Assembly: GCA_017533915.1 (NCBI GenBank)
Contig: JAFWHX010000004.1
Span: forward strand, 1 to 64,000
Direction: 5' to 3'
Source: Eubacterium sp.
GTDB taxonomy: Bacteria > Bacillota > Clostridia > Peptostreptococcales > Anaerovoracaceae
Length of the DNA stretch: 64,000 bases
Below, in pieces: positions 1 through 64,000 of this stretch (within the stretch, counting starts at the first letter, position 1; each line of letters starts with the position of its first letter). The notes under the pieces were generated by a model, which was not told the origin of the DNA, made no database searches, and saw nothing but the letters and a program-made list of their open reading frames with translations. Made by a program: the position numbers and the translations under genes.

Positions 1-312
1 CATGTGGAAACGGTAACACTGTTGTCCCACCAATCCAAGGAACATGTCATAATTGGCATAGATACTGAAGAAGTAGTCAATGATAACTCTCTTGCTGCCC
101 CTACGTATAAGAACATAAAAGAGTGGATTTTCGAGACGTACGGGGTGAAGATGCACACTGCGTACATTGCTCAGGTGAAGCGGAAATATGGACTGCCGAT
201 GAGAGAATGCAGCCATAAGTCGAAGGATAAAGACTATGTTCCGCAAGTAGTATCTGTAGAGCAAGAGCAGATGATTGTTGAAGCGTTGAAGCATTTCAAG
301 GCGATAGAGTAA
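1..312 (+). CDS. C-terminal fragment of an RlmD-type 23S rRNA uracil methyltransferase-like protein (5' end outside window)
   Basis: The frame is open from the first base, reading HVETVTLLSH, so this is the 3' end of a longer gene. HVExVxLL is the usual end of the catalytic domain of RlmD/RumA-type uracil-5 methyltransferases. Clostridial members carry an extra C-terminal helical domain of the form TYxxIKxxxxxxxGxKxxxxYIAQVKxKxG, and residues 34-62 here match that pattern (YKNIKEW, YIAQVKRKYGL). The catalytic part is not visible. Some large serine recombinases end in a similar VExVxLLS tail, so a recombinase tail is the main alternative. The 3' end of rumA is a known integration hotspot for conjugative elements, which would fit the mobile genes that follow. 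A GTG at base 4 could start a stand-alone small protein but has no visible ribosome site in the window. Confidence 0.5.
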   Translation, partial: HVETVTLLSHQSKEHVIIGIDTEEVVNDNSLAAPTYKNIKEWIFETYGVKMHTAYIAQVKRKYGLPMRECSHKSKDKDYVPQVVSVEQEQMIVEALKHFKAIE

Positions 313-336
313 ATAATATGATTGCTTAAAGAACAG

Positions 337-362
337 CGGGAGGGGATAATCCCTCCCGTTTA
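337..362. terminator. Hairpin terminator between convergent genes
   Basis: A perfect 8-bp stem (CGGGAGGG, 337-344, with CCCTCCCG, 351-358) has a 6-nt loop and is followed by TTTAAT. It lies between the + strand gene ending at 312 and the - strand gene ending at 373, so it may serve both directions. The T-tract is short. Confidence 0.6.
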
Positions 363-372
363 ATATGCTGCT

Positions 373-750
373 TTATAATGTCTTTTCTTCCATAGATGTC
401 TTTGACTGCGATACACGATAATTAGGAACTGACACATCTTCAGAGACATATCCTTTCTCATAAAGCAGATGCTGCAATGCTGCCGCCTCAGCATGTATAC
501 TTTCTATGTCAGCCGGGATGTATGTCCTCTGACGTGCAGGACTGTCTGCATCTTCGAAAATCACTTGGATTTTTGCTCCCTTAATCATTATCTCATTTGG
601 AGTAACCATCTCCGCAGTCAGGCCATCTTGCAGAACCAGATAGATCCCGTCAGAATGCCTCTTGACGATCTTGACGATGTTGGTACTGATATGATCGCCT
701 TTTTTTCTGAGGGCAAACCGAAGCCTGTCTTTTACATTTTTCTCTGCCAT
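373..750 (-). CDS. Hypothetical protein downstream of mobV
   Basis: This 125-residue soluble protein matches no family I recognise. It begins with a basic stretch (MAEKNVKDRLRFALRKKGDH), continues with a predicted beta-rich segment around residues 25-75, and ends in a Ser/Lys/Glu-rich tail. The start codon lies one base after the stop of the MobV relaxase (TGA-T-ATG), so the two genes are almost certainly co-transcribed and perhaps translationally coupled. That placement suggests an accessory role in mobilisation, but this is inference from position only. Confidence 0.6.
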   Translation of the reverse strand: MAEKNVKDRLRFALRKKGDHISTNIVKIVKRHSDGIYLVLQDGLTAEMVTPNEIMIKGAKIQVIFEDADSPARQRTYIPADIESIHAEAAALQHLLYEKGYVSEDVSVPNYRVSQSKTSMEEKTL

Positions 751-751
751 A

Positions 752-1540
752 TCATCTCACCTTCTCTTTCTTATAAGCAACTGCAGGACAAATTTCGTAC
801 TCAAGCGTAGGCCCGATATCTTCACCATGGATACCGCTATCGATCTCATCGAGAAGACCGGAAATCTCCTCAATATCCTCTTCTGGTATATATTCTTCGA
901 GTTTTGCGACAAGACTTTTAACTCTTTCAACTCTTGTGCTTAATTCCTTAAGTTCAGGGATGGTTTTATTCCCGCCGGTTTTCTTCGTGACTCCGTTAAG
1001 AAGTTGTCCCTTTTTTGCAAGACCTTTAGAAATCAAATCAGCCTCAAGTGATTTTTGAAAATCACCAAGTTCTCTTCTGTCAAGTAATGTCTTGGCATTC
1101 ACCTTCCATCTGTTCTTCTTTTCATCATAGACACGAGGCACAAAGCACAGGTGTATGTGGGGAGTACTCTCGTCTTTATGAACCCATCCTCCTACGAAGC
1201 TGTCCTTGCCATACCGTCTAACAACAAATGCGGCGCAAGCCTGGAAGAACGAATGCTCATCGCCCTGGAAATCTTTAGGCAGGCTCACCACCCAGTCAGC
1301 CATGATAATGACATCCTTGCGGTTCATTACATATGTCTGAGCGAGTATCTCGTTTAAACGTTCTTTGCCAGAAGGGGACTTTCCATTCAGAAGAAAAGAA
1401 TAATTTTCTTTGGTCTTGGCATCATCAATATTTGATCCGGAATTATATTTTCTGTATTTGCCTGTTTCATCCTTCACTCTCTCGCAGTGCTCAAGGATGC
1501 GGGTAGCGGCACCTTTTGTAAATTTCTTTACATGAGCCAT
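752..1540 (-). CDS. MobV/Pre-family relaxase
   Basis: This 262-residue protein belongs to the Mob_Pre (MobV) family, relaxases that nick plasmid or element DNA at oriT. It opens with MAHVKKFTKGAATRILEHCERV, close to the family N-terminus with its early conserved basic segment. Around residues 120-135 it carries HKDESTPHIHLCFVP, the HxDExxPHxH metal-binding motif that defines the family. Residues 165-185 (LGDFQKSLEADL) match the usual end of the relaxase domain, and a short helical tail follows. The protein is shorter than most MobV enzymes (about 400-500 residues) because the long coiled-coil C-terminus is missing. A candidate oriT lies directly upstream on the same strand. It would allow mobilisation by a helper conjugation system; no type IV secretion genes occur in the window. 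Confidence 0.88.
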   Translation of the reverse strand: MAHVKKFTKGAATRILEHCERVKDETGKYRKYNSGSNIDDAKTKENYSFLLNGKSPSGKERLNEILAQTYVMNRKDVIIMADWVVSLPKDFQGDEHSFFQACAAFVVRRYGKDSFVGGWVHKDESTPHIHLCFVPRVYDEKKNRWKVNAKTLLDRRELGDFQKSLEADLISKGLAKKGQLLNGVTKKTGGNKTIPELKELSTRVERVKSLVAKLEEYIPEEDIEEISGLLDEIDSGIHGEDIGPTLEYEICPAVAYKKEKVR

Positions 1541-1604
1541 AGCGTCATCACCTCAACTTTCTCAAAAAACAAAAAAACACTGACGTTTTCGTCAATTTGT
1601 CATA

Positions 1605-1660
1605 GGGGATAAGTATCTTCTACACTATGTTAATATTTTAACAAAGTATAGAAGAAATGT
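1605..1660 (-). other. Candidate oriT of the MobV relaxase
   Basis: Bases 1617-1654 form a 38-bp near-palindrome (CTTCTACACTATGTTAA pairing with TTAACAAAGTATAGAAG, few mismatches) about 80 bp upstream of mobV. Read on the mobV strand, the inverted repeat is followed by CATAGTGTAGAAGATACTT. This resembles the pMV158-class oriT, where an inverted repeat is followed by TAGTGTG and ATACTT with the nick in the TAGTG region. Position, strand and layout all fit. A transcriptional operator is the main alternative. Confidence 0.55.
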
Positions 1661-1703
1661 CAAGACCAGTACGCACCCAGAACACTCCATCGCGAGTGAA
1701 GGA

Positions 1704-1806
1704 GCAAGTTAGACCAGAATTTCTGGTTCTGGTCTACTTGCAGGGGAGTTCCCCTTGACCCCCGTTTCAGAGAGCAATAACTAATTTAGGTATTATTGCT
1801 CTCTGA
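1704..1806. repeat. Two long hairpins upstream of the ydbC-radC genes
   Basis: The first hairpin spans 1704-1741 (GCAAGTTAGACCAGAA with TTCTGGTCTACTTGC). The second has a perfect 14-bp stem (TCAGAGAGCAATAA, 1767-1780, with TTATTGCTCTCTGA, 1793-1806). Between them lies CCCCTTGACCCC, echoed by CCCTTGACCC in the leader at 2774-2816. The rest of the 440-bp gap (1541-1980) shows no gene. Without a T-run these look more like leader-RNA structures than terminators. Confidence 0.5.
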
Positions 1807-2009
1807 TCATAGCCTGAATAATACAATCGTTGTTAATCAGGACAATGAGACTCCTTTCAAAACGTCATCTATTGGGCTTGTCGATTATATGCATCTCGCA
1901 CGCCGATGCAAGGTAGTATGCCTTGCATCTCCACCTTGCTTCATCTTGTCTCGATGCATGTCTATTGCGATTTAAGTTATAGATGATAACTTTTGAAAGG
2001 AGAAACATC

Positions 2010-2228
2010 ATGCTGGAATATGAAGTAAAGAAACGAATTATTATTTTGTCGGAGAACAAGAAAACCCTCTGGACGAAGGAACTCAATCTGGTCTCGTGGA
2101 ATGGAGCAAATCCGAAATACGATATAAGGGATTGGTCTCCTGACCACCAGAAACTCAGTAAAGGGATTACCCTTACTGAAGCTGAAATGAATAGGATCAA
2201 AGATGCGATCCTCTGTGGAAGCATATGA
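2010..2228 (+). CDS. YdbC/PC4-like single-stranded DNA-binding protein
   Basis: This 72-residue protein resembles the YdbC family of bacterial PC4-like proteins, which bind single-stranded DNA with a small beta-sheet and one helix. Diagnostic segments are WTKELNLVSWNGANPKYDIR (residues 22-41) and DWSPDHQKLSKGITLTEAEM. The ATG at 2010 is preferred over one at 1983 because GAAAGGAGA sits 7-15 bases before it. A paralog lies at 12591-12818. Family members are common in conjugative elements. It is followed closely by the radC-like gene, so the two are probably one transcript. Confidence 0.85.
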   Translation: MLEYEVKKRIIILSENKKTLWTKELNLVSWNGANPKYDIRDWSPDHQKLSKGITLTEAEMNRIKDAILCGSI

Positions 2229-2241
2229 GGAGGAAAGAGAC

Positions 2242-2679
2242 ATGTATAAGGTCGAGTTTATGAAATGTAAGCTGGTGAAAGAAAGAAACTGCACTTACAC
2301 CCGCATCCAGACTCCTGCTGATGCTGTAGATATCCTGATCGACCTCGGATTAGCCGAGGCTTCGGAAGAATATGTATATCTGCTCTGCCTTAACTGCAAA
2401 GGCAGGATAACCGCGGTTCACGAAGTTGCTCATGGGTCGCTCTCCGAATGTCCGATGTCAACGAAAGCGATCTTTACAAGAGCGCTACTCAGCGGTTCAT
2501 CGTCTATTATCGTCGCACATAACCATCCTTCAGGAGACCCGTCACCATCGCAAAATGATATCGATGTGACTGAAAAACTTAAAAAGGCAGCAATGCTGCT
2601 CGATACACCGGTACTGGATCATCTTATTATCGCTTCTGATAAATCGTTCTACAGTTTCAAGGAAAATCAAATGATATAA
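2242..2679 (+). CDS. RadC-like JAMM/MPN+ domain protein
   Basis: This 145-residue protein is a RadC domain without the N-terminal helix-hairpin-helix of chromosomal RadC. The JAMM metal site is complete: HNHPSGDPSPS followed by D (residues about 94-106), with a preceding Glu in HEVAHGS. Short RadC proteins of this kind are typical cargo of plasmids and conjugative elements, where their function is unproven; repair or anti-restriction roles have been suggested. The ATG at 2242 follows GAGGAGGAAAG with correct spacing and starts 13 bases after the YdbC-like stop codon, so an operon is likely. An ATG at 2203 would overlap the preceding gene and lacks a ribosome site. Confidence 0.85.
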   Translation: MYKVEFMKCKLVKERNCTYTRIQTPADAVDILIDLGLAEASEEYVYLLCLNCKGRITAVHEVAHGSLSECPMSTKAIFTRALLSGSSSIIVAHNHPSGDPSPSQNDIDVTEKLKKAAMLLDTPVLDHLIIASDKSFYSFKENQMI

Positions 2680-2731
2680 CTCATTCATTTATGCTTTTCA
2701 TTTTACCGCCGGCGATCCAGCCGGGTAAAGG

Positions 2732-2760
2732 GTCCTGCGAGATTATTCGCAGGACTTTTT
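2732..2760 (+). terminator. Rho-independent terminator after radC-like gene
   Basis: A perfect 9-bp stem (GTCCTGCGA, 2732-2740, with TCGCAGGAC, 2747-2755) is followed directly by TTTTT. It ends the ydbC-radC transcript about 50 bases after the stop codon. Confidence 0.85.
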
Positions 2761-2773
2761 CAGTGAAAAAGCG

Positions 2774-2816
2774 TTGCCCTTGACCCGACCGTCTCGCGTC
2801 GGTCTTTGCTGGGCAA
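2774..2816 (+). promoter_or_regulatory. Structured leader upstream of the DUF5688 gene
   Basis: A nested stem is visible. TTGCCC (2774-2779) pairs with GGGCAA (2811-2816) and encloses GACCG (2787-2791) with CGGTC (2800-2804). It contains CCCTTGACCC, as in the hairpin region upstream of the YdbC-like gene. The structure ends 38 bases before the start codon at 2855. Whether it is an RNA leader or a DNA-level site is not clear. Confidence 0.4.
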
Positions 2817-2854
2817 TAAATCATTTCTGATGAATAAACGAAAGGAGAAATAAG

Positions 2855-3721
2855 ATGGATATCAGGAAAATGAGAGAAGACGTTATTGCAGTAATGAGAG
2901 AAATGGAAATCCCGTACGAGCTGGAGACTGCTGATATAGTAAAAATCAATGACAGTCATATGTACGGTATCGTATTCAAACAGGGTGATGTCGGAAAGAC
3001 GATATACATCAATGACTTTATGGATACAGGTGCCTCTGCTGCGGATATTGCAGAGCAGATCATTACAGCCTGTGAAACAGCGACTGATGTGCCGCCATTC
3101 GATATGATCGATACTCTGAAAGCCGGTCAGCCGATATCCGAGATCAGCGATAATCTGTACGTGGCTCTGGTCGGCGATGATCGCAATGAGGAGTATCTGA
3201 AACAGGTCATATCAATGCCTGCCGGCAGCGGTCTTTCCTTCATCTGCCAGGTCAGATACAATACCGGTGAAGGGTTCATGTCAACGACGATCACAAAGGA
3301 TCTCGCAAAGTCAAACAACTGGAATATCCAGGAGCTGTTCGATATTGCATTGACCAACACAGATGAAAAAGACCCTGCAGTTATGTACGGCATGAACGAT
3401 GCATTGTTCATGGAAGCGAAGAATAATCTGCTGTCATCGGATGAAGATGTATCAGACGAAATGCTGATCCTGTCCAACAGATCCGGTATGTTCGGAGCAG
3501 TAGCGATGTTCCTTCCGGATGTTATCGATAAAATTCATGACAGACTGAAACAGGCATTCTTTGCGATCCCATCATCAATCCACGAATTCATTATCATCCC
3601 GGAGTCTTCTGGTATGACGATGCCTGCTCTCAATGCGATGTGCAGAGAGGCGAATGCGACCGTAGTCAGATATAACGAGATCCTGTCCGACAATGTGTTG
3701 TACATGCCTTATAAGAAATAA
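2855..3721 (+). CDS. DUF5688 family protein
   Basis: This soluble protein of 288 residues has the features I associate with DUF5688, a family frequent in Clostridia conjugative elements. It has an N-terminal helical segment, a YIND(F) element near residue 56, and a C-terminal half with an IPSSIHEFIIIPE strand. It ends in NATVVRYNEILSDNVLYMPYKK. No catalytic motif or membrane segment is evident and the biochemical role is unknown. The start is fixed by GAAAGGAG seven bases before the ATG. It is a single-gene unit with terminators on both sides. Confidence 0.7.
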   Translation: MDIRKMREDVIAVMREMEIPYELETADIVKINDSHMYGIVFKQGDVGKTIYINDFMDTGASAADIAEQIITACETATDVPPFDMIDTLKAGQPISEISDNLYVALVGDDRNEEYLKQVISMPAGSGLSFICQVRYNTGEGFMSTTITKDLAKSNNWNIQELFDIALTNTDEKDPAVMYGMNDALFMEAKNNLLSSDEDVSDEMLILSNRSGMFGAVAMFLPDVIDKIHDRLKQAFFAIPSSIHEFIIIPESSGMTMPALNAMCREANATVVRYNEILSDNVLYMPYKK

Positions 3722-3810
3722 AATAGGCTCCATTCGGCGAATACCTATAAGACAGTTTTGAGTCAAAAAGTGAATTGGGTATCTGTCTGACAAGATTGGC
3801 CAAATAAGAA

Positions 3811-3842
3811 ACGGACTGTTGTTTTCAGCAGTCCGTTTTTTA
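3811..3842 (+). terminator. Terminator after the DUF5688 gene
   Basis: The stem ACGGACTG (3811-3818) pairs with CAGTCCGT (3829-3836) and is followed by a run of six T. It lies about 90 bases after the stop codon. Confidence 0.85.
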
Positions 3843-3881
3843 TTGACAAACATCCGATATCATACTATGAATAGCTACGTT

Positions 3882-3930
3882 CCCGGCAGAGGACCATTCA
3901 CGTGTTTCTCTGCCGGGGGAATTTCTTTAA
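3882..3930. terminator. Second hairpin before the SnoaL-like gene
   Basis: CCCGGCAGAG (about 3882-3891) pairs with CTCTGCCGGG (3908-3917) as a perfect 10-bp stem with a 16-nt loop. It is followed by GGAATTTCTTT. The weak T-tract makes the terminator call tentative. It separates the conjugative-type genes from the next transcription unit. Confidence 0.45.
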
Positions 3931-3942
3931 AAAACTTTTGAT

Positions 3943-3978
3943 GTAACTATTGACATTACATCTAAGAGATGCTATATT
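3943..3978 (+). promoter_or_regulatory. Promoter with Rrf2-type operator for the SnoaL-like gene
   Basis: TTGACA (3950-3955) and TATATT (3973-3978) are separated by exactly 17 bases. The 17-mer GTAACTATTGACATTAC (3943-3959) overlaps the -35 box and has GTAA/TTAC inverted ends. GATGTAA is also inverted against TTACATC here, and GATGTAAC recurs near 3990. An almost identical 17-mer sits in the same place in the promoter of the Rrf2 gene at 4818-4834, which implies co-regulation. Confidence 0.75.
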
Positions 3979-4043
3979 GTCATCGTAAGATGTAACCACA
4001 ATGATTGCAACACATAAAACACTATAATCAGGAGGATTCGATC

Positions 4044-4814
4044 ATGACTAACAAGGAAAAGGCCCTGGCGCTCATCAACACTTTCGCAACCGGTGATACC
4101 GAAAAAGCTGCTTCCCTTCTGGCAGAGGGCTACATTCAGCACAACCTGGCATACGGCACCGGCCGCGATGCTTTCGTCGGCAGCGTGGCATGGCTGGCTT
4201 CCGCGCCGGTTAAGACCACCGTAAACAACATCCGCGCCTTCGAGGACGGCGACAAGGTGTTCCTGCAGACCGTTTACAACTTCGCCGGAGCCGGTGAACA
4301 GGTGGCTTTTGACATCTTCCGCATCGACGAGGACGGCCTGATTGCAGAGCATTGGGACAACCTCGCTGCCAAGGCGGATCCCAACCCTTCTGGCCATACG
4401 CAGACCGACGGTACAATGGAGAAGAAGGTTGTCGATAAGGAAGAGACCCGCAAGGTCGTTGCTTCTTTCGTCGGCGACGTGCTGCGCGGCGAGAATCCCG
4501 ACAAGCTCACCAGCTATTTTGACGGCGACAACTATATCCAGCACAATACGGGTATTGCCGACGGCCTCTCTGGACTTGGCGCTGCGCTGGCCGCTCTTGC
4601 CAAGCAGGGCATCCAGATGATCTACAATAAGACGCACTACGTCCTGGCGGATGGAAACTACGGTCTCGCTGTCAGTGAAGGCACCTTCGGCGGAACTCCG
4701 ACCACCTATTACGATCTGTTCCGGGTAGAAGACGGCAAGATCGCGGAGCATTGGGATGTCATGGAGACGCTGGCCGCTGAGGATACCTGGCAGAACCGGA
4801 ACGGCAAGTTCTGA
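4044..4814 (+). CDS. Tandem SnoaL-like (NTF2-fold) protein
   Basis: This 256-residue protein consists of two SnoaL-like domains in tandem. Each contains YIQHN near its start (residues about 27-31 and 162-166). Each ends in a strand of the type FDIFRIDEDGLIAEHWDN and YDLFRVEDGKIAEHWDV (residues about 93-110 and 221-238). SnoaL-like folds are small alpha+beta cones used by isomerases, aldol-type enzymes and many uncharacterised oxidative-stress proteins; the substrate cannot be read from sequence. The ATG at 4044 follows an ideal AGGAGG. The gene is clearly GC-richer than its flanks and is not followed by a terminator before the Rrf2 gene. The shared operator makes it the probable target of that regulator. 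Confidence 0.8.
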   Translation: MTNKEKALALINTFATGDTEKAASLLAEGYIQHNLAYGTGRDAFVGSVAWLASAPVKTTVNNIRAFEDGDKVFLQTVYNFAGAGEQVAFDIFRIDEDGLIAEHWDNLAAKADPNPSGHTQTDGTMEKKVVDKEETRKVVASFVGDVLRGENPDKLTSYFDGDNYIQHNTGIADGLSGLGAALAALAKQGIQMIYNKTHYVLADGNYGLAVSEGTFGGTPTTYYDLFRVEDGKIAEHWDVMETLAAEDTWQNRNGKF

Positions 4815-4817
4815 GAA

Positions 4818-4853
4818 GTAACCATTGAAATTACAGCAGGTCTGATGTATGAT
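4818..4853 (+). promoter_or_regulatory. Promoter with Rrf2-type operator for the Rrf2 gene
   Basis: TTGAAA (4825-4830) and TATGAT (4848-4853) are spaced by 17 bases. GTAACCATTGAAATTAC (4818-4834) differs from the operator-like 17-mer at 3943-3959 at only two positions and overlaps the -35 box in the same register. This suggests autorepression. Confidence 0.72.
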
Positions 4854-4879
4854 GTGCAGTGGAAACGGAGGGCTTAGTT

Positions 4880-5320
4880 ATGCAGATCTCAAGCAGGTTT
4901 ACCGTGGCACTGCACATCTTCACCTGTGTGGATGTCTTTAAGGATCAATATAAAGTAACCAGCGACTTCCTGGCAGGAAGCATCAATACAAACCCGGTCA
5001 TTATCCGGAAGATCCTCTCGCAGCTCAGCAAAGCGGACCTGATCACTGTCGCAAGAGGTACCGGAGGCGTCACGGTCAACCGTCCTCTTTCAGAGATCAG
5101 TTTCTATGATGTCTATCAGGCGATCGAGCCGGTAGAAAACGGAGACCTCTTCCATTTCCATGACGCCCCCAATCCGGAATGCCCGGTCGGTCGGAATATC
5201 CACAAACTGCTGGACGGGAAGCTTAAGAGCATCCAGAACGCCATGGAGGATGAGATGAAGAAATATTCTCTCGCGGATCTCCACAGCGGAATGGAAGAGC
5301 TGCTCGAAAAGGAAGAGTAA
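4880..5320 (+). CDS. Rrf2 family transcriptional regulator
   Basis: This 146-residue protein begins MQISSRFTVALHIFTCVDVF, the standard Rrf2 N-terminus. A winged helix follows, with a recognition segment around residues 35-62 (NPVIIRKILSQLSKADLI, then ARGTGGVTVNRP for the wing). It lacks the three clustered cysteines of the Fe-S members IscR and NsrR; one Cys occurs at NPECPVG. It is therefore closer to the YwnA-like group, where effectors are poorly known. The ATG at 4880 is chosen because GGAGGG lies 8-12 bases upstream. A near-identical operator overlaps the promoters of this gene and the SnoaL-like gene before it, so it probably represses both. Confidence 0.85.
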   Translation: MQISSRFTVALHIFTCVDVFKDQYKVTSDFLAGSINTNPVIIRKILSQLSKADLITVARGTGGVTVNRPLSEISFYDVYQAIEPVENGDLFHFHDAPNPECPVGRNIHKLLDGKLKSIQNAMEDEMKKYSLADLHSGMEELLEKEE

Positions 5321-5464
5321 GATGCTTGAGCCTAAGTCCATACGATAATTAACGAGCGTACTGAACAAGAAAGGGCATCCGAAGAGATCAGTAGAGATAC
5401 AGATCCCAGAGGGTGCCTTTTGGTATGTCGAAATGTGGATAAGTGGTATGCCGGACATACCCGA

Positions 5465-5508
5465 GAGGGAGCCTTCCCTTGCCCTGCTTGCCAAGAGTGC
5501 GTTCCCTC
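5465..5508. repeat. Isolated hairpin with CCTGCTTGCCAAG core
   Basis: GAGGGA (5465-5470) and TCCCTC (5503-5508) flank CCCTGCTTGCCAAGAG. The core matches the conserved core of the five hairpins in the array at 9501-9718. It lies in a 200-bp gap between the Rrf2 gene and the TetR promoter, which otherwise shows nothing recognisable. It is probably a solitary member of the same repeat family. Confidence 0.5.
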
Positions 5509-5527
5509 ATAATGGTACAAATAAGCA

Positions 5528-5578
5528 TTGACCGTTTCGGTTATTTGTGCTATACTGTTCGTTGATGACCGAAACGGT
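5528..5578 (+). promoter_or_regulatory. TetR-type autoregulated promoter
   Basis: TTGACC (5528-5533) and TATACT (5551-5556) have a 17-bp spacer. ACCGTTTCGGT (5531-5541) overlaps the -35 box, and its exact reverse complement ACCGAAACGGT (5568-5578) lies just after the -10 box. Two palindromic half-site pairs bracketing a promoter are typical for a TetR-family autorepressor, here the gene at 5600. Confidence 0.75.
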
Positions 5579-5599
5579 TATTTAGAAAGGGGTGCTACC

Positions 5600-6205
5600 A
5601 TGGAAAAATTTCTTGCTCTATCAAATGAAAAGCAGGATACCATACGCAACGCGGCTCTGGCCTGTTTCGCAAAACATGGATATGAAAAAGCGTCGATCAA
5701 TGATATTGCGGTAGCGGCAGGTATCTCAAAGGCGTCTATATTCCAGTATTTTGGAAATAAGCAGACACTTTACCAGTATTTAGTTGATTACTGCGCTGCC
5801 CAAATGAAGCAAGCCTATAACACGAGTGCATTGGAGGAAAATACGGATTTCTTTGACCGTGTATGGGAAGCCAGTGTTATGAAAGTGGAAAACTTAAAAA
5901 AGCACCCGCATATTGCGTCGTTTATTGCAAGTGTGGCAGCGGAACCAACGCCTGAATTGAATAGTGCCATATTTTCAGAAGCAAATGAAAAATATATCGC
6001 ATCGCTTGTTCTGCATGAGCGGGATTATAAAAAATTCAGACACCCGGAGGATGCAGAATTAGTGTTTCAGATGCTTATGGTGCTTGCAAAGGGTATGTCC
6101 GTTCAGTTGGAAAGTGGAGTGGATTATGACAGCATGATGAAAGAGTTTCGAAACATCCTAGATATGTTAAAACACAACTTTTACAAGGAGGAATATCTGC
6201 CATGA
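5600..6205 (+). CDS. TetR/AcrR family transcriptional regulator
   Basis: This 201-residue protein has a TetR N-terminal helix-turn-helix at residues about 10-55. It reads IRNAALACFAKHGYEKASI, then INDIAVAAGISKASIFQYFG, with the FQYFGNKQTLY element that closes the DNA-binding domain. The C-terminal ligand domain is divergent, as usual, so the inducer cannot be inferred. GAAAGG and the ATG at 5600 set the start. Its stop overlaps the first ATG of the ABC ATPase (ATGA), so regulator and transporter form one operon. The ACCG-type palindromes around the promoter indicate autoregulation. Confidence 0.88.
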   Translation: MEKFLALSNEKQDTIRNAALACFAKHGYEKASINDIAVAAGISKASIFQYFGNKQTLYQYLVDYCAAQMKQAYNTSALEENTDFFDRVWEASVMKVENLKKHPHIASFIASVAAEPTPELNSAIFSEANEKYIASLVLHERDYKKFRHPEDAELVFQMLMVLAKGMSVQLESGVDYDSMMKEFRNILDMLKHNFYKEEYLP

Positions 6206-6248
6206 GTGTTAAAACACAACTTTTACAAGGAGGAATATCTGCCATGAG
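6165..6248 (+). repeat. 42-bp perfect tandem duplication over a start site
   Basis: The 42-base unit starting TGTTAAAACACAAC and ending GCCATGAG occurs twice (6165-6206 and 6207-6248) without a mismatch. It contains AAGGAGGA and an ATG. The unit length is divisible by three, so the duplication keeps frame. It creates two equivalent ribosome sites and start codons (6202 and 6244) for the ABC ATPase. Confidence 0.95.
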
Positions 6249-7131
6249 TGAACCTGTGATCGCCCTAAACAAGCTCACCAAAAGCTATGGAAAGCACCGG
6301 GGGATTGAGGAAATCAGCTTTACGGTTGAGCGTGCTGAGATATTCGGCTTTATCGGCCCCAACGGGGCGGGAAAATCTACTACCATCCGCACCCTGATGG
6401 GGCTGTTGAAGCCCACCGGCGGAACCGCTTCTGTCTTTGGACTGGACTGTTGGCGGCAGGCGTCTGAGATTGCAAAGGATGTAGGGTATCTGCCCAGCGA
6501 AAACTGTTACTACAACAGCATGAAAGTCAAAGAGATGCTTCTCTATACGGCGGAACTCTACGGAGTAGACGGACATAACCGGATGGAAGCATTGGCGGAA
6601 CGGCTGAATTTAGATTTGTCCAGGAGGATCGGCGACCTGTCTTTAGGCAACAAAAAGAAAGTTGGCATTATTTCGGCCCTGCTGCCCTCCCCAAAGTTAC
6701 TTATCATGGACGAGCCTACCAGCGGCCTTGACCCGCTGATCCAGCAGACCTTTTATGACCTGTTAAAAGAAGAAAATGAGCGCGGTACGACGATTTTCCT
6801 GTCCTCCCATGTTCTAAGTGAGGTACAGAGGCTTTGTGACCGTGTAGCCATTCTGCGGGAGGGGAAGCTGATCAGTGTTCAATCCATGAAGGAACTGCGG
6901 GAAAACGGATACAAGAAAATCTCGCTGACAGCAAAAAGCGCCATTCCAGAGGATTTCTTTTCTGTTCCCGGTACGGCTAATTTAGAGTGGGACAAGAGCA
7001 AGACTTCTGTATCCTTTATGTTCAGCGGACCAGTTATGATGATTATGAACCAGCTTCATTTGCTGGAGCTGGAGGATATTTTAATTGAGGAACCGTCATT
7101 GGAAGAAGTATTCCTCCACTACTACGAATAG
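6244..7131 (+). CDS. ABC transporter ATP-binding protein
   Basis: This 295-residue ATPase belongs to the ABC-2 exporter type. It shows Walker A GPNGAGKST (residues about 38-46), a LSLGNKKKV signature, Walker B LLIMDEPTSGLD and the H-loop SSHVLSE. The C-terminal extension ends with the EEPSLEEVFLHYY motif usual in CcmA/NatA-like exporters. Two in-frame starts with identical ribosome sites exist because of the tandem duplication. The start at 6244 is likely ancestral. Translation from 6202 would add 14 residues (MSVKTQLLQGGISA). It pairs with the two permeases downstream and probably exports a drug or peptide under TetR control; the substrate is not deducible. Confidence 0.92.
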   Translation: MSEPVIALNKLTKSYGKHRGIEEISFTVERAEIFGFIGPNGAGKSTTIRTLMGLLKPTGGTASVFGLDCWRQASEIAKDVGYLPSENCYYNSMKVKEMLLYTAELYGVDGHNRMEALAERLNLDLSRRIGDLSLGNKKKVGIISALLPSPKLLIMDEPTSGLDPLIQQTFYDLLKEENERGTTIFLSSHVLSEVQRLCDRVAILREGKLISVQSMKELRENGYKKISLTAKSAIPEDFFSVPGTANLEWDKSKTSVSFMFSGPVMMIMNQLHLLELEDILIEEPSLEEVFLHYYE

Positions 7132-7141
7132 GAGGCCCGTC

Positions 7142-7933
7142 ATGCAGATTTTTCGATTTGAATGGAAACGGTCACAAAAATATATTCTGATTTGGGCCAC
7201 TGCTCTTGCGGTATGTATTTTTTTCATGACGCCGGTCTACTATGGCATGGTGGAAACAGAGGGGACGCTGCCGGCAGGATTTGCACAGGGAGGCTTTTTG
7301 GAAACTGTTGGCATTTCCATTGAGCTTCTTACAAAGCCTATGGGAATGTATTCCTTTCTCACAGGATTTTTCATGATTGCTGGAGGCATTTTCGGAATGC
7401 ACCTGGGTCTGTCCTTACATACCAAGGAGTGTACGGAAAACACAGCGGAATATTTGTATACGAAACCTTGTGGGCGGAAAGTGATATACAAAGAGAAACT
7501 ATTGTGCGCCCTTGCCGGGGTATGTGTAACAGGAATTTTTTATGTGATGGCGTCTTTTTTCACGATGACGCTGTTTCGCCCCGGATTTTCCACAGGAGAA
7601 TTTTTGCTGGTGGCTGGCTCCTTTGTCCTTCTTACTCTCTTTTTTGCACTGATGGGGACAATGGCGGGAGTATTCCGGCCCAATAACCGCTCTCCGCTTC
7701 TGACATCTGGACTGGTCGTGTTTATGGAATACTGCATTACCTCTTTTTCGAGAACTGTCGGTATTCGGGCTATTGGCTTTTTATCTCCGTTTTCCTTTTT
7801 CAGCCCGGCGGAGATCCACAGCTCCGGGGCTTATTCGTGGGATTATATGATCTGGTATCTGCTTCTGCTGTTTGGGTTTGCGCTGCTGGCATACTGGAAA
7901 ATCTTGAAGCGGGATATTGCGTTGGCTGTGTAA
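7142..7933 (+). CDS. ABC-2 type permease subunit 1
   Basis: This 263-residue integral membrane protein starts MQIFRFEWKRSQKYILIW, a cytoplasmic amphipathic segment typical of ABC-2 permeases. About six hydrophobic segments follow. The cytoplasmic stretch ENTAEYLYTKPCGRKVIYKEKL is the characteristic loop between helices 2 and 3 in this family and recurs in the next permease (GTAEYLFTKPVGRNKVV). The ATG at 7142 follows TAGGAGG; its ribosome site overlaps the ATPase stop codon. It forms the membrane part of the exporter with the next gene. Confidence 0.88.
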   Translation: MQIFRFEWKRSQKYILIWATALAVCIFFMTPVYYGMVETEGTLPAGFAQGGFLETVGISIELLTKPMGMYSFLTGFFMIAGGIFGMHLGLSLHTKECTENTAEYLYTKPCGRKVIYKEKLLCALAGVCVTGIFYVMASFFTMTLFRPGFSTGEFLLVAGSFVLLTLFFALMGTMAGVFRPNNRSPLLTSGLVVFMEYCITSFSRTVGIRAIGFLSPFSFFSPAEIHSSGAYSWDYMIWYLLLLFGFALLAYWKILKRDIALAV

Positions 7934-7945
7934 AGGAGGAAACGA

Positions 7946-8731
7946 ATGAAGGCGTTAGTGAAAAACGAGCTGCGCTTAACAAGAAAACTACTGCTGATCT
8001 GGATGGGAATTGTCTTGATTTTGTGTGGCTTCGCTTACTTTGAGTATTTGTCACTAAAGGAAAGCCTCAATGAGCTGACAGGACTAATATCGAATTATCC
8101 GATAATTCTGAAAGCTATGTTTGGTGTGAGCGGTGATCTGACTTCTGCTTTGGGCTGGTATGGCTGTATGTATTATTGGGTCACGATGCTAACCAACAGC
8201 TATGCGGTCTATCTCGGTGTTTCGTGTGTAGCGAAAGAACAGGCGCAGGGAACGGCAGAATATCTATTTACAAAACCAGTGGGTCGCAACAAGGTTGTCT
8301 GTGCCAAAGCAGTTGCCTGTGTATGTAATTTGCTTGCACTTGCGGTGTTCAGCGGGTTATGTAATTATTTTACCGCCATTTTACCGCTGGGCGGTTTAGA
8401 GCAAAGACAAGCTGCTTTTACCACCACATTGGGCCTGTTTTTGACAGGGTTGACTTTGTTTGCAATCACGCTTCTGGCCTCCAGCCTGACGAGAACCTAT
8501 AAAGGGGCTGTTCGGATAGGCGCGGGAATATTATTGCTCTTTTATGGCATCAGCATCACCGCCGAATATCTTGAAGCTCCAATGCTGTACTGCTTAACGC
8601 CATTAAAATTCTTCGATGTTTACACAGTGGCAATAAGTGGAATACAGTTTTCGTTCTTCCTATTGGCTATGATAATTGCGATTGGTTCTGTTATCACAGC
8701 TCAAAGAGTTTGGACGCTCAGGGAAATTTGA
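7946..8731 (+). CDS. ABC-2 type permease subunit 2
   Basis: This 261-residue membrane protein is distantly paralogous to the preceding permease. It has a similar N-terminus (MKALVKNELRLTRKLLLIW), about six transmembrane segments and the conserved loop AEYLFTKPVGRNKVVCAKA. AAAGGAGG precedes the ATG, and the gap to the upstream gene is 12 bases. The two permeases probably form a heterodimer with the ATPase. The operon ends here, and the next bases are gene remnants. Confidence 0.88.
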   Translation: MKALVKNELRLTRKLLLIWMGIVLILCGFAYFEYLSLKESLNELTGLISNYPIILKAMFGVSGDLTSALGWYGCMYYWVTMLTNSYAVYLGVSCVAKEQAQGTAEYLFTKPVGRNKVVCAKAVACVCNLLALAVFSGLCNYFTAILPLGGLEQRQAAFTTTLGLFLTGLTLFAITLLASSLTRTYKGAVRIGAGILLLFYGISITAEYLEAPMLYCLTPLKFFDVYTVAISGIQFSFFLLAMIIAIGSVITAQRVWTLREI

Positions 8732-8732
8732 A

Positions 8733-8822
8733 ATGAACGATATGGATAGCTTCGAGTGGCTGCTATGTCCTGTCTGTAACAGTAAAACTCGTATCAAGCT
8801 GCGGTTAGATATCGCGATGTAA
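8733..8822 (+). pseudogene. Truncated cysteine-rich KTR protein gene
   Basis: The 29-codon frame reads WLLCPVCNSKTRIKLR and then ends at a stop. The first part matches the start of the small cysteine-rich KTR proteins (CPVCxxKTRxKxR). These normally run to about 55 residues with a second CPxC pair, which is missing here. The KTR sequence stops where a recombinase tail begins in another frame, so a deletion or recombination event joined them. KTR genes are commonly found beside exporter genes in Clostridia mobile elements. Confidence 0.6.
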
Positions 8823-9151
8823 AAAAGCGGATTGCAGAGCTTGAGTCTGCGCAGACGGAATACAAAAAGAAAGAAAACGACGCGTCCCGTTTTGCGGCAT
8901 TGGTAGAGCGCTATATCGACATCCAGGAGCTTACGGCTCCATTGCTTCACACATTGATTGATCATGTAGTGATTCATGAGAAAGAAGAGCTTGATGGTGA
9001 AGTGATTATGCGGGGGGAGATCTACTACCGCTTCATCGGTAAGGTCGGCGATGAGAACGGGGATGATATATGCGCCGAACCCACAAAAAAAGCAAAAACA
9101 CACTATTACACGACTCATTCAGGGCAAAACGGTGCGCAATGTGCGGTATAA
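8795..9151 (+). pseudogene. C-terminal remnant of a large serine recombinase
   Basis: Frame 2 reads AAVRYRDVKKRIAELESAQ, a coiled coil, and continues to LLHTLIDHVVIHEKEELDGE, VIMRGEIYYRFIGKVG. This matches the usual end of TndX/TnpX-like recombinases (DUF4368 region, FIDKVxVHEx...YFxFIGxx). The catalytic, recombinase and zinc domains are absent. The fragment follows the truncated KTR gene without an intervening start codon. A TTG at 8900 could allow translation, but function is unlikely. Confidence 0.7.
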
Positions 9152-9314
9152 CCCGGTTATCGTGAAGTATCCTTTCTGGCAGATGACGAATGACAACCCG
9201 AAGGCTGTCTATGCCTGCCTGAATTACAATGAAGCCTACTGCCCGAAGCAGATCGAATCGCAGTCCATCTGCATAGACGGGGACAGCCAAGATGTGATTG
9301 CACGTCTGCTGTAA
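9051..9314 (+). CDS. Hypothetical small protein
   Basis: The 87-codon frame overlaps the recombinase remnant. Its composition is protein-like (VRYNPVIVKYPFWQMTNDNP, then AVYACLNYNEAYCPKQIESQ). The family is not recognised. Start choice is uncertain: ATGs at 9051 and 9063 both lack a clear ribosome site. A terminator-like hairpin follows at 9337. It could be an intact small gene of the mobile element or itself a remnant. Confidence 0.35.
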   Translation: MRTGMIYAPNPQKKQKHTITRLIQGKTVRNVRYNPVIVKYPFWQMTNDNPKAVYACLNYNEAYCPKQIESQSICIDGDSQDVIARLL

Positions 9315-9336
9315 AACCAGAAGATTGAAAAAACAG

Positions 9337-9384
9337 TCCGGAGTCAGATGTCGATTTTTTCGATGTCCGGCTCCGGATTATTTT
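9337..9384 (+). terminator. Hairpin terminator
   Basis: TCCGGAG (9337-9343) pairs with CTCCGGA (9371-9377) and is followed by TTATTTTT. It closes the remnant region before the hairpin array. The loop is long (27 nt), so efficiency is uncertain. Confidence 0.5.
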
Positions 9385-9500
9385 TCAAGAATTTGCCGAA
9401 AAGCAAAATAAGCGTTTTGCAAAAACGCGCAGCTCACACAAAGTGTGATCTCTGGGTTTGGGAGGTGTTCCCAACGAGCCGGTGCAGAAATTGCGCGCAG

Positions 9501-9718
9501 GTCCGGATCTGTACACTGCTTGCTAAGTAGTGAACAGCCATCCGGACATGCTCGCAAATTTGCAGATAGCGTTTTGCACCCTGCTTGCCAGGTAGCAAAA
9601 CCTGTAAGTGTCTGCCCTGCTTGCAAAGTAGCAGACTCTTACTAATCTGCATTGCTTGCCAAGTAGTATATGGATGGCAATGCACTGCTTGCCAGGTACT
9701 GAAAGCCTGGCAAAGCAG
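9501..9718. repeat. Array of five hairpins with conserved TGCTTGC(C)AAGTA core and unit-specific stems
   Basis: Five copies of a core close to TGCTTGCNARGTA lie at about 9518, 9583, 9618, 9652 and 9686. The bases flanking each core differ from unit to unit, yet four units have complementary flanks. Unit 1 pairs GTCCGGAT (9501-9508) with ATCCGGAC (9540-9547), CTGT with ACAG and CACT with AGTG. Unit 2 pairs GTTTTGC with GCAAAAC (9571-9601). Unit 3 pairs GTCTGC with GCAGAC (9610-9636). Unit 4 pairs GCATTGC with GCAATGC (9649-9683). Unit 5 instead folds its core against CCTGGCAAAGCA (to 9717). No convincing gene covers this stretch. A sixth related unit is at 5465-5508. Confidence 0.8.
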
Positions 9719-9939
9719 GACGTTGACGCGAAAAACCGTCAACAGGTTTCAGATGGATTGACAGCAGAAAAGCGCGCTGGTACAATATCGGTGGTCCTGA
9801 AAAGGATCATTTTGGGGAATCAGGTTTATCTGATTCGTTAATCGGTTCCCGTCCCTGAGATTGCCGGGTTCCGATATGGTATCTGTCCGATAGGATGGAT
9901 ACGGTAAGGCTGCATCAGGGCGGCCGTCGGCTGTTTGAT

Positions 9940-10020
9940 AGCCGGGTTACATAGAAGCATATCAGCAAAGGCGGGCTTCCATGCTCGTCTGTTGGTGCGT
10001 TTCTATGTGACCCGGCTCTT
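9940..10020 (+). promoter_or_regulatory. Long leader hairpin upstream of the tnpW/tnpX-like genes
   Basis: AGCCGGGTTACATAGAAGC (9940-9958) pairs with GTTTCTATGTGACCCGGCT (9999-10017), the two non-Watson-Crick positions being possible G-U pairs. The stem is followed by CTTTTTG. It sits 40 bases before the first gene of the recombination module and could act as a terminator, attenuator or recombinase-end structure. A smaller stem (GAATCAG, 9817-9823, with CTGATTC, 9830-9836) lies upstream. The rest of 9719-9940 shows no gene. Confidence 0.6.
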
Positions 10021-10058
10021 TTTGTCCGGAATATTCAAAAAGAAGGAGAACAGCCAAA

Positions 10059-10253
10059 ATGAGAAACGTAAGAATCAACGAGGCCGGTCACATCGTGGTG
10101 AAGAATCTCTCGGCATATTGGATCCCGGAGATCAAGGTCGAACGCGAGATGCACGGAACCGTCTACACCGTCACCGGCAGCTATGAAGGAACGGAGCTTC
10201 CTGACCGGAAGCTCACCCGCATCCTGCTGAAAAATGTGGAGGATGCCAAATGA
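10059..10253 (+). CDS. TnpW-like small transposon protein
   Basis: This 64-residue protein lies directly upstream of a TnpX-type recombinase. Its central part (MHGTVYTVTGSYEGTELPDRK, then LTRILLKN) has the pattern of TnpW-like proteins encoded before TnpX-type recombinases, a short beta strand of the form GxxYxVxxxF followed by a basic helix. AGAAGGAG precedes the ATG. Its stop overlaps the first ATG of the recombinase gene (ATGA), which suggests translational coupling. The function of TnpW proteins is not established; the assignment rests on context and a short motif. Confidence 0.55.
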   Translation: MRNVRINEAGHIVVKNLSAYWIPEIKVEREMHGTVYTVTGSYEGTELPDRKLTRILLKNVEDAK

Positions 10254-11968
10254 CAAACAGGAAGAATACTGCTATAATGGCACCAGCCAATTCTGTGCAG
10301 ACAGTTGCCCCCGAAAAGGAGGAAACAGAAATGTTAAGGGCAACTGATAAGATCACAGCACTATACTGCCGTCTGTCCCAGGAGGATGAAAGACTTGGCG
10401 AGTCGCTGTCCATTGAAAACCAGAAACGTATCTTACAGTCGTATTGTAAAGAACATCATTTCCCAAATCCGGTCTTCTTCGTAGATGACGGATACAGCGG
10501 AACCGATTTTGACCGTCCCGGCTTCCAGGCCATGCTGAACGAAATCGAATCTGACCATGTGGCGGTGCTGCTGACAAAGGACCTTTCCCGTCTGGGGCGT
10601 AATTCCACGATGACGGGGATGTTCATCAACATCACTTTTGCAAAACACGATGTCCGCTACATTGCCATCAACGACAATTTCGATTCTGCCAATCAGAACA
10701 GTGTGGACAATGACTTCGCGGGGATCCGGATGTGGTTCAACGAATTCTATGCCAGAGACACCAGCCGGAAGATCCGTGCGGTGAACAAGGCCAAGGGTGA
10801 ACGTGGAGAGCATCTGACGACCAACCCGCCCTTCGGGTATCTCAAAGATCCGGAGAATCCCAAACAGTGGATCGTAGATGAAGAGGCCGCCAAGGTGGTC
10901 AGACACATCTTTGATCTTTGTATGGAAGGCCGGGGGCCGATGCAGATTGCAAAGCAGCTGACCGAAGAGAAGGTGTTGACCATTACGGCGTATACCTTGA
11001 AATCGGGAAGGAAGGCATTGGGGCCTGAACCTGCCGATCCCTTCCGGTGGTCTGCAGATTCTGTCATCGCCATTCTCGAGACACGCGACTATACCGGCTG
11101 CACCGTGAACTTCAAGACCTACACCAATTCGATCTGGGATAAGAAGACCAGGGAGAATCCTGTTGAAAATCAGGCTATCTTCTACAACACCCAACCGGCG
11201 ATCATTGAACCGGAGGTGTTCGAAAAGGTCCAGGAGATCCGGTCACAGCGACACCGCCGGTCAAAGACGGGCAAGTCTCATATGTTCTCCGGGTTAGTCT
11301 TTTGCGCAGACTGCAAGTCCAGGATGTACTACTGTACTACAAGCTACTACGAAGAGCGGCAGGACCATTTCGTTTGTTCGAATTACCGCAGCAACACCGG
11401 GTCGTGCTCGGCCCATTTCATCCGGGCAGTCGTTTTGGAACAAATGGTCTGGGAGCATGTCAAGGAAATCATCTGGTACGTAGGCCACCATGAAGGTCAT
11501 TTCAGGTCAATTATGGAGGCTGGGCTGCAAAGTGAAAGCAAAGAGATCCTTCGTTCTAAGCAGAAGCAGCTTGAAAGGGACGAGAAGCGTATCGCTGAAT
11601 TGGATCGCCTTTTCATCCGTCTCTATGAGGACAATGTGGCATCCCGGATCAGTGATGACCGTTTCGCCATGATGAGCCGGGCCTATGAGGATGAGCAGGA
11701 TGAACTGAAAGCGGAAGCAGAAGTCTTACGGCAGGAAATCGAAACACAGGAACAACAGAACCAGAATCTTGAACTTTTCATTCAGAAGGTCAGGAAGTAC
11801 GCGGATATGACCGAATTGACGCCTTACGCGGCCCATGAGCTGATCAAGGCAATCTATGTCGGGGCTCCGGATAAAAGCACCGGGAAACGCCGCCAGAGCA
11901 TCCATATTTGCTATGACTTAATCGGGTTCATCCCGCTGAGTGAACTGATGGAACAGGAAATGGCATGA
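10250..11968 (+). CDS. TnpX/TndX-like large serine recombinase
   Basis: This large serine recombinase would excise and integrate an element through a Ser-linked intermediate. The resolvase domain (from KITALYCRLSQEDE, catalytic Ser in CRLSQ) includes LTKDLSRLGRN. A recombinase domain with PPFGYLKDPENP follows. Next are a zinc-ribbon with CADC and a second Cys cluster (FVCSNYRSNTGSCSAHFI), and a C-terminal coiled coil ending in the usual terminal domain. The size (572 residues) fits the Tn1549/Tn5397 type. The ATG at 10250 overlaps the upstream stop codon and has GGAGG before it. A second ATG at 10331, preceded by AAAGGAGG, would give the shorter MLRATDKITALY start common in the family. Confidence 0.9.
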   Translation: MTNRKNTAIMAPANSVQTVAPEKEETEMLRATDKITALYCRLSQEDERLGESLSIENQKRILQSYCKEHHFPNPVFFVDDGYSGTDFDRPGFQAMLNEIESDHVAVLLTKDLSRLGRNSTMTGMFINITFAKHDVRYIAINDNFDSANQNSVDNDFAGIRMWFNEFYARDTSRKIRAVNKAKGERGEHLTTNPPFGYLKDPENPKQWIVDEEAAKVVRHIFDLCMEGRGPMQIAKQLTEEKVLTITAYTLKSGRKALGPEPADPFRWSADSVIAILETRDYTGCTVNFKTYTNSIWDKKTRENPVENQAIFYNTQPAIIEPEVFEKVQEIRSQRHRRSKTGKSHMFSGLVFCADCKSRMYYCTTSYYEERQDHFVCSNYRSNTGSCSAHFIRAVVLEQMVWEHVKEIIWYVGHHEGHFRSIMEAGLQSESKEILRSKQKQLERDEKRIAELDRLFIRLYEDNVASRISDDRFAMMSRAYEDEQDELKAEAEVLRQEIETQEQQNQNLELFIQKVRKYADMTELTPYAAHELIKAIYVGAPDKSTGKRRQSIHICYDLIGFIPLSELMEQEMA

Positions 11969-12052
11969 CCCGAAGATCATGCCATTCCTGAAAACTATAA
12001 AACTTTCTTACGAGGGGCGGCCTTTTGAAGCCTTATGTTTTATCCTAATTTC

Positions 12053-12089
12053 GCTCTTCTGGGAAATGATCCTGGAAGAGCATTTTTTT
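12053..12089 (+). terminator. Terminator after the TnpX-like gene
   Basis: GCTCTTC (12053-12059) pairs with GAAGAGC (12075-12081), with a further GG/CC inside, and is followed by ATTTTTTT. Confidence 0.75.
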
Positions 12090-12590
12090 ATGAGCATGGA
12101 AAGGCAGGATGATCTGCCTTATTATCTTTGCTCCCGCCATCCCACCCCAATAAAGCAGCAGGAGCAGTCCGACGCCTGCTCGTCTCTTCGAACCGACCTT
12201 GCGCAGCATACGATCATTCCTCTGGCACGTGTTCTGCCTCTGTTCATAGTGTGACCTGCGACCTCCTGCAGATGTCTCGTGCATCGTTTCCGCGCATGAT
12301 ACTGTTCGTTCTCTTCCAGCCGCCCTCAGACTGAGACGCTGCTGTGTCTATGGAACGTGATATCTGTTCTTCTTGTATCCAGCGCGCACCTTTCATGCAT
12401 CCCGCTCCGTTTTATTTCCTGCCTTATTATGCAGATCTCTGCCTGTCCGGCAAGGTAGCATCCTGATATTTTTTTCTGCGAAAAAAATGGATCTCCACCT
12501 TGTGACCTGTCCATGCAGAGACCGCTTGCGCTTCTGCCTTTTTTAGGCAGGATAAAACTTAAAGCGCAATGCAAAAGAAAGGAGCTTATC
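12090..12590. other. Gene-free stretch
   Basis: No convincing gene is visible in these 500 bases. Open frames present lack ribosome sites and have non-protein-like composition. TTTTTTTCTGCGAAAAAAA near 12470 is an AT inverted repeat, and CTGCC/GGCAG pairs across a T-run near 12535. The stretch may contain one end of the TnpX-mobilised unit. Confidence 0.4.
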
Positions 12591-12818
12591 ATGGCTAAGA
12601 ACAACGAGATCACATTCGAAATCACTGAAAATATCGGCACGATCAGTCTTGCATCAAGCGGCTGGAAGAGGGAACTGAACTTAGTCAGCTGGAATGGAAA
12701 CGATGCCCGCTACGACATCCGCAGCTGGTCCCCGGATCACACGAAGATGAGCAGGGGAGTGACCTTCTGCCCGGAGGAAATGCAGATTATCGCAACGCTG
12801 CTTAAAGATCGTCTCTAA
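12591..12818 (+). CDS. YdbC/PC4-like protein, second copy
   Basis: This 75-residue protein is a paralog of the one at 2010-2228. Shared segments include ELNLVSWNG, YDIR, WSPDH and the SRGVTF/SKGITL strand. The N-terminus here is longer (MAKNNEITFEITENIGTISL), as in Bacillus YdbC, and completes the first beta strands. It is predicted to bind single-stranded DNA. GAAAGGAG precedes the ATG. It is a lone gene with a strong terminator, sitting beside the replicon-like segment, so it may have arrived with that or with the TnpX unit. Confidence 0.87.
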   Translation: MAKNNEITFEITENIGTISLASSGWKRELNLVSWNGNDARYDIRSWSPDHTKMSRGVTFCPEEMQIIATLLKDRL

Positions 12819-12825
12819 CGAGATC

Positions 12826-12862
12826 GAGCAGGCTCTTCGGAGCCTGCTCCTGCTGCTTTTTT
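12826..12862 (+). terminator. Strong terminator after second ydbC-like gene
   Basis: A 10-bp perfect stem (GAGCAGGCTC, 12826-12835, with GAGCCTGCTC, 12840-12849) is closed by a TTCG tetraloop, then CTGCTGCTTTTTT. Confidence 0.9.
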
Positions 12863-12916
12863 CTAATCCCGCCCAACCACCCCTCATTATTCTTACCTGA
12901 AATGATATATACAGTT

Positions 12917-13042
12917 GTCACACAATTGGCACACAATGTCACACAATGTCACACACGCTCAAGGATGTATGTGTAACATCCAAACGTAGTGTTTTCAAGG
13001 CTTTCAGGCGATAATTTCTAAAGTCACACAATGTCACACATT
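12917..13042. repeat. Iterons GTCACACAAT, six copies in two clusters
   Basis: Four units lie at 12917, 12928, 12938 and 12948 (10-11 bp phase), and two more at 13023 and 13033. The consensus is GTCACACAAT, with GGCACACAAT and GTCACACATT variants. An AT-rich zone (13060-13180) and a replication initiator gene follow. This is the layout of a plasmid origin or a Rep-binding control region. Confidence 0.75.
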
Positions 13043-13151
13043 TCCCTAAAAGCAATAATAGACTTTTTGTAACATAGAATATTAGCTTAATTATATGATT
13101 AATCTTTATAAACGTTGAAATTACAAGGAAATCTATTATAATAATTAACAT

Positions 13152-13281
13152 AATAATTAAAAATAATTAAATGAGATAAAGAGGGCTTGTCAATAGCGAA
13201 AACACGATCTAAACATTGATATATCAAGCATAAGACGATGTAACGCTTCAAATGTTAACGTTTTAATTATTTTTAATTATT
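13152..13281. repeat. 20-bp perfect inverted repeat flanking the rep promoter region
   Basis: AATAATTAAAAATAATTAAA (13152-13171) is exactly complementary to bases 13262-13281. The right arm ends in the -35 box of the rep promoter. The 90 bases between contain AACGCTTCAAATGTTAACGTT. It may be an operator pair, part of an origin or a cruciform. The 13043-13345 stretch has no gene. Confidence 0.7.
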
Positions 13282-13308
13282 GACATCGTGTTCATATCAA
13301 GTTACAAT
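13280..13308 (+). promoter_or_regulatory. Promoter of the rep gene
   Basis: TTGACA (13280-13285) and TACAAT (13303-13308) are separated by exactly 17 bases and lie 37 bases upstream of the start codon at 13346. Confidence 0.8.
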
Positions 13309-13345
13309 ATGTATGAAGAAATATAGAGGAAGGAGATCATTCGAA

Positions 13346-14134
13346 ATGTCTGATTTTCAAGCAAACTTAAGAACTTTCATGTTAACGCAAGATTTCGATC
13401 CAGAGCATTGGAATTGGGATCCGAACGAACTAAATGCGCTGTCTTCCTGTAAGGATACAGCAAAAGCTATAGTTGCACGATTTGCTGCTGCAGGGGTTCC
13501 GATCGAGGAAGCCTATGCAATCGAACACAACAAGGATGAAAAAGAAATATGGGATGAATATCATAATGTGTACATCAGCGAAGTATCTGGGCGACACATA
13601 CATTTTGTTGCAAAACTTGGAAAAGACAATGCATTGCCGCTGGAACGCATAGCCTTAATTGCTGGCGTTAATCCGGCCTTCATTGAAAGGCCAAGACCTG
13701 GGCGTTACGCATACGACAACATGCTCTCCTATCTGATCCACATAAAGTACCCATCAAAATATCAGTATGATCCGCAAGCAGTCATCACATTAGCGGGTAA
13801 ATCTTATATGAATTATTATCGCGACAGACACAAGGCTTGGATGCAAGGCCGTGCCAAGCGTGTAGCTGCAGATAGCGAATTAAAACTCGATGAAGTCATG
13901 CAGATGATTATGGATGGCAAATTGAGCAGAAAAGATCTTTTGACTGATCCTCAGTATAAGTATGTGTACATACTAAATAAAAGAAAAATCGACACGTGGA
14001 TTAAGAACGCACTTAGTTTTCGGTTTGATCAACAACGCGCAGAAAAAGGCATGTTCGATGATGAGGATGAAATGACACGTGGCACTCAAGAAGTCTCCGC
14101 CATTATGTTAGAACATCTTAAAAACAGTATGTGA
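13346..14134 (+). CDS. Rep_2-type plasmid replication initiator
   Basis: This 262-residue protein resembles rolling-circle initiators of the pMV158 RepB/Rep_2 class. It has the HUH metal motif in GRHIHFVAKL (residues about 84-93), the family segment MLSYLIHIKYPSKYQYDP (about 126-143; compare YLTHxxNPxKYQY), and a downstream Tyr-containing stretch YMNYYRDRHKAW, whose Tyr residues are candidates for the nicking residue. Replication by this class nicks a double-strand origin near rep. The C-terminal third is helical and lacks an obvious helicase. The start is set by GGAAGGAG before ATG 13346. Iterons and an AT-rich zone upstream are unusual for this class. No copy-control gene is evident unless the next small gene serves. 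Confidence 0.75.
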   Translation: MSDFQANLRTFMLTQDFDPEHWNWDPNELNALSSCKDTAKAIVARFAAAGVPIEEAYAIEHNKDEKEIWDEYHNVYISEVSGRHIHFVAKLGKDNALPLERIALIAGVNPAFIERPRPGRYAYDNMLSYLIHIKYPSKYQYDPQAVITLAGKSYMNYYRDRHKAWMQGRAKRVAADSELKLDEVMQMIMDGKLSRKDLLTDPQYKYVYILNKRKIDTWIKNALSFRFDQQRAEKGMFDDEDEMTRGTQEVSAIMLEHLKNSM

Positions 14135-14196
14135 AGAGCTTGCATGTGTTATAATAATTTAAGTACTAATATTTCAATGGAAGGAGATGTGTTACA

Positions 14197-14598
14197 ATGG
14201 TTGATTTCGACACACTGGAACTCTTAGAAAAAATTGAACGCTTCGCTAATAAACTTAAAGAGGGAAAAGTCAAGGCTTTTTCCGAGCTTAAGCCTGAAGA
14301 TAATGATTGTGAATTTATAGTTTATGACGATAGCAAAGGATTTAGAAGTTCAGGTGATTTACAAGCGTATCCAATAGTGAGTTTTATTTTCTCTGGCGAT
14401 ATCGCGGGATATGAACCTTATAAGGGGAATAATTTCTGTGGGAAAAATTACGCAGTTATGCTCTGCGACTATGAAGGCAATTACTCTGTTGATATTGAAG
14501 AAGAACACGGTTCAGGTGAACCAGACTATACCATAACTATAGATGACTCTGGAGACTGGGGGTTCGTAATTACAAAAGATAATGGTATCCTGAGATAA
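14197..14598 (+). CDS. Hypothetical acidic protein
   Basis: This protein of 133 residues is strongly acidic, with many Asp, Glu and Gly. It has an N-terminal helix (LELLEKIERFANKLKEGKVK) and a beta-rich remainder with YDDSKGF and DDSGDWGFVITKDNG. No cysteine motif or membrane segment is seen, and the family is not recognised. AAGGAGATG lies upstream of the ATG. It sits 62 bases after rep and is closed by a terminator, so it is probably co-transcribed with rep. The charge pattern would suit a DNA-mimic or inhibitor, but this is speculation from composition alone. Confidence 0.65.
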   Translation: MVDFDTLELLEKIERFANKLKEGKVKAFSELKPEDNDCEFIVYDDSKGFRSSGDLQAYPIVSFIFSGDIAGYEPYKGNNFCGKNYAVMLCDYEGNYSVDIEEEHGSGEPDYTITIDDSGDWGFVITKDNGILR

Positions 14599-14617
14599 CT
14601 GAAGAACTCATACATGC

Positions 14618-14655
14618 AATGCTGAGAAGCGCTTATTTCGTTTCTCAGCATTTTT
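14618..14655 (+). terminator. Terminator after the acidic protein gene
   Basis: AATGCTGAGAA (14618-14628) pairs with TTTCTCAGCAT (14641-14651), then TTTTATG. The loop is 12 nt. Confidence 0.8.
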
Positions 14656-14702
14656 ATGTGAAAATAGGGTATACCCGTGACGACGACTGAGTTGAGGGGT
14701 AA

Positions 14703-14786
14703 AAGTTGTTAATTAAGAGTTGGTATTTAATTGATTAACAACTTGCATTAAAAGGCCTTGACCTTAAAATTACAACTCCGTATAAT
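14703..14786 (+). promoter_or_regulatory. Inverted repeat and promoter upstream of the resolvase
   Basis: AAGTTGTTAAT (14703-14713) is an exact inverted repeat of ATTAACAACTT (14734-14744). TTGACC (14758-14763) and TATAAT (14781-14786) follow with a 17-bp spacer. The inverted repeat may be a resolvase-binding site controlling recombination and autoregulation. Confidence 0.65.
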
Positions 14787-14821
14787 ATGAATGTGAGTTA
14801 ATGAAAAGTGAGGCCATTGAT

Positions 14822-15394
14822 ATGAGAGTCGCATATATAAGAGTCTCCACTGCCGATCAGAATGAAGACAGGCAGCGGGAAGGACTTAAAAAATATAATA
14901 TCGAGAAAGAGTTTTTCGAGAAGGTAAGCGCAAAGAACACCGACCGGAAAGAACTGAAGGCTATGATGGACTTTGTTCGTGAAGGTGACACGGTTTATAT
15001 TCATGACTTTTCAAGGCTTGCTCGTTCAACGAAAGACCTTCTTGATATCGTTGAGACGTTAAATGAGAAGGGCGTTCATCTGGTTTCGAACAAGGAGAAC
15101 GTTGATACGAGTACACCGACGGGGAAATTGATGCTTACGATGATCGGAGCGATTGCTGAATTCGAGCGTGACAATTTGCTTGAGAGGCAGAAAGAAGGTA
15201 TTGAGATTGCGAAGAGAAAGGGAAAGTACAAAGGCAGGAAACCTGTTGAGGTTGACGATGATGCTTTCGATAAGGAATACCAGGATTATATGGCACGCAG
15301 GATTTCGAAAAGTCAGATGGCAAGGAATTTGGAAATCAGCAGACCAACTTTGGAGAGAATAATGAGAGAAAAAGGTCTGCTTGAAAATAAGTAA
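14822..15394 (+). CDS. Small serine resolvase/invertase
   Basis: This 190-residue protein has the full resolvase fold. MRVAYIRVSTADQNEDRQ carries the catalytic Ser in RVSTADQ. Further elements are IHDFSRLARSTKDLLDIV and the E-helix (GAIAEFERDNLLERQKEGIE). A C-terminal helix-turn-helix ends the protein (RISKSQMARNLEISRPTLERI). ATG 14822 is preferred over 14801 because the conserved N-terminus starts here and GAGG lies upstream. Such enzymes resolve plasmid multimers or transposon cointegrates. It sits 14 bases before the MmeI-like gene, so the two may share a transcript. Confidence 0.9.
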   Translation: MRVAYIRVSTADQNEDRQREGLKKYNIEKEFFEKVSAKNTDRKELKAMMDFVREGDTVYIHDFSRLARSTKDLLDIVETLNEKGVHLVSNKENVDTSTPTGKLMLTMIGAIAEFERDNLLERQKEGIEIAKRKGKYKGRKPVEVDDDAFDKEYQDYMARRISKSQMARNLEISRPTLERIMREKGLLENK

Positions 15395-15408
15395 AGGGGA
15401 TAAGGTCT

Positions 15409-18183
15409 ATGGATATTATTGTTGCAAAGAAGGCGGCTGAAAAGTTCGCTAAGGACTGGGCTGATCGTGGTGACGAGAAGCAGGATACACAAAATTATTG
15501 GAACCAACTTTTGAGAACTGTTTTCGACGTTGAAGTTCCGGAGCAGTATATCCAATATGAAAAGCCTGTTGCTAAGGGCTTTATTGACGGATATATCGCT
15601 GATACGAAAGTTCTTATCGAGCAGAAGGGAATGAAGTTCGATCTTGATGCTAAGGAACCGAGACAAGGAAAGATGGTAACTCCGTATGAGCAGGCTCGTG
15701 ATTATGTTTCGCAGCTTGCAGTACAGGAGAAGCCGAACTTCATCGTGACCTGTAATTTCCAGACTATCAGGATTTACGACTGCAGAATACAGCCGCAGTA
15801 TGATCGCAAAACAGATACCTGGCATGCTCCGTATGAGGAGATTGAACTGAAGGATCTTCCTACTGAGTTCAGAAGGCTTGGTTTCCTGGCTAATGTTCGT
15901 GATAGAAATATAAAGAAAGAGATGGAAGTATCGATCCAGGCTGGGGATCTGGTTGGTCTCATCTATGATAAGCTTCTCAGCCAGTATCAGGATCCGGACT
16001 CAGAGGAAACGCAGAAAAGCCTTAATATGCTTTGTGTAAGGCTTGTATTCTGTTTTTACGCTGAGGACGCTGAGATCTTTAGTGAGAGGAGTACGAGCGT
16101 ATTTCACGACTATCTGAAAGCTCATAGGAATGATGCGAGGACAGCTCTGCTTAAGTTGTTCAAGATACTTGATACGAAGATAGAAGACAGGGATCCATAC
16201 GAAGATGAGGATCTTCTTGCGTTCCCGTATGTGAACGGCGGTTTATTCTCGAACGAGAATATCATTATACCGAGACTGACTCCTGAAATCGTGGATTTGA
16301 TTTTGGAAAAAGCATCTGCTGATTTCGATTGGAGCGGTATTTCGCCTACTATCTTCGGAGCGGTGTTCGAGAGCACGCTGAACCCGGAGACAAGAAGAGC
16401 GGGTGGAATGCATTACACTTCGATTGAGAATATTCATAAGGTTATCGATCCGCTGTTCCTTGATGATCTGAAGATGGAGTTCGAGCAGATTAAAAACGAT
16501 CCTGTAGAGCGTGGAAAAGTTAGAAGGTTTCAGGAATTCCAGAATAAGCTGGCTTCATTGAAATTCCTGGATCCTGCAGCAGGGAGCGGGAATTTCCTGA
16601 CTGAGTCTTATCTGAGTCTTCGCAGGCTTGAAAATCAGGTCATAGGCGAGATTTTCGGTCCTCAGATGATGCTTGTATCGCCTGATGCAGGTAAGAACCC
16701 GATCAAGGTATCTATCAATCAGTTCTATGGTATTGAGATCAATGACTTTGCTGTAACAGTCGCCCGTACGGCGATGTGGATAGCAGAAAGTCAGATGATG
16801 AAAGAAACAGAACTGATGATGTTCACGCATCTGGATTTCCTTCCTCTGAAGCAGTTCGATCAGATATGGGAAGGTAATGCTCTCAGGAAGGATTGGAACG
16901 AAGTTGTTCCGGCGAATGAACTGAATTACATCATGGGTAATCCGCCGTTTGTTGGAAGAAGATATAGAACATCTGAGCAGCAGAAAGAAGTTGCGCTTTT
17001 CTATAAGTATAAGGATGTTGATTATGTAGCATGCTGGTATGCGATTGCCTCAGATTACATGAAAAATACTGTGATAAAGGCAGCGTTCGTATCTACTAAT
17101 AGCATTTGCCAAGGCGAACAAGTGGCTCCGATATGGGGGATGATGTTCGACAAGGGGATAGTTATCAACTTCGCATACCGCACATTCATATGGGATAGCG
17201 AGGCAAGCTTGAAGGCTCATGTATACTGCGTTATTGTTGGATTTTCGTATACAGATAATAATAACAAGTATATATATGAGGTCGGAAAAACTATATCCGC
17301 TAATAATATAAATGGCTATTTGCTTGATGCACCAAACGTAATATTGACAAATAGATCTACACCGTTATGTAGCGTACCTAAAATGCAAAACGGGAATGTC
17401 CCGCTTGATGGAGATGCGCTTAAAATCGAAGCTTCTGATTACCCTGCTTTTGCAGATTGTAAGTTCGTTAAGAAGCTTATTGGCGGAAGCGAGATGTTGT
17501 ATAATCGCGATCGTTATGTTTTGTGGTTGGTAAATGCATCACCAGCAGATATAAAGGCCGATAAGAGAATTCTCGAAAGAGTTGAGATGTGCAGGGCAAA
17601 TAGGCTTGCTATGAAAGATAAGAGCAGTCAAAAACTTGCTGAGCGTCCTACAACATTTAGGGATACAAATAATCCGGAGCATTTTATTGCTATGCCGATC
17701 GTTTCAGGAGAGAGAAGAAGATACATTCCTATGGCATATTATAACGGTGATACTATACCAACAAATCAGGTGCAAATAGTTCCGGATGCTACTTTATATC
17801 ATTTAGGCGTTCTTACTTCGAATGTGCATATGGGTTGGATGCGTGCTGTATGCGGTAGGCTCAAGGGAGATTATCGTTATTCTAAGGATGTAGTTTACAA
17901 TAACTTCCCTTGGCCAAACCCAACTCCTGAACAGAAGGCTAAGATTGAAGAGACAGCACAGGCAATTCTTGATGCCAGGGCGAAGTATCCTGACTCTTCT
18001 CTTGCGGATTTGTATGATCCTTTGACCATGCCGCCTGATCTTTTGAAGGCACATCAGAATAATGATAGAGCAGTTATGGCTGCGTATGGCATCAAGAAGG
18101 GTGATCCAGAGTATTCCAGTGAGTCTGCTTGTGTAGCAATGCTGATGAAGATGTGTCAGAAACTGGTTGAAGGTGAGAAATAG
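15409..18183 (+). CDS. MmeI-like type IIL restriction-modification protein
   Basis: This 924-residue protein has the one-polypeptide architecture of MmeI-family enzymes, which cut DNA, methylate it and carry the target-recognition domain. The N-terminal PD-(D/E)xK-type nuclease has FIDGYIADTKVLIEQKG (D60, E71, K73). A helical spacer with VFCFYAEDAEIF follows. The adenine methyltransferase has LDPAAGSGNFLTE (motif I, near 385) and GNPPF (motif IV, near 511). The C-terminal recognition and helical region ends with PWPNPTPEQKAKIEETAQAIL, typical of the family. No separate methylase or specificity gene is needed or present. MmeI has 919 residues, so length is intact. It is flanked by a resolvase and a serine recombinase and is presumably mobile defence cargo. 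Confidence 0.9.
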   Translation: MDIIVAKKAAEKFAKDWADRGDEKQDTQNYWNQLLRTVFDVEVPEQYIQYEKPVAKGFIDGYIADTKVLIEQKGMKFDLDAKEPRQGKMVTPYEQARDYVSQLAVQEKPNFIVTCNFQTIRIYDCRIQPQYDRKTDTWHAPYEEIELKDLPTEFRRLGFLANVRDRNIKKEMEVSIQAGDLVGLIYDKLLSQYQDPDSEETQKSLNMLCVRLVFCFYAEDAEIFSERSTSVFHDYLKAHRNDARTALLKLFKILDTKIEDRDPYEDEDLLAFPYVNGGLFSNENIIIPRLTPEIVDLILEKASADFDWSGISPTIFGAVFESTLNPETRRAGGMHYTSIENIHKVIDPLFLDDLKMEFEQIKNDPVERGKVRRFQEFQNKLASLKFLDPAAGSGNFLTESYLSLRRLENQVIGEIFGPQMMLVSPDAGKNPIKVSINQFYGIEINDFAVTVARTAMWIAESQMMKETELMMFTHLDFLPLKQFDQIWEGNALRKDWNEVVPANELNYIMGNPPFVGRRYRTSEQQKEVALFYKYKDVDYVACWYAIASDYMKNTVIKAAFVSTNSICQGEQVAPIWGMMFDKGIVINFAYRTFIWDSEASLKAHVYCVIVGFSYTDNNNKYIYEVGKTISANNINGYLLDAPNVILTNRSTPLCSVPKMQNGNVPLDGDALKIEASDYPAFADCKFVKKLIGGSEMLYNRDRYVLWLVNASPADIKADKRILERVEMCRANRLAMKDKSSQKLAERPTTFRDTNNPEHFIAMPIVSGERRRYIPMAYYNGDTIPTNQVQIVPDATLYHLGVLTSNVHMGWMRAVCGRLKGDYRYSKDVVYNNFPWPNPTPEQKAKIEETAQAILDARAKYPDSSLADLYDPLTMPPDLLKAHQNNDRAVMAAYGIKKGDPEYSSESACVAMLMKMCQKLVEGEK

Positions 18184-18222
18184 TGTCTTGATTGTGCTTT
18201 AGTGTTTGTATAGTGACTTATT

Positions 18223-19941
18223 ATGGGAAAAAAGAAGAAAGACGGGAAGCTGAAATGCTTTCTGTATAAGCGTGTTTCGACCGGCATGCAGGTTGAAGGG
18301 TATTCGCTTGATGCTCAGGATAAGAAGTTGAGGGATTACGCTGCTTATCGAGGCATGGAAATAGTCGGTGATTACAAGGATGAAGGCGTGTCCGGGACGA
18401 GGATAAAAGGCAGAGAAGACTTCCAGAGGATGCTGCAGGCGATCCAGGACGGAGCGGATGTAGATTATGTGCTTGTATTCAAACTATCGCGTTTCGGCCG
18501 TAATGCTGCAGACGTGCTAAATTCTGTTCAGTTAATGCAGGATTACGGTGTCGAGCTGGCTTGCACTGACGATGGGATCGATACGGCACAAGGAGCAGGG
18601 AAACTGATCGTAGCGGTTCTGGCTTCTGTAGCAGAAATAGAGCGAGAGAATATTCTTGCTCAGACGATGGCTGGAAGAGAGCAGAAGGCGAGAGAAGGCA
18701 GGTGGAATGGAGGCTTTGCGCCTTATGGCTACAAGTTGGTCGATGGCGAACTTCAGATCGCCGAAGACGAGATTGATATTATTAAACTCATCTTTGACCT
18801 ATATGTTCACGAGCCGTACGGAATAGCGGGCGTTACCAAGTATCTGAACACGCACGGGTATCAGAAGAAGGTTAGAGGGAATGCCAAACTAACGTCTTTT
18901 AGTACAGGCTTTGTAAAAGGAGTGCTGGATAATCCCGTGTATTGCGGTAAGATTGCGTTCGGTCGCAGGCGTGTAGAGAAGATAGCCGGAAGTGAACGTG
19001 ACAAGCATATAGTGAGGCAGTCCGAATACAATGTGTATGAAGGTCTACATGAAGCCATCGTTTCAGAAGATCTATGGAACGAGGCCCAGAAGAAGCGTTC
19101 TGAGACAGGTCATAAGACTGAGAAGTTCATCAACAAGGATAGAGTTCATCTACTCTCAGGTTTGCTCAAGTGTCCTGTATGCGGTGCAGGTATGTATGGA
19201 AACATGAACCGCAAAAAGAAGCGAGGAGACGAGTACTATACCCCGAATTACTTCTACGCATGCAAGCACAGACTGAATGTTGGTGGACACAAGTGCGATT
19301 ATCATCATCAGTGGAATGAGGAAGAGGTAAACAAGCAGGTCTTGGACGTGGTTGTGAAGGTTCTTGATGATGATATGCTCAAGGAGAAAATGATAGAGTG
19401 GTTCGGCTTGGACATTGACGACTCCGATCTGAGAAAGAATATCGAGAAACTGACTCTCACTATTGCGAACAAGAGGAAGCGTATTTCAAAACTCGGACAG
19501 CAGCAAGACCAGCTATCTCTTGATGATCCTATGTACGACGAGAAGTTCGACGAGCTACAAAAGCGTATTGACGGTTTCTATGATGATATCGTACATCTCG
19601 GTAAGGAGCAGGCTAATCTCGAACAGCAGCTTGACGAGGAGAACAAGGAGAAGGCCAGACGGAATATGATGAGTGCTGAGGCGTATGTCGAAGCGTATAA
19701 AGCGCTTTTACCGTTCGGAATATCTGAAGCCGTAGACAGAGACATGCTCAGGAGTCTGATAGATAAGATCGAGATCTTCAAAGAAAGACAGGAAGACGGT
19801 CGGATCGTGAAGAAAATCTGGTTCAAAGCACCGATCGATTTGAACGAAGAAACCATCGCGGAACTGAGAGAAAACGGGTGGGACTATGAGAGTAGCGTGG
19901 AGTGCGTTTGCCTGTTGAGCAACAAAAACGTTAAGCAGTAA
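18223..19941 (+). CDS. Large serine recombinase/integrase
   Basis: This 572-residue site-specific recombinase has a resolvase domain with catalytic Ser in YKRVSTGMQVEGYSLDAQ, LVFKLSRFGRNAADV and the AEIERENIL helix. A recombinase domain follows (GFAPYGYKLVDGEL). A zinc ribbon holds CPVCGAG and the later CKHRLNVGGHKC. A coiled coil spans about residues 405-480, before a terminal domain. It ends WDYESSVECVCLLSN, similar to the peptide at the very left of the window (HVETVTLLSH). The start is uncertain because only a weak ribosome site precedes ATG 18223. It is probably the integrase of the segment carrying rep, resolvase and the MmeI-like gene. It is not a close relative of the TnpX-like protein. 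Confidence 0.9.
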   Translation: MGKKKKDGKLKCFLYKRVSTGMQVEGYSLDAQDKKLRDYAAYRGMEIVGDYKDEGVSGTRIKGREDFQRMLQAIQDGADVDYVLVFKLSRFGRNAADVLNSVQLMQDYGVELACTDDGIDTAQGAGKLIVAVLASVAEIERENILAQTMAGREQKAREGRWNGGFAPYGYKLVDGELQIAEDEIDIIKLIFDLYVHEPYGIAGVTKYLNTHGYQKKVRGNAKLTSFSTGFVKGVLDNPVYCGKIAFGRRRVEKIAGSERDKHIVRQSEYNVYEGLHEAIVSEDLWNEAQKKRSETGHKTEKFINKDRVHLLSGLLKCPVCGAGMYGNMNRKKKRGDEYYTPNYFYACKHRLNVGGHKCDYHHQWNEEEVNKQVLDVVVKVLDDDMLKEKMIEWFGLDIDDSDLRKNIEKLTLTIANKRKRISKLGQQQDQLSLDDPMYDEKFDELQKRIDGFYDDIVHLGKEQANLEQQLDEENKEKARRNMMSAEAYVEAYKALLPFGISEAVDRDMLRSLIDKIEIFKERQEDGRIVKKIWFKAPIDLNEETIAELRENGWDYESSVECVCLLSNKNVKQ

Positions 19942-20096
19942 GAATTTGTTTAAATTGATGTGGACGCTGACGATTACTATAGAATAAAAGATTCTGAGTA
20001 AAAATCACTCGTTCTGCCTGGATTCGCTATCTGTGAGGAATACAGAGCACTTTATCTGTGATATTTTGATGGCATCAGATAAGGAGGTGCAAGAAT

Positions 20097-20549
20097 ATGG
20101 ATCAATATAAAATAGGCAGATTCATAGCAGAAAAAAGAAAGCAGAAGAACATGACGCAGGAAGCATTAGGCCAAAAGATCGGCGTAACCAACAAGACCGT
20201 CTCAAGATGGGAGACCGGAAGATACATGCCGGATCTGGACACGATCCCGGTACTCTGTGAAGAGCTTGGAATCACGGTAAACGAGCTTCTATGCGGCGAA
20301 AAGCTGGATGAGAACTACAAAGAACAGGCGGATGAGAATATCATGGATGTATTTGCTGTGAACAAAAGTATAAACAAACGGAAACTACTCTGCGATATTC
20401 TGACCGGCGCAGGTGCAGGAATCATTCTTGGCGTGGTATATGCTCCGGATACAACAAAGAAAGCGATATGTGTCGGATTTGGATTAGCACTGTTATGTGT
20501 AGGGTGGTTCTTGCGATATAAATTGGATCAGACTGTTATTGGCAGATAA
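20097..20549 (+). CDS. XRE-family regulator with two membrane segments
   Basis: This protein of 150 residues has an N-terminal Cro/C1-type helix-turn-helix (RKQKNMTQEALGQKIGVTNK, then TVSRWETGRYMPDLDTIPVL) and a short acidic linker. Two hydrophobic helices sit in the C-terminal third, around residues 100-116 (GAGAGIILGVVYA) and 122-140. Membrane-anchored regulators of this type are common in Clostridia; the signal they sense is unknown. AAGGAGGTG precedes the ATG. It is monocistronic, lying between the recombinase and the chromosome-like region, so it could belong to either. Confidence 0.88.
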   Translation: MDQYKIGRFIAEKRKQKNMTQEALGQKIGVTNKTVSRWETGRYMPDLDTIPVLCEELGITVNELLCGEKLDENYKEQADENIMDVFAVNKSINKRKLLCDILTGAGAGIILGVVYAPDTTKKAICVGFGLALLCVGWFLRYKLDQTVIGR

Positions 20550-20569
20550 GTTGATGATAAAAGCAGTTG

Positions 20570-20608
20570 AAAGCTCTTTATTGCCATTATGGCGAGAGAG
20601 CTTTTTTT
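20570..20608 (+). terminator. Terminator after the XRE regulator
   Basis: AAAGCTCT pairs with AGAGCTTT (stem 20570-20605) and is followed by a run of seven T. Confidence 0.85.
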
Positions 20609-20610
20609 GA

Positions 20611-20772
20611 CTTTGCACTTTTGATCGGTGGCCCGATCTTTATAAAAGGATCAATCTAACCACCATTTTGAGCAAAACCCTTCTGCGTCGACCACAAAAA
20701 GAATTGAATCCTGTAATGCGAGCTGAATATATTTCCATTGATGATTTGAATGAGGAAATGAGAGTAGGGTAA
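20611..20772 (+). pseudogene. Possible gene remnant without start codon
   Basis: An open stretch of 53 codons ends at TAA 20770-20772. Its composition is protein-like (RAEYISIDDLNEEMRVG at the end), but no start codon or ribosome site is visible. No family is recognised. It may be the tail of a gene interrupted when the mobile region arrived; the remaining 20773-20893 holds only a TATAAT-like box at 20849-20854. Confidence 0.25.
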
Positions 20773-20893
20773 TGATGCCTTTCAGAATCAGATAACAGAG
20801 ATGTTTTGGTATATTATAAGGTTCAGGCAGCATTATGCATAGTAGTGGTATAATAGATGCAGAAAAACCCGAATCATGTCGATGGAGGACGCA

Positions 20894-22900
20894 ATGATAT
20901 ATTATGTCGATATTAATGCAGTTCAAGATGGAAATGGTTCTGAATCAATGCCGTTCAGGCATATTGATGACGCTGCTCAGGTAGCCGTTCCCGGTGACGA
21001 AGTCGTCGTTGCGCCTGGAGTTTACCGTGAAAAAGTAACACCAAGATATGCTGGCACTGTGGACTCTCGAATCGTCTATCATTCCAGGGAGCCTCTTGGA
21101 GCTGTCATCACAGGTGCGGACCTGCTTACGGGCTGGAAGCGTCATAAAGGGGACACCTGGGTAAATCGTATAGACAACAGCTTTTTTGGCTCGTATAATC
21201 CATACACTACAATGGTCTGCGGTGACTGGTACTTCGCTCCCACAGTACGTCATACCGGTGCTGTGTTTCTCAACGACAAGATGATGTATGAGACCGTGAC
21301 TCTGGAGGAATGCATCAAAGGCGCTGCCGATCCATATGCCTGGAATGCTGAGGAATCCACATGGAAATGGTACACTGAGCAGGACCGCGGTGAGACAGTA
21401 ATATATGCCAATTTTCATGATCTGGATCCAAATACTCAGAAAGTGGAGATACTTGTCCGTCGGAACTGCTTTATGCCTGATGAGAATGGAATAAACTACA
21501 TTACGGTGTCTGGATTCGACATCAATAAAGGCGCTACTACATGGGCGCCTCCTGCTGCTTATCAGGACGGCCTGATAGGTCCTCACTGGTCCAAAGGATG
21601 GATCATCGAGAACTGTGCTGTATGGGGCAGCAGGTGCTGCGGAATAAGTCTGGGAAAATACCGCGATCCTGAAAATGACATGTACTTCTATACAAAGCAT
21701 GTCAAATCCCCGACACAGATGGAACGAGATGCAGTATGCCGAGGCCAGTATCATGGATGGTCAAAAGAAACGATCGGAAGTCATATCATCCGTCACTGCA
21801 ATATTCATCATTGTGAACAGGCAGGTATCGTTGGCCGTATGGGAGGTGTTTTCTCGGTCATTGAAGACTGCCATATCCACCATATATGCAATTCTCAGCA
21901 ACTGGGTGGTGCAGAGACTGCCGGTATCAAACTGCACGCAGGCATCGACGTAATCATACGCAGAAATTATATCCATCACTGCATCATGGGGATCTGGCTG
22001 GATTGGGAGGCACAGGGTGCAAGAGTAACTCAGAATCTTCTCTGTGATAATCAGCGTCCGGAAGGACTTGAGCCTGCTAAAGGAGCTATGTTCTCTAATG
22101 ATATTTTTGTCGAAGTAGGACATGGTCCGACTCTGATCGATAACAATATCTTGCTATCGAAGACTTCACTGATCATGCCGAGCGAAGGACTGGCAGTCGT
22201 ACACAATCTGATATGTGGAGCTTTCGGTATGATCAATTCCGGCACGGATATTGATGTAAACGGGCGGCAGGAACCTAGATATACCCCATATCATATCCGC
22301 CATCGTACTGAAGTGGCAGGTTTCATGTCGATCCTGCACGGCGACGACAGAATATACAACAACATAATAGTTCAGAAATATCCGGTCGATGACTCATCCA
22401 TTGGATCGGAATCTCCTGAATTCCAGACGGCTGGGACAGCCCAGTTCGATATTTTCCCGTCGTATGATGAATGGATCGCCAATTTCATGATGGACAGGGA
22501 ACCAGACATGGACGCTCTGGTACCATATCATTATGGTCACCTGCCGGTATGGATAGGTGGGAATGCTTATTTCAATGGAGCGACTGTCAGCAAACACGAG
22601 AAAGGATGCTTTGAAAGTGATGCCGGAGATGTCAGAGTTGAGGTGATCGACAATGATGAAATTATTACGCTGAAGACCAACATCTATAAATATATGAAAG
22701 ATTTCCGGGTGGGCATTATAAAGACCGAAACACTTGGCAAGGCATTTGAGCCAGAAGAACGCTTTGAGAACCCAGACGGCTCAGATATAGTTTTTGATCG
22801 AGATTATCTTGGTAAACATCGCGGTCTCAGCACTATGCCCGGGCCATTCGATGAAGGAAATGAAGATATACTGATAATGAATATCGATGGTCTGGAATAG
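20894..22900 (+). CDS. Right-handed beta-helix repeat protein, probable carbohydrate-active enzyme
   Basis: This 668-residue protein opens with YYVDINAVQDGNGSESMPFR, HIDDAAQVAVPGDEVVVAPG. That is the DUF1565-like entry to a parallel beta-helix (pectate-lyase fold). The centre contains repeated rungs of the type IIRHCNIHHCEQAGIVG and IRRNYIHHCIMGIWLDWEAQG with many His and Asn. No signal peptide is present, so it should act in the cytoplasm. This suits a lyase or glycosidase on imported oligosaccharides rather than an adhesin. The exact reaction cannot be assigned. ATG 20894 has GGAGG five bases before it; ATGs at 20876 and 20882 are in frame but lack one. Confidence 0.8.
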   Translation: MIYYVDINAVQDGNGSESMPFRHIDDAAQVAVPGDEVVVAPGVYREKVTPRYAGTVDSRIVYHSREPLGAVITGADLLTGWKRHKGDTWVNRIDNSFFGSYNPYTTMVCGDWYFAPTVRHTGAVFLNDKMMYETVTLEECIKGAADPYAWNAEESTWKWYTEQDRGETVIYANFHDLDPNTQKVEILVRRNCFMPDENGINYITVSGFDINKGATTWAPPAAYQDGLIGPHWSKGWIIENCAVWGSRCCGISLGKYRDPENDMYFYTKHVKSPTQMERDAVCRGQYHGWSKETIGSHIIRHCNIHHCEQAGIVGRMGGVFSVIEDCHIHHICNSQQLGGAETAGIKLHAGIDVIIRRNYIHHCIMGIWLDWEAQGARVTQNLLCDNQRPEGLEPAKGAMFSNDIFVEVGHGPTLIDNNILLSKTSLIMPSEGLAVVHNLICGAFGMINSGTDIDVNGRQEPRYTPYHIRHRTEVAGFMSILHGDDRIYNNIIVQKYPVDDSSIGSESPEFQTAGTAQFDIFPSYDEWIANFMMDREPDMDALVPYHYGHLPVWIGGNAYFNGATVSKHEKGCFESDAGDVRVEVIDNDEIITLKTNIYKYMKDFRVGIIKTETLGKAFEPEERFENPDGSDIVFDRDYLGKHRGLSTMPGPFDEGNEDILIMNIDGLE

Positions 22901-22981
22901 CAAACGGTAACGATCACGATCAAAACAAACTGAACATAAATAAGTTGTAACAAATCAATTAAGATCTGGAGGTAAATCAAT

Positions 22982-23983
22982 ATGAAAAAAAGTATTACTC
23001 TCATACTCGTATTTATTTGTGTGCTTTTTCTTGCTGGATGCGGAGCCGCATCACAGAGTACGGAAACAAAGTCTGACGAGTATACTCCTCAGCTGAAGTT
23101 CCAATTTGCTTCAAAGGATGAAGGCAGAGAGCTCATGTTTTCAAATAAGGATTACTATCTCGGCTTCAGCAAGAATGATCTTGAATTCAAGTTGCAGAAA
23201 AAGGATGCTATGATGACTGATTATCTTGACTTTGCCGGGAAACAGGTCATGGATTTTACAGATGAAGAAAAAGCGCTTGTAGAAAGATTTATGGCAGACA
23301 TGGAGGATGAGCTGAAAAACGAAGGATATGATCTGCCGCCTCTTGATGAGATAATATTTATAAAAACCACTATGCATGAAGAAACAGGCGCCGCAGCATA
23401 CACCCATGGTACTCAGATCTACATTGGAGAACAGGTATTAAGCAGGGTACTGAATGGTGATAAAGAAGATGCTGAAATGTGTGAATCTATCTTATGGCAT
23501 GAACTGTTCCACTGTCTTACCAGATGCAATCCAGACTTCCGCAAAAATATGTATAAGCTGATCAGCTTTACAGTAGTAGAAGACGATTATGAGATACCTC
23601 CTAGTGTGTTTGTCTATCATATCAGCAATCCTGATGTGGAGCATCATAATTCATATGCGACTTTCAATATAGACGGAAAAGATATTGATTGTTTCACAGA
23701 TTTCGTGACCACAAAGCATTTTGAGAAGAAAGGGGACTCATTCTTTGACACTGGAACCACAGCATTGATTCCTATAGATGGCTCAGATATATATTATACT
23801 CCTGAAGAAGCAGATAATTTTGATGAAGTATTCGGTAAAAACACTGATTATGTTATAGATCCGGAAGAGTGTATGGCTGATAACTTTTCTTTCGCAATGC
23901 AATATGGCAAGGACGGTCCTGAGGGAAAAGGATATCCGACTCCTGAGATAATCAACGGGATCATTGACTATTGCAAGAAATGA
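22982..23983 (+). CDS. Lipoprotein with HExxH metallopeptidase motif
   Basis: This protein of 333 residues has a lipoprotein signal peptide (basic MKKS, hydrophobic core, lipobox LAGC with Cys20). The mature protein is expected on the outer face of the membrane. ILWHELFHCLTR at about residues 171-182 gives HExxH, the zinc-binding motif of gluzincin peptidases. A downstream PEECMADNFSFAMQYG (about 301-316) offers a Glu third ligand of the ExxxD type. The family is not recognised by name. GGAGG precedes the ATG. The neighbours do not form an obvious operon with it. Confidence 0.8.
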   Translation: MKKSITLILVFICVLFLAGCGAASQSTETKSDEYTPQLKFQFASKDEGRELMFSNKDYYLGFSKNDLEFKLQKKDAMMTDYLDFAGKQVMDFTDEEKALVERFMADMEDELKNEGYDLPPLDEIIFIKTTMHEETGAAAYTHGTQIYIGEQVLSRVLNGDKEDAEMCESILWHELFHCLTRCNPDFRKNMYKLISFTVVEDDYEIPPSVFVYHISNPDVEHHNSYATFNIDGKDIDCFTDFVTTKHFEKKGDSFFDTGTTALIPIDGSDIYYTPEEADNFDEVFGKNTDYVIDPEECMADNFSFAMQYGKDGPEGKGYPTPEIINGIIDYCKK

Positions 23984-24138
23984 TCAGTTTCAGCACAGGA
24001 ATGCAGGAAAGACAGCATTATATTGAAGTGAAAAAATACAGCAATATATTGAAGCGAACGATGTTGAAATGATATACAAATCTGTCTAAACTGTTATATA
24101 TGGAAATGCATATTCAACATCTGGGAGGACCGGAAGAA

Positions 24139-24687
24139 ATGAAAATTTTATGTATCGGAGATTCTAATACCTTTGGCTTTGATCCGAGATCGATCATTGA
24201 TGATCGTTATCTTGAAGACATACGATGGACCGGCAGGCTGAAAGGTCATGATGTCATAAACTGGGGCATCAACGGCATTACTATACCTCGTGATCCATCG
24301 GTATACATCAGTCTGATCAAAAGAAAAGAGCCGGATCTTGTTGTTGTAATGCTCGGTACTAACGATATACTCGAGGGTGCTGACGCTATGCAGACGACTC
24401 AGAGAATGTGCGAGTTCATAGATGCTATAAGTGCCGCATCAAAACCTATACTTATTATCGCTCCGCCGGTATTGCGGGACGGTGAATGGGTAGAAGGCAG
24501 CGAGATGATAAAAGAATCCGAAAGCCTCGGCGATTTGTATCGTCAGGCGGCAGCTGACAAGGGCTGCATGTTTGCCGACGCGGGCAAATGGGGGATCGAT
24601 ATCTCATTTGATGGTGTGCATTTTTCGCCGGAAGGACACGCTTCATTTGCTGAAAAAATTGAAGAATTCCTTGATAACATTAAATAG
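24139..24687 (+). CDS. SGNH/GDSL family hydrolase
   Basis: This 182-residue esterase-type protein has all key blocks: GDSNTFGFDP (block I, nucleophile Ser), a Gly in WGINGITI (block II), MLGTNDILEG (block III, Asn) and DGVHFSPEGH (block V, Asp/His). No signal peptide is seen, so action is cytoplasmic. The substrate is probably an acyl or acetyl ester of a sugar or lipid. ATG 24139 follows GGGAGGACCGGAAGAA; a longer frame from 24100 has no ribosome site. It is followed after 31 bases by pepF. Confidence 0.88.
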   Translation: MKILCIGDSNTFGFDPRSIIDDRYLEDIRWTGRLKGHDVINWGINGITIPRDPSVYISLIKRKEPDLVVVMLGTNDILEGADAMQTTQRMCEFIDAISAASKPILIIAPPVLRDGEWVEGSEMIKESESLGDLYRQAAADKGCMFADAGKWGIDISFDGVHFSPEGHASFAEKIEEFLDNIK

Positions 24688-24718
24688 ATTATAAAGAAAC
24701 ACATGGACGGAAGGCCTG

Positions 24719-26518
24719 ATGATGAAAAGAAGTGAAGTACCGGTAGAGAAAACATGGGATCTCAGTCTTATCTATAAGTCTCCAGAAGAAGCTTGGGCTG
24801 ATGCTGACAGAGCAAGATCTCTGGCAGACAGACTTGAGCATGATTATAAAGGCAGACTTACCGATTCGAAACAGATAATAGATTGTCTGCACCTCTATGA
24901 GCAGATGAGCATGCTCGCTGAAAAATCATATATCTATTTTTCGCTGAAGCTTGAAACTGATTATTCTGATGCTGAAAGTGCAGCAGATGAGAACAAAGCT
25001 CAGAGCATACTTACAGATCTGCAGACAAAGACCTCTTTCATTGAGAGCGAGATACTTGAAGCAGACGGCAGTATCCTTGAAGATGCTGTAGAAGATGGCG
25101 GTTCTGTCTCAAATTATCTCAGGAAAATGCTGAGAAGAAAGCCGCATGTGCTGAAGCCTGAGACTGAGAAAGCACTTTCTGCTCTTGGGGAATTCATGGA
25201 ATCGCCATACCAGGTGTATAACCAGGCAAAGCTGTCGGACATGCGTTTTGATGATTTTGATGTCGACGGAAAGAAATATCCTCTCGGATATTCTCTGTTT
25301 GAAGACGAGTATGAATATGAGAAAGATACAGAAGTAAGAAGGGCAGCATTCAGACATTTCTCGGATAAGATAAAGCACTATGAGAATGTGACCGCGGCGG
25401 CATACAACGCATACGTATGCAGGGACAAGAGACTTGCAGACCTTAGAGGATTTGATAATGTATTTGATTATCTCCTGTTTGAAGAAGAGGTTCCGAGAGA
25501 GCTTTATGACAGGCAGATAGATGTCATCATGGATAAACTCGCGCCTCATATGAGAAAGTATGCTGAGCTCATCAGGAGAACGCATGGACTGGATAAGATG
25601 ACTTTTGCCGACCTCAAGCTCCCTGTCGATCCGGACTACGACCCGAGAGTGAGCTATGAGGATGCGGAGAAATATATCGCTGACGGACTTTCTATCATGG
25701 GAACGGAATATGTAGACATGGTCCATAAGGCTTTCAGAGAAAGATGGATCGACTACGCGTCAAACGACGGAAAGTGCACCGGCGGATTCTGTGAGAGCCC
25801 ATACGGAGTGCCTGCGTCATTTATACTTCTTCAGTTCCAGGGCAGAATGTCTGATGTCTTCACACTGGCGCATGAGCTTGGACATGCCGGTCATTTCAAG
25901 GCATGTAACGAGGCTCAGGGATATTTTGACGTGGACGTGCCGATGTATTATGTGGAATCTCCAAGTACGATCAACGAGCTCATCATGACCGGGCACCTGG
26001 CTAAGAGCAGCGACGAGCCGAGACTCAGAAGATGGGTGCTCGGGAATATGGTAGGGAACACTTATTATCATAACTGTGTTACGCATCTCCTGGAGGCAGC
26101 ATATCAGAGAGAGGTATATAAGATAGTTGATGCCGGCGGAAGCGTACAGGCAGAGACACTGTCTGGAATATATAAAGATGTCCTTAGAAGATTCTGGGGC
26201 GATACTGTTGAGCTTACAGATGGCGCCGAGCTCACGTGGATGAGGCAGCCTCACTATTATATGGGCTTGTATTCGTACTCTTATTCAGCGAGCCTGACGA
26301 TCTCAACTGCTGTATACAAGAGGATGATGGAAGAAGGACAGCCTGCAGTAGATGACTGGAAAGCGGCGCTCAAGGCGGGATGCACCGTTAGTCCAATCGG
26401 CTTTGCAAAGATGGCCGGAGTGGATATATCAACAGAAAAGCCGCTTCTTGATATGATAGAACATGTGGGATCCATGATCGATGAGATGTGCGATCTCACA
26501 GACATGATCGAAAAATAG
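24719..26518 (+). CDS. pepF: Oligoendopeptidase F (M3 family)
   Basis: This 599-residue zinc peptidase degrades short peptides in the cytoplasm. The M3 signature HELGHAGH lies near residue 385 with the third ligand Glu downstream in YVESPSTINEL. The N-terminus (VEKTWDLSLIYKSPEEAW) and the C-terminal MRQPHYYMGLYSYSYSASLT are typical of PepF. Length is normal. Two adjacent ATGs (24719 and 24722) are possible. With glutaminase next, 22 bases on, and a dipeptidase after that, it forms a peptide and amino-acid breakdown group. Confidence 0.93.
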   Translation: MMKRSEVPVEKTWDLSLIYKSPEEAWADADRARSLADRLEHDYKGRLTDSKQIIDCLHLYEQMSMLAEKSYIYFSLKLETDYSDAESAADENKAQSILTDLQTKTSFIESEILEADGSILEDAVEDGGSVSNYLRKMLRRKPHVLKPETEKALSALGEFMESPYQVYNQAKLSDMRFDDFDVDGKKYPLGYSLFEDEYEYEKDTEVRRAAFRHFSDKIKHYENVTAAAYNAYVCRDKRLADLRGFDNVFDYLLFEEEVPRELYDRQIDVIMDKLAPHMRKYAELIRRTHGLDKMTFADLKLPVDPDYDPRVSYEDAEKYIADGLSIMGTEYVDMVHKAFRERWIDYASNDGKCTGGFCESPYGVPASFILLQFQGRMSDVFTLAHELGHAGHFKACNEAQGYFDVDVPMYYVESPSTINELIMTGHLAKSSDEPRLRRWVLGNMVGNTYYHNCVTHLLEAAYQREVYKIVDAGGSVQAETLSGIYKDVLRRFWGDTVELTDGAELTWMRQPHYYMGLYSYSYSASLTISTAVYKRMMEEGQPAVDDWKAALKAGCTVSPIGFAKMAGVDISTEKPLLDMIEHVGSMIDEMCDLTDMIEK

Positions 26519-26540
26519 ATTTGAAAGGCCAGGTGTAGAA

Positions 26541-27572
26541 ATGCCGGATACATTTCAGCTGAAAACGCGTGATGAAGCGGTAAAGATCGTTGAGAAGGCA
26601 ATGGAGACAGCAAGAAAAGAGATACCAAAGGGAGCTGTCCCGGATTATATTCCTGAGCTTGGAAAAGGCGATCCGGACAAACTGGGTATATGCATATATC
26701 CGCTCCACAGCGACAAGATATGTCTTGGAGATTATCAGACAAGGTTCACGATGCAGTCGATATCAAAAATATTTTCGCTGTGCATCGCACTTGAACTGTT
26801 CGGCCCTGAGAAGCTGTTCGAGAAGGTAGGAGCGGAGCCGTCAGGCGAAGCATTCAATTCTCTGGTCGAGCTTGATCTTACCTCAAATAAGCCGTATAAT
26901 CCGCTGATAAACTCCGGAGCTATTGCTGTTGCGGGGATGCTTATTGATGAAGTCTCATTTCATGATATGCAGATATTCGCACGTGAGTTATGTGATGACG
27001 ATCAGATCGCGGTAAACCGCGCTGTATATGATTCGGAAATGGCGACGTGCTCAAGAAACAGGGCGATCGCTTATCTGCTGGAGAGCAAGGGAATAATCGA
27101 GAGTGACGTAGAAGACGCGCTTAGATTTTATACAAAAATGTGTGCGCTTGAAACAAATGCCGAGTCTCTTGCAAACTTCGCGAACAGGCTTGCCAATGAC
27201 GGTGTCGGCAACAGATCAGGTAAGCGGTATCTTTCGGCAGAGACAGTAAGAATAGTAAAGACTTTGATGCTCACCTGCGGTATGTATGATGGATCAGGAA
27301 CATATGCTCTGGAGGTCGGCATACCTACTAAATCAGGAGTCGGCGGCGGTCTTATGGCCGTTTCCAACAAGCGTGCCGGGATAGGAGTGTTCGGACCGGC
27401 TCTCGACGAGAAAGGCAACAGCATCGCGGGATGCAGGCTTCTCAAGGAGATATCGCATAAGCTCAGACTTTCGATCTTTTACGATACTGATAATATCACG
27501 GCTGCTCCGAAAGATTATTCACTTAATGAATTCTCAAAGGCAAGACATTCCAGTAAAAAATCATACAAATAA
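26541..27572 (+). CDS. glsA: Glutaminase
   Basis: This serine-dependent beta-lactamase-like glutaminase hydrolyses glutamine to glutamate and ammonia. Clear markers are FTMQSISKIFSL with the catalytic Ser-x-x-Lys (about 73-76), YNPLINSGAIA, and TKSGVGGGLMAV near residue 259. The 343-residue length includes a tail of about 30 residues beyond the catalytic domain, without a recognisable domain. The spacing of 22 bases to pepF suggests co-transcription. It supplies glutamate and ammonia from peptide breakdown. Confidence 0.93.
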   Translation: MPDTFQLKTRDEAVKIVEKAMETARKEIPKGAVPDYIPELGKGDPDKLGICIYPLHSDKICLGDYQTRFTMQSISKIFSLCIALELFGPEKLFEKVGAEPSGEAFNSLVELDLTSNKPYNPLINSGAIAVAGMLIDEVSFHDMQIFARELCDDDQIAVNRAVYDSEMATCSRNRAIAYLLESKGIIESDVEDALRFYTKMCALETNAESLANFANRLANDGVGNRSGKRYLSAETVRIVKTLMLTCGMYDGSGTYALEVGIPTKSGVGGGLMAVSNKRAGIGVFGPALDEKGNSIAGCRLLKEISHKLRLSIFYDTDNITAAPKDYSLNEFSKARHSSKKSYK

Positions 27573-27642
27573 CAGCTTGGTTTACATATAATCAATACAG
27601 TAATCAAAATGATTTCACAGAACGGTTCGGAGGGTAGACAGT

Positions 27643-28308
27643 ATGCCATCAGATTTTGAAAGACAGGTAACTATGGATGCGTCAGGATTCGTGCTCTTAT
27701 CAGACATGGTACCGGGCATCATTCAGGAGATCAGGTACTATTCTACATATAATTTTATCGGAGACAGGATAGACGGATATGAAGAGCCTTGTGCACTTAT
27801 GACTGTCGAATCCGCGAGGGCGCTGAAACAGGCTGCTAATGAGGCGAACGTCATGGGTTATCGCCTTAAAGTATTCGATGCCTATCGTCCGGCTTGTGCG
27901 GTAAGGCAGTTCGTTATGTGGGGAATAGAAGATACGGATATCAGAATGAAGCCTTTCTTCTATCCAGAGCTCGAGAAACAGAGACTTTTCGCTGATGGAT
28001 ATATAGCAAAAAGATCGACTCACAGCAGAGGAAGCACTGTCGACCTTACTCTGTTTGATATGAAGACAGGAAAAGAAGTCGACATGGGAAGTCCGTTCGA
28101 CTTGTTCAGCGAGCTCTCTCATCCTGACTACAAGGGCGAAGGGTTTACTGACAAGCAGTACGCAAACAGAATGCTGCTACAAGGGATCATGGCACGTGCT
28201 GGATTTGATCCAATTGACTGCGAGTGGTGGCATTTCACGCTGCACGGCGAGCCATATCCTGACACATATTTCGAATTTCCGGTGTCATCGGCATATCTCA
28301 AGAAGTGA
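27643..28308 (+). CDS. D-alanyl-D-alanine dipeptidase (VanX/DdpX family)
   Basis: This 221-residue zinc dipeptidase of the M15 family carries STHSRGSTVDLTLFD (SxHxxGxAxD metal motif with Ser at the Ala position) at about 125-139 and ECEWWH-type CEWWHFTLHG at about 193-202. A substrate-binding Arg occurs in DAYRPACAV. There is no signal peptide, as for cytoplasmic VanX. No vanH, vanA/B or van regulators are nearby, so recycling of peptidoglycan D-Ala-D-Ala is more likely than glycopeptide resistance. GGAGGG lies 9 bases before ATG 27643. Confidence 0.88.
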   Translation: MPSDFERQVTMDASGFVLLSDMVPGIIQEIRYYSTYNFIGDRIDGYEEPCALMTVESARALKQAANEANVMGYRLKVFDAYRPACAVRQFVMWGIEDTDIRMKPFFYPELEKQRLFADGYIAKRSTHSRGSTVDLTLFDMKTGKEVDMGSPFDLFSELSHPDYKGEGFTDKQYANRMLLQGIMARAGFDPIDCEWWHFTLHGEPYPDTYFEFPVSSAYLKK

Positions 28309-28415
28309 CGCGCCGATCAAAACCGTCAGGCTTAATTGAATGGACATTATCAATGCTGTATGTTAGAATTATCTCTAATAAATAATGATTTTTATCCGGA
28401 TTGAAGAGTAATTGC

Positions 28416-29066
28416 ATGGATATTAAACATAAGATCCGTTTAGCGTTGCCGATAGTGATATACGGCATATTTTACATGGCGTCTTTCCGTCTGCTTGAGC
28501 AGATAGATTACGACCATTATTTCACGCCATATGTCTGGATCGACCATGAGATACCATTTGTACCATGGTTCGTCTTTCCGTATCTTGCATGGTTCATATG
28601 GGTTCCGGGTATTCTTATTTATCTTCTGATAAACGATGAACATGAATTCAGAAAATCACGGAGCATGCTCATTATCGGCATGACTCTGTTTTTGTTGTTT
28701 TCAGCTTTATTTCCTACGAAGCTGTTCTTAAGACCATATGCTGATCCTAATGCGGGGATCTCATACTGGCTGCTTTCACGTCTGTATTCAGCAGACACTG
28801 CTACCAACGTTTTTCCAAGCATACATGTGTATAACACATGCGCTACTTTATACTCTATATATATGAGCGACGCACCGCTTTTCAAGAGCAGGGGCTTCAG
28901 AATATTTGCGTGCGCTGTCTCTCTGCTTATCTGTATGTCTACCATGCTGATAAAGCAGCATTCAATAGTTGATGTGGCAGGTGCTATAGTAATGTTCGTG
29001 ATCGTGGCAGCTATAGTTCAGGAATATCATAAAAAGTATGATCCGGTGCTTGCGGCCGGAGCATAA
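28416..29066 (+). CDS. PAP2-like membrane phosphatase
   Basis: This membrane protein of 216 residues has about six hydrophobic segments. The PAP2-type motifs are partly visible: FPSIHVYNT (about 131-139; normally PSGH, here PSIH) and STMLIKQHSIVDVAGA (SRxxxxxHxxxD type) near 175-190. The family dephosphorylates lipid or isoprenoid phosphates. The first phosphatase motif is not obvious. It is the first gene of a tight run with GT2 and UDP-galactopyranose mutase, so recycling of a glycolipid carrier is plausible. ATG 28416 is preferred; a TTG at 28401 is possible. Confidence 0.75.
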   Translation: MDIKHKIRLALPIVIYGIFYMASFRLLEQIDYDHYFTPYVWIDHEIPFVPWFVFPYLAWFIWVPGILIYLLINDEHEFRKSRSMLIIGMTLFLLFSALFPTKLFLRPYADPNAGISYWLLSRLYSADTATNVFPSIHVYNTCATLYSIYMSDAPLFKSRGFRIFACAVSLLICMSTMLIKQHSIVDVAGAIVMFVIVAAIVQEYHKKYDPVLAAGA

Positions 29067-29100
29067 AGATGATCAGAAAGACTAAGAAGGCAGGTACATT

Positions 29101-30120
29101 ATGAAAATTCTCAGTGTTGTAATTCCATCATATAATTCCGAAGAATATCTTGATCGATGCGTCGATTCTATTCTTCCGGCTGGCGAAGACGTGGAGATCA
29201 TAATCGTAAATGATGGATCGACTGACAGGACTGCAGAGATCGCTGACGATTATGCCGACAAGTTTCCATCCATCGTCAAGGTGATACACAAGGAGAACGG
29301 TGGACATGGCTCTACGATAAACTCGGGTATCAAAGCAGCTACTGGCTGGTTTTTCAAGGTAGTAGACAGTGATGACAGGCTGGATCCTGAATGCCTGAAA
29401 AAAGTCATTGACGTTCTCAAGAAAAGTATCGAGAAGAATACCAAGCTCGACATGCTTCTCTGCAACTATGTTTATGACAAGCAGGGCGCAAAGCACAAAT
29501 TCGTCATGAAGCCAAAGGGGATCCCAAAGGATCAGCTGCTTAACTGGGACGATATAAGACATATCCGGAAATATCATTATATCCTGATGCATTCCATAAT
29601 CTACAGAACCGATCTGTTAAGGCTCTGTGATCTGGAGCTTCCGGAACATACATACTATGTTGACAATATTTATGCATTCCAGCCGCTTCCATATGTCAAG
29701 ACATTCTGCTATAAGGACATCGACCTGTACTGGTACTTCATCGGACGTGAAGGGCAGTCAGTAAGCGAGGAAAAGCTCGTTAAGCAGATAGACCAGTACA
29801 TATTTGTCATAAAGATCATGACGAAGGTATTCAAAGAAAGTAAATACATAACGAACAGCAAGCCGTGTCTCGATTATATGCTTAATTATCTTGAAGTCGT
29901 CTTTGGTATTACATGTAATTTCCTGAACGTAGGCAAGGACCCTGCAAATATCCAGAAAAAGAAGGATCTATGGGCTGAAGTCGAGAAGATCGATCCTGAC
30001 GCAGCTGCGATCCTGAAAAAGCGTCTTGTAGTTGTCGCGACTAACCTGCCGGGAAAAGGCGGCCGCGCTGTCAGTAAATATGGATACAGAGCTTTGTCTA
30101 AGCTGCTGGGATTGAACTGA
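29101..30120 (+). CDS. Family 2 glycosyltransferase
   Basis: This 339-residue protein begins MKILSVVIPSYNSEEYLDRC and continues VEIIIVNDGSTDRTAEIADD, the GT-A nucleotide-binding start. VVDSDDRLDPE supplies the DxD-type metal motif near residue 92. The C-terminal third is helical without a clear transmembrane pair. The sugar donor is not deducible from sequence. Position directly before UDP-galactopyranose mutase suggests a galactofuranose or related transferase. GGCAGG precedes the ATG. Confidence 0.88.
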   Translation: MKILSVVIPSYNSEEYLDRCVDSILPAGEDVEIIIVNDGSTDRTAEIADDYADKFPSIVKVIHKENGGHGSTINSGIKAATGWFFKVVDSDDRLDPECLKKVIDVLKKSIEKNTKLDMLLCNYVYDKQGAKHKFVMKPKGIPKDQLLNWDDIRHIRKYHYILMHSIIYRTDLLRLCDLELPEHTYYVDNIYAFQPLPYVKTFCYKDIDLYWYFIGREGQSVSEEKLVKQIDQYIFVIKIMTKVFKESKYITNSKPCLDYMLNYLEVVFGITCNFLNVGKDPANIQKKKDLWAEVEKIDPDAAAILKKRLVVVATNLPGKGGRAVSKYGYRALSKLLGLN

Positions 30121-30142
30121 TCGTAAAAGAGGGTGGATCGTC

Positions 30143-31261
30143 ATGAAGAAATATGATTATCTGATCGTTGGCTCAGGACTGTATGGCGCAGTATTCGCCA
30201 GGCAGGCTCTTGACGCCGGCAAGAAAGTCCTTGTGATCGATAAACGCGATAATATCGCAGGAAATATATATACAGAAGAGATCGAAGGCATTCATGTTCA
30301 TAAGTACGGCGCTCACATCTTCCATACTAATAACAGGAACGTATGGGAGTATGTACAGAGATTTGCTGAGTTCAACAGATTCACGAATTCACCGGTCGCA
30401 AATTACAAGGGAGAGATTTATTCTCTTCCTTTTAACATGTACACATTTAACAAGATGTGGGGAGTCGTTACTCCAGAGGAAGCTGAAGCGAAGATAAAGG
30501 AACAGGTAGCCGAAGCCGGCATCAAAGAGCCGAAGAATCTTGAGGAACAGGCAATATCTCTTGTCGGCACTGATATCTATGAGAAGCTTATCAAAGGCTA
30601 TACCCAGAAGCAGTGGGGAAGAGAGTGCAAAGATCTGCCTGCTTTCATCATCAAAAGACTTCCTGTTCGCTTAACATACGATAACAACTATTTCAATGCT
30701 CTTTATCAGGGTATTCCGATCGGCGGATATACCAGAATGGTGGAGAGCATGCTCGAAGGCGCAGACGTTATACTGGGCGTTGACTATTTGGAAGACAGAG
30801 AGTCATGGAATGCCCGCGCCGACAAAGTCGTATACACCGGGCCGATTGATGCGTACTTTGATTATAAACTGGGTGCCCTCGAATACAGATCCGTGAGGTT
30901 CGAGACTGAAGTGCTGGACAAGCCTAATTTCCAGGGCAACGCAGCTGTAAACTACACAGATGCGGAAACTCCTTGGACAAGGATAATAGAACATAAGTGG
31001 TTTGAGTTTGGTAAAGATGAGCTGGGTGAAGACATCCCAAAGAGCGTGATCAGCCGTGAGTACAGCTCAGAATGGAAACAGGGAGATGAGCCGTATTACC
31101 CGGTAAACGATGAAAGGAACGGCACACTATACGAGAAATACAGAGAGCTTGCTGAAAAAGAAGATGTCATTTTCGGAGGAAGACTCGGAGAATACAGATA
31201 TTACGATATGGATCAGGTAATACAGGCGGCACTTGATAAAGCGGCAGAAAGGGCGCTCTAG
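30143..31261 (+). CDS. glf: UDP-galactopyranose mutase
   Basis: This flavoenzyme of 372 residues converts UDP-galactopyranose to UDP-galactofuranose. The FAD-binding start DYLIVGSGLYGAVFARQA and the family segments GNIYTEEIEGIHVHKYGAHI, FHTNNRNVWEYV and LPFNMYTFN are complete. The C-terminal GGRLGEYRYYDMDQVI is standard. It lies 22 bases after GT2 and two bases before the symporter gene. It implies a galactofuranose-containing surface glycan or glycolipid. Confidence 0.95.
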   Translation: MKKYDYLIVGSGLYGAVFARQALDAGKKVLVIDKRDNIAGNIYTEEIEGIHVHKYGAHIFHTNNRNVWEYVQRFAEFNRFTNSPVANYKGEIYSLPFNMYTFNKMWGVVTPEEAEAKIKEQVAEAGIKEPKNLEEQAISLVGTDIYEKLIKGYTQKQWGRECKDLPAFIIKRLPVRLTYDNNYFNALYQGIPIGGYTRMVESMLEGADVILGVDYLEDRESWNARADKVVYTGPIDAYFDYKLGALEYRSVRFETEVLDKPNFQGNAAVNYTDAETPWTRIIEHKWFEFGKDELGEDIPKSVISREYSSEWKQGDEPYYPVNDERNGTLYEKYRELAEKEDVIFGGRLGEYRYYDMDQVIQAALDKAAERAL

Positions 31262-31263
31262 CT

Positions 31264-32673
31264 ATGAAACAAGTCTCATTAGGCACTAAGTGGATATTCG
31301 CAATCGGTCAGCTCGGCTGGTCGCTTCTGTCAGGAATAATCGCCAATCTTCTTGTTAATTTTTATCTTCCGGATTCGACCGGAGATGGAGTTATCACATT
31401 TGTTACGAGTGCGACATTCATCGGACTTACAGTTATAGGCATTATCACAGCGTGCGGCAGGATCGTAGATGCGGTGACAGACCCGCTGATAGCAAATATG
31501 TCGGATAACTGCGCGAGCCCGCTCGGAAAGAGGATACCTTTCATGAGGTATTCTGCATTTCCTTTTGCTGCGGTGACTGTTCTGATATTCTGCTGCCCTG
31601 TAAGAGGTGAATCAACGTTGAATATCGTGTGGCTGGCAGTGACTATGGTCGCGTTCTATATCTGCATGACAGCTTACTGCACGCCGTATACGGCACTTAT
31701 TCCTGTGCTTGGGAAAAGTCAGAAAGACAGGATGGATATCTCTACATACATCGCGCTTACTTATATCCTGGGAACAGGCATAGCGTTCGGCGGAAAGATG
31801 ATATGGGAGGCCGTGTATGCTTCGACCGGACTGGATTATTACGTCTGCGCAAGACTGACACTTACGGTCCTCGCGCTTATAGCTCTCGTATGCATGCTGC
31901 TCCCGGCGTTCCTGATAAACGAAAAAGATTTTGATGATACGCCTCCTGTAAAGGAGAACGCGTTCAAGTCACTTCTGGAAACATTCGCGAATGAGCACTT
32001 CAGAGTATTTGTGCTCTCTGACATAATCTACTGGATCGGCATCACTATGTTCAATACCGGATTCATATATTACGTAGAGGTACTGCTGAAGCTGGACAAC
32101 TATATGGTGCTGTTCATTTTCATGACGTTCGTCACATTCGTATGCTATCCGATAGTGAATCTCCTTTCTCGTAAAGCTGGAAAGAAGAGCCTGCTTATCT
32201 GGGGATTCGGGTTGTTCGCCGTAGCGTTCCTGGTGTCGGCCTTTGCGGGCATGTTGCCTTTTATCCCGAATCTTATCTACGGCTTTGTAATATGTGTTCT
32301 TGTAGGTGTTCCGCTTTCGGTGCTTGGCGTCATACCGCAGGCTATAGTCGCTGATATCGCGGAAAGCGACTGCATAGAGACAGGCCAGAACAGAGATGCG
32401 ATGTTCTATGCGGCGCGTACTTTCGCGTTCAAGATGGGACAGTCGATCGCCATGATCATATTCACGTCACTTGCCGTAGTCGGACAGTACACAGAGACGA
32501 CGGAAACAGGGGAGACTTTGATCAGAAACACAGGCGCTGGATACAGGATCAGCCTTATCATCGCGATGGTGCTCTGCATAGCGGCGATGATCATAATCAA
32601 ATTCTACAGAGAAGATACTGTCATGGGCATAATCAATAAAGACCATGAGAGAAGGGAAAAGCAGGATGATTGA
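31264..32673 (+). CDS. GPH-family sugar:cation symporter
   Basis: This 469-residue protein has about twelve transmembrane helices. The family segments TDPLIANMSDNCASPLGKRI (after DAV) and RIPFM are close to the MelB-type DPxxGxxxDxxxxxxGRRRP pattern. Family members import glycosides, disaccharides or uronides with H+ or Na+. Its stop codon overlaps the start of the GH36 gene by eight bases. This points to uptake of an alpha-galactoside-like substrate cleaved inside the cell. Confidence 0.9.
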   Translation: MKQVSLGTKWIFAIGQLGWSLLSGIIANLLVNFYLPDSTGDGVITFVTSATFIGLTVIGIITACGRIVDAVTDPLIANMSDNCASPLGKRIPFMRYSAFPFAAVTVLIFCCPVRGESTLNIVWLAVTMVAFYICMTAYCTPYTALIPVLGKSQKDRMDISTYIALTYILGTGIAFGGKMIWEAVYASTGLDYYVCARLTLTVLALIALVCMLLPAFLINEKDFDDTPPVKENAFKSLLETFANEHFRVFVLSDIIYWIGITMFNTGFIYYVEVLLKLDNYMVLFIFMTFVTFVCYPIVNLLSRKAGKKSLLIWGFGLFAVAFLVSAFAGMLPFIPNLIYGFVICVLVGVPLSVLGVIPQAIVADIAESDCIETGQNRDAMFYAARTFAFKMGQSIAMIIFTSLAVVGQYTETTETGETLIRNTGAGYRISLIIAMVLCIAAMIIIKFYREDTVMGIINKDHERREKQDD

Positions 32674-34273
32674 GCTCATCTACGAGGTGGACGGAAAGCG
32701 AGTTGATACGCTGTCGTCAGACGATAATATGATCCTGAAGTCACGGTATTCCAGGGGACGCAGGTACGTCACGGTCACCGCCGTCAACAAAATCAAGCTG
32801 GTTCGCGCTACAGATGAAGTACCTAAGGATTTTTATAAAGATGACCTTATCATGGCGAACGGATATCAGTCCTGGACAGAGACAAAAGAATTCACCAGAC
32901 ATGAGTATATCAACGACCTGAGCCGTCTCCCGCAGTTCCTGATAAAGGATTATCATCTCACATCATATGGATCACAGGCATTCTGGGCTCTCGACAAACA
33001 TGTCCATGTCGGTTTTGATTTTTCATACATCAAAGGCCGCAAGCCGCTGTTCATCGGAAGCTACAATTTCCGCTATGCATATCTCCAGATCAAATTCAGA
33101 GAAAGAGCTAACATGATCGTGCTTGAAAGCGACGTGGACGGGAGAGTTCTGGAGCCGGGCGAGGAATTCACACTGTTCGATTATGTGATGAGCGAGAACG
33201 GTGATGAGTACTTCAGGCATTTCTCGCCGATATCGAAAGAAAAACTGATAGGCTATTCATCCTGGTATAACCATTACCAGAACATAAATGAAGAAATAAT
33301 CGATACGGCTCTATGGAGTCTCGACGACAGATTCCAGCTGTTCCAGATAGATGACGGATTCGAGACTTATGTCGGAGACTGGTTTGATGTTGATAAAACA
33401 AAGTTCCCCGACGGTCTTGAACCAGTGATCAATAAGATACACAAGAAGGGATTGAAGGCAGGGCTCTGGCTCGCTCCGCTAGTTGCCGAGAAAGACTCTG
33501 TTCTGGCACAAGAACATCCTGACTGGATAGCTCATGACTCAGAAGGAAATGTGATATACGCCGGAAATAACTGGAGCCACTTCAGCCCGCTTGATTTGAG
33601 CAAGCCTGAAGTCGTACAGTATATCAAAGATACATTCCGCCATTACTGTGACATTGGAGTCGATTTCTTCAAGCTTGACTTCCTGTATGCTGTAAATCTG
33701 GCGCCTCTTCCGGGAAAGACAAGATGTGAGACATCGGAATACGCGTATCAGCTGATAAGAGAGTGTCTAGGAGATAAGCTAGTTCTGGGATGCGGATGTA
33801 CTCTTTCAAATGCATTCTCGAGATTTGACTATGTCCGTATCGGTACGGATGTCTCACTGATATTTGACGATTGGCCGCAGGCGAGATTGCTTCATCCTGA
33901 AAGGGTGTCAACAAAGCATACGATCCAGAATACTATCTACAGGAGCTGTCTGGATGGAAATATGTTCCTGAATGATCCGGATGTATTTCTCATGCGTGAT
34001 GACAATATGAAGATGTCATTCGCACAGCGCGCGGCGCTGACAACTATAAACGCGTTATTTGGCTCGCTTCTTATGACATCTGATAATATTGCGGAATACA
34101 ATGAGCCGAAAAGAGCGGTACTCGAGCATGCTCTGGATCTTTTCAAGAACGGCAAGGTACTGTCATACAGCAGAAGAGGAAAGTTTATCGACATTGAATA
34201 TATATGCCACGGCATTATGCAGAAATTCACTTATGATACAGAAAAGGGCGTCATCACCGATAAAGTAAAATGA
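32666..34273 (+). CDS. GH36-type alpha-galactosidase-like enzyme
   Basis: This 535-residue protein has the GH36/GH-D active-site barrel: FQIDDGFETYVGDWF, GLKAGLWLAPLVAE, VDFFKLDFLYA (nucleophile Asp about 338) and RIGTDVS (acid/base Asp). It is shorter than classic GH36 enzymes (over 700), with a reduced N-terminal beta-domain, resembling compact archaeal-type members. No signal peptide, so cytoplasmic. ATG 32666 follows GGGAAAAGCAGG and overlaps the symporter stop codon. Alpha-galactosidase is the best guess; N-acetylgalactosaminidase or a related activity is possible. Confidence 0.85.
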   Translation: MIELIYEVDGKRVDTLSSDDNMILKSRYSRGRRYVTVTAVNKIKLVRATDEVPKDFYKDDLIMANGYQSWTETKEFTRHEYINDLSRLPQFLIKDYHLTSYGSQAFWALDKHVHVGFDFSYIKGRKPLFIGSYNFRYAYLQIKFRERANMIVLESDVDGRVLEPGEEFTLFDYVMSENGDEYFRHFSPISKEKLIGYSSWYNHYQNINEEIIDTALWSLDDRFQLFQIDDGFETYVGDWFDVDKTKFPDGLEPVINKIHKKGLKAGLWLAPLVAEKDSVLAQEHPDWIAHDSEGNVIYAGNNWSHFSPLDLSKPEVVQYIKDTFRHYCDIGVDFFKLDFLYAVNLAPLPGKTRCETSEYAYQLIRECLGDKLVLGCGCTLSNAFSRFDYVRIGTDVSLIFDDWPQARLLHPERVSTKHTIQNTIYRSCLDGNMFLNDPDVFLMRDDNMKMSFAQRAALTTINALFGSLLMTSDNIAEYNEPKRAVLEHALDLFKNGKVLSYSRRGKFIDIEYICHGIMQKFTYDTEKGVITDKVK

Positions 34274-34295
34274 TCATAGGGGAGATGGTCCGGAA

Positions 34296-35333
34296 ATGAA
34301 GCAATTCGATGGATTCATGAAAGGAGTCGATCTTGGCGGCTGGATATCACAGTTTTCAGAATTCAGTAAAAGCCATTTCGATACTTTCATAACTGAGGAT
34401 GATATAAAGAATATCGCAGAACTGGGCTTTGATCATTTGAGAGTCCCTGTGGACTATAATGTGCTTCAGGACGAAGACGGCGCGACAAGAGAAGAAGGAT
34501 TCGGATATCTTGAGAAATGCCGTGAATGGTGTGAGACTCATGGATTGAATATGATCATAGACCTGCACGAATGCTACGGCTATTCCTTTGATCCATTAAA
34601 GGACATGGACAGAAGGACATTCTTCTATGATCAGGAACTGCAGAGAAGATTCCTGGATCTATGGAACGTTATTGCGGAGCGCTTTAAAGCATGGCCGGAA
34701 CAGGTGGCATTCGAGCCTCTTAATGAAGTAGTGCTGTTCGATGTCCGTGACGCTTGGAATGATCTTACGTCGAGATACGTCAAGGCGATTCGGACCATTG
34801 CACCTGACAGCTTTATCGTGATCGGCGGCGTTTGCTACAATAATGTCAATACTGTGCAGTATATCGACGTTCCGCTTGATGACAGGATCATATATAATTT
34901 TCACTGCTACGACCCTCACGTATTCACACATCAGGGCGCTTACTGGGTCGAGGGCATGCCGGCAGATTTCAGGATAGGATATCCGGAGACGCTTGGGACA
35001 TACCTCAGCGCACAGAAAAGCACGGGATGTGTGCTTGATGATACGTATGACCTTCCGCAGGATAAAGAAGCCGGGGAATGGTTCTTCGAGGAGATCTTTG
35101 CTCCTGCGATAAAGAAGGCTGAACAGGATGGAGTTCCGCTGTACTGCGGAGAGTATGGCGTAATAGATCTTGCAGATAATCAGGACAAGCTGAGATGGCT
35201 GAAAGACATACACAGCGCATTCAGGAAATACGGCATCGGCCATGCTCTATGGAACTATAAAGAAAAAGATTTCGGATTCTGCGATGAGAGATTCGCGGAG
35301 ATTCGTGAGCAATTCAAGGAGATCATAAAGTGA
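34296..35333 (+). CDS. GH5-type cytoplasmic glycoside hydrolase
   Basis: This 345-residue (beta/alpha)8 enzyme begins FMKGVDLGGWISQFSEF and contains LRVPVDYNV. FEPLNEVV holds the acid/base Glu (about 143) and YCGEYGVID the nucleophile Glu (about 285), both typical of GH5. There is no signal peptide or binding module, so it should act on imported oligosaccharides. It lies 22 bases after the GH36 gene and overlaps the esterase start. Mannosidase- or glucanase-type action fits, but the subfamily cannot be read safely. Confidence 0.88.
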   Translation: MKQFDGFMKGVDLGGWISQFSEFSKSHFDTFITEDDIKNIAELGFDHLRVPVDYNVLQDEDGATREEGFGYLEKCREWCETHGLNMIIDLHECYGYSFDPLKDMDRRTFFYDQELQRRFLDLWNVIAERFKAWPEQVAFEPLNEVVLFDVRDAWNDLTSRYVKAIRTIAPDSFIVIGGVCYNNVNTVQYIDVPLDDRIIYNFHCYDPHVFTHQGAYWVEGMPADFRIGYPETLGTYLSAQKSTGCVLDDTYDLPQDKEAGEWFFEEIFAPAIKKAEQDGVPLYCGEYGVIDLADNQDKLRWLKDIHSAFRKYGIGHALWNYKEKDFGFCDERFAEIREQFKEIIK

Positions 35334-36088
35334 AAGAGTTTTATATCGATAATGACGGGTCGAAGATGCATGCCAAGCTGGACATGCCGGAAAACTATAC
35401 GGCAGGGGAGAAATGTCCTCTGGCGCTTGTTATACATGGTCTTACAGGTCATATGGAAGAGACTCATATCAAAGCAGCCGCCAGAACGTTCAATGAAGTT
35501 GGTATGGCTTCTCTCAGAGTCGAGATGTTCGGACATGGAATGAGTGAGGGCGATTTTGAACAGCACAATCTGTTCAAATGGCTGAATGGCGTGATGGCAG
35601 CCATGAATTATATCCGCGGTCTTGACTTTGTTACTGATCTGTACGTGTGCGGACACTCACAGGGCGGGCTCACTGCTTTGCTCACGGCTGGTATGTACCC
35701 CGATGTCTTTGATGCCGCGATCCTCCTTTCGCCGGCTTCAGGAATACCAGAGCTAGCGAGAAAGGGACAGCTCTTCAAAGAGGGCTTTGATCCATGCGCT
35801 ATTCCGGACTATATATTCGTTTCGGATACTGAGAAAGTCACGGCAGATTATATAAGAGCAATGCAGCTGATCGACGAAGATGATGCTGTCAGGAGATATA
35901 AAAAGCCCGTCCTCATCGTACATGGCGATGAAGACGAGGCACTTCCGGTATCGGGCTCAGAAAGACTTGCCGGTCTGTATGAAGATGCAAGACTTGTTGT
36001 TATAAAAGGAGACGATCACTGTTATAACTATCATCTGGATCAGGTAACAGCGGCGATGCACGATTTCCTTGTAAGTATCAGAAGCTGA
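35330..36088 (+). CDS. Alpha/beta hydrolase, cinnamoyl- or acetyl-esterase-like
   Basis: This 252-residue protein has the alpha/beta hydrolase fold: oxyanion strand ALVIHGLTGHMEETH, nucleophile elbow CGHSQGG (about 112), acid Asp in VHGDEDEALP and catalytic His in GDDHCYNYH. The pattern is that of intracellular feruloyl or acetyl esterases. It starts at GTG 35330, overlapping the GH5 stop codon (GTGA), and its end overlaps the convergent GH1 gene by 11 bases. It probably removes ester groups from the imported glycan. Confidence 0.87.
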   Translation: MKEFYIDNDGSKMHAKLDMPENYTAGEKCPLALVIHGLTGHMEETHIKAAARTFNEVGMASLRVEMFGHGMSEGDFEQHNLFKWLNGVMAAMNYIRGLDFVTDLYVCGHSQGGLTALLTAGMYPDVFDAAILLSPASGIPELARKGQLFKEGFDPCAIPDYIFVSDTEKVTADYIRAMQLIDEDDAVRRYKKPVLIVHGDEDEALPVSGSERLAGLYEDARLVVIKGDDHCYNYHLDQVTAAMHDFLVSIRS

Positions 36089-37415
36089 GATCCTCTCCGT
36101 TCGTTTCTATGACTTTCTTATACCAGTAGAATGAGTCTTTCGGTATACGCTCTTCTGTGAGATAATTTATGTAAGTCAGTCCGAAGCGCTTTGAAAGTCC
36201 GAATGCCCACTCGAAATTGTCAAGAAGAGACCAGACCATATATCCCAGCACAGGGCAGCCTTCATCGGCTGCTCTTTTTAGTCCGCTGATATACCACTTC
36301 AGATACTGTATTCTCTGAGGATCATGGACATGACCGTCATCCATGACGAAGTCGACATTAGCAAAGCCGTTTTCTGTTATCATGACAGGTGTCTTATACC
36401 TTTCATAGATGAATTTGACACCCCAGTATAAAGCATCAGGGGTGATAGGCCATCCCATGTCGGTTCTCGGGATCCCCGGCCAGTAATATGACATCGTTCC
36501 ATCAGGACCATCGTTATAGTTATTAGCCGCATAACAGTTCCATCCAATGAAATCAAGAGGATTATGGATAAGGTCTATTTCATCATCAGAGAGCATGCTC
36601 ATTAGAGCGGGGTGCCCAGTGCCTTTCATTATTGGATCGAGCCACCAGTTGAGATGATAGTGAACTATCTCTTCTTTGAATGTTTTATTTTTTGCCTTTT
36701 CAACGTCTTCAATGCTGTCTGAGTCAGGCATATAAAGCATACTGTCAGTGGCTATTCCGATCTTTGGGGAAAGCTTTGCGTTCTCGCGTATTATCTTTGC
36801 TGCCTTACCATGAGCAAGAAGCACATTCCTTGTTGTTTTCAGAACTATCTCATGTTCTTCGTCAGAACCTGATTCGGCTTTGATATATGGCGGGTGTGTG
36901 CCGTGAAGATATCCCTCGCCGATGAATGAAGTAGGCTCATTGAAAGGCATCCAGTATGACACTTTGTCGGAAAGAGCCTGCACTACGACTTTAGCGAATT
37001 CTGCAAAATCATCACTTATAGATTTCCCGAGCCATCCGCCTTTCTCATATGCCCACATTGGCAGATCCCAGTGATATAAAGTGCAGAGTGGTGTAATCCC
37101 TGCTTCTGTAAGGTCAGTTACAAGATCTTTGTAGAAATTCAAGCCTTTTTCGTTTATTCTGCCTTCTGAAGGTATTATTCTTGGCCAGCTTACTGAGAAG
37201 CGGTATGCCTTAATGCCAAGCTTCTTCATAAGCTCTATATCTTCTTTTGATCTGTGATAGTGATCACACGCAATATTGCCGGTATCGCCATGATCTACAT
37301 GACCTGGCGAAAGCACGTCCCAGAATCCCAGACCTTTACCGTCCTCGTCATATGCTCCCTCGATCTGATACGCAGCGGTAGCTGCTCCCCATAAGAAATC
37401 ATCTGAAAATGTCAT
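36078..37415 (-). CDS. GH1 beta-glucosidase
   Basis: This 445-residue GH1 enzyme begins MTFSDDFLWGAATAAYQIEG. It has the acid/base Glu in FNEPTSF and the nucleophile Glu in VMITENGFA. The aglycone loop reads SLLDNFEWAFGLSKRFGLTY. EW at this place, instead of the Ser-x-x-Asn/Lys-Tyr phosphate pocket, points to a non-phosphorylated beta-glucoside or galactoside substrate. The ATG at 37415 has GGAGGT nine bases before it; an upstream ATG at 37439 is less likely. It is divergent from the sugar ABC importer across a shared operator region. Confidence 0.93.
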   Translation of the reverse strand: MTFSDDFLWGAATAAYQIEGAYDEDGKGLGFWDVLSPGHVDHGDTGNIACDHYHRSKEDIELMKKLGIKAYRFSVSWPRIIPSEGRINEKGLNFYKDLVTDLTEAGITPLCTLYHWDLPMWAYEKGGWLGKSISDDFAEFAKVVVQALSDKVSYWMPFNEPTSFIGEGYLHGTHPPYIKAESGSDEEHEIVLKTTRNVLLAHGKAAKIIRENAKLSPKIGIATDSMLYMPDSDSIEDVEKAKNKTFKEEIVHYHLNWWLDPIMKGTGHPALMSMLSDDEIDLIHNPLDFIGWNCYAANNYNDGPDGTMSYYWPGIPRTDMGWPITPDALYWGVKFIYERYKTPVMITENGFANVDFVMDDGHVHDPQRIQYLKWYISGLKRAADEGCPVLGYMVWSLLDNFEWAFGLSKRFGLTYINYLTEERIPKDSFYWYKKVIETNGEDLSF

Positions 37416-37489
37416 GTCTGTTACCTCCATATTTATCAATAATTATACTACCTGGATAAGTGTAATCAACAAAAGATATAAACGGATAT

Positions 37490-37528
37490 CGAAATGTTTC
37501 GAAAACATGTTTCGAAACAGTCCGAAAA
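37490..37528. promoter_or_regulatory. Operator cluster with TTTCGAAA palindromes
   Basis: TTTCGAAA occurs at 37497-37504 and 37510-37517. CGAAA half-sites also lie at about 37490 and 37523, giving four CGAAA steps at 10, 13 and 10 bases. The cluster lies between the GH1 gene and the importer, where a LacI-family regulator would bind. No such regulator is encoded in the window. Confidence 0.6.
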
Positions 37529-37551
37529 AGTTGAAAAACAGTCAGAATAAA

Positions 37552-37581
37552 TTGACAATTACAGCCCTTGATGGGTATAAT
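37552..37581 (+). promoter_or_regulatory. Promoter of the sugar ABC importer operon
   Basis: TTGACA (37552-37557) and TATAAT (37576-37581) are separated by 18 bases. The start codon of the binding protein is 138 bases downstream, which leaves a long leader. Confidence 0.78.
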
Positions 37582-37594
37582 AATAGTACTTATA

Positions 37595-37681
37595 AGCGGT
37601 ATATTTCATGCTCTGCGTGAAACGATGCAAAGGAGAACAGTAGCCACTTCTCTTGATGCTCATGAAACGACGAGCACCGCT
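37595..37681 (+). promoter_or_regulatory. Leader RNA with nested pairing
   Basis: AGCGGT (37595-37600) pairs with ACCGCT (37676-37681), and TGCTC (37657-37661) pairs with GAGCA (37672-37676) as an alternative overlapping fold. Two ATG-like triplets and an AGGAG are present, but no clear leader peptide. An attenuator is possible. Confidence 0.3.
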
Positions 37682-37719
37682 TTCACTATTGTTTTAAGTA
37701 TTGACTAGGAGGAAAAGAA

Positions 37720-39003
37720 ATGAAAAAGAACAACATTAAGAAAATGTTGGTAGTCCTGCTCGCACTCGTAATGGTGATCGGACTTGCAGCATGCGGTGGA
37801 AAAGGTTCCGGCGGCTCTGCAGGTAAGGGAGATGGCAAATCAATAACACTGTTCAACTCCAAGAACGAGATTCAGGAAGACTTTGAAGAGCTGGCTAAGG
37901 TTTATGAGGAGCAGAAGGGTGTTCACATCGATGTTTACTATTCTCAGGATACAGTAGCTGCACACCTTGGAACAAAGTATGCATCAAAATCTCCTTATAC
38001 CATCAACATGGTAGACTCTAAGGATGTTTATGGTAACCTCGGACAGCAGTATGCTGCTGACCTTTCAGATGCTTCATGGGTAGGCGATACTGATTATGCT
38101 ATCACTGTTGATAACAAAGTTCTCGGTTTCCCGGTATGCTTCGAAGCAAGAGGTATCCTGTACAACACACAGGCTATCAAATCTACACTTGGTAAGGATT
38201 TTGATCCTGAATCTATCAAGACTCTTGATGACTTCAAAGCTTATCTTGAAGATCTGAAGAAAGCTGGTATGGAAACTCCTACAGCTATCCTTTCACCAGA
38301 CTGGTCACTTGCTGCTCACTATCTTGGGCAGGTAGTAGACGAGAGAGATGATGTTGATGGATTCGTTGCTGATCTCAAGGCTGGTAATGTAGACCTGATG
38401 AAGGACGAGAAGTTCAACGCTATCATGGACCTCTTTGATGTTCTGAAAGAATACAATATGTTCAAAGCAAACGCTGCTAACTCTGAGGATGAGCTCGTAC
38501 ACCAGGCTCTGTCTGAGGGCAAGGATGCATTCCAGTTCGGCGGATGCTGGGAATGGAATGACCTTCTGACATATGACTACAATGGACCTGTAGGCATCAT
38601 GCCTCTGCCACTGAACATGGAAGATGACTTCACAGGAAAGATCGATGGATCAGGTTCTAAGTTCTTCTATGTTGATGCAAGTGAATACACATCAGCAGAA
38701 GACCAGCAGGCTGGTAAAGACTTCCTTGAATGGCTTGCTACATCTGATGAAGGTAAAGAATTCGTATCCGGAACATGCGGAATGGTTTCACCTTTCAAGA
38801 GCAACACTGTTGAATGCACAAACGATATCGGTGCTGTTGTTAAGCAGTTTGTAGATGAAGGAAGAACATTCCCTGACTACACAGGATTCCCTGATGACCA
38901 CTATTCAAAGATGGGTATCGAGATGCAGAAGTACCTCGGCGACCAGTGCACTCGTGAAGAGCTTGCTAAGGCTTATGAGGATTACTGGAAAGCTCAGGCA
39001 TAA
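37720..39003 (+). CDS. Sugar ABC transporter substrate-binding lipoprotein
   Basis: This 427-residue family 1 solute-binding protein has a lipoprotein signal (MKKNNIKK, hydrophobic core, lipobox LAAC with Cys25), then a Gly/Ser/Lys-rich linker. The mature domain shows ITLFNSKNEIQEDFEELAK and KVLGFPVCFEARGILYNTQA, the hinge and sugar-pocket parts of MalE/MsmE-like proteins. AGGAGG precedes the ATG. It captures oligosaccharide outside the membrane for the two permeases that follow. GH32 and fructokinase nearby suggest sucrose or short fructans. Confidence 0.92.
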   Translation: MKKNNIKKMLVVLLALVMVIGLAACGGKGSGGSAGKGDGKSITLFNSKNEIQEDFEELAKVYEEQKGVHIDVYYSQDTVAAHLGTKYASKSPYTINMVDSKDVYGNLGQQYAADLSDASWVGDTDYAITVDNKVLGFPVCFEARGILYNTQAIKSTLGKDFDPESIKTLDDFKAYLEDLKKAGMETPTAILSPDWSLAAHYLGQVVDERDDVDGFVADLKAGNVDLMKDEKFNAIMDLFDVLKEYNMFKANAANSEDELVHQALSEGKDAFQFGGCWEWNDLLTYDYNGPVGIMPLPLNMEDDFTGKIDGSGSKFFYVDASEYTSAEDQQAGKDFLEWLATSDEGKEFVSGTCGMVSPFKSNTVECTNDIGAVVKQFVDEGRTFPDYTGFPDDHYSKMGIEMQKYLGDQCTREELAKAYEDYWKAQA

Positions 39004-39121
39004 GATCAGGTAATTCGTACTACTGATTCTGAAATTATTATAGGTAAGAGGCATGTCCGGTAGGGCAGCCTCTTGCCGTACATAATAAATGATTTCAGAT
39101 ATATGTTTATAAGGGGACAAA

Positions 39122-40000
39122 ATGAAAAGAAACACATTAGGCTATAAAATCAGACAGTATCTGATGTTTGGCGGTGTAGGAACCATTCTGTTCTGTGCTG
39201 TAGTAGTCGTTCCTTTCATCTATGGTATTTATCTGACATTTACCAGCTGGGACGGCGTATCACTCGAGAAGCCATTTGTAGGACTGGCCAACTATCAGGC
39301 AGCTTTCGCTGATCATGATTTCTGGCTGGCTATGGGAAGAACGATCATCTATTCAGTATTCTCAGTTGTCCTTATCAATATATTCGCATTCGCGATGGCA
39401 TATCTGGTAACAAGTGGCGTCAAAGGACAGAATTTCTTCCGTGCCGGTTTCTTCATTCCTAACCTGATCGGCGGTATCGTATTAGGTTATGTATGGAAAT
39501 TCGTATTCAACAGAGCTTTCGTAGCAGTGGGAACAGCGATCACAGGAGCACCTGTAGCATCACTGCTTGCTACTCCTGGCGGAGCAATGTTCTGTCTGAT
39601 ATTCGCATCTGTTTGGCAGTATGCAGGTTACATGATGCTGATCTACGTAGCTGGTTTCATGAGCGTATCCGATTCGCTCAAGGAAGCGGCTATGATCGAC
39701 GGGTGCACACCTTCACAGGCTATGATGAATGTAACGATCCCTCTGATGAGAGGTTCATTCGTACAGTGCATCTTCCTCAGCATAACAAGATGCTTCGTAG
39801 TATATGATGTAAACCTGTCACTGACAAACGGCGAGCCGTTCGGAAAAACAATCATGGCGGCAATGCACGTATACAACACAGCCTTTACCTATAAGAACTA
39901 TGGTATGGGCCAGGCAGAAGCACTTATACTGTTTATAGTATGTGCTGTGATCGGTGTAACTCAGGTATGGGTAGGTAAGAAAGGAGAGGTTGAAGCATAA
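39122..40000 (+). CDS. Sugar ABC transporter permease, MalF-like
   Basis: This 292-residue inner-membrane subunit has six hydrophobic helices. The cytoplasmic EAA loop reads EAAMIDGCTPSQAMMNVTIP (near 190-210), which docks with the ATPase. It overlaps the next permease by one base (TAATG). It belongs to the importer starting at 37720. Confidence 0.92.
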   Translation: MKRNTLGYKIRQYLMFGGVGTILFCAVVVVPFIYGIYLTFTSWDGVSLEKPFVGLANYQAAFADHDFWLAMGRTIIYSVFSVVLINIFAFAMAYLVTSGVKGQNFFRAGFFIPNLIGGIVLGYVWKFVFNRAFVAVGTAITGAPVASLLATPGGAMFCLIFASVWQYAGYMMLIYVAGFMSVSDSLKEAAMIDGCTPSQAMMNVTIPLMRGSFVQCIFLSITRCFVVYDVNLSLTNGEPFGKTIMAAMHVYNTAFTYKNYGMGQAEALILFIVCAVIGVTQVWVGKKGEVEA

Positions 40001-40863
40001 TGACTCAGAATGAAAAAGCTGCTGCAGCTAAGAAAAGAAGTCATCTGATCATGATGATCATACTGGTTCTGCTGTTCCTCTTCTTCGTCATGCCATTCAT
40101 CCTGGTATTGATCAACGTATTCAAGGACAAAGCAGATATCGTAACCAATCCGCTTTCACTTATTGGTGAGCACGGATTCACGACGAAGAATTTCCCTGAA
40201 GCCATGGAGAAGATGGATTTCTTCAATGTATTCAAAAACTCACTCATCATTACGGTATCATCGACTATACTGACGATATTGATCTCAGCTATGACCGCGT
40301 TCGTTATCGTAAGAAATGGAAAGTGGAAGGTATGTACACTTGTGTTCGGCATGATGGTAGCTTCCATGGTTATTCCTTTCCAGGTACTCATGGTTCCACT
40401 GGTATCAGTATATGGCGGTATCTTCGGAGTTCTGCAGAGCAGAATCACTTTGATTTTCATGCACGTAGGATTTTCAGTCTCCATGGCAACATTTATGTTC
40501 CACGGAGCGATCCATTCCAATATACCTCTTGAGCTCGAGGAAGCAGCTCTGATAGATGGCTGCACAAGATGGCAGACATTCTGGAAGATAGTATTCCCGC
40601 TGCTCAAGCCTACGATCGCTACAGTTGCGATCATTGATGCAATGGCATTCTGGAACGATTACCTCCTGCCAAGTCTTGTACTGACAGATAAGGCGATCTA
40701 CACGATTCCTATTGCAACACAGCAGTTCTATGGAACATATTCCACAGATATCGGTCTGGTAATGGCAGCTCTGCTGTTAGCTATGCTGCCGATTCTGATC
40801 CTGTATCTCTTCCTGCAGAAATACATCGTTGCAGGAGTTACTTCAGGAGCTGTAAAGGGCTGA
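40000..40863 (+). CDS. Sugar ABC transporter permease, MalG-like
   Basis: This 287-residue partner permease has six helices and the EAA loop ELEEAALIDGCTRWQTFWKI (near 180-200). Its end (YIVAGVTSGAVKG) matches the usual MalG-like C-terminus (GLTxGAVKG). Its ATG shares a base with the upstream stop codon, so translation is coupled. Confidence 0.93.
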   Translation: MTQNEKAAAAKKRSHLIMMIILVLLFLFFVMPFILVLINVFKDKADIVTNPLSLIGEHGFTTKNFPEAMEKMDFFNVFKNSLIITVSSTILTILISAMTAFVIVRNGKWKVCTLVFGMMVASMVIPFQVLMVPLVSVYGGIFGVLQSRITLIFMHVGFSVSMATFMFHGAIHSNIPLELEEAALIDGCTRWQTFWKIVFPLLKPTIATVAIIDAMAFWNDYLLPSLVLTDKAIYTIPIATQQFYGTYSTDIGLVMAALLLAMLPILILYLFLQKYIVAGVTSGAVKG

Positions 40864-40888
40864 TCCGGTTATCGGAGAATAGTGTTTT

Positions 40889-41521
40889 ATGGATCGATTT
40901 TTTGACGTAAACAATCCGGTTATGCGTTTCCTGTCGACAAGTGTCGATCTGGCTATAGTGAATCTTATGACAGTTTTGTTTGCGGTGCCGGTCATAACGG
41001 CAGGAGGCTCGTTAGCCTCAATGAATTATGTGCTTTTGCACTTATACAGAGGAGAAGAAGGATATCTGACATCGATGTTCAAGAAGTCCTTCAAGGAAAA
41101 TTTCCGACAGGGAATACCACTTGGACTTCTGGCAGTTGGAATATGCGGTATCACTGCCGCAGACCTGTTCCTGCTCCATTCGATGAACAGTAAAGCAGCA
41201 ACGATCCTGATGATCATAATATCAGTAGTTTCAATGTATCTGATCACCACTTTCGTATATGTCTTTGCTCTTCAGGCCAGATATGAGAATACAGTTACAG
41301 GAACTATAGCGAATGCATTCAGGTTATCTATAGCGCATCTACCGAGAACTCTCGGGATGATGATAACATGGATCGTGTGGATACTTACGCTATGGTATCT
41401 GCATAAAGCTGCACCGCTGGTGTTTCTGCTGTATGGCTTCACTCTTCCTGGATATATATGCGTGTCGTTATATGAACCTGTCTTCAGGAAAATGGAGAAC
41501 AAGGTTGAAGAAGATCAGTAA
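40889..41521 (+). CDS. YesL family membrane protein (DUF624)
   Basis: This 210-residue protein has four to five transmembrane helices. It starts MDRFFDVNNPVMRFLSTSVD, the typical opening of YesL/DUF624 proteins, and has LASMNYVLLHLYRGEEGYL in the first third. YesL genes accompany sugar ABC importers in Bacillota; a role in assembly or permease function is assumed but unproven. It is placed inside the importer operon, between permease and ATPase. Confidence 0.87.
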   Translation: MDRFFDVNNPVMRFLSTSVDLAIVNLMTVLFAVPVITAGGSLASMNYVLLHLYRGEEGYLTSMFKKSFKENFRQGIPLGLLAVGICGITAADLFLLHSMNSKAATILMIIISVVSMYLITTFVYVFALQARYENTVTGTIANAFRLSIAHLPRTLGMMITWIVWILTLWYLHKAAPLVFLLYGFTLPGYICVSLYEPVFRKMENKVEEDQ

Positions 41522-41648
41522 ACGATCTGTAACGCACTAGTCCGGTCACTGGGATGTCTCGATCAGTATATGATCCAGGACAGCTGCAGACATGATCAGA
41601 ATAAGAATTATGAAAATCAAGTATATTGGAATAAAGGAGTAGATCAAA

Positions 41649-42803
41649 ATGGCAAGTTTATCATTAAAACATGTCCAGAAGAAGTATCCTAACGGATTTG
41701 TTGCCGTTAAGGACTTCAACCTGGAAGTAAAAGACAAAGAGTTCATCATCTTTGTCGGACCGTCTGGATGCGGTAAATCCACGACACTGCGTATGATCGC
41801 AGGACTCGAGGACATTTACTCAGGAGAGTTCCGTATCGATGGCGTTCTGATGAACGATGTAGAGCCGAAGGACAGAGATATAGCTATGGTATTCCAGAGT
41901 TACGCTCTGTATCCTCATATGACAGTAAGAGACAATATGGGTTTTGCTCTTAAGCTCAGAAAGGTTCCTCAGAAGGAGATCGACGAGAAGGTAAATGAAG
42001 CTGCTCAGATTCTCGGACTTGAGAAACTGCTCGACAGAAAGCCAAAGGCTCTGTCAGGAGGCCAGAGACAGCGTGTAGCTATGGGACGTGCTATCGTAAG
42101 AAGCCCTAAGGTATTCCTCATGGACGAGCCTCTGTCAAACCTTGACGCTAAGCTGAGAGTTGAAATGAGAACTCAGATCTCAAAGCTTCATGACAGACTC
42201 GGCGCTACCATCATTTACGTAACACACGACCAGACCGAGGCTATGACACTTGGTACAAGAATCGTTGTTATCAAGGAAGGAGACATCCAGCAGGTAGGTG
42301 CTCCTTCACATCTGTACAATCATCCAGTAAACCTGTTCGTAGCAGGATTTATCGGATCTCCTCAGATGAACTTTATGGATGCAGTCGTAGAAGTAAAGGG
42401 TGACGATGTCTTCCTGCACGTTGGCGATGCATGCCTGAAGGTTCCGGAGGACAAGTCAAAAGAGCTTAAGGAAAGCTATGATGGAAAGACCGTCGTTCTT
42501 GGAATCCGTCCTGAGAATATCTCTGATGATGAAAAGGATATCGCTGCTAATCCTAACGATGTGATCACATCAAAGGTAGACGTACGTGAGCTCCTCGGCG
42601 CAGAAGTATTCCTGTATTTCGACGTAGAAGGCAAGCAGACGACTGCAAGAGTTTCCCCGCATACAACACTGCAGGTAGGAGACGAAGCAAAGTTTGCGCT
42701 TGACATGAGCAAGTGCCATCTGTTCGATAAGGAAACTGAGCTGAACATCATCTACAAGGAAGAAGAAGCTGAAGAAACAGCTGAAGAAGCCGCAGAAGAA
42801 TAA
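41649..42803 (+). CDS. Sugar ABC transporter ATP-binding protein, MsmK/UgpC-like
   Basis: This protein of 384 residues has Walker A GPSGCGKST, signature LSGGQRQRVAMGRAI, Walker B VFLMDEPLSNLD, and a C-terminal TOBE/MalK regulatory domain (GIRPENI near 285). Length and order are those of MsmK/UgpC ATPases, which power one or several oligosaccharide importers. An unusual Glu/Ala-rich tail (EEEAEETAEEAAEE) ends the protein. A TAAAGGAG-type ribosome site precedes the ATG, and a strong terminator follows. Confidence 0.93.
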   Translation: MASLSLKHVQKKYPNGFVAVKDFNLEVKDKEFIIFVGPSGCGKSTTLRMIAGLEDIYSGEFRIDGVLMNDVEPKDRDIAMVFQSYALYPHMTVRDNMGFALKLRKVPQKEIDEKVNEAAQILGLEKLLDRKPKALSGGQRQRVAMGRAIVRSPKVFLMDEPLSNLDAKLRVEMRTQISKLHDRLGATIIYVTHDQTEAMTLGTRIVVIKEGDIQQVGAPSHLYNHPVNLFVAGFIGSPQMNFMDAVVEVKGDDVFLHVGDACLKVPEDKSKELKESYDGKTVVLGIRPENISDDEKDIAANPNDVITSKVDVRELLGAEVFLYFDVEGKQTTARVSPHTTLQVGDEAKFALDMSKCHLFDKETELNIIYKEEEAEETAEEAAEE

Positions 42804-42853
42804 CGACTTCAGAAGAGGTGTATTTACATCCCAAGTTGTTACTATCAGATCTT

Positions 42854-42890
42854 AAAAAACTGCTGCCCTGAATACGGGCAGCAGTTTTTT
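42854..42890 (+). terminator. Terminator of the sugar importer operon
   Basis: AAAAAACTGCTGCCC (42854-42868) pairs with GGGCAGCAGTTTTTT (42876-42890). It is a perfect 15-bp stem including the T-run. Confidence 0.93.
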
Positions 42891-43025
42891 GTGGTTAATA
42901 TCTGGTTAATTCTGAACGGAAAATTGTGTTTTATATACATAATGTGTCTGTTTTGTTATATACTATTATTGACTAAATATGAGCGGCATTAACTGCATTG
43001 TTATTATTATCTGGAGAACAGTTTT

Positions 43026-44573
43026 ATGATTAGTGAAGAACTTAAAAAAGCTAGAGATTTTGAAGAGCAGGCCGAGAAATCTATTTCTGAAAGCGACAGG
43101 CCTGTCTATCATCTTACAGCTCGTACGGGATGGCTGAACGATCCAAATGGTTTTTCGTTCTTTGGAGGGAAATACCATCTTTTCTATCAATATTATCCAT
43201 ATAAGTCTGTATGGGGGCCGATGCACTGGGGACATGCGGTAAGTTCTGATCTTGTAAAATGGGATTATCTGCCGGCTGCTCTTGCTCCTGACAGAGAGTA
43301 TGACGGAAGCGGCTGCTTTTCCGGATCATCAGTTACTATGTCTAACGGAAAGCAGCTTATTATGTATACAGGCTGCTCAGATGATCCTTCTGATGAAAGA
43401 GGAAGGTGGAAACAGCAGCAGTGCATCGCTATTGGCGATGGCAATGACTATGAAAAGTATGAAGAGAATCCTGTCATAACAGAAGATGATCTTCCTGACG
43501 GTGCTGATCCTCATGAGTTCAGGGATCCATATATCTGGAAAAGCGGAGCCAGCAGATACAGAGCTGTTGTGGCTAACGCAAATGAAAAGAACGGCGGTAC
43601 TACTCAGATGTGCCTGTACAAGAGTGATGACGGTCTGCACTGGAGAAGGGAGAGCGTGCTGTTTGAAGATTCACTCAAAACCGGTATCATGTGGGAATGC
43701 CCTAACTTTTTCAGGATAGGAAGTCATTTCATCCTTATGGCATGCCCAATGGATATGGAAGCAGAAGAAGCTGAGGGATCGGTCCGTTTTCCTAAAGGAA
43801 ATAATGAGTGCTATATGACAGGACTGTTTGATGAGTATACCGGAGAATTCATGCCTCAGACATCAGGAGATTTCAATCCGCTGTATTATCCGGTAGACTG
43901 CGGCCTCGATTTCTATGCGGCTCAGGTGCTTGCTGCGCCTGAAAACAGGTACATTATGATCGCTTGGATGCAGGATCCAGAGAATTCAAAGGACCATGAT
44001 CCTGATATAAAGCTTTACGGACAGCTTACTTTCCCGAGAGAGCTATTCATCAAACAGGGGAAGCTTTGTCAGAAACCAGTAAGGGAACTGACACAATATA
44101 GAGGAACAGAGACTCACTACAATAATGTCAGATTAGACGGAGAGACAGTACTTGACGGAGTATCAGGCAGAGTAGCGGATATTGAACTGAGGCTCCGTCC
44201 TGAAGCGATCACTACAGATACAGACGCACGCAAACTGTCATACGACAGATTCGCAATAAGATTTGCAGCAGATAAAGACACTTACACCGAATTCGCATAT
44301 GATCCTCACGCTTCAACAGTCACTATAGACAGGACAAGATCAGTTCCTGGTAAAATAGTCGCCGGTGAGAGAAGAACGAAAGTAAGAAACAGAGAAGGTT
44401 CACTGGATCTGAGGATACTTCTGGACAGGTCCAGTGCTGAGATATTTATAAATGACGGCGAACAGGTCATTACGACAACGCTTCAGACGCCGCCTGAGAT
44501 CCAGGGCATATCATTCCTGTGTTCTGGCAAGGCGATAATGAATATTTCAAAGTATGAGCTGAATGTAGAATAG
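43026..44573 (+). CDS. GH32 sucrose/fructan hydrolase
   Basis: This 515-residue enzyme has GWLNDPNGFSFF (nucleophile Asp39), HEFRDPYIW (RDP stabiliser) and MWECPNFF (acid/base Glu), the three GH32 boxes. A C-terminal beta-sandwich follows (RILLDRSSAEIFINDGEQVI). No signal peptide, so it cleaves imported sucrose, sucrose-6-phosphate or fructo-oligosaccharides. Because uptake here is by ABC transport rather than PTS, a non-phosphorylated substrate is more likely. The fructokinase gene starts 13 bases later. It lies behind its own promoter region after the importer terminator. Confidence 0.93.
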   Translation: MISEELKKARDFEEQAEKSISESDRPVYHLTARTGWLNDPNGFSFFGGKYHLFYQYYPYKSVWGPMHWGHAVSSDLVKWDYLPAALAPDREYDGSGCFSGSSVTMSNGKQLIMYTGCSDDPSDERGRWKQQQCIAIGDGNDYEKYEENPVITEDDLPDGADPHEFRDPYIWKSGASRYRAVVANANEKNGGTTQMCLYKSDDGLHWRRESVLFEDSLKTGIMWECPNFFRIGSHFILMACPMDMEAEEAEGSVRFPKGNNECYMTGLFDEYTGEFMPQTSGDFNPLYYPVDCGLDFYAAQVLAAPENRYIMIAWMQDPENSKDHDPDIKLYGQLTFPRELFIKQGKLCQKPVRELTQYRGTETHYNNVRLDGETVLDGVSGRVADIELRLRPEAITTDTDARKLSYDRFAIRFAADKDTYTEFAYDPHASTVTIDRTRSVPGKIVAGERRTKVRNREGSLDLRILLDRSSAEIFINDGEQVITTTLQTPPEIQGISFLCSGKAIMNISKYELNVE

Positions 44574-44586
44574 AGAGGTACATGAT

Positions 44587-45552
44587 ATGGCTGATATAGT
44601 AACGCTCGGTGAGCTTCTTATCGATCTTACCGAAAAAGGAAAAGATGAAAACGGAAACAGCAAATTCATCGCTTACCCAGGAGGAGCTCCTGCAAATGTT
44701 GCAGTCGCTGCATCCAGGCTCGGAGCTAAAACAAGGTTCATCGGAAAGGTAGGAAATGATGCTTTCGGCCATTTCCTTACTGATGTTATGAAAGAGCAGG
44801 AGGTCGATGTCGGCGGCCTTTATCAGACCGATGACCAGCACACGACCATGGCTATCGTTACAGTTAATGAGGATGGAGACAGAGAGTTCTCTTTCTACAG
44901 ATCACCAGGCGCAGATACACAGCTTACCAGTGAAGAATCAGTCCGTGCTCTTGATATAGATGAGAAGCCGGCTATAATTCATGTTGGCTCGCTTTCTCTT
45001 ACTGATCAGCCTGCCAGGACCGCATGCTATGACGCGGTCAAATTTGCAAGAGATAACGGCATCATAGTCAGCTATGATCCAAACTACCGTAAGGCATTAT
45101 GGGGCAGTGAAGAAGAGGCTGTACAGATGATGAAATCGCTTCTTCCATACGCAGACATCCTCAAAGTAGCAAATGAAGAGATGGTACTTCTTACAGGTAC
45201 TGACGATATCGATGATGCTGCAAAGATCCTTCAGGATCAGGGCGTAAAGCTTGTGATCATAACTCTTGGAGGAGAAGGCGTATATGTACGCTATGGTGAT
45301 ATAGCTGAGCGTATACCGGGTGTAAAGACTACCGTAGTCGATACGAATGGCGCTGGCGACACATTCCTTGGCGCTATGCTTGCTAAGCTGGCCTTCAGAA
45401 AATACGAAGACAGGCCGGAGGAGAGCATACTGGACGGAATAACCGAAGAAGAACTGAGAAGCTATGTGATGTACGCGAACAGAGCAGCAGCTCTTACGTG
45501 TTCTCGTCCTGGCGCGATCCCTGCAATGCCTACAGCAGGAGAGCTTGGATAA
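44587..45552 (+). CDS. PfkB-family fructokinase
   Basis: This 321-residue carbohydrate kinase has the PfkB boxes: YPGGAPANVAVAASRLG in the N-terminal half and DTNGAGDTFLGAML with the catalytic Asp near 257. The start MADIVTLGELLIDLT is typical of ribokinase-like fructokinases. It phosphorylates the fructose released by the GH32 enzyme encoded just upstream. AGAGAGG lies before the ATG. Confidence 0.92.
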   Translation: MADIVTLGELLIDLTEKGKDENGNSKFIAYPGGAPANVAVAASRLGAKTRFIGKVGNDAFGHFLTDVMKEQEVDVGGLYQTDDQHTTMAIVTVNEDGDREFSFYRSPGADTQLTSEESVRALDIDEKPAIIHVGSLSLTDQPARTACYDAVKFARDNGIIVSYDPNYRKALWGSEEEAVQMMKSLLPYADILKVANEEMVLLTGTDDIDDAAKILQDQGVKLVIITLGGEGVYVRYGDIAERIPGVKTTVVDTNGAGDTFLGAMLAKLAFRKYEDRPEESILDGITEEELRSYVMYANRAAALTCSRPGAIPAMPTAGELG

Positions 45553-45624
45553 ATACAGTCAGATCCAGAACCTGACTTTCGACGAGTATATAGAATAAGA
45601 ATGAAATAAGTGACGGAGCCTAAA

Positions 45625-47511
45625 ATGACTAAGAAAGCTGAAATAAAAGAGCCTGAGAAGAACACATTCAGGCAGAGACTGAAGGATAACATGGATGAGC
45701 TGAAATGGCTCTATATGGAACTGTATCATGATGAAAATGCCTTCAAGTATTTCATCTCCATGATCAGGAAAAACTACCGTGAAAGAAAGGTGTCTTTAAG
45801 AAAGACAGACGTCGAGAGATCCAGGAGCAACGGCTGGTATCATCACAGCGAGATGCTGGGCATGATGATGTATACTGAAGCGTTCGGCGGAACGCTGAAC
45901 GGTGTGCGTGAAAAGATCCCGTATATAAAAGAGTGTGGGGTAAACTATCTTCATCTCATGCCTCTTCTGGATTCTCCGGAAGGAAAGAGCGACGGCGGCT
46001 ACGCTGTAGCGGACTTCAGAAAAGTAAGGCCTGACCTTGGTACGATGGAAGACCTTGAGAAGCTTTCAGCAGCATGCCGTAAAAACGACATCATGCTCTG
46101 CTTCGACTTTGTACTGAACCACACCAGCGACGAACATGAGTGGGCTAAAGCGGCAAGAGCTGGTGACCCTGTCGCAAGATCAAGATATTTTTTCTATGAT
46201 AACTGGGATATCCCAGATCAGTATAACAGCACGATGCCGCAGGTATTTCCTGAGACAGCGCCGGGTAACTTTACATATTTTGAAGACTGTAATCAGATCG
46301 TCATGACCACGTTCTATCCGTTCCAGTGGGATCTGAATTACGCAAACCCTATGGTCTTCAATGATATGGTAGATAATCTCCTGTATCTCGCAAACAAAGG
46401 AATCGACGTGTTCAGGCTCGATGCTGTACCGTATATATGGAAGCAGCTCGGGACAAACTGCCGCAACTTACCTGAAGTGCATAAGATCGTAAGGATGTTC
46501 AAGATCGTATGCGAGATAGTATGTCCTGGTGTACTTCTTCTGGGCGAAGTTGTAATGGAGCCGAAAGAGGTAGTTCCATATTTCGGAACTCCTGAAAAGC
46601 CGGAATGCGACATTTTGTATAACGTTACGACCATGTGCACGATCTGGCATACTCTCGCTACTCATGACGTAAGACTTCTCAAATATCAGGTCGACCAGAT
46701 GAAAGATCTCCCGAAGTCATGTGTCTTCCAGAATTATATAAGATGTCACGATGATATCGGCTGGGGCCTTGATTACTCGTATCTCGGACGGTTCGGAATA
46801 CAGGAGACATCTCATAAAAAATATCTGAACGACTGGTTTACAGGGAAATGGCCTGGAAGTCCGTCACGCGGCGAGCTTTACAATGATTCCGCTGCACTCG
46901 GCGACGCAAGGCTCTGCGGTACATCCGCTTCTCTCTGCGGCATAGAGTCAGCCCTCCAGAACAACGACGGCGAGGTACTGAACAAAGCCTTATCGGCTGA
47001 TATAATGCTTCATGCATTCATGTTCACGTTAAGCGGTATTCCTGTGATCTACAGCGGCGATGAGATAGGAATGCTTAATGATTACACTTATCATGATAAT
47101 TATGCAAAGAAAGATGACAGCAGATTCATCCACAGAGGCAAATTCGACTGGGATCTTGCTGAGAAGAGACATGAGCCAGGATCGCTTTCGTGCGCTCTGT
47201 ACAGTCAGCTTCTGCGGCTGACAAAGATTCGAAAGGAAAATCCTGTTTTCCATTCAGGAGCATATATGTACAGCTTCGATACCGGCAATAACAGCATTCT
47301 TGGCGTTATAAGAGAGTATAAAGGACAGAAGCTGCTTGGACTGTTCAATTTCTCTGATCAGTGGCTTAGAACTGTCATTGAGAATAATGACTGGGAAGAT
47401 CTCACATATAAAGACAGCTTCTATATCAAAGGAGAGTATCCTCAGACTGAATACTGGCTGGAGCCATATGGATTCAGATGGCTGCTTGCAGGTGACATTC
47501 ATAATAAATAA
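45625..47511 (+). CDS. GH13 enzyme, amylosucrase-like (GH13_4)
   Basis: This 628-residue protein has GH13 regions DFVLNHTSDEHEW, DVFRLDAVPYIW (nucleophile Asp about 266), LLGEVVME (Glu about 308) and YIRCHDDIGW. An N-terminal helical domain with LYHDENAFKYF and SRSNGWYHHSEM is typical of amylosucrase-like GH13_4 proteins. These act on sucrose, transferring or releasing glucose. Intracellular location and its place behind GH32 and fructokinase support sucrose as substrate. ATG 45625 has GGAG eight bases upstream; a GTG at 45610 is in frame. Confidence 0.88.
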   Translation: MTKKAEIKEPEKNTFRQRLKDNMDELKWLYMELYHDENAFKYFISMIRKNYRERKVSLRKTDVERSRSNGWYHHSEMLGMMMYTEAFGGTLNGVREKIPYIKECGVNYLHLMPLLDSPEGKSDGGYAVADFRKVRPDLGTMEDLEKLSAACRKNDIMLCFDFVLNHTSDEHEWAKAARAGDPVARSRYFFYDNWDIPDQYNSTMPQVFPETAPGNFTYFEDCNQIVMTTFYPFQWDLNYANPMVFNDMVDNLLYLANKGIDVFRLDAVPYIWKQLGTNCRNLPEVHKIVRMFKIVCEIVCPGVLLLGEVVMEPKEVVPYFGTPEKPECDILYNVTTMCTIWHTLATHDVRLLKYQVDQMKDLPKSCVFQNYIRCHDDIGWGLDYSYLGRFGIQETSHKKYLNDWFTGKWPGSPSRGELYNDSAALGDARLCGTSASLCGIESALQNNDGEVLNKALSADIMLHAFMFTLSGIPVIYSGDEIGMLNDYTYHDNYAKKDDSRFIHRGKFDWDLAEKRHEPGSLSCALYSQLLRLTKIRKENPVFHSGAYMYSFDTGNNSILGVIREYKGQKLLGLFNFSDQWLRTVIENNDWEDLTYKDSFYIKGEYPQTEYWLEPYGFRWLLAGDIHNK

Positions 47512-47534
47512 CAGCTGTTAGCAGGTATATAATA

Positions 47535-49094
47535 ATGACTATTTTACAATTACTTGATGGAATAGAATATAAGCTTCAGAAAGGTTCTCTGGATATTGAA
47601 GTTACCGGACTCTGCTTTGATAACAGGAAGGTACGGAAAGGGAACCTTTTCGTGTGTATAAAAGGCACATATTTTGATACGCACGATGTGGTCTGTGATA
47701 TCGCTGGAGATGGAGCTTCGGCTGTTGTAGTTGACACGTTGTGGGCAGATGAGCATAAAGAACTGATCGATACTGTTTCTTGCACTGTAATATCCGTAAA
47801 AGATACCAGAGCGGCTAAAGCAGGTGTTTCAGCTGCATGGAATGGTCATCCGTCAGAGAAGATGACCGTAATCGGGATCACAGGGTCAAAAGGGAAGACG
47901 ACTACATCTCATATGATATGGAGCATGCTCGGAGCGGCTGGACTTAAAGCGGGTCTCGTGAGCACTACAGGAGGCTATATAGGCGAGCATCACATTCAGT
48001 TCGGAACATCCACGCCTGATTCTGACAGGATGCAGGAATTCCTTGCCAGGATGGTCGATGAAGGATGCGAATATGCTGTTATAGAGTGCTCCTCACAGGG
48101 GCTGAAACTCCATAGAACAGATTTTATAGACTTTGACTACGGTATCTTCCTGAACATTGAAAAGGGTGACCATATAAGTCCTACTGAACATAAAGATTTT
48201 GATGAATATCTGTACTGCAAGAGAAAACTGCTGAGATCGAGCAGGACGTGCATCGTGAACGGTGACGACGGTCACATCGAAGATATGCTCGATGGTGTAA
48301 CTGGCAAAGTCATAAAGTACGGAGAGAATGTTGATAATTGCCTTGATTATATAATTTCCAATGTTAAAGAATCTAATATTGGTTCAAGGCCTTGTGTGTC
48401 TTTCCGGCTGACAGATCAGAGGAATACGTTTGCTCAGAATAACAGTACTGAAGAAACAAATGAACGCAGTAAAGAGGGCAATACTGAGCAATACACTATT
48501 GGTCTTCCTGGACTTTTCAACGTTGGCAATGCAGCAGCAGCATGTATAGCGGCTGCGGAGTGTGGAATACCTGAGAAAGCATCTAAAGAGGCTTTGATGG
48601 ACATAAAGGTGCCGGGACGTCTGGACATGGTATACCAGTCCGATGAGCTTTCGGTATGTGTCGATTACGCACACAATGGACTGAGCACCAGGAACCTCCT
48701 CAGGGCACTCAGATCATACAGGCCGAAACGCATAGTCTGCGTGTTCGGATGCGGCGGAGACCGCGACAAGGACAGAAGACCTGAGATGGGTGAAGCCTCC
48801 GGGAATCTGGCAGATCTGAGCATTATCACTACTGAACACAACAGGTTTGAAGAATTTCAGGACATACTGAAAGACATTATGGCAGGCATGAAAAAGACTT
48901 CGGGAAAGTATGAGATCATCGAAGACCGTAAGGAAGCGATAAGGCACGCTATCATCGATTCCGAACCAGGAGATCTCATCACTATACTGGGCATAGGCAA
49001 CGATGGGTTCCAGCATGACCACGGAAAGAACATACCGCACGATGATATTTCTTTCTCAAAACAGTGTGTGGAGGAGTGGCTGGCTGAAAAATGA
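47535..49094 (+). CDS. Mur ligase family protein, MurE-like paralog
   Basis: This 519-residue ATP-dependent amide ligase is close to MurE. The N-terminal UDP-MurNAc domain has LCFDNRKVRKGNLFVCIKG. The ATP-binding domain has GITGSKGKTTTSH (about 115-126), and AVIECSSQGLKLHR and HKDFDEYLYCKRKLL provide the metal and Lys sites. The C-terminal domain begins VPGRLDMVY. Where MurE has DNPR, the amino-acid specificity motif, this protein reads TTEHNRFEEF. A low-complexity insert rich in Asn, Glu and Ser sits near 302-320. It therefore probably ligates a different residue or substrate than the housekeeping MurE. It lies 23 bases after the GH13 gene. Confidence 0.82.
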   Translation: MTILQLLDGIEYKLQKGSLDIEVTGLCFDNRKVRKGNLFVCIKGTYFDTHDVVCDIAGDGASAVVVDTLWADEHKELIDTVSCTVISVKDTRAAKAGVSAAWNGHPSEKMTVIGITGSKGKTTTSHMIWSMLGAAGLKAGLVSTTGGYIGEHHIQFGTSTPDSDRMQEFLARMVDEGCEYAVIECSSQGLKLHRTDFIDFDYGIFLNIEKGDHISPTEHKDFDEYLYCKRKLLRSSRTCIVNGDDGHIEDMLDGVTGKVIKYGENVDNCLDYIISNVKESNIGSRPCVSFRLTDQRNTFAQNNSTEETNERSKEGNTEQYTIGLPGLFNVGNAAAACIAAAECGIPEKASKEALMDIKVPGRLDMVYQSDELSVCVDYAHNGLSTRNLLRALRSYRPKRIVCVFGCGGDRDKDRRPEMGEASGNLADLSIITTEHNRFEEFQDILKDIMAGMKKTSGKYEIIEDRKEAIRHAIIDSEPGDLITILGIGNDGFQHDHGKNIPHDDISFSKQCVEEWLAEK

Positions 49095-49200
49095 TCTGTA
49101 AATTTTGATGATCATCAGCAAATATCCATATTGAGAAATTTGAGCTATTATGGTAAATTGAAAATGTAAGCAGTGGTTCGTTTATGAAAGGATGTGACCC

Positions 49201-50760
49201 GTGTACAGAACCAGATTGCTCAACAAATTAGAAGAAGCGCTCCAGGCAGTACTTCCGATCATGACGATCGTTCTTGTGCTGTCGTTTACTATTGCACCGC
49301 TTCCTTCGAGCATACTGCTGGCGTTTCTGTTTGGAGGCCTGCTGCTTATAATCGGAATGACATTTTTCTCGCTGGGCGCCGAGATCGCGATGGACCCGAT
49401 GGGCGAGTATATGGGCGGAAGTATAACCAAGACGAAGAATCTCTGGATCATACTTCCGTTTTGTTTTGCTCTGGGAATGCTGATCACGATCTCTGAGCCA
49501 GATCTTCAGGTACTGGCTAATCAGGTCCTTTCTGTACCGAATGCAGTCCTCATCCTGTCAGTCGCTTCAGGTGTCGGCTTCTTCCTTGTGATCGCGCTGC
49601 TCAGGATGCTCTTCAAGATACCGCTCAGGAACATGCTCATCTTTTTCTATGCGGTCACATTCGTACTTGCCTTCCTGGCGCCGGATTATTTCATGAGCGT
49701 CGCTTTCGACAGCGGAGGAGTTACTACAGGTCCTATGACAGTACCGTTCATAATGGCCTTTGGACTTGGTATCACATACATCAGAAGTGATAAACATGCC
49801 GAAGACGATTCCTTCGGACTGGTAGCGCTTTGCTCTATCGGTCCTATAATGGCTGTGCTGATACTGAGCATGATCTACAGGCCTGACAATGTTGAATATA
49901 CTCAGGTCATGATACCGGAGATCGAGGATACGCGAGATCTCTCATTTATGTTTCTGAAGAGCTATCCGACATATCTTAAGGATATCGCAATAGCCCTTAT
50001 ACCTATAGTAGCGCTGTTTTTAGTGTTTAACATGATCAGGCTCAGGATAAGCAGAAAAGAGCTCCTGAGGATACTGATGGGGTGTCTTTATACCTACTTT
50101 GGACTTGTAACATTTCTTACAGGAGTCAATGCCGGCTTTATGCCTGCCGGATCATATCTCGGGACCACGATCGCATCCAACAGATTCAGCTGGATAATAA
50201 TACCGATCGGCATGCTTATCGGTTATTACATCGTCAAAGCAGAACCTGCAGTTTATGTACTTATGGAGAAGGTAGAAGAGATAACAGATGGATCTATATC
50301 TGGAAAGTCCCTTCAGATAAGTCTTTCAATCGGTATGGCAGTATCTATAGGAATGGCTATGATACGTGTACTGACTGGCCTTAACATAATGTGGTTCCTG
50401 ATACCAGGCTATTTGATCTCACTTTTCATGACATTTATCACGCCTAGGATATTCACTGCGATAGCATTCGATTCGGGCGGTGTGGCATCAGGACCGATGA
50501 CTGCCACGTTCCTTCTTCCGTTTGCTATGGGTGCCTGCATCGCTGTAGGCGGAAATGTCGTGACCGACGCTTTCGGACTTGTCGCTTTGGTCGCAATGAC
50601 TCCGATGATCTCGATCCAGACACTTGGCTTTATCTATGAACGTATCGCCGTCAGAAACGGTACTACAGCAGAAAGACGGACGATGTCTTCACAGATCGCT
50701 GCTTCATCAAAATCAATGGATCTTACCGAAGACGAAAAATATGCAGTGATCGAGCTGTAA
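49201..50760 (+). CDS. DUF1538 membrane protein with internal duplication
   Basis: This 519-residue protein has about twelve transmembrane helices in two homologous halves. Each half contains the hallmark AFDSGGV(T/A)(T/S)GPMT (near residues 175 and 423), and each has a GxNAGFMPAG- or GAEIAMDPMG-type segment. The family is a presumed transporter of unknown substrate. The start is a GTG at 49201 with GAAAGGATG upstream. A double PII-like protein follows, the usual partner of DUF1538, suggesting signal-controlled transport. Confidence 0.9.
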   Translation: MYRTRLLNKLEEALQAVLPIMTIVLVLSFTIAPLPSSILLAFLFGGLLLIIGMTFFSLGAEIAMDPMGEYMGGSITKTKNLWIILPFCFALGMLITISEPDLQVLANQVLSVPNAVLILSVASGVGFFLVIALLRMLFKIPLRNMLIFFYAVTFVLAFLAPDYFMSVAFDSGGVTTGPMTVPFIMAFGLGITYIRSDKHAEDDSFGLVALCSIGPIMAVLILSMIYRPDNVEYTQVMIPEIEDTRDLSFMFLKSYPTYLKDIAIALIPIVALFLVFNMIRLRISRKELLRILMGCLYTYFGLVTFLTGVNAGFMPAGSYLGTTIASNRFSWIIIPIGMLIGYYIVKAEPAVYVLMEKVEEITDGSISGKSLQISLSIGMAVSIGMAMIRVLTGLNIMWFLIPGYLISLFMTFITPRIFTAIAFDSGGVASGPMTATFLLPFAMGACIAVGGNVVTDAFGLVALVAMTPMISIQTLGFIYERIAVRNGTTAERRTMSSQIAASSKSMDLTEDEKYAVIEL

Positions 50761-50810
50761 AAGCCAGAAATCAGGATGCTTCAAAAAATCATAAATGATA
50801 ATAATGTATA

Positions 50811-50882
50811 AGTCAGGATTGAGAATGCTGTTAAAGTCGGGAATGAAAATGCTGTTAAAGTCGGGAATGAGAATGCTGTAAA
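50811..50882 (+). repeat. Three tandem 24-bp repeats
   Basis: Units of 24 bases lie at 50811, 50835 and 50859, with consensus AGTCGGGAATGAGAATGCTG plus TTAA. Units 2 and 3 differ from each other at two positions. They fill the gap between the DUF1538 gene and the PII-like gene, ending 40 bases before its start codon. Confidence 0.9.
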
Positions 50883-50921
50883 GGATAACAGATGTGAGAA
50901 AGCTATAATGGGTATAAAAAT

Positions 50922-51680
50922 ATGAGTAAGCTTTACTGCATGATAACTATAGTAGACAGGAGCAGGGTAAACGAGTACCTGAAAGTCTTTGATGAACATA
51001 AAGTTCCGATCGGCCTTGTCACGATGGGAGAGGGCACTGCAAGCACAGAGATGGAGGAGCTGTTTGGTCTTCAGAGCGCCGAAACGGAAAAAGCGGTCTG
51101 TTTCTCGATAATCCGTGAAACCATCTGGATATCGCTGAAAAAGGACCTTGAAACGCGTGTTAGTGACACAGAACCATGGGCAGGGCGTCCTTTCGTCAAT
51201 GCACCCTGGACTGGTGTATCATTCATAGTGCCTTTGAGCAGCGTAGGCGGACCAAGAGAACTTGCATATCTTACACGCGGAATGAAATTCAAAAAAGGAG
51301 CTGAGTCAGAATTGAAGAATACAGTCTATGAGCTGATAGTGGTGATCTGCAACATAGGATATAATGATATGGTCATGGACGCCGCCAGAGATGCTGGCGC
51401 TACCGGAGGAACTATCATACATGCAAGAGGGACCGCAAAGAAAGATACAGAAGACTTTCTGGGGATCTCTCTCGCAACAGAGCGTGACATGGTCTTTATC
51501 GTAACAGATAAAGATAATAAAGACGATATAATGACGTCGATCATGAAGAATGCCGGTATTGACACAAAAGCAGGGGGATTGGTGTTTTCACTTCCTGTGA
51601 CGTCAACATCCGGCTTCAAGATCACGAAAGACAGGATCATAAAAAAGAAAAAAGCTGAGATTTCTGACCACAAAGAATGA
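50922..51680 (+). CDS. Double PII-like regulatory protein
   Basis: This 252-residue protein seems to consist of two PII-like ferredoxin-fold domains. The N-terminal one (residues 1-115) begins KLYCMITIVDRSRVNEYLKV. The C-terminal one (about 133-235) begins YELIVVICNIGYNDMVMDAA and contains GATGGTIIHARG, the T-loop start seen in PII relatives (GAxGGTxxxxRG). Classic PII proteins have a single domain of about 112 residues. The neighbour is a DUF1538 transporter, so gating by a bound nucleotide or metabolite is likely. No uridylylation Tyr motif is evident. Confidence 0.83.
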   Translation: MSKLYCMITIVDRSRVNEYLKVFDEHKVPIGLVTMGEGTASTEMEELFGLQSAETEKAVCFSIIRETIWISLKKDLETRVSDTEPWAGRPFVNAPWTGVSFIVPLSSVGGPRELAYLTRGMKFKKGAESELKNTVYELIVVICNIGYNDMVMDAARDAGATGGTIIHARGTAKKDTEDFLGISLATERDMVFIVTDKDNKDDIMTSIMKNAGIDTKAGGLVFSLPVTSTSGFKITKDRIIKKKKAEISDHKE

Positions 51681-51681
51681 A

Positions 51682-51806
51682 AAGTAGGAGCCAGCTCCTA
51701 CTTAGTAGAAAACAAGATGACGAAAAAACATATCCCCGCATCGTACACGGATTTTTCATTTATACAAAAATGGCAATGCATCTTTTTACGACGCATTGCC
51801 ATTTTT
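51682..51806. terminator. Two terminators between convergent genes
   Basis: AAGTAGGAGC (51682-51691) pairs with GCTCCTACTT (51694-51703). A second, bidirectional terminator has AAAAATGGCAATGC (51766-51779) with GCATTGCCATTTTT (51793-51806). They separate the PII-like gene from the - strand transporter. Confidence 0.85.
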
Positions 51807-51860
51807 AATTACAATAAAGAATCATTTTCCGCCTGACTCAAACAATCAGATCAGATCATA

Positions 51861-53336
51861 TCAGGCTTTCTTCTTTGCAGGCCTGAATGAGTTCCATAAA
51901 ACGAACAGCATGAATACAACTGATGCGCACATCCATGGGACAAGCATCTGTCTCTTGCCATCAACATTGAAGAAATCAAAGTATCCCTTGAAGTAGACGA
52001 CAAGTATGATCAGCGGAAGGACGTACGATACGAAGCCTTTAAGCGCTGGTGAGAACTTGAGTCCTTCACCTGCGTTTGCTTCTTTGATGAAACCGTTCCA
52101 GCCCCATCCGTTTTCTCTTGTTATAAAGAGAATGTAGGAAAGGCAGCCCAGAGGAAGAAGGTTCTGTGAGACGATAAAGTCTTCAAAGTCAAGTATAGTA
52201 GATCCTTCTCCGAGCAGCTGTACTCCTGACCAGATGTTATATCCGAATACACATGGAAGACTCATGAGCACTACGATCACAAGATTTACGATCGTGCTCT
52301 TCTGTCTGCTCCATCCAAGAAGATCCATCAGCATCGCGATAAGGTTCTCAAATACAGCGACTACTGTAGACAGTGCGGCAAATACCATAAAGATGAAGAA
52401 CAAGCCGCCCCAGAGCTGTCCGCCAGGCATAGTAGAGAACAGATTCGGAATCGTTATAAAGATAAGTCCAGGACCTGCATCAGGCTGAATTCCATATGCG
52501 AAGCATGCCGGAATGATGATGAATCCGGCCATGAGAGCAACCAGTGTGTCAAGCGCTGTGATACGGACGCATTCTCCGGTAAGTGCTCTCTTTTTATCGA
52601 TATATGAACCGAAGATCATCATTGAGCCTACGCCGAGCGACAGTGTAAAGAAGGCCTGGCTCATTGCTGCGAATATCACATTGAATATACCGGTCTTCTG
52701 CATTGCCTTAAAGTCAGGAACCAGATAGAATCTGATACCTTCACCCGCACCTTTTAAGAAAACTGAATGCACAGCGAGCACTATCATAAGAACGAGCAGG
52801 GCTCCCATGATCCATTTAGTTACATTTTCAACACCTTTCTGAACTCCAAACAGGCAGATCAGGAATCCTACCACGCATACCAGGATCATCCAGAACGTCA
52901 TCTCGCCTGCATTACTAAGCATATTCCCGAATTCTCCGCCAATGAAATCCGGCGTCTGAGCAACAAAATCTCCTTTGCTGCTGCGATACGCATAGTTGAA
53001 CATCCATCCGGCGACTGTCGTGTAATAGAACATCAGGAAATAGCAGCCCAGCACTCCGATCCATTTAAGATTGTGCCAGTCTGTTCCCTCAGGTTCCAGC
53101 TTTTCAAAACAGTTTGCGATACTCTGTTTGCTTCCGCGGCCGATAGCGAATTCAGCTGTCATTACAGGAATACCGAGGATGAGCAGGAAGATCAAATAGA
53201 TCAAAATAAACGCTGCTCCTCCGAAAGCACCGCAAAGATACGGGAACTTCCAGACATTGCCGATACCGATCGCGCAGCCCGCTGAAACAAGGATAAAACC
53301 GAGTCTCGACGCAAAGCTTTCTCTTTGTCTTTCCAT
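51861..53336 (-). CDS. NSS-family sodium:amino acid/neurotransmitter symporter
   Basis: This 491-residue protein has about twelve transmembrane helices. The first-helix signature GCAIGIGNVWKFPYLCGAFG and the next segment PVMTAEFAIGRGSKQS are characteristic of bacterial NSS transporters such as LeuT, Tyt1 and MhsT. They import amino acids with sodium. ATG 53336 has GGAGAG upstream; a TTG at 53351 would add five residues. It is monocistronic. Confidence 0.93.
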   Translation of the reverse strand: MERQRESFASRLGFILVSAGCAIGIGNVWKFPYLCGAFGGAAFILIYLIFLLILGIPVMTAEFAIGRGSKQSIANCFEKLEPEGTDWHNLKWIGVLGCYFLMFYYTTVAGWMFNYAYRSSKGDFVAQTPDFIGGEFGNMLSNAGEMTFWMILVCVVGFLICLFGVQKGVENVTKWIMGALLVLMIVLAVHSVFLKGAGEGIRFYLVPDFKAMQKTGIFNVIFAAMSQAFFTLSLGVGSMMIFGSYIDKKRALTGECVRITALDTLVALMAGFIIIPACFAYGIQPDAGPGLIFITIPNLFSTMPGGQLWGGLFFIFMVFAALSTVVAVFENLIAMLMDLLGWSRQKSTIVNLVIVVLMSLPCVFGYNIWSGVQLLGEGSTILDFEDFIVSQNLLPLGCLSYILFITRENGWGWNGFIKEANAGEGLKFSPALKGFVSYVLPLIILVVYFKGYFDFFNVDGKRQMLVPWMCASVVFMLFVLWNSFRPAKKKA

Positions 53337-53431
53337 GTTATAACTCTCCAATCAATTCATCAAAAAACCAATCAATAATTACATGTCCTGTCCGGATACA
53401 GATAGTATGAAATATCACGGTAGGGCATCAA

Positions 53432-55372
53432 CTACTTGCCAATGAGACTGTTGATATCAGCAGCAAGTCCAGCAGGATCATCGATCTCAAGACCTGAGAG
53501 CAGCACAGCCTGATCGTAGAGAAGGCGTGCGTAAGATGCAGAAGTATCTTTATCATCTGCCTCAAGTGTAGCCTTTAGCTTTTTGATCACGTCACTTTCA
53601 GGGTTGATCTCAAGAACACGGTCAGCTTTCACGCCGCCGGCTCCAGGCATTCTGTTAAGAGTTTTTTCCATCTCCAGTGAGATCTCACCCTTGCTGCTCA
53701 GACAGCATGGATTGTCTGACAGTCTCATGGATATAATAACATCGGATATTTTATCACCAATCGTCTCTTTAATAAAGTCTATTACTGGTTTATTATCCTC
53801 TTCAGCCTGTTTTTTCTTCTCTGCATCCTCTTCAGCTCCGCCCGACATATCTTCATCAGCTACAGATTTGAATTCCTTTTCTTTATAGTTCTGCATCATT
53901 CTCATGGAGAATTCGTCGATGTCGTCTGTGAAATAGAGCACTTCATATCCCTTGTCGACAGCGGCTTTTGTCTGTGGGAGCATCTCGATCTTGTCTACTG
54001 TCTCTCCTGCAGCGTAGTAGATGTATTTCTGATCTTCCTTCATGCGCTCGATATATTCATCGAGTGATACTTTTTTCTTTTCCTTAGAAGAAGTGAACAA
54101 GATCAGATCGGACAGGAGATCTTTGTTCATCCCGAAGTTGTCGTAGATGCCGTACTTGAGCTGATTCCCGAAGTTTGCGAAGAATTTCTCGTAGCCTTCA
54201 CGGTCATCTTTCATCCACTGAGCAAGCTCTTTTTTTATCTTTTTCTCGAGGTTCTTCTCTATGAACTTGAGCTGTCTGTCGTGCTGCAGCATCTCACGGG
54301 AAATGTTCAGCGAAAGATCCTGTGAATCAACAAGACCCTTTACGAAATTGAAGTAGTCAGGAAGAAGCTCTTTGCACCTTTCCATGATCATGACGCCGGA
54401 GGAGTACAGCTGCAGTCCTTTTTCGTACTGTTTTGTATAATAATCATATGGGACATGACCTGGTATGAAGAGCAGGGCAGTATAGCTGGATACACCTTCC
54501 ACGCTCGTCCTGATCACTTTTGCAGGGTCCTCATAGTCCATGAACTTTGTTTTGTAGTATTCATTATAATCTTCTGGCTTTACTTTGCTCTTCTGGCGCT
54601 TCCAGATAGGTTCCATAGAGTTCAGTGTATCGAGTTCCTGATAGCTCTCAGTGCGTTTTCCGTCTTCAGCATTTGGATCATCTACCTGTCTGGTCTTTGT
54701 GACCATCATCTTGATAGGGTAGTGAACATAGTCGGAGTACTTTCTGATAAGCTCGCGGATTTTGTATTCCTCAAGGTATTCTGAGTATTTCTCGTCATCT
54801 GTATCCTCTTTAAGATGGAGGACGATAGTAGTTCCGTTCTCATCACGAGCTGCAGGATTGATGCTGTATCCGTCTGCTCCTTTTGATTCCCAGATATTAG
54901 CCTCTGACTGGCCGTATGCTCTGGATGTGACCTGTACGTCATCAGCGACCATGAACGCGGAATAGAACCCGACTCCGAACTGTCCGATGATGTCGGTCGC
55001 TCGCGCCGCTTTTGCAGCCTGCGATGATCCGTCAGCATCGTCGCCGTCTTTGAGCATGTCGTCCTTGAACGACTGACTCCCGCTCCTTGCGATCGTACCG
55101 AGGTCCTTCTCCAGCTCTTCTGCTGTCATACCTATACCATTGTCACTTATCGTAAGTGTACGGCTGTCCTTATCTGGTCTGATCTCTATAACAAAATCAC
55201 CACGCTTCACACCGGTGTCCCCGGACTGCAGTGACTGATAATAGAGCTTGTCAAGAGCATCGCTGGAATTACTGATAAGCTCCCTGAGAAATATCTCTTT
55301 GTGCGTATAAATAGAATTGATCATAAGATCAAGCAGCTTTTTGGATTCTGCCTTGAATTGTTTTTTTGACAT
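53432..55372 (-). CDS. htpG: Chaperone HtpG (Hsp90)
   Basis: This 646-residue bacterial Hsp90 has the GHKL ATPase signature (LRELISNSSDALDKL, DNGIGMTAEEL, GQFGVGFYSAFMVAD), a middle domain and the dimerisation domain. A charged stretch of EDAEKKKQAEED at about 515-530 is a small insert. ATG 55372 follows AAGGAGG. A CIRCE element and a canonical promoter precede the gene, indicating HrcA repression and heat induction. Confidence 0.96.
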   Translation of the reverse strand: MSKKQFKAESKKLLDLMINSIYTHKEIFLRELISNSSDALDKLYYQSLQSGDTGVKRGDFVIEIRPDKDSRTLTISDNGIGMTAEELEKDLGTIARSGSQSFKDDMLKDGDDADGSSQAAKAARATDIIGQFGVGFYSAFMVADDVQVTSRAYGQSEANIWESKGADGYSINPAARDENGTTIVLHLKEDTDDEKYSEYLEEYKIRELIRKYSDYVHYPIKMMVTKTRQVDDPNAEDGKRTESYQELDTLNSMEPIWKRQKSKVKPEDYNEYYKTKFMDYEDPAKVIRTSVEGVSSYTALLFIPGHVPYDYYTKQYEKGLQLYSSGVMIMERCKELLPDYFNFVKGLVDSQDLSLNISREMLQHDRQLKFIEKNLEKKIKKELAQWMKDDREGYEKFFANFGNQLKYGIYDNFGMNKDLLSDLILFTSSKEKKKVSLDEYIERMKEDQKYIYYAAGETVDKIEMLPQTKAAVDKGYEVLYFTDDIDEFSMRMMQNYKEKEFKSVADEDMSGGAEEDAEKKKQAEEDNKPVIDFIKETIGDKISDVIISMRLSDNPCCLSSKGEISLEMEKTLNRMPGAGGVKADRVLEINPESDVIKKLKATLEADDKDTSASYARLLYDQAVLLSGLEIDDPAGLAADINSLIGK

Positions 55373-55432
55373 ATCTTGCCTCCTTTTATAATCTACAGGC
55401 ATGATCGACCTGTATTCTTTTTTGATGAATGA

Positions 55433-55459
55433 TTAGCACTCTAAAGTAACGAGTGCTAA
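55433..55459. promoter_or_regulatory. CIRCE operator (HrcA binding site)
   Basis: TTAGCACTC (55433-55441), nine bases, then GAGTGCTAA (55451-55459): a perfect CIRCE element. It lies in the htpG leader, between promoter and start codon, on the - strand transcript. Confidence 0.96.
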
Positions 55460-55469
55460 TCCTACCTAT

Positions 55470-55498
55470 AATATATACTTTTTGCTTTTTGATGTCAA
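55470..55498 (-). promoter_or_regulatory. htpG promoter
   Basis: On the minus strand, TTGACA (55498-55493) and TATATT (55475-55470) are separated by 17 bases, just upstream of the CIRCE element. Confidence 0.82.
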
Positions 55499-55626
55499 CA
55501 AATCTGAGATGATTACAGCGTTTTTGAAGAAAAAGTCACATGTCCGCCACATATCAGCAAGTTTACAAAAGAAATAATATAAGATAACATACATAGTATA
55601 GATAAACGAAGCTTTTAGGTCTAAAG

Positions 55627-56781
55627 ATGAACCGGATACATTTACGGAAAAACAGAATATCTTTGATCGTTATGATCTGCCTTGCCGCCGTCATCATACT
55701 GACTCCGTATTATGCTGCAGGAAAGACAAAGCAGTCGTCTTTTGAATACAAAAGATACACTGAGCATGAGCAGTACCGAAAGGCGCTGTACTGGAGGATG
55801 AACAGTGTATATAGGATCATCAAAAAGTATATGGACGACAAAACGACTCTTCCGATACCCGGCCTCGTCAAGACATATTCATCTTCTAATGGAAAAGGGA
55901 AGATGTCAGACGAGTTTATACCTCAGGGGATCTGCAGAGCTGATAAATACTGGCTTGTCACTGCGTATGACGCAAAAGAGAAGCTGAATACGGTCATATA
56001 TGTGGTGGATCCTGATAAGAAAAAGCTGGTCTCAACGATCGCGCTTCCTAACAGATACCATGGTGGAGGGATAGCTTTTGACGGTGAGAACATATGGCTC
56101 ACCGGAGACACGTCTGACAAGTATGATGGAGATCCGTTCCTTCAATACATCAGATTCTCTGATCTCATATGCATGATAGATAAACCGCTGCACATCGTAA
56201 CAGAAAATGAGATATCCAAACCGGTCTATATAAAAAACAAGCCGTCATTTCTTGAATTTGATGAAATTACGCATGACAAGAAGATAGGCGGCGAAGCAGG
56301 GCAAAGTGACACAGACAACACTGTAAAACATAACGAAGGAACCATCTGGGTAGGTACATATATCGGGAAAAGCAGCTCAAAAGAAGCATATTTATATGGT
56401 TATAGGCTCCTTCGCGGTAAGGATGAAGTAAAGCTTAATACAATACTGGTCAGTGTCATTTACGGTCTTGACTCCAGCGCACAGGGTGTGGATATCGACG
56501 GGGACAGCCTGTATGTATCCAGCTCATATGGAGGATTGAGCATAGGGTTAAAGTCATCTTTTATAACAAAGTACAATATAAGGCCAATTAAAGAGGGCAG
56601 GCAGAATCTGTCAGTTGTTTCCAGAGAGATCTCGAGGATAGAGGTCCCTAAGATGAATGAGGAGATCCTTATAGAAGACGACAAAGTATTTATCAACTTT
56701 GAGTCAGCGTCTGAAATGTGGAAAAATGCTGTTATCATGACAGACCGCATACTTTCACTCGACAAGTCCTTATGGAATTGA
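55627..56781 (+). CDS. Exported protein of beta-propeller type
   Basis: This 384-residue protein has an N-terminal signal or anchor (basic NRIHLRKNR, hydrophobic ISLIVMICLAAVIILTPYY). The body repeats strand patterns such as FIPQGICRADKYWLVTAYD, GGGIAFDGENIWLTGDTS and AQGVDIDGDSLYVSSSYGG. These are typical of NHL or six-bladed propellers. No catalytic motif is visible. It starts near the htpG regulatory region but on the opposite strand and probably forms a pair with the next exported protein. Confidence 0.7.
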   Translation: MNRIHLRKNRISLIVMICLAAVIILTPYYAAGKTKQSSFEYKRYTEHEQYRKALYWRMNSVYRIIKKYMDDKTTLPIPGLVKTYSSSNGKGKMSDEFIPQGICRADKYWLVTAYDAKEKLNTVIYVVDPDKKKLVSTIALPNRYHGGGIAFDGENIWLTGDTSDKYDGDPFLQYIRFSDLICMIDKPLHIVTENEISKPVYIKNKPSFLEFDEITHDKKIGGEAGQSDTDNTVKHNEGTIWVGTYIGKSSSKEAYLYGYRLLRGKDEVKLNTILVSVIYGLDSSAQGVDIDGDSLYVSSSYGGLSIGLKSSFITKYNIRPIKEGRQNLSVVSREISRIEVPKMNEEILIEDDKVFINFESASEMWKNAVIMTDRILSLDKSLWN

Positions 56782-56838
56782 TCTCTAAGATCAATATAGA
56801 TTATTAGGGACATGGCTCTACATCGGCAGGAGAACATA

Positions 56839-58110
56839 ATGCAGAAAGCTGAAAAAAAGAGAATAATACATTTAGTAAGGGGTCTGATCATCATATCCGT
56901 TGTATCTGGTGTGCTCTATGCAGCTTCATTCGCAATAGACATGATCAGAAGTGATCCTAATTTTGAAATAAAGCATACAACAAAAACGATCAAAACCGAT
57001 GAGACTATCCGTATAAAATACAAGAGCAGCAGGAGGTTTGTCGGAAACAGAACATATATCCCGGCCATATGTTTCAAGCCGAAAGAGAGTTCTTCTTATA
57101 CATTCACGATCTCTGATATCAAAAGTGATAAAGGAGTATACCTGAAAGTAAACGTAATGGACAGCAAGCTTTCCGGCTATGTCTACGATGACAACATCCC
57201 GCGTGGCAAAAAAGGCAGGAAAAAGGCTGATAAGGATCTGACTGGATCAGCGCTGCTGAACAAAGGCAAAAAGTATTACATCATCGTTGACATAGTACAA
57301 GAAGCTGAGCACGGAAAATTTTCGGGGTCATTCGATCTCACGGTCACAAAGACTCCGAAGGAGGACGGGCCGCAGGAGATAAAGGTAGCAGAAAAAGTAA
57401 GAGTCGAGGTAGAGCCGAATGAGAATGCCAGTGTTCTGTTCACGCCTGACGAATCCGGATACTACAGGTTTGAATCTGTCATCACGGGTAAAAGGGCAGT
57501 TGCTGGTTTCTCGGGTATAGCTTCTGTGATATCTGACGCCGGCGATGAAAAAGAAGTGTTCGGAGGCATCTCATATCTCGATTCAGGTACTGATTATTAT
57601 GTGACGATCAATACTGATGATACTGAGAACAGAAAAATCAAAGCTGATATAAGCTGCACCAGATTGCAGCTTATTCAAACTGATGCTCATGGAACTGTCG
57701 ACATTACAGGTGAGACATTGATTGAATATACAGCACCATATTCTGAAACAGCTGCTTTATGGTCAGAATCCGATGGTGATCCGCAGGCAGTTGTATATGA
57801 TAGGCAGAGTGTTCCTTTGAACAGCGACAATAATTCGGGAAAAGAATTCAGCGGCAACAAAAGCGATTTTGCTCTCATCTTCCAGACTGAAAAATTCAAC
57901 AAGTACAGGATCTTTATCGGCGGCACGTTCGACTCATGCAAAGTAAGCATTGGATGCTACACAGGAGATGGAAGCACTCTTGGACCCGAAGACGTTACGA
58001 TGGAGGATGAGGCTTCAGGATCAGATCTCGGATCATCCGAAGATACTGAAGGTCAGACACCAGGTGAGCCGGACACTGATACCGCCGGGACATCAGAGGC
58101 GGATATATGA
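56839..58110 (+). CDS. Exported or membrane-anchored protein with beta-sandwich domains
   Basis: This 423-residue protein has a hydrophobic segment at about residues 15-35, followed by tandem beta-sandwich regions. Strand patterns such as SSSYTFTISDIKSDKGVYLK, NKGKKYYIIVDIVQE and DESGYYRFESVITG resemble PPC-type (bacterial pre-peptidase C-terminal) domains. The C-terminus is an acidic Gly/Ser/Thr/Pro/Glu linker without a sortase motif or anchor. ATG 56839 follows CAGGAG. It lies 57 bases after the propeller-like gene, so the two may form a surface complex. Confidence 0.65.
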   Translation: MQKAEKKRIIHLVRGLIIISVVSGVLYAASFAIDMIRSDPNFEIKHTTKTIKTDETIRIKYKSSRRFVGNRTYIPAICFKPKESSSYTFTISDIKSDKGVYLKVNVMDSKLSGYVYDDNIPRGKKGRKKADKDLTGSALLNKGKKYYIIVDIVQEAEHGKFSGSFDLTVTKTPKEDGPQEIKVAEKVRVEVEPNENASVLFTPDESGYYRFESVITGKRAVAGFSGIASVISDAGDEKEVFGGISYLDSGTDYYVTINTDDTENRKIKADISCTRLQLIQTDAHGTVDITGETLIEYTAPYSETAALWSESDGDPQAVVYDRQSVPLNSDNNSGKEFSGNKSDFALIFQTEKFNKYRIFIGGTFDSCKVSIGCYTGDGSTLGPEDVTMEDEASGSDLGSSEDTEGQTPGEPDTDTAGTSEADI

Positions 58111-58156
58111 CTTGACTAAGTGGTCAATTAGTGGTAAAAATAGGTATATTCCACTT

Positions 58157-58229
58157 GGGGCGTTAGCGCAGTTGGGAGCGCATCACACTGGCAGTGTGGG
58201 GGTCAGGGGTTCGAATCCCCTACGCTCCA
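58157..58229 (+). tRNA. tRNA-Ala (GGC)
   Basis: A full cloverleaf is visible. The acceptor GGGGCGT pairs with ACGCTCC (one G-U), the D stem is GCGC/GCGC, the anticodon loop CTGGCAG gives GGC, and the T arm is AGGGG TTCGAAT CCCCT. The CCA end is not encoded. It is followed by a T-run at about 58230. Confidence 0.95.
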
Positions 58230-58355
58230 TTTTTTATTTCTCTTTAGAATTCTTAATAATTACTCCCTGCTTCATTTGTTGAAAAGGGGGCATATTTTTT
58301 TTATACTAAATAGTGGCACTTTATGTAATTAATATCAGTTTAAGGGATCTATTAT

Positions 58356-60239
58356 ATGTCGAAGAACTCTAAGTCCAGATCTAACAGGAACAAGAAGAAA
58401 AGGTCTAAATCTAAGACCGGTTCTTCACGTTCTCGTAACGCAAGGTCCGAACAGAAGAAAATCGAGCAGCTAAAACCTGCTGTTCCCGAACAACTGAATA
58501 ATGATACTCATGAAGATCAGATAGATACTCCTGAAGATCAGGTAGATGCTGCCGCAGCTGAAGCCGCGCCACTGTCTGCAGGTGAAGTACCTGATCAGAG
58601 TGAACAGACAGAAGTCCAGGTAAAGGTATATCAGCCCGAGCCTGAGGATTCTGTTTCTTCTGATGAGGAAATTCAGGAAAAGCATGTCATTCCTGCTCCT
58701 GTGATCCCGGAGGCTCTGGAGACTGCCGACAAAGATGAGATCAGCAGAGAGCTTGAGGAATACACGCAGAACATCAATAACAGCATCAAGCCTGAAAAGC
58801 CGCAGCAAGTCAAAAAGCCAAAGAAGAAAAAACGGAATACCGGCTTTAAAGTTGCTACTGTACTAATACTTCTTCTTATCTACTGCGCTGCTGTGATCTA
58901 TGGATTCTTCTGGATAGATGATAATATTATCGATCCTGACAGATATCCGAACGGAACCACTCTGAACGGTATAGATGTCTCAGGTATGGATATCGATGAG
59001 GCAAAGCAGGCTTTGACTGATGACTGGAACACACACAGCATCAGCATATTTGATGCGGGCGGGAAAGAGATCGGAGAGATCGGAGATTTTGATTTTAAAT
59101 ACGATATTGACGAGCAGCTCGAGCATGCTCTCAGTCCCGGCGCTGAAACTGCGTTATCACGCTTTGTACAGAAGAAAAAGGATGATATACCGGTCAGAAT
59201 GGATCCTGCCGGGAATACGAAAAACTTCAAAAGGCAGTTCGGACAGCTTTCTATCGTTAAAGAAGCAAAAGGAGACAAGCCGTCAAAGAATGCGTATATA
59301 GACAAGTCAGACACTGAGTTCCGCATCGTCAAGGAAGTGATAGGAAACAGTGTTGACACCAGGCTGCTCAGAAAAGCGATCTTCAGATCGATAGCTGAAG
59401 GTGATGAGGTATTTGAATTCAGAAGATCAGATTACCATCTGCTTCCAGAGATCGTTTCTACAAGCCAGGAACTTCTGGATGAGCGCGATTACTGTATCAA
59501 GAACCTCAGCTTTACGATACGTCTCAGGAATCCTGTGAACGATTACACGATCCCGCCGTCATGGCTCGACAAGATGATGACAGTTTCCGATAAGGGAAAG
59601 GTTACCTTAAACGATGAGCAGATCAGTCAGTTCATAAGTGAAGTGGTATACCCTAAATTCTCATCAGTTGGAGACACCAGAAGACTTAAATCAGCAGGCG
59701 GTGGACATTATACGATATCAGGCGGAACATACGGATATGTGATCGACGTTGAGAAAGAGCACCAGATGCTTACTGCCGACCTTAAAGAGCGTGACAATGT
59801 CGAGCGCGAGCCGTATTACGCAGGAAAAGCTCCAGGCGATAACTGGAAAAATGATATCGGAAATGATTTTATAGAGGTCAGTATCGCAAAGCAGACATGC
59901 TGGGTCGTAAGGCATGGCAAAGTCGTTGTTGAGACTCCTGTTGTCACGGGTGTTCTTCCAAGACATGCTACACCTCAAGGAGTGTTCTACATCGTATACA
60001 AAGCTACACACGTAACGCTGAAAGGGCGTAATGACGATGGAAGCAAATACGAATCAAAAGTAACATACTGGATGCCGTTCTATCTCGGATTTGGGCTTCA
60101 CGATGCAAGCTGGAGAGGCTACTTTGGCGGTTCCATTTATGTTAACAACGGAAGTCATGGATGCGTTAACTGTCCTCCATCTGTAATGCCTAAGATCTTT
60201 TCAAACAGCTATGAGGGGATGCCTGTTATAGTACATTAA
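58356..60239 (+). CDS. L,D-transpeptidase (YkuD) with membrane anchor
   Basis: This 627-residue protein has a long, Lys/Ser/Arg- then Glu/Pro-rich cytoplasmic N-terminus (1-165). A transmembrane helix follows (about 166-187, VATVLILLLIYCAAVIYGFF), then a PG_binding_4-type region (about 200-490). The C-terminal YkuD domain has GSHGCVNCPP (about 599-608) with the catalytic Cys and its His. It forms 3-3 or protein-to-peptidoglycan crosslinks outside the cell. The structure matches Enterococcus Ldt-fm-like enzymes with extra N-terminal charged region. It is a single gene. Confidence 0.93.
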   Translation: MSKNSKSRSNRNKKKRSKSKTGSSRSRNARSEQKKIEQLKPAVPEQLNNDTHEDQIDTPEDQVDAAAAEAAPLSAGEVPDQSEQTEVQVKVYQPEPEDSVSSDEEIQEKHVIPAPVIPEALETADKDEISRELEEYTQNINNSIKPEKPQQVKKPKKKKRNTGFKVATVLILLLIYCAAVIYGFFWIDDNIIDPDRYPNGTTLNGIDVSGMDIDEAKQALTDDWNTHSISIFDAGGKEIGEIGDFDFKYDIDEQLEHALSPGAETALSRFVQKKKDDIPVRMDPAGNTKNFKRQFGQLSIVKEAKGDKPSKNAYIDKSDTEFRIVKEVIGNSVDTRLLRKAIFRSIAEGDEVFEFRRSDYHLLPEIVSTSQELLDERDYCIKNLSFTIRLRNPVNDYTIPPSWLDKMMTVSDKGKVTLNDEQISQFISEVVYPKFSSVGDTRRLKSAGGGHYTISGGTYGYVIDVEKEHQMLTADLKERDNVEREPYYAGKAPGDNWKNDIGNDFIEVSIAKQTCWVVRHGKVVVETPVVTGVLPRHATPQGVFYIVYKATHVTLKGRNDDGSKYESKVTYWMPFYLGFGLHDASWRGYFGGSIYVNNGSHGCVNCPPSVMPKIFSNSYEGMPVIVH

Positions 60240-60282
60240 ACAGCCAGTATGTCACTGTATGAATACGATCATGAATATACGG

Positions 60283-60316
60283 AAAAGCCCGGGATGATAA
60301 AATATCCCGGGCTTTT
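60283..60316. terminator. Bidirectional terminator
   Basis: AAAAGCCCGGGAT (60283-60295) pairs with ATCCCGGGCTTTT (60304-60316). It serves the transpeptidase gene and the - strand tRNA. Confidence 0.9.
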
Positions 60317-60317
60317 A

Positions 60318-60393
60318 TGGTGCGTCTGAGCAGATTCGAACTGCCGGCCTTCACATTCGGAGTGTGCTACTCTATCCACTGAGCTACAGACGC
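60318..60393 (-). tRNA. tRNA-Arg (CCG)
   Basis: On the - strand, acceptor GCGTCTG pairs with CAGACGC, the anticodon loop CTCCGAA gives CCG, the T arm is GGCAG TTCGAAT CTGCT (final pair G-U), and CCA is encoded. One anticodon-stem pair (outermost) is G-A. The gap 60394-60613 has no other gene. Confidence 0.94.
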
Positions 60394-60613
60394 ATATTTG
60401 CTTAAGGGCTTCCTGACGCAGGCCTTTACTTATTCTACATAAAAAGCTTCATTTATGCAATGACTTTGTTTTTTGATCGATTTACTGCTTTATTTCTTCA
60501 CACCATATGAGTATAATAATAACAGATGATATTTATAGCGTAATCGGAAGCGAGCATACAACATAAAATGCACCGGCAATACATTACGCCGGATCCGGTA
60601 GGAGGTAAAGAAT

Positions 60614-60721
60614 ATGTTGAAGAAATGGGTGGTTCTGAGTACAGTTGCTATTGCTACAATAGTTGTTATCGTCGCTCTTTCAGAGCTTTCAGACGGCGAA
60701 GAAGAGAAGGAAGAACTGTAG
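60614..60721 (+). CDS. Small single-span membrane protein
   Basis: A 35-residue open frame begins MLKKWVVLSTVAIATIVVIV and ends in an acidic tail (SDGEEEKEEL). One transmembrane helix with basic N-terminus and acidic C-terminus is predicted. TAGGAGGT lies eight bases before the ATG, an ideal ribosome site, which supports real translation. It lies alone between a tRNA and metF. The family is not recognised. Confidence 0.6.
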   Translation: MLKKWVVLSTVAIATIVVIVALSELSDGEEEKEEL

Positions 60722-60771
60722 CTTAATGTATGGCAGAATATAATAACTGTAGCTTACTAAAGATCAGTTAT

Positions 60772-60806
60772 GCCGCAGCATATCCGATATGGTGCTGCGG
60801 CGTTTT
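60772..60806 (+). terminator. Hairpin between small gene and metF
   Basis: GCCGCAGCA (60772-60780) pairs perfectly with TGCTGCGGC (60793-60801), then GTTTTGA. A terminator or an attenuator for metF is possible; the T-run is short. Confidence 0.5.
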
Positions 60807-60830
60807 GATATACACAGACAAGGTGGAAAA

Positions 60831-61700
60831 ATGAAGATAAAGGACATGTTTAAAGGCGGAAAGCAGGTGTTCTCACTTGAGGTCTTCCCACCGAAAAGAG
60901 ATTATCCTATAGAGACGATCTACAATACGCTGGATGAGCTCAAAGACATACATCCGGATTTTATCAGCGTTACTTACGGAGCCAGCGGATCTGAAAGAGG
61001 AAGCAGGACTTTTGATATAGCTTCACAGATCAAGAAAAGGTATGGCATCGAATCCGCGTCTCATCTTACATGTGTCAACGCTACCCGTGCTGAGATATCT
61101 GAAATGCTGGATATTCTGGAAAGCGACGGTATCGAGAACATCATGGCACTCAGAGGCGATGATGTTCCGGATGAGTCAATGGCTGACGATTTTCCTCATG
61201 CCAGTGACCTTATAAGCTTTATAAAGAGCACAGGACATGACTTCGGTATCTCGGGAGCATGCTATCCTGAGACACATATGAACAGTAAAGATCAGATCGA
61301 GGATATCATCAATCTTAAGAAGAAAGTTGATGCAGGAGCAGAGCATCTGATGTCACAGCTGTTCTTTGATAACAATGTATTCTATGACTTTCTTGAGAAA
61401 GCACGGATAGCCGGGATAAACGTACCGATAGAAGCCGGCATCATGCCTGTTGTCAATGTAAAACAGATCACCAGGCTGGTGTCACTTTGCGGCGCGAGCA
61501 TCCCGAACAAGTTTGCCCGGATGATGCAGCGGTATGAAGATGATCCGGAAGCGATAATGGATGCAGGCATTGCATATGCTGTAGATCAGATCGTCGACCT
61601 GCTGTCACAGGGGGTGGACGGCATACATCTCTATACTATGAACAAGCCTGAAGTTGCAAAGCGTATAAATGACAGCGTAAAACATCTTTTCCTTAAATAA
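60831..61700 (+). CDS. metF: Methylenetetrahydrofolate reductase-like protein
   Basis: This 289-residue TIM-barrel flavoprotein reduces methylene-THF to methyl-THF. It has FSLEVFPPKRD, SVTYGASGSERG, LTCVNATRAEI, NIMALRGDDV and the C-terminal GVDGIHLYTMNKPEVAKRI, all standard MetF elements. ATG 60831 follows AAGGTGG; a longer frame from 60789 has none. The next gene, nine bases later, is cobalamin-dependent methionine synthase, which uses its product. Confidence 0.94.
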   Translation: MKIKDMFKGGKQVFSLEVFPPKRDYPIETIYNTLDELKDIHPDFISVTYGASGSERGSRTFDIASQIKKRYGIESASHLTCVNATRAEISEMLDILESDGIENIMALRGDDVPDESMADDFPHASDLISFIKSTGHDFGISGACYPETHMNSKDQIEDIINLKKKVDAGAEHLMSQLFFDNNVFYDFLEKARIAGINVPIEAGIMPVVNVKQITRLVSLCGASIPNKFARMMQRYEDDPEAIMDAGIAYAVDQIVDLLSQGVDGIHLYTMNKPEVAKRINDSVKHLFLK

Positions 61701-61709
61701 GGTAATAAA

Positions 61710-64000
61710 ATGACTTTTCAGGAATTATTAAAAGAAAAAGAATTCATCATACTTGACGGCGGGTTCGGCACGCAGCTCGCTGCACGTCTTGACGTGATGC
61801 CTGAAGTTCCGGAAACTGTAAATATCACTCATCCGGAAGTTGTTTCCGCTATCCACAGATCATATATTGATGCGGGATCTGACCTGATATATACCTGCAC
61901 GTTCGGCGCCAATTCATATAAGCTCAAGGACTCGCCATACTCTGTTTCAGAGATTGTGAAAAGTGCAGTAGCAAACGCCAGAAAAGCCACAGAAGGAACA
62001 GGTGCTCTGATCGCACTCGATATCGGACCGATCGGCCGTATGATGGAGCCAAACGGCGATATGTCGTTTGATGAGGCATATGACATATTCTCTGAGGTGG
62101 TCAAAGCAGGAGAGGGTACTGATCTGATAGTATGCGAGACTATGACTGATCTCTATGAGCTGAGGGCAGCTGTGCTCTCTGCTAAAGAGAACAGTACGCT
62201 GCCTGTTATATGTACCATGACGTTCGAAAAGGGAGGAAGGACTTTCTCAGGAACTGAAGCATCATCAATGGCACTGACCATGTCGGGACTTGGAGTCTCC
62301 GCTCTAGGCATCAACTGTTCTCTCGGCCCTTCAGATTTTATTCCTATTCTTGACGAGATAACGAAGTGGACAGATCTTCCTATAATAGCAAAGCCTAATG
62401 CCGGCCTTCCTGATCCTGTGACAGGACAATACATGATCGGTCCGGATGAGTTCGCCAGAGAGGCTTCAGGATTTGCCGAGCATGGCGCTAAACTTGTAGG
62501 AGGATGCTGCGGCACTACGCCAGAATATATCAAAGCACTTAAAGCAGCATATTCATCAAAATCATATCAGCATCAGGAGCATCGCCCATTCTCAGCTGTA
62601 TGCACTGCAGAAAAGACCGTTGAGATTGACAGGCCACTGATAATCGGAGAAAGGATCAATCCGACAGGCAAGAAAGCTCTGAAAGAAGCTATAAAAGAAG
62701 GAAACTACGGCTATATTCTGGAACTTGCACTCAAGGAATCAGAGGAAGGAGCTTCGATACTCGACGTTAATGCAGGTGTTCCTCAGGTAGACGAGAAACA
62801 AGTTATAGTAGATATTGTAAAAAAACTGCAGGGCAATGTGACAGCTCCGCTTCAGATAGATTCTGGCAATGTAGATGCGATCGAGGCAGCATTAAGGGTA
62901 TATGCAGGGAAAGCCATCATCAATTCTGTGAACGGAAATGAGTCCTCTTTATCTTCTGTTCTTCCAGTCGCAGCGAAATATGGCGCTGCTGTTGTGGGGC
63001 TGACCCTTGATGAAAAAGGTATTCCCAAGACGGCACGAGAAAGAGTTGCCATTGCTGAGAAGATCCTTGACAGAGCACTTTCATATGGCATAAGAAAAGA
63101 GGATGTATTCATAGACTGCCTTACGCTTACAGTATCCGCCGAACCTGATTCATCCAATCAGACTCTAGATGCTCTCCAGGAGGTCAAGAACAGGCTTGGT
63201 CTTAAAACAGTACTTGGAGTTTCAAATATATCGTTTGGGCTCCCGGCAAGATCTGTCGTTAACGCAGCTTTCCTGCAGATGGCACTTTCACGCGGTCTTG
63301 ATCTTCCTATTATGGATCCGGGGGATCCGCTCATGATACGTGCGCTCGACACTAATGCACTGATCACGGGGAAGGATAAAAATGCCGCCTCATATATAGC
63401 GAAGTATATCAATCTTGACGTTAGTTCTGAAACAAGTGGATCATTAAACACTTCCAACGCAGATCATAATACTGAAGATGTGGAGCGGCAGAACAGTACA
63501 GATCTTGTCTATCTTATACAGAACGGTCTTGAAGAAAAAGTCTGTGATACCGTACGGAGCATGCTCGAGCATGAAGATCCGCTTGACGTTATCTCTCAGA
63601 AACTTATACCTGTAATGGACAGAACTGGCGAAGATTTCGAAAAGGGACGTATATTCATACCGCAGCTGCTTACAGCAGCAAAAACAGCACAGAAGGCTTT
63701 TGATGTAGTGAAGGATAAGATCGCGGAGACAGGTCAGGAAGGTCCGTCACGAGGTACTATAATAATAGCTACAGTAAAAGGCGACGTTCATGATATAGGA
63801 AAGAATATAGCAAAAGTCGTTCTGGACAACTATGGATATGAGATCATCGATCTTGGCAAGGACGTCAGTCCTGAAACGATACTTGACAAGGCAAAAGAAA
63901 CGGGAGCCCGTCTTGTTGGGCTTTCAGCCCTTATGACTACTACGCTCCCGAACATGGAGAAAACAGTAAAGCTTATAAAGGAAAAAGCCCCAGGATGCTT
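61710..64000 (+). CDS. metH: Cobalamin-dependent methionine synthase (3' end outside window)
   Basis: At least 763 residues are visible. The homocysteine-binding domain has ILDGGFGTQL, GINCS and GGCCGTTPEYI, supplying the three zinc Cys. The pterin-binding domain starts LIIGERINPTGKKALKEAI (near 310) and includes EGASILDVNAG. The B12 cap (from about 595) and binding domain have the GDVHDIGKNIAKVVLDN motif, with the cobalt-ligating His. The gene runs open to the last base. With metF it makes methionine from homocysteine and methyl-THF. Many Clostridia forms lack the C-terminal reactivation domain; this cannot be seen here. Confidence 0.94.
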   Translation, partial: MTFQELLKEKEFIILDGGFGTQLAARLDVMPEVPETVNITHPEVVSAIHRSYIDAGSDLIYTCTFGANSYKLKDSPYSVSEIVKSAVANARKATEGTGALIALDIGPIGRMMEPNGDMSFDEAYDIFSEVVKAGEGTDLIVCETMTDLYELRAAVLSAKENSTLPVICTMTFEKGGRTFSGTEASSMALTMSGLGVSALGINCSLGPSDFIPILDEITKWTDLPIIAKPNAGLPDPVTGQYMIGPDEFAREASGFAEHGAKLVGGCCGTTPEYIKALKAAYSSKSYQHQEHRPFSAVCTAEKTVEIDRPLIIGERINPTGKKALKEAIKEGNYGYILELALKESEEGASILDVNAGVPQVDEKQVIVDIVKKLQGNVTAPLQIDSGNVDAIEAALRVYAGKAIINSVNGNESSLSSVLPVAAKYGAAVVGLTLDEKGIPKTARERVAIAEKILDRALSYGIRKEDVFIDCLTLTVSAEPDSSNQTLDALQEVKNRLGLKTVLGVSNISFGLPARSVVNAAFLQMALSRGLDLPIMDPGDPLMIRALDTNALITGKDKNAASYIAKYINLDVSSETSGSLNTSNADHNTEDVERQNSTDLVYLIQNGLEEKVCDTVRSMLEHEDPLDVISQKLIPVMDRTGEDFEKGRIFIPQLLTAAKTAQKAFDVVKDKIAETGQEGPSRGTIIIATVKGDVHDIGKNIAKVVLDNYGYEIIDLGKDVSPETILDKAKETGARLVGLSALMTTTLPNMEKTVKLIKEKAPGC

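Follow-up and report, generated by a model that had tools for sequence, protein, structure and literature searches.

A minimal integrative element with a repeat array at its left end

When analyzing a stretch of 64,000 nucleotides from Eubacterium sp. (the window), we delimited an integrative element of only 2.6 kb (9411 to 12016, + strand, ends approximate), which is present in one copy in its own genome. Its extent is given by homology blocks shared with three other loci (L037, L044, and L046), which run to a common right end, ...TTCTTACGAGGG (12016), while the flanks differ. The extreme left end is occupied by an oriT-like array of short repeated cores preceded by a leader of hairpins. Apart from these, the element holds only a second structured region, a 64-aa open reading frame (ORF), and a recombinase gene, and it has no relaxase gene. 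A promoter-like sequence, TTGACA-17-TACAAT (9758 to 9786, +; one found, with a mean of 0.7 in shuffled sequences), is followed by the second structured region, called RNA B here (9790 to 10030, +; fold z score −8.9), which stands behind a promoter-like site of its own and ends in a long hairpin and a T-run. The 64-aa ORF (10059 to 10253, +), named TnpW in a preliminary description of this DNA, is indeed there and has no family match. The TnpX unit described beside the array was confirmed at the domain level: the large serine recombinase (10250 to 11968, +) has Resolvase, Recombinase, Zn_ribbon_recom, and DUF4368 domains and is TnpX-like.

The surroundings contain further traces of mobile DNA. 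Just 5' of the element, the translation of 8900 to 9314 reads as the C-terminal remnant of a serine recombinase. Behind the element, 13280 to 19938 encodes a weak Rep_OBD protein, a resolvase, an MmeI-type restriction enzyme, and a second large serine recombinase, which is probably another mobile island.

Structure of the array and its leader

The core, TGCTTGCNARGTA, occurs five times on the + strand, at 9517 to 9529 (core 1), 9582 to 9594 (core 2), 9618 to 9630 (core 3), 9653 to 9665 (core 4), and 9686 to 9698 (core 5), and a degenerate sixth core, TGCTCGC, lies at 9549, 3' of the first stem. The spacing is 33 to 36 bases. Five repeated cores had been claimed, and they hold up against chance: a search tolerating one mismatch finds no further copy in the 64 kb, and shuffled sequences gave a mean of 0.45 and a maximum of 2 matches, with none of 100 reaching five. 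The 13-base core is near-invariant in every unit, including those in which no repeat ends 2 bases 5' of it. A chromosomal repeat family was considered and rejected, with the 14-base core found in 36 of 296 genomes of the same family, compared with about 23 for a reversed control, and in more than two copies only in its own genome; the extra core elsewhere in that genome (L001) is a lone match with no leader or neighboring cores. A protein-coding reading also appears unlikely: the array is overlapped by short ORFs in both orientations, and whole-unit loss and folding argue against it. The repeats of type III toxin-antitoxin systems were another candidate, given the spacing of 33 to 36 bases; this candidate was dropped, with units that differ in their stems and no toxin-like gene recognized adjacent.

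The preliminary description had the feature start at 9501, but the conserved feature begins at about 9411, with a leader of three hairpins on the + strand. Hairpin 1 (9412 to 9428, from the fold) pairs GCGTTTT with AAAACGC, has a different stem in homologs (GCGT-GAAA-ACGC), and is terminator-like on the minus strand. Hairpin 2 (9434 to 9448) pairs TCACAC with GTGTGA around a 3-base loop, and hairpin 3 (9454 to 9480) reads GGGTTTGGGA..TCCCAACGAGCC, a motif with a single match in the window. In the array proper, a stem GTCCGGAT/ATCCGGAC encloses the core at 9517 within an outer stem (9493 to 9559, +, from the fold), with the TGCTCGC copy just 3'. Folding and alignment place a hairpin GTTGACG/CGTCAAC at 9722 to 9743 (+), which closes the array; a T-run follows it in several homologs, and it has no terminator score in the window.

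Taken as a whole, the + strand from 9410 to 9762 folds into a chain of hairpins, with a z score of −7.7 against shuffles under RNA parameters and −9.6 as single-stranded DNA under DNA parameters; the minus strand folded as RNA gives −6.2. The four stem pairs listed in the preliminary description are all present, and single array stems are modest evidence each. The best enclosing stem was equaled in 2, 15, and 18 of 400 flank shuffles for cores 1, 2, and 3, respectively, and was nonsignificant for cores 4 and 5 (101 and 329 of 400), in a test that left out the stem of core 4 which overlaps the core itself. The cores had been described as presented in loops; in the fold, core 5 sits in a hairpin arm.

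Homologous arrays in other genomes

Searching with a DNA pattern of two cores, we obtained one viral contig (L035) and 18 genome stretches, of which 12 are homologs and six (L036, L038, L041, L048, L049, and L050) were judged unrelated by eye and dropped. The homologs come from Lachnospiraceae, Oscillospiraceae, Clostridia/Clostridiales, Erysipelotrichaceae, and Solobacterium, many of them from the ruminant gut. No match of 9400 to 10060 was found by blastn in plasmid or phage records. Homology starts with hairpin 1 (9411 to 9412 in the window), runs through the three-hairpin leader, the array, and the closing hairpin, and goes on into the promoter-like sequence and RNA B; the homologs share no sequence upstream of the array. 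A diverged version of RNA B is found in L040, L045, L047, and L051. In L035 and L045, the array module lies 5' of a different serine-recombinase operon. L042 and L047 have a window-type array and a shortened RNA B followed by the C-terminal end of that other recombinase, and they are apparent deletion remnants.

Array units are gained and lost whole among the homologs. L053, for example, lacks exactly one core-to-core interval of 34 bases compared with L044, with near-identical flanks, for which slippage on the 13-base direct repeat is an equal explanation. The array stems are mostly kept as sequence among orthologs and hardly covary, so the compensation seen by eye lies mainly between units.

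The leader behaves differently. For covariation, we used 29 leaders (13 of window type and 16 others) aligned by a covariance model, R1, which covers the leader only, was trained on 12 array loci, and leaves hairpin 1 unmodeled. The structure of 14 pairs was 95.9% paired, compared with 81.1% in shuffles, with 55 double-change cells compared with 14.5; no shuffle out of 500 equaled the leaders on any of the five measures used, and pairing dropped to 35 to 53% when the structure was slid along the alignment. All six pairs of hairpin 2 show two-sided changes among the 29 leaders. An alignment fitted to R1 favors the structure, but the variable hairpin 2 stems can be read without it: CAAAGAT/ATCTTTG, CGCAGAAT/ATTCTGCG, CAGCTCCA/TGGAGCTG, and TCACAC/GTGTGA. 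The leader hairpins thus covary strongly between homologs. Of the preliminary interpretation, a recurring core on a folded strand, within a TnpX-like element, is supported. One of the two outcomes named beforehand as contradicting it, stem sequence kept rather than pairing, is largely what the array stems show; the other, a lack of significant covariation, does not apply to the leader hairpins.

Leader relatives beside relaxase genes

The covariance search suggested in the preliminary description was made with the leader model. Own genome included, R1 matched 4 of 393 genomes of the same order and 6 of 391 genomes of the class at E values of up to 0.001. Besides the window, there were nine places. 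Three of them (L068, L074, and L076) start where a relaxase gene ends, and two (L070 and L075) come after a small ORF, a putative tnpV, which in L070 has no NCBIfam match. The sequence TGC[TC][TC]GC follows the leader shortly 3' in eight of the nine places, and the ninth (L075) has AGCTTGC. When R1 was run over 40 loci (228,546 bases), most of them selected for holding a relaxase, it gave 28 matches at E values of up to 1, including 16 at up to 0.01. On the same strand, GCT[TC]GC was found within 110 bases 3' of 27 of the 28 matches but of only 460 of 5,600 random stretches of the same loci. Sixteen modules have a relaxase match 45 to 237 bases 5' of them. The relaxase of L076 belongs to PF03432, and a search with it matched 87 of 341 genomes of the class at E values of up to 1e-20.

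The core itself resembles relaxase nic sites. The nic site of Tn1549 is listed as RYGCTTG|C and that of pRJ6 as TGCTTG|CCA in the compilation of PMC7755788. Each of the five window cores contains TGCTTGC and with it the TGCTTG|C motif. Cores 2, 4, and 5 fit the pRJ6 string (three of the five read TGCTTGCCA, core 2 among them), and all five have C or T in place of the purine of the Tn1549 motif. At the relaxase loci, an inverted repeat ends 2 bases 5' of TGCTTGC in 19 of 30 cases, compared with 167 of 18,000 random positions, when the repeat had to have 7 or more pairs, no more than one mismatch, and a loop of 2 to 12 bases; 11 of the 30 loci failed this strict test. A repeat ending 3 bases 5' scores in 15 of the 30 because long arms tolerate shifts. 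The bases 3' of these single-core nic sites vary among the loci. Hairpin 3 is likewise found 5' of an inverted repeat-TA-TGCTTGC in pMG2200 and L081. In pMG2200, leader hairpin 3 is followed by GGGAGTGGCTACACTCCC-TA-TGCTTGC beside mobC and the relaxase gene, which both lie downstream; in a Monoglobus plasmid, hairpin 3 and a repeat-TA-TGCTTGC likewise precede mobC and the relaxase gene. A second leader-like match in pMG2200 (L079, 549 to 674, − strand; 18.7 bits) reads GGATCAGAATATCC..GGATATTCTGATCC-AT-TGCTTGCC and is away from the one at mobC.

We looked for a relaxase that could serve the arrays. Neither by eye nor by tblastn was a relaxase seen near them, in a survey of ORFs of 75 aa or longer that reached, where sequence was available, 2.5 kb 5' and 3.5 kb 3' of each array. 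A full-length L076-type relaxase (46 to 47% identity) is encoded in 2 of the 11 array host genomes, with no leader plus core near it in the stretches examined, and 2 more of the 11 have partial matches at 29 to 42%. The genome of the window has one PF03432 relaxase, which is distant (33% identity over residues 6 to 259). Within the window, a 262-aa ORF on the minus strand (755 to 1540) matches Mob_Pre (PF01076; 6.5e-21) and encodes a MOBV-type relaxase or recombination protein, perhaps in fragmentary form.

Number and geometry of the cores

Cores were counted as occurrences of TGC[TC]TGC in the 320 bases 3' of hairpin 3, provided that the module matched a hairpin 3 regex and that its first core lay no more than 140 bases away; a contig edge or the regex removed L042, L045, and L046 from the count. 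A single core is found in each of the 16 modules that have the end of a relaxase within 700 bases 5'. Among the other 36 modules, 24 have one core, 2 have two, 2 have three, 5 have four, and 3 have five; the single-core ones include L097, L098, L100, L101, L102, and L110, which come from relaxase loci of Tn1549-like arrangement. The 12 multicore modules are 11 window-type arrays of two to five cores and L127, in which the second of two units is GCAAAACCTGTACAGGTTTGC-AT-TGCTTGC. Two modules join a window-type leader to a single core: L072, whose homology to other arrays stops just past that core, and L073, which has one repeat, GCATAGATG..CATCTATGC-AC-TGCTTGCC. A recombinase C-terminal stretch similar to that in the window lies just 5' of the L073 module. 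The array segment GCAAAACCTGTA matches the repeat GCAAAACCTGTACAGGTTTGC, which is found beside the relaxase in L095 as well as in L127.

Among the 57 TGCYYGC cores of 14 arrays, 14 are preceded by a perfect repeat of 7 bp or more that ends 2 bases 5' and 13 by one that ends 1 base 5'. The former have loops of 21 to 31 bases, which overlap another core. In the window, repeats ending 2 bases 5' are found at core 5 (GCATTGC/GCAATGC, 7 bp, loop of 21), core 4 (GCAGACTCTTACTAATCTGC, 7 positions with one mismatch, loop of 6), and the 9549 copy, while cores 1 to 3 have no convincing one.

Interpretation of the array

We propose that the array and its leader are probably an origin of transfer (oriT) with tandem nic-like sites, belonging to an integrative element without a relaxase, an iOriT. 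Our reasons are the homology of the leader with relaxase-linked modules, the fit of the core to nic motifs, the covarying hairpins, and the absence of a relaxase gene from the element. As in a MOBP oriT, hairpins stand 5' of the core, as seen from the R1 matches and the covariation; a linked relaxase gene is missing and is not required of a relaxase-less element. Several observations speak against this reading: no array was seen beside a relaxase, only 2 of the 11 array genomes have a full-length L076-type relaxase, the array stems hardly covary, the window cores lack the purine of the Tn1549 motif, 11 of the 30 relaxase loci failed the strict repeat test, the array repeats are long-looped (21 to 31 bases), unlike the short-looped ones beside relaxases, and a gap of 1 base scores nearly as often as a gap of 2 (13 and 14 of 57). 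The earlier idea of attC-like single-stranded recombination sites came close, since a relaxase processes oriT as single-stranded DNA.

The steps of transfer can be drawn from established conjugation biology; for this element, we infer nicking, helper use, excision, and the use of several cores. The recombinase would excise and circularize the 2.6-kb element. A MOBP relaxase from a coresident conjugative element would bind the hairpins of the leader or the inverted repeats and nick the + strand at TGCTTG|C, so that the 3' side, with the promoter-like site, the structured region, and the recombinase gene, would enter the recipient first. With the recombinase gene in the leading region, the element could integrate in the recipient. 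RNA B would also lie in the leading region if TGCTTG|C is nicked, and it might then serve the recombinase operon as a leader or act as a single-strand promoter or primer. Rejoining would end transfer, and if its start and end used different cores, the copy number would change.

We give about equal weight to cleavage at several cores and to the use of a single one among relics or decoys. An oriT with one working nic, at core 5 or 4, and with the other cores as duplication relics or decoys that titrate relaxase, is a serious if lesser possibility. It agrees with the repeats ending 2 bases 5', which the window has only at cores 4 and 5 and the 9549 copy, and with the single core of every module 3' of a relaxase; it is harder to reconcile with a 13-base core kept near-invariant in all units, whereas the bases 3' of a single-core nic vary. 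The tandem cores themselves probably arose by accretion of units of inverted repeat and nic; L073, with one unit, and L127, with two, resemble earlier stages of this process. More tentatively, and on balance doubtful, the oriT could be combinatorial, with multiple nic sites whose individual hairpin contexts serve several helper relaxases, and with joining by the relaxase adding or dropping units and so shifting the helper range. This idea comes from the match of GCAAAACCTGTA to the repeat GCAAAACCTGTACAGGTTTGC of L095 and L127 and from the interval of L044 that L053 lacks.

A noncoding RNA, in which the hairpins of the transcribed array would form a sponge, regulate the recombinase, or bind a protein, appears improbable. 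The RNA fold is better on the + than on the minus strand, and T-runs follow the closing hairpin in several homologs, but the fold under DNA parameters is at least as extreme. There is also no promoter-like site in 9300 to 9500, the homologs have no upstream sequence in common, and the leader relatives adjoin relaxases, with the core at a fixed short distance. Rfam 15 at gathering cutoffs gave no match over the array or the modules of 11 related loci. The family of noncoding RNAs and the generic protein-binding loop array of the preliminary description are not our leading reading, although the array may be transcribed.

Sites for the recombinase, whether attachment-site arms or accessory repeats of the TnpX-like enzyme, are very unlikely: the position of the array at the left tip of the element would suit them, but the same module stands 5' of a different serine-recombinase operon in L035 and L045, and its relatives with one core are found where relaxase genes end. 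Equally remote is an sso-like single-strand replication origin or a set of replication iterons, which would suit a hairpin-rich region of a mobile element and the weak Rep_OBD match nearby (13280 to 14131, yet outside the element), but against which stand the fit of the core to relaxase nic motifs and the position of the leader next to relaxases.

Relation to known systems and minor observations

A close known counterpart is the oriT of Tn1549, as in pMG2200, which has hairpin 3 (GGGGTTTGGGG..CCCCAACAAGC), an inverted repeat, and TGCTTGC in the manner of the window. It has one core with an adjacent short-loop repeat beside mobC and a MOBP relaxase gene, whereas the window has five cores and a degenerate one, long-loop stems, and no relaxase. 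The modules 3' of L076-type relaxases (L076, L082 to L087, L120, and L128) have hairpins 1 to 3 in the same order, a covarying hairpin 2, and a TGCTTGC nearby; they differ from the window in having exactly one core (16 of 16). An oriT with about five nic-like copies in place of one is unusual. Integron attC sites are also folded single strands with variable stems that serve as substrate, for a tyrosine integrase; they have R'/R'' boxes and are tied to cassettes; in the window, by comparison, the core is nic-like and the relatives adjoin relaxases.

Integrative and mobilizable elements (IMEs) with an oriT and without a relaxase are termed iOriT in PMC11389934. The window element resembles them in its recombinase, its putative oriT, and its lack of a relaxase, and it differs in its size of only 2.6 kb and in its tandem nic-like array; its mobilization is putative. 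IMEs of the Tn4451 family have a TnpX-type serine recombinase in common with it at the domain level, but Tn4451 encodes its own MobV relaxase, TnpZ, by the account in PMC5704250, which the window element lacks. Staphylococcal oriT mimics allow relaxase-less elements to use the relaxase of a helper, as outlined in PMC8136818 and PMC4652767. A tightly spaced tandem nic array in one oriT is not described in the relevant parts of PMC8136818, where "oriT array" denotes oligonucleotide arrays. Nor did a full-text literature search, which covered few subscription papers, find a tandem nic-like array within one oriT.

The oriTs of gut and rumen Firmicutes are hard to spot and have little sequence in common. 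The covariance model of the leader finds modules both beside relaxases and in relaxase-less elements, so pairs of helper and hitchhiker might become predictable, and the tandem nic-like array raises the question of whether multiplicity widens the helper range.

Some loci had further features. Two opposed leader-plus-core modules lie about 0.7 to 0.8 kb apart in L070, L121/L133, and L125/L134. Near a serine recombinase, L069 has tandem units of inverted repeat-TG-TGCTTGC at 6705 and 6773 (+), spaced by 68 bases. In L127, a DUF3800-XI RNA (Rfam RF02975, 64.2 bits) lies at 134 to 182 on the minus strand, about 1.3 kb away from the two-core module.
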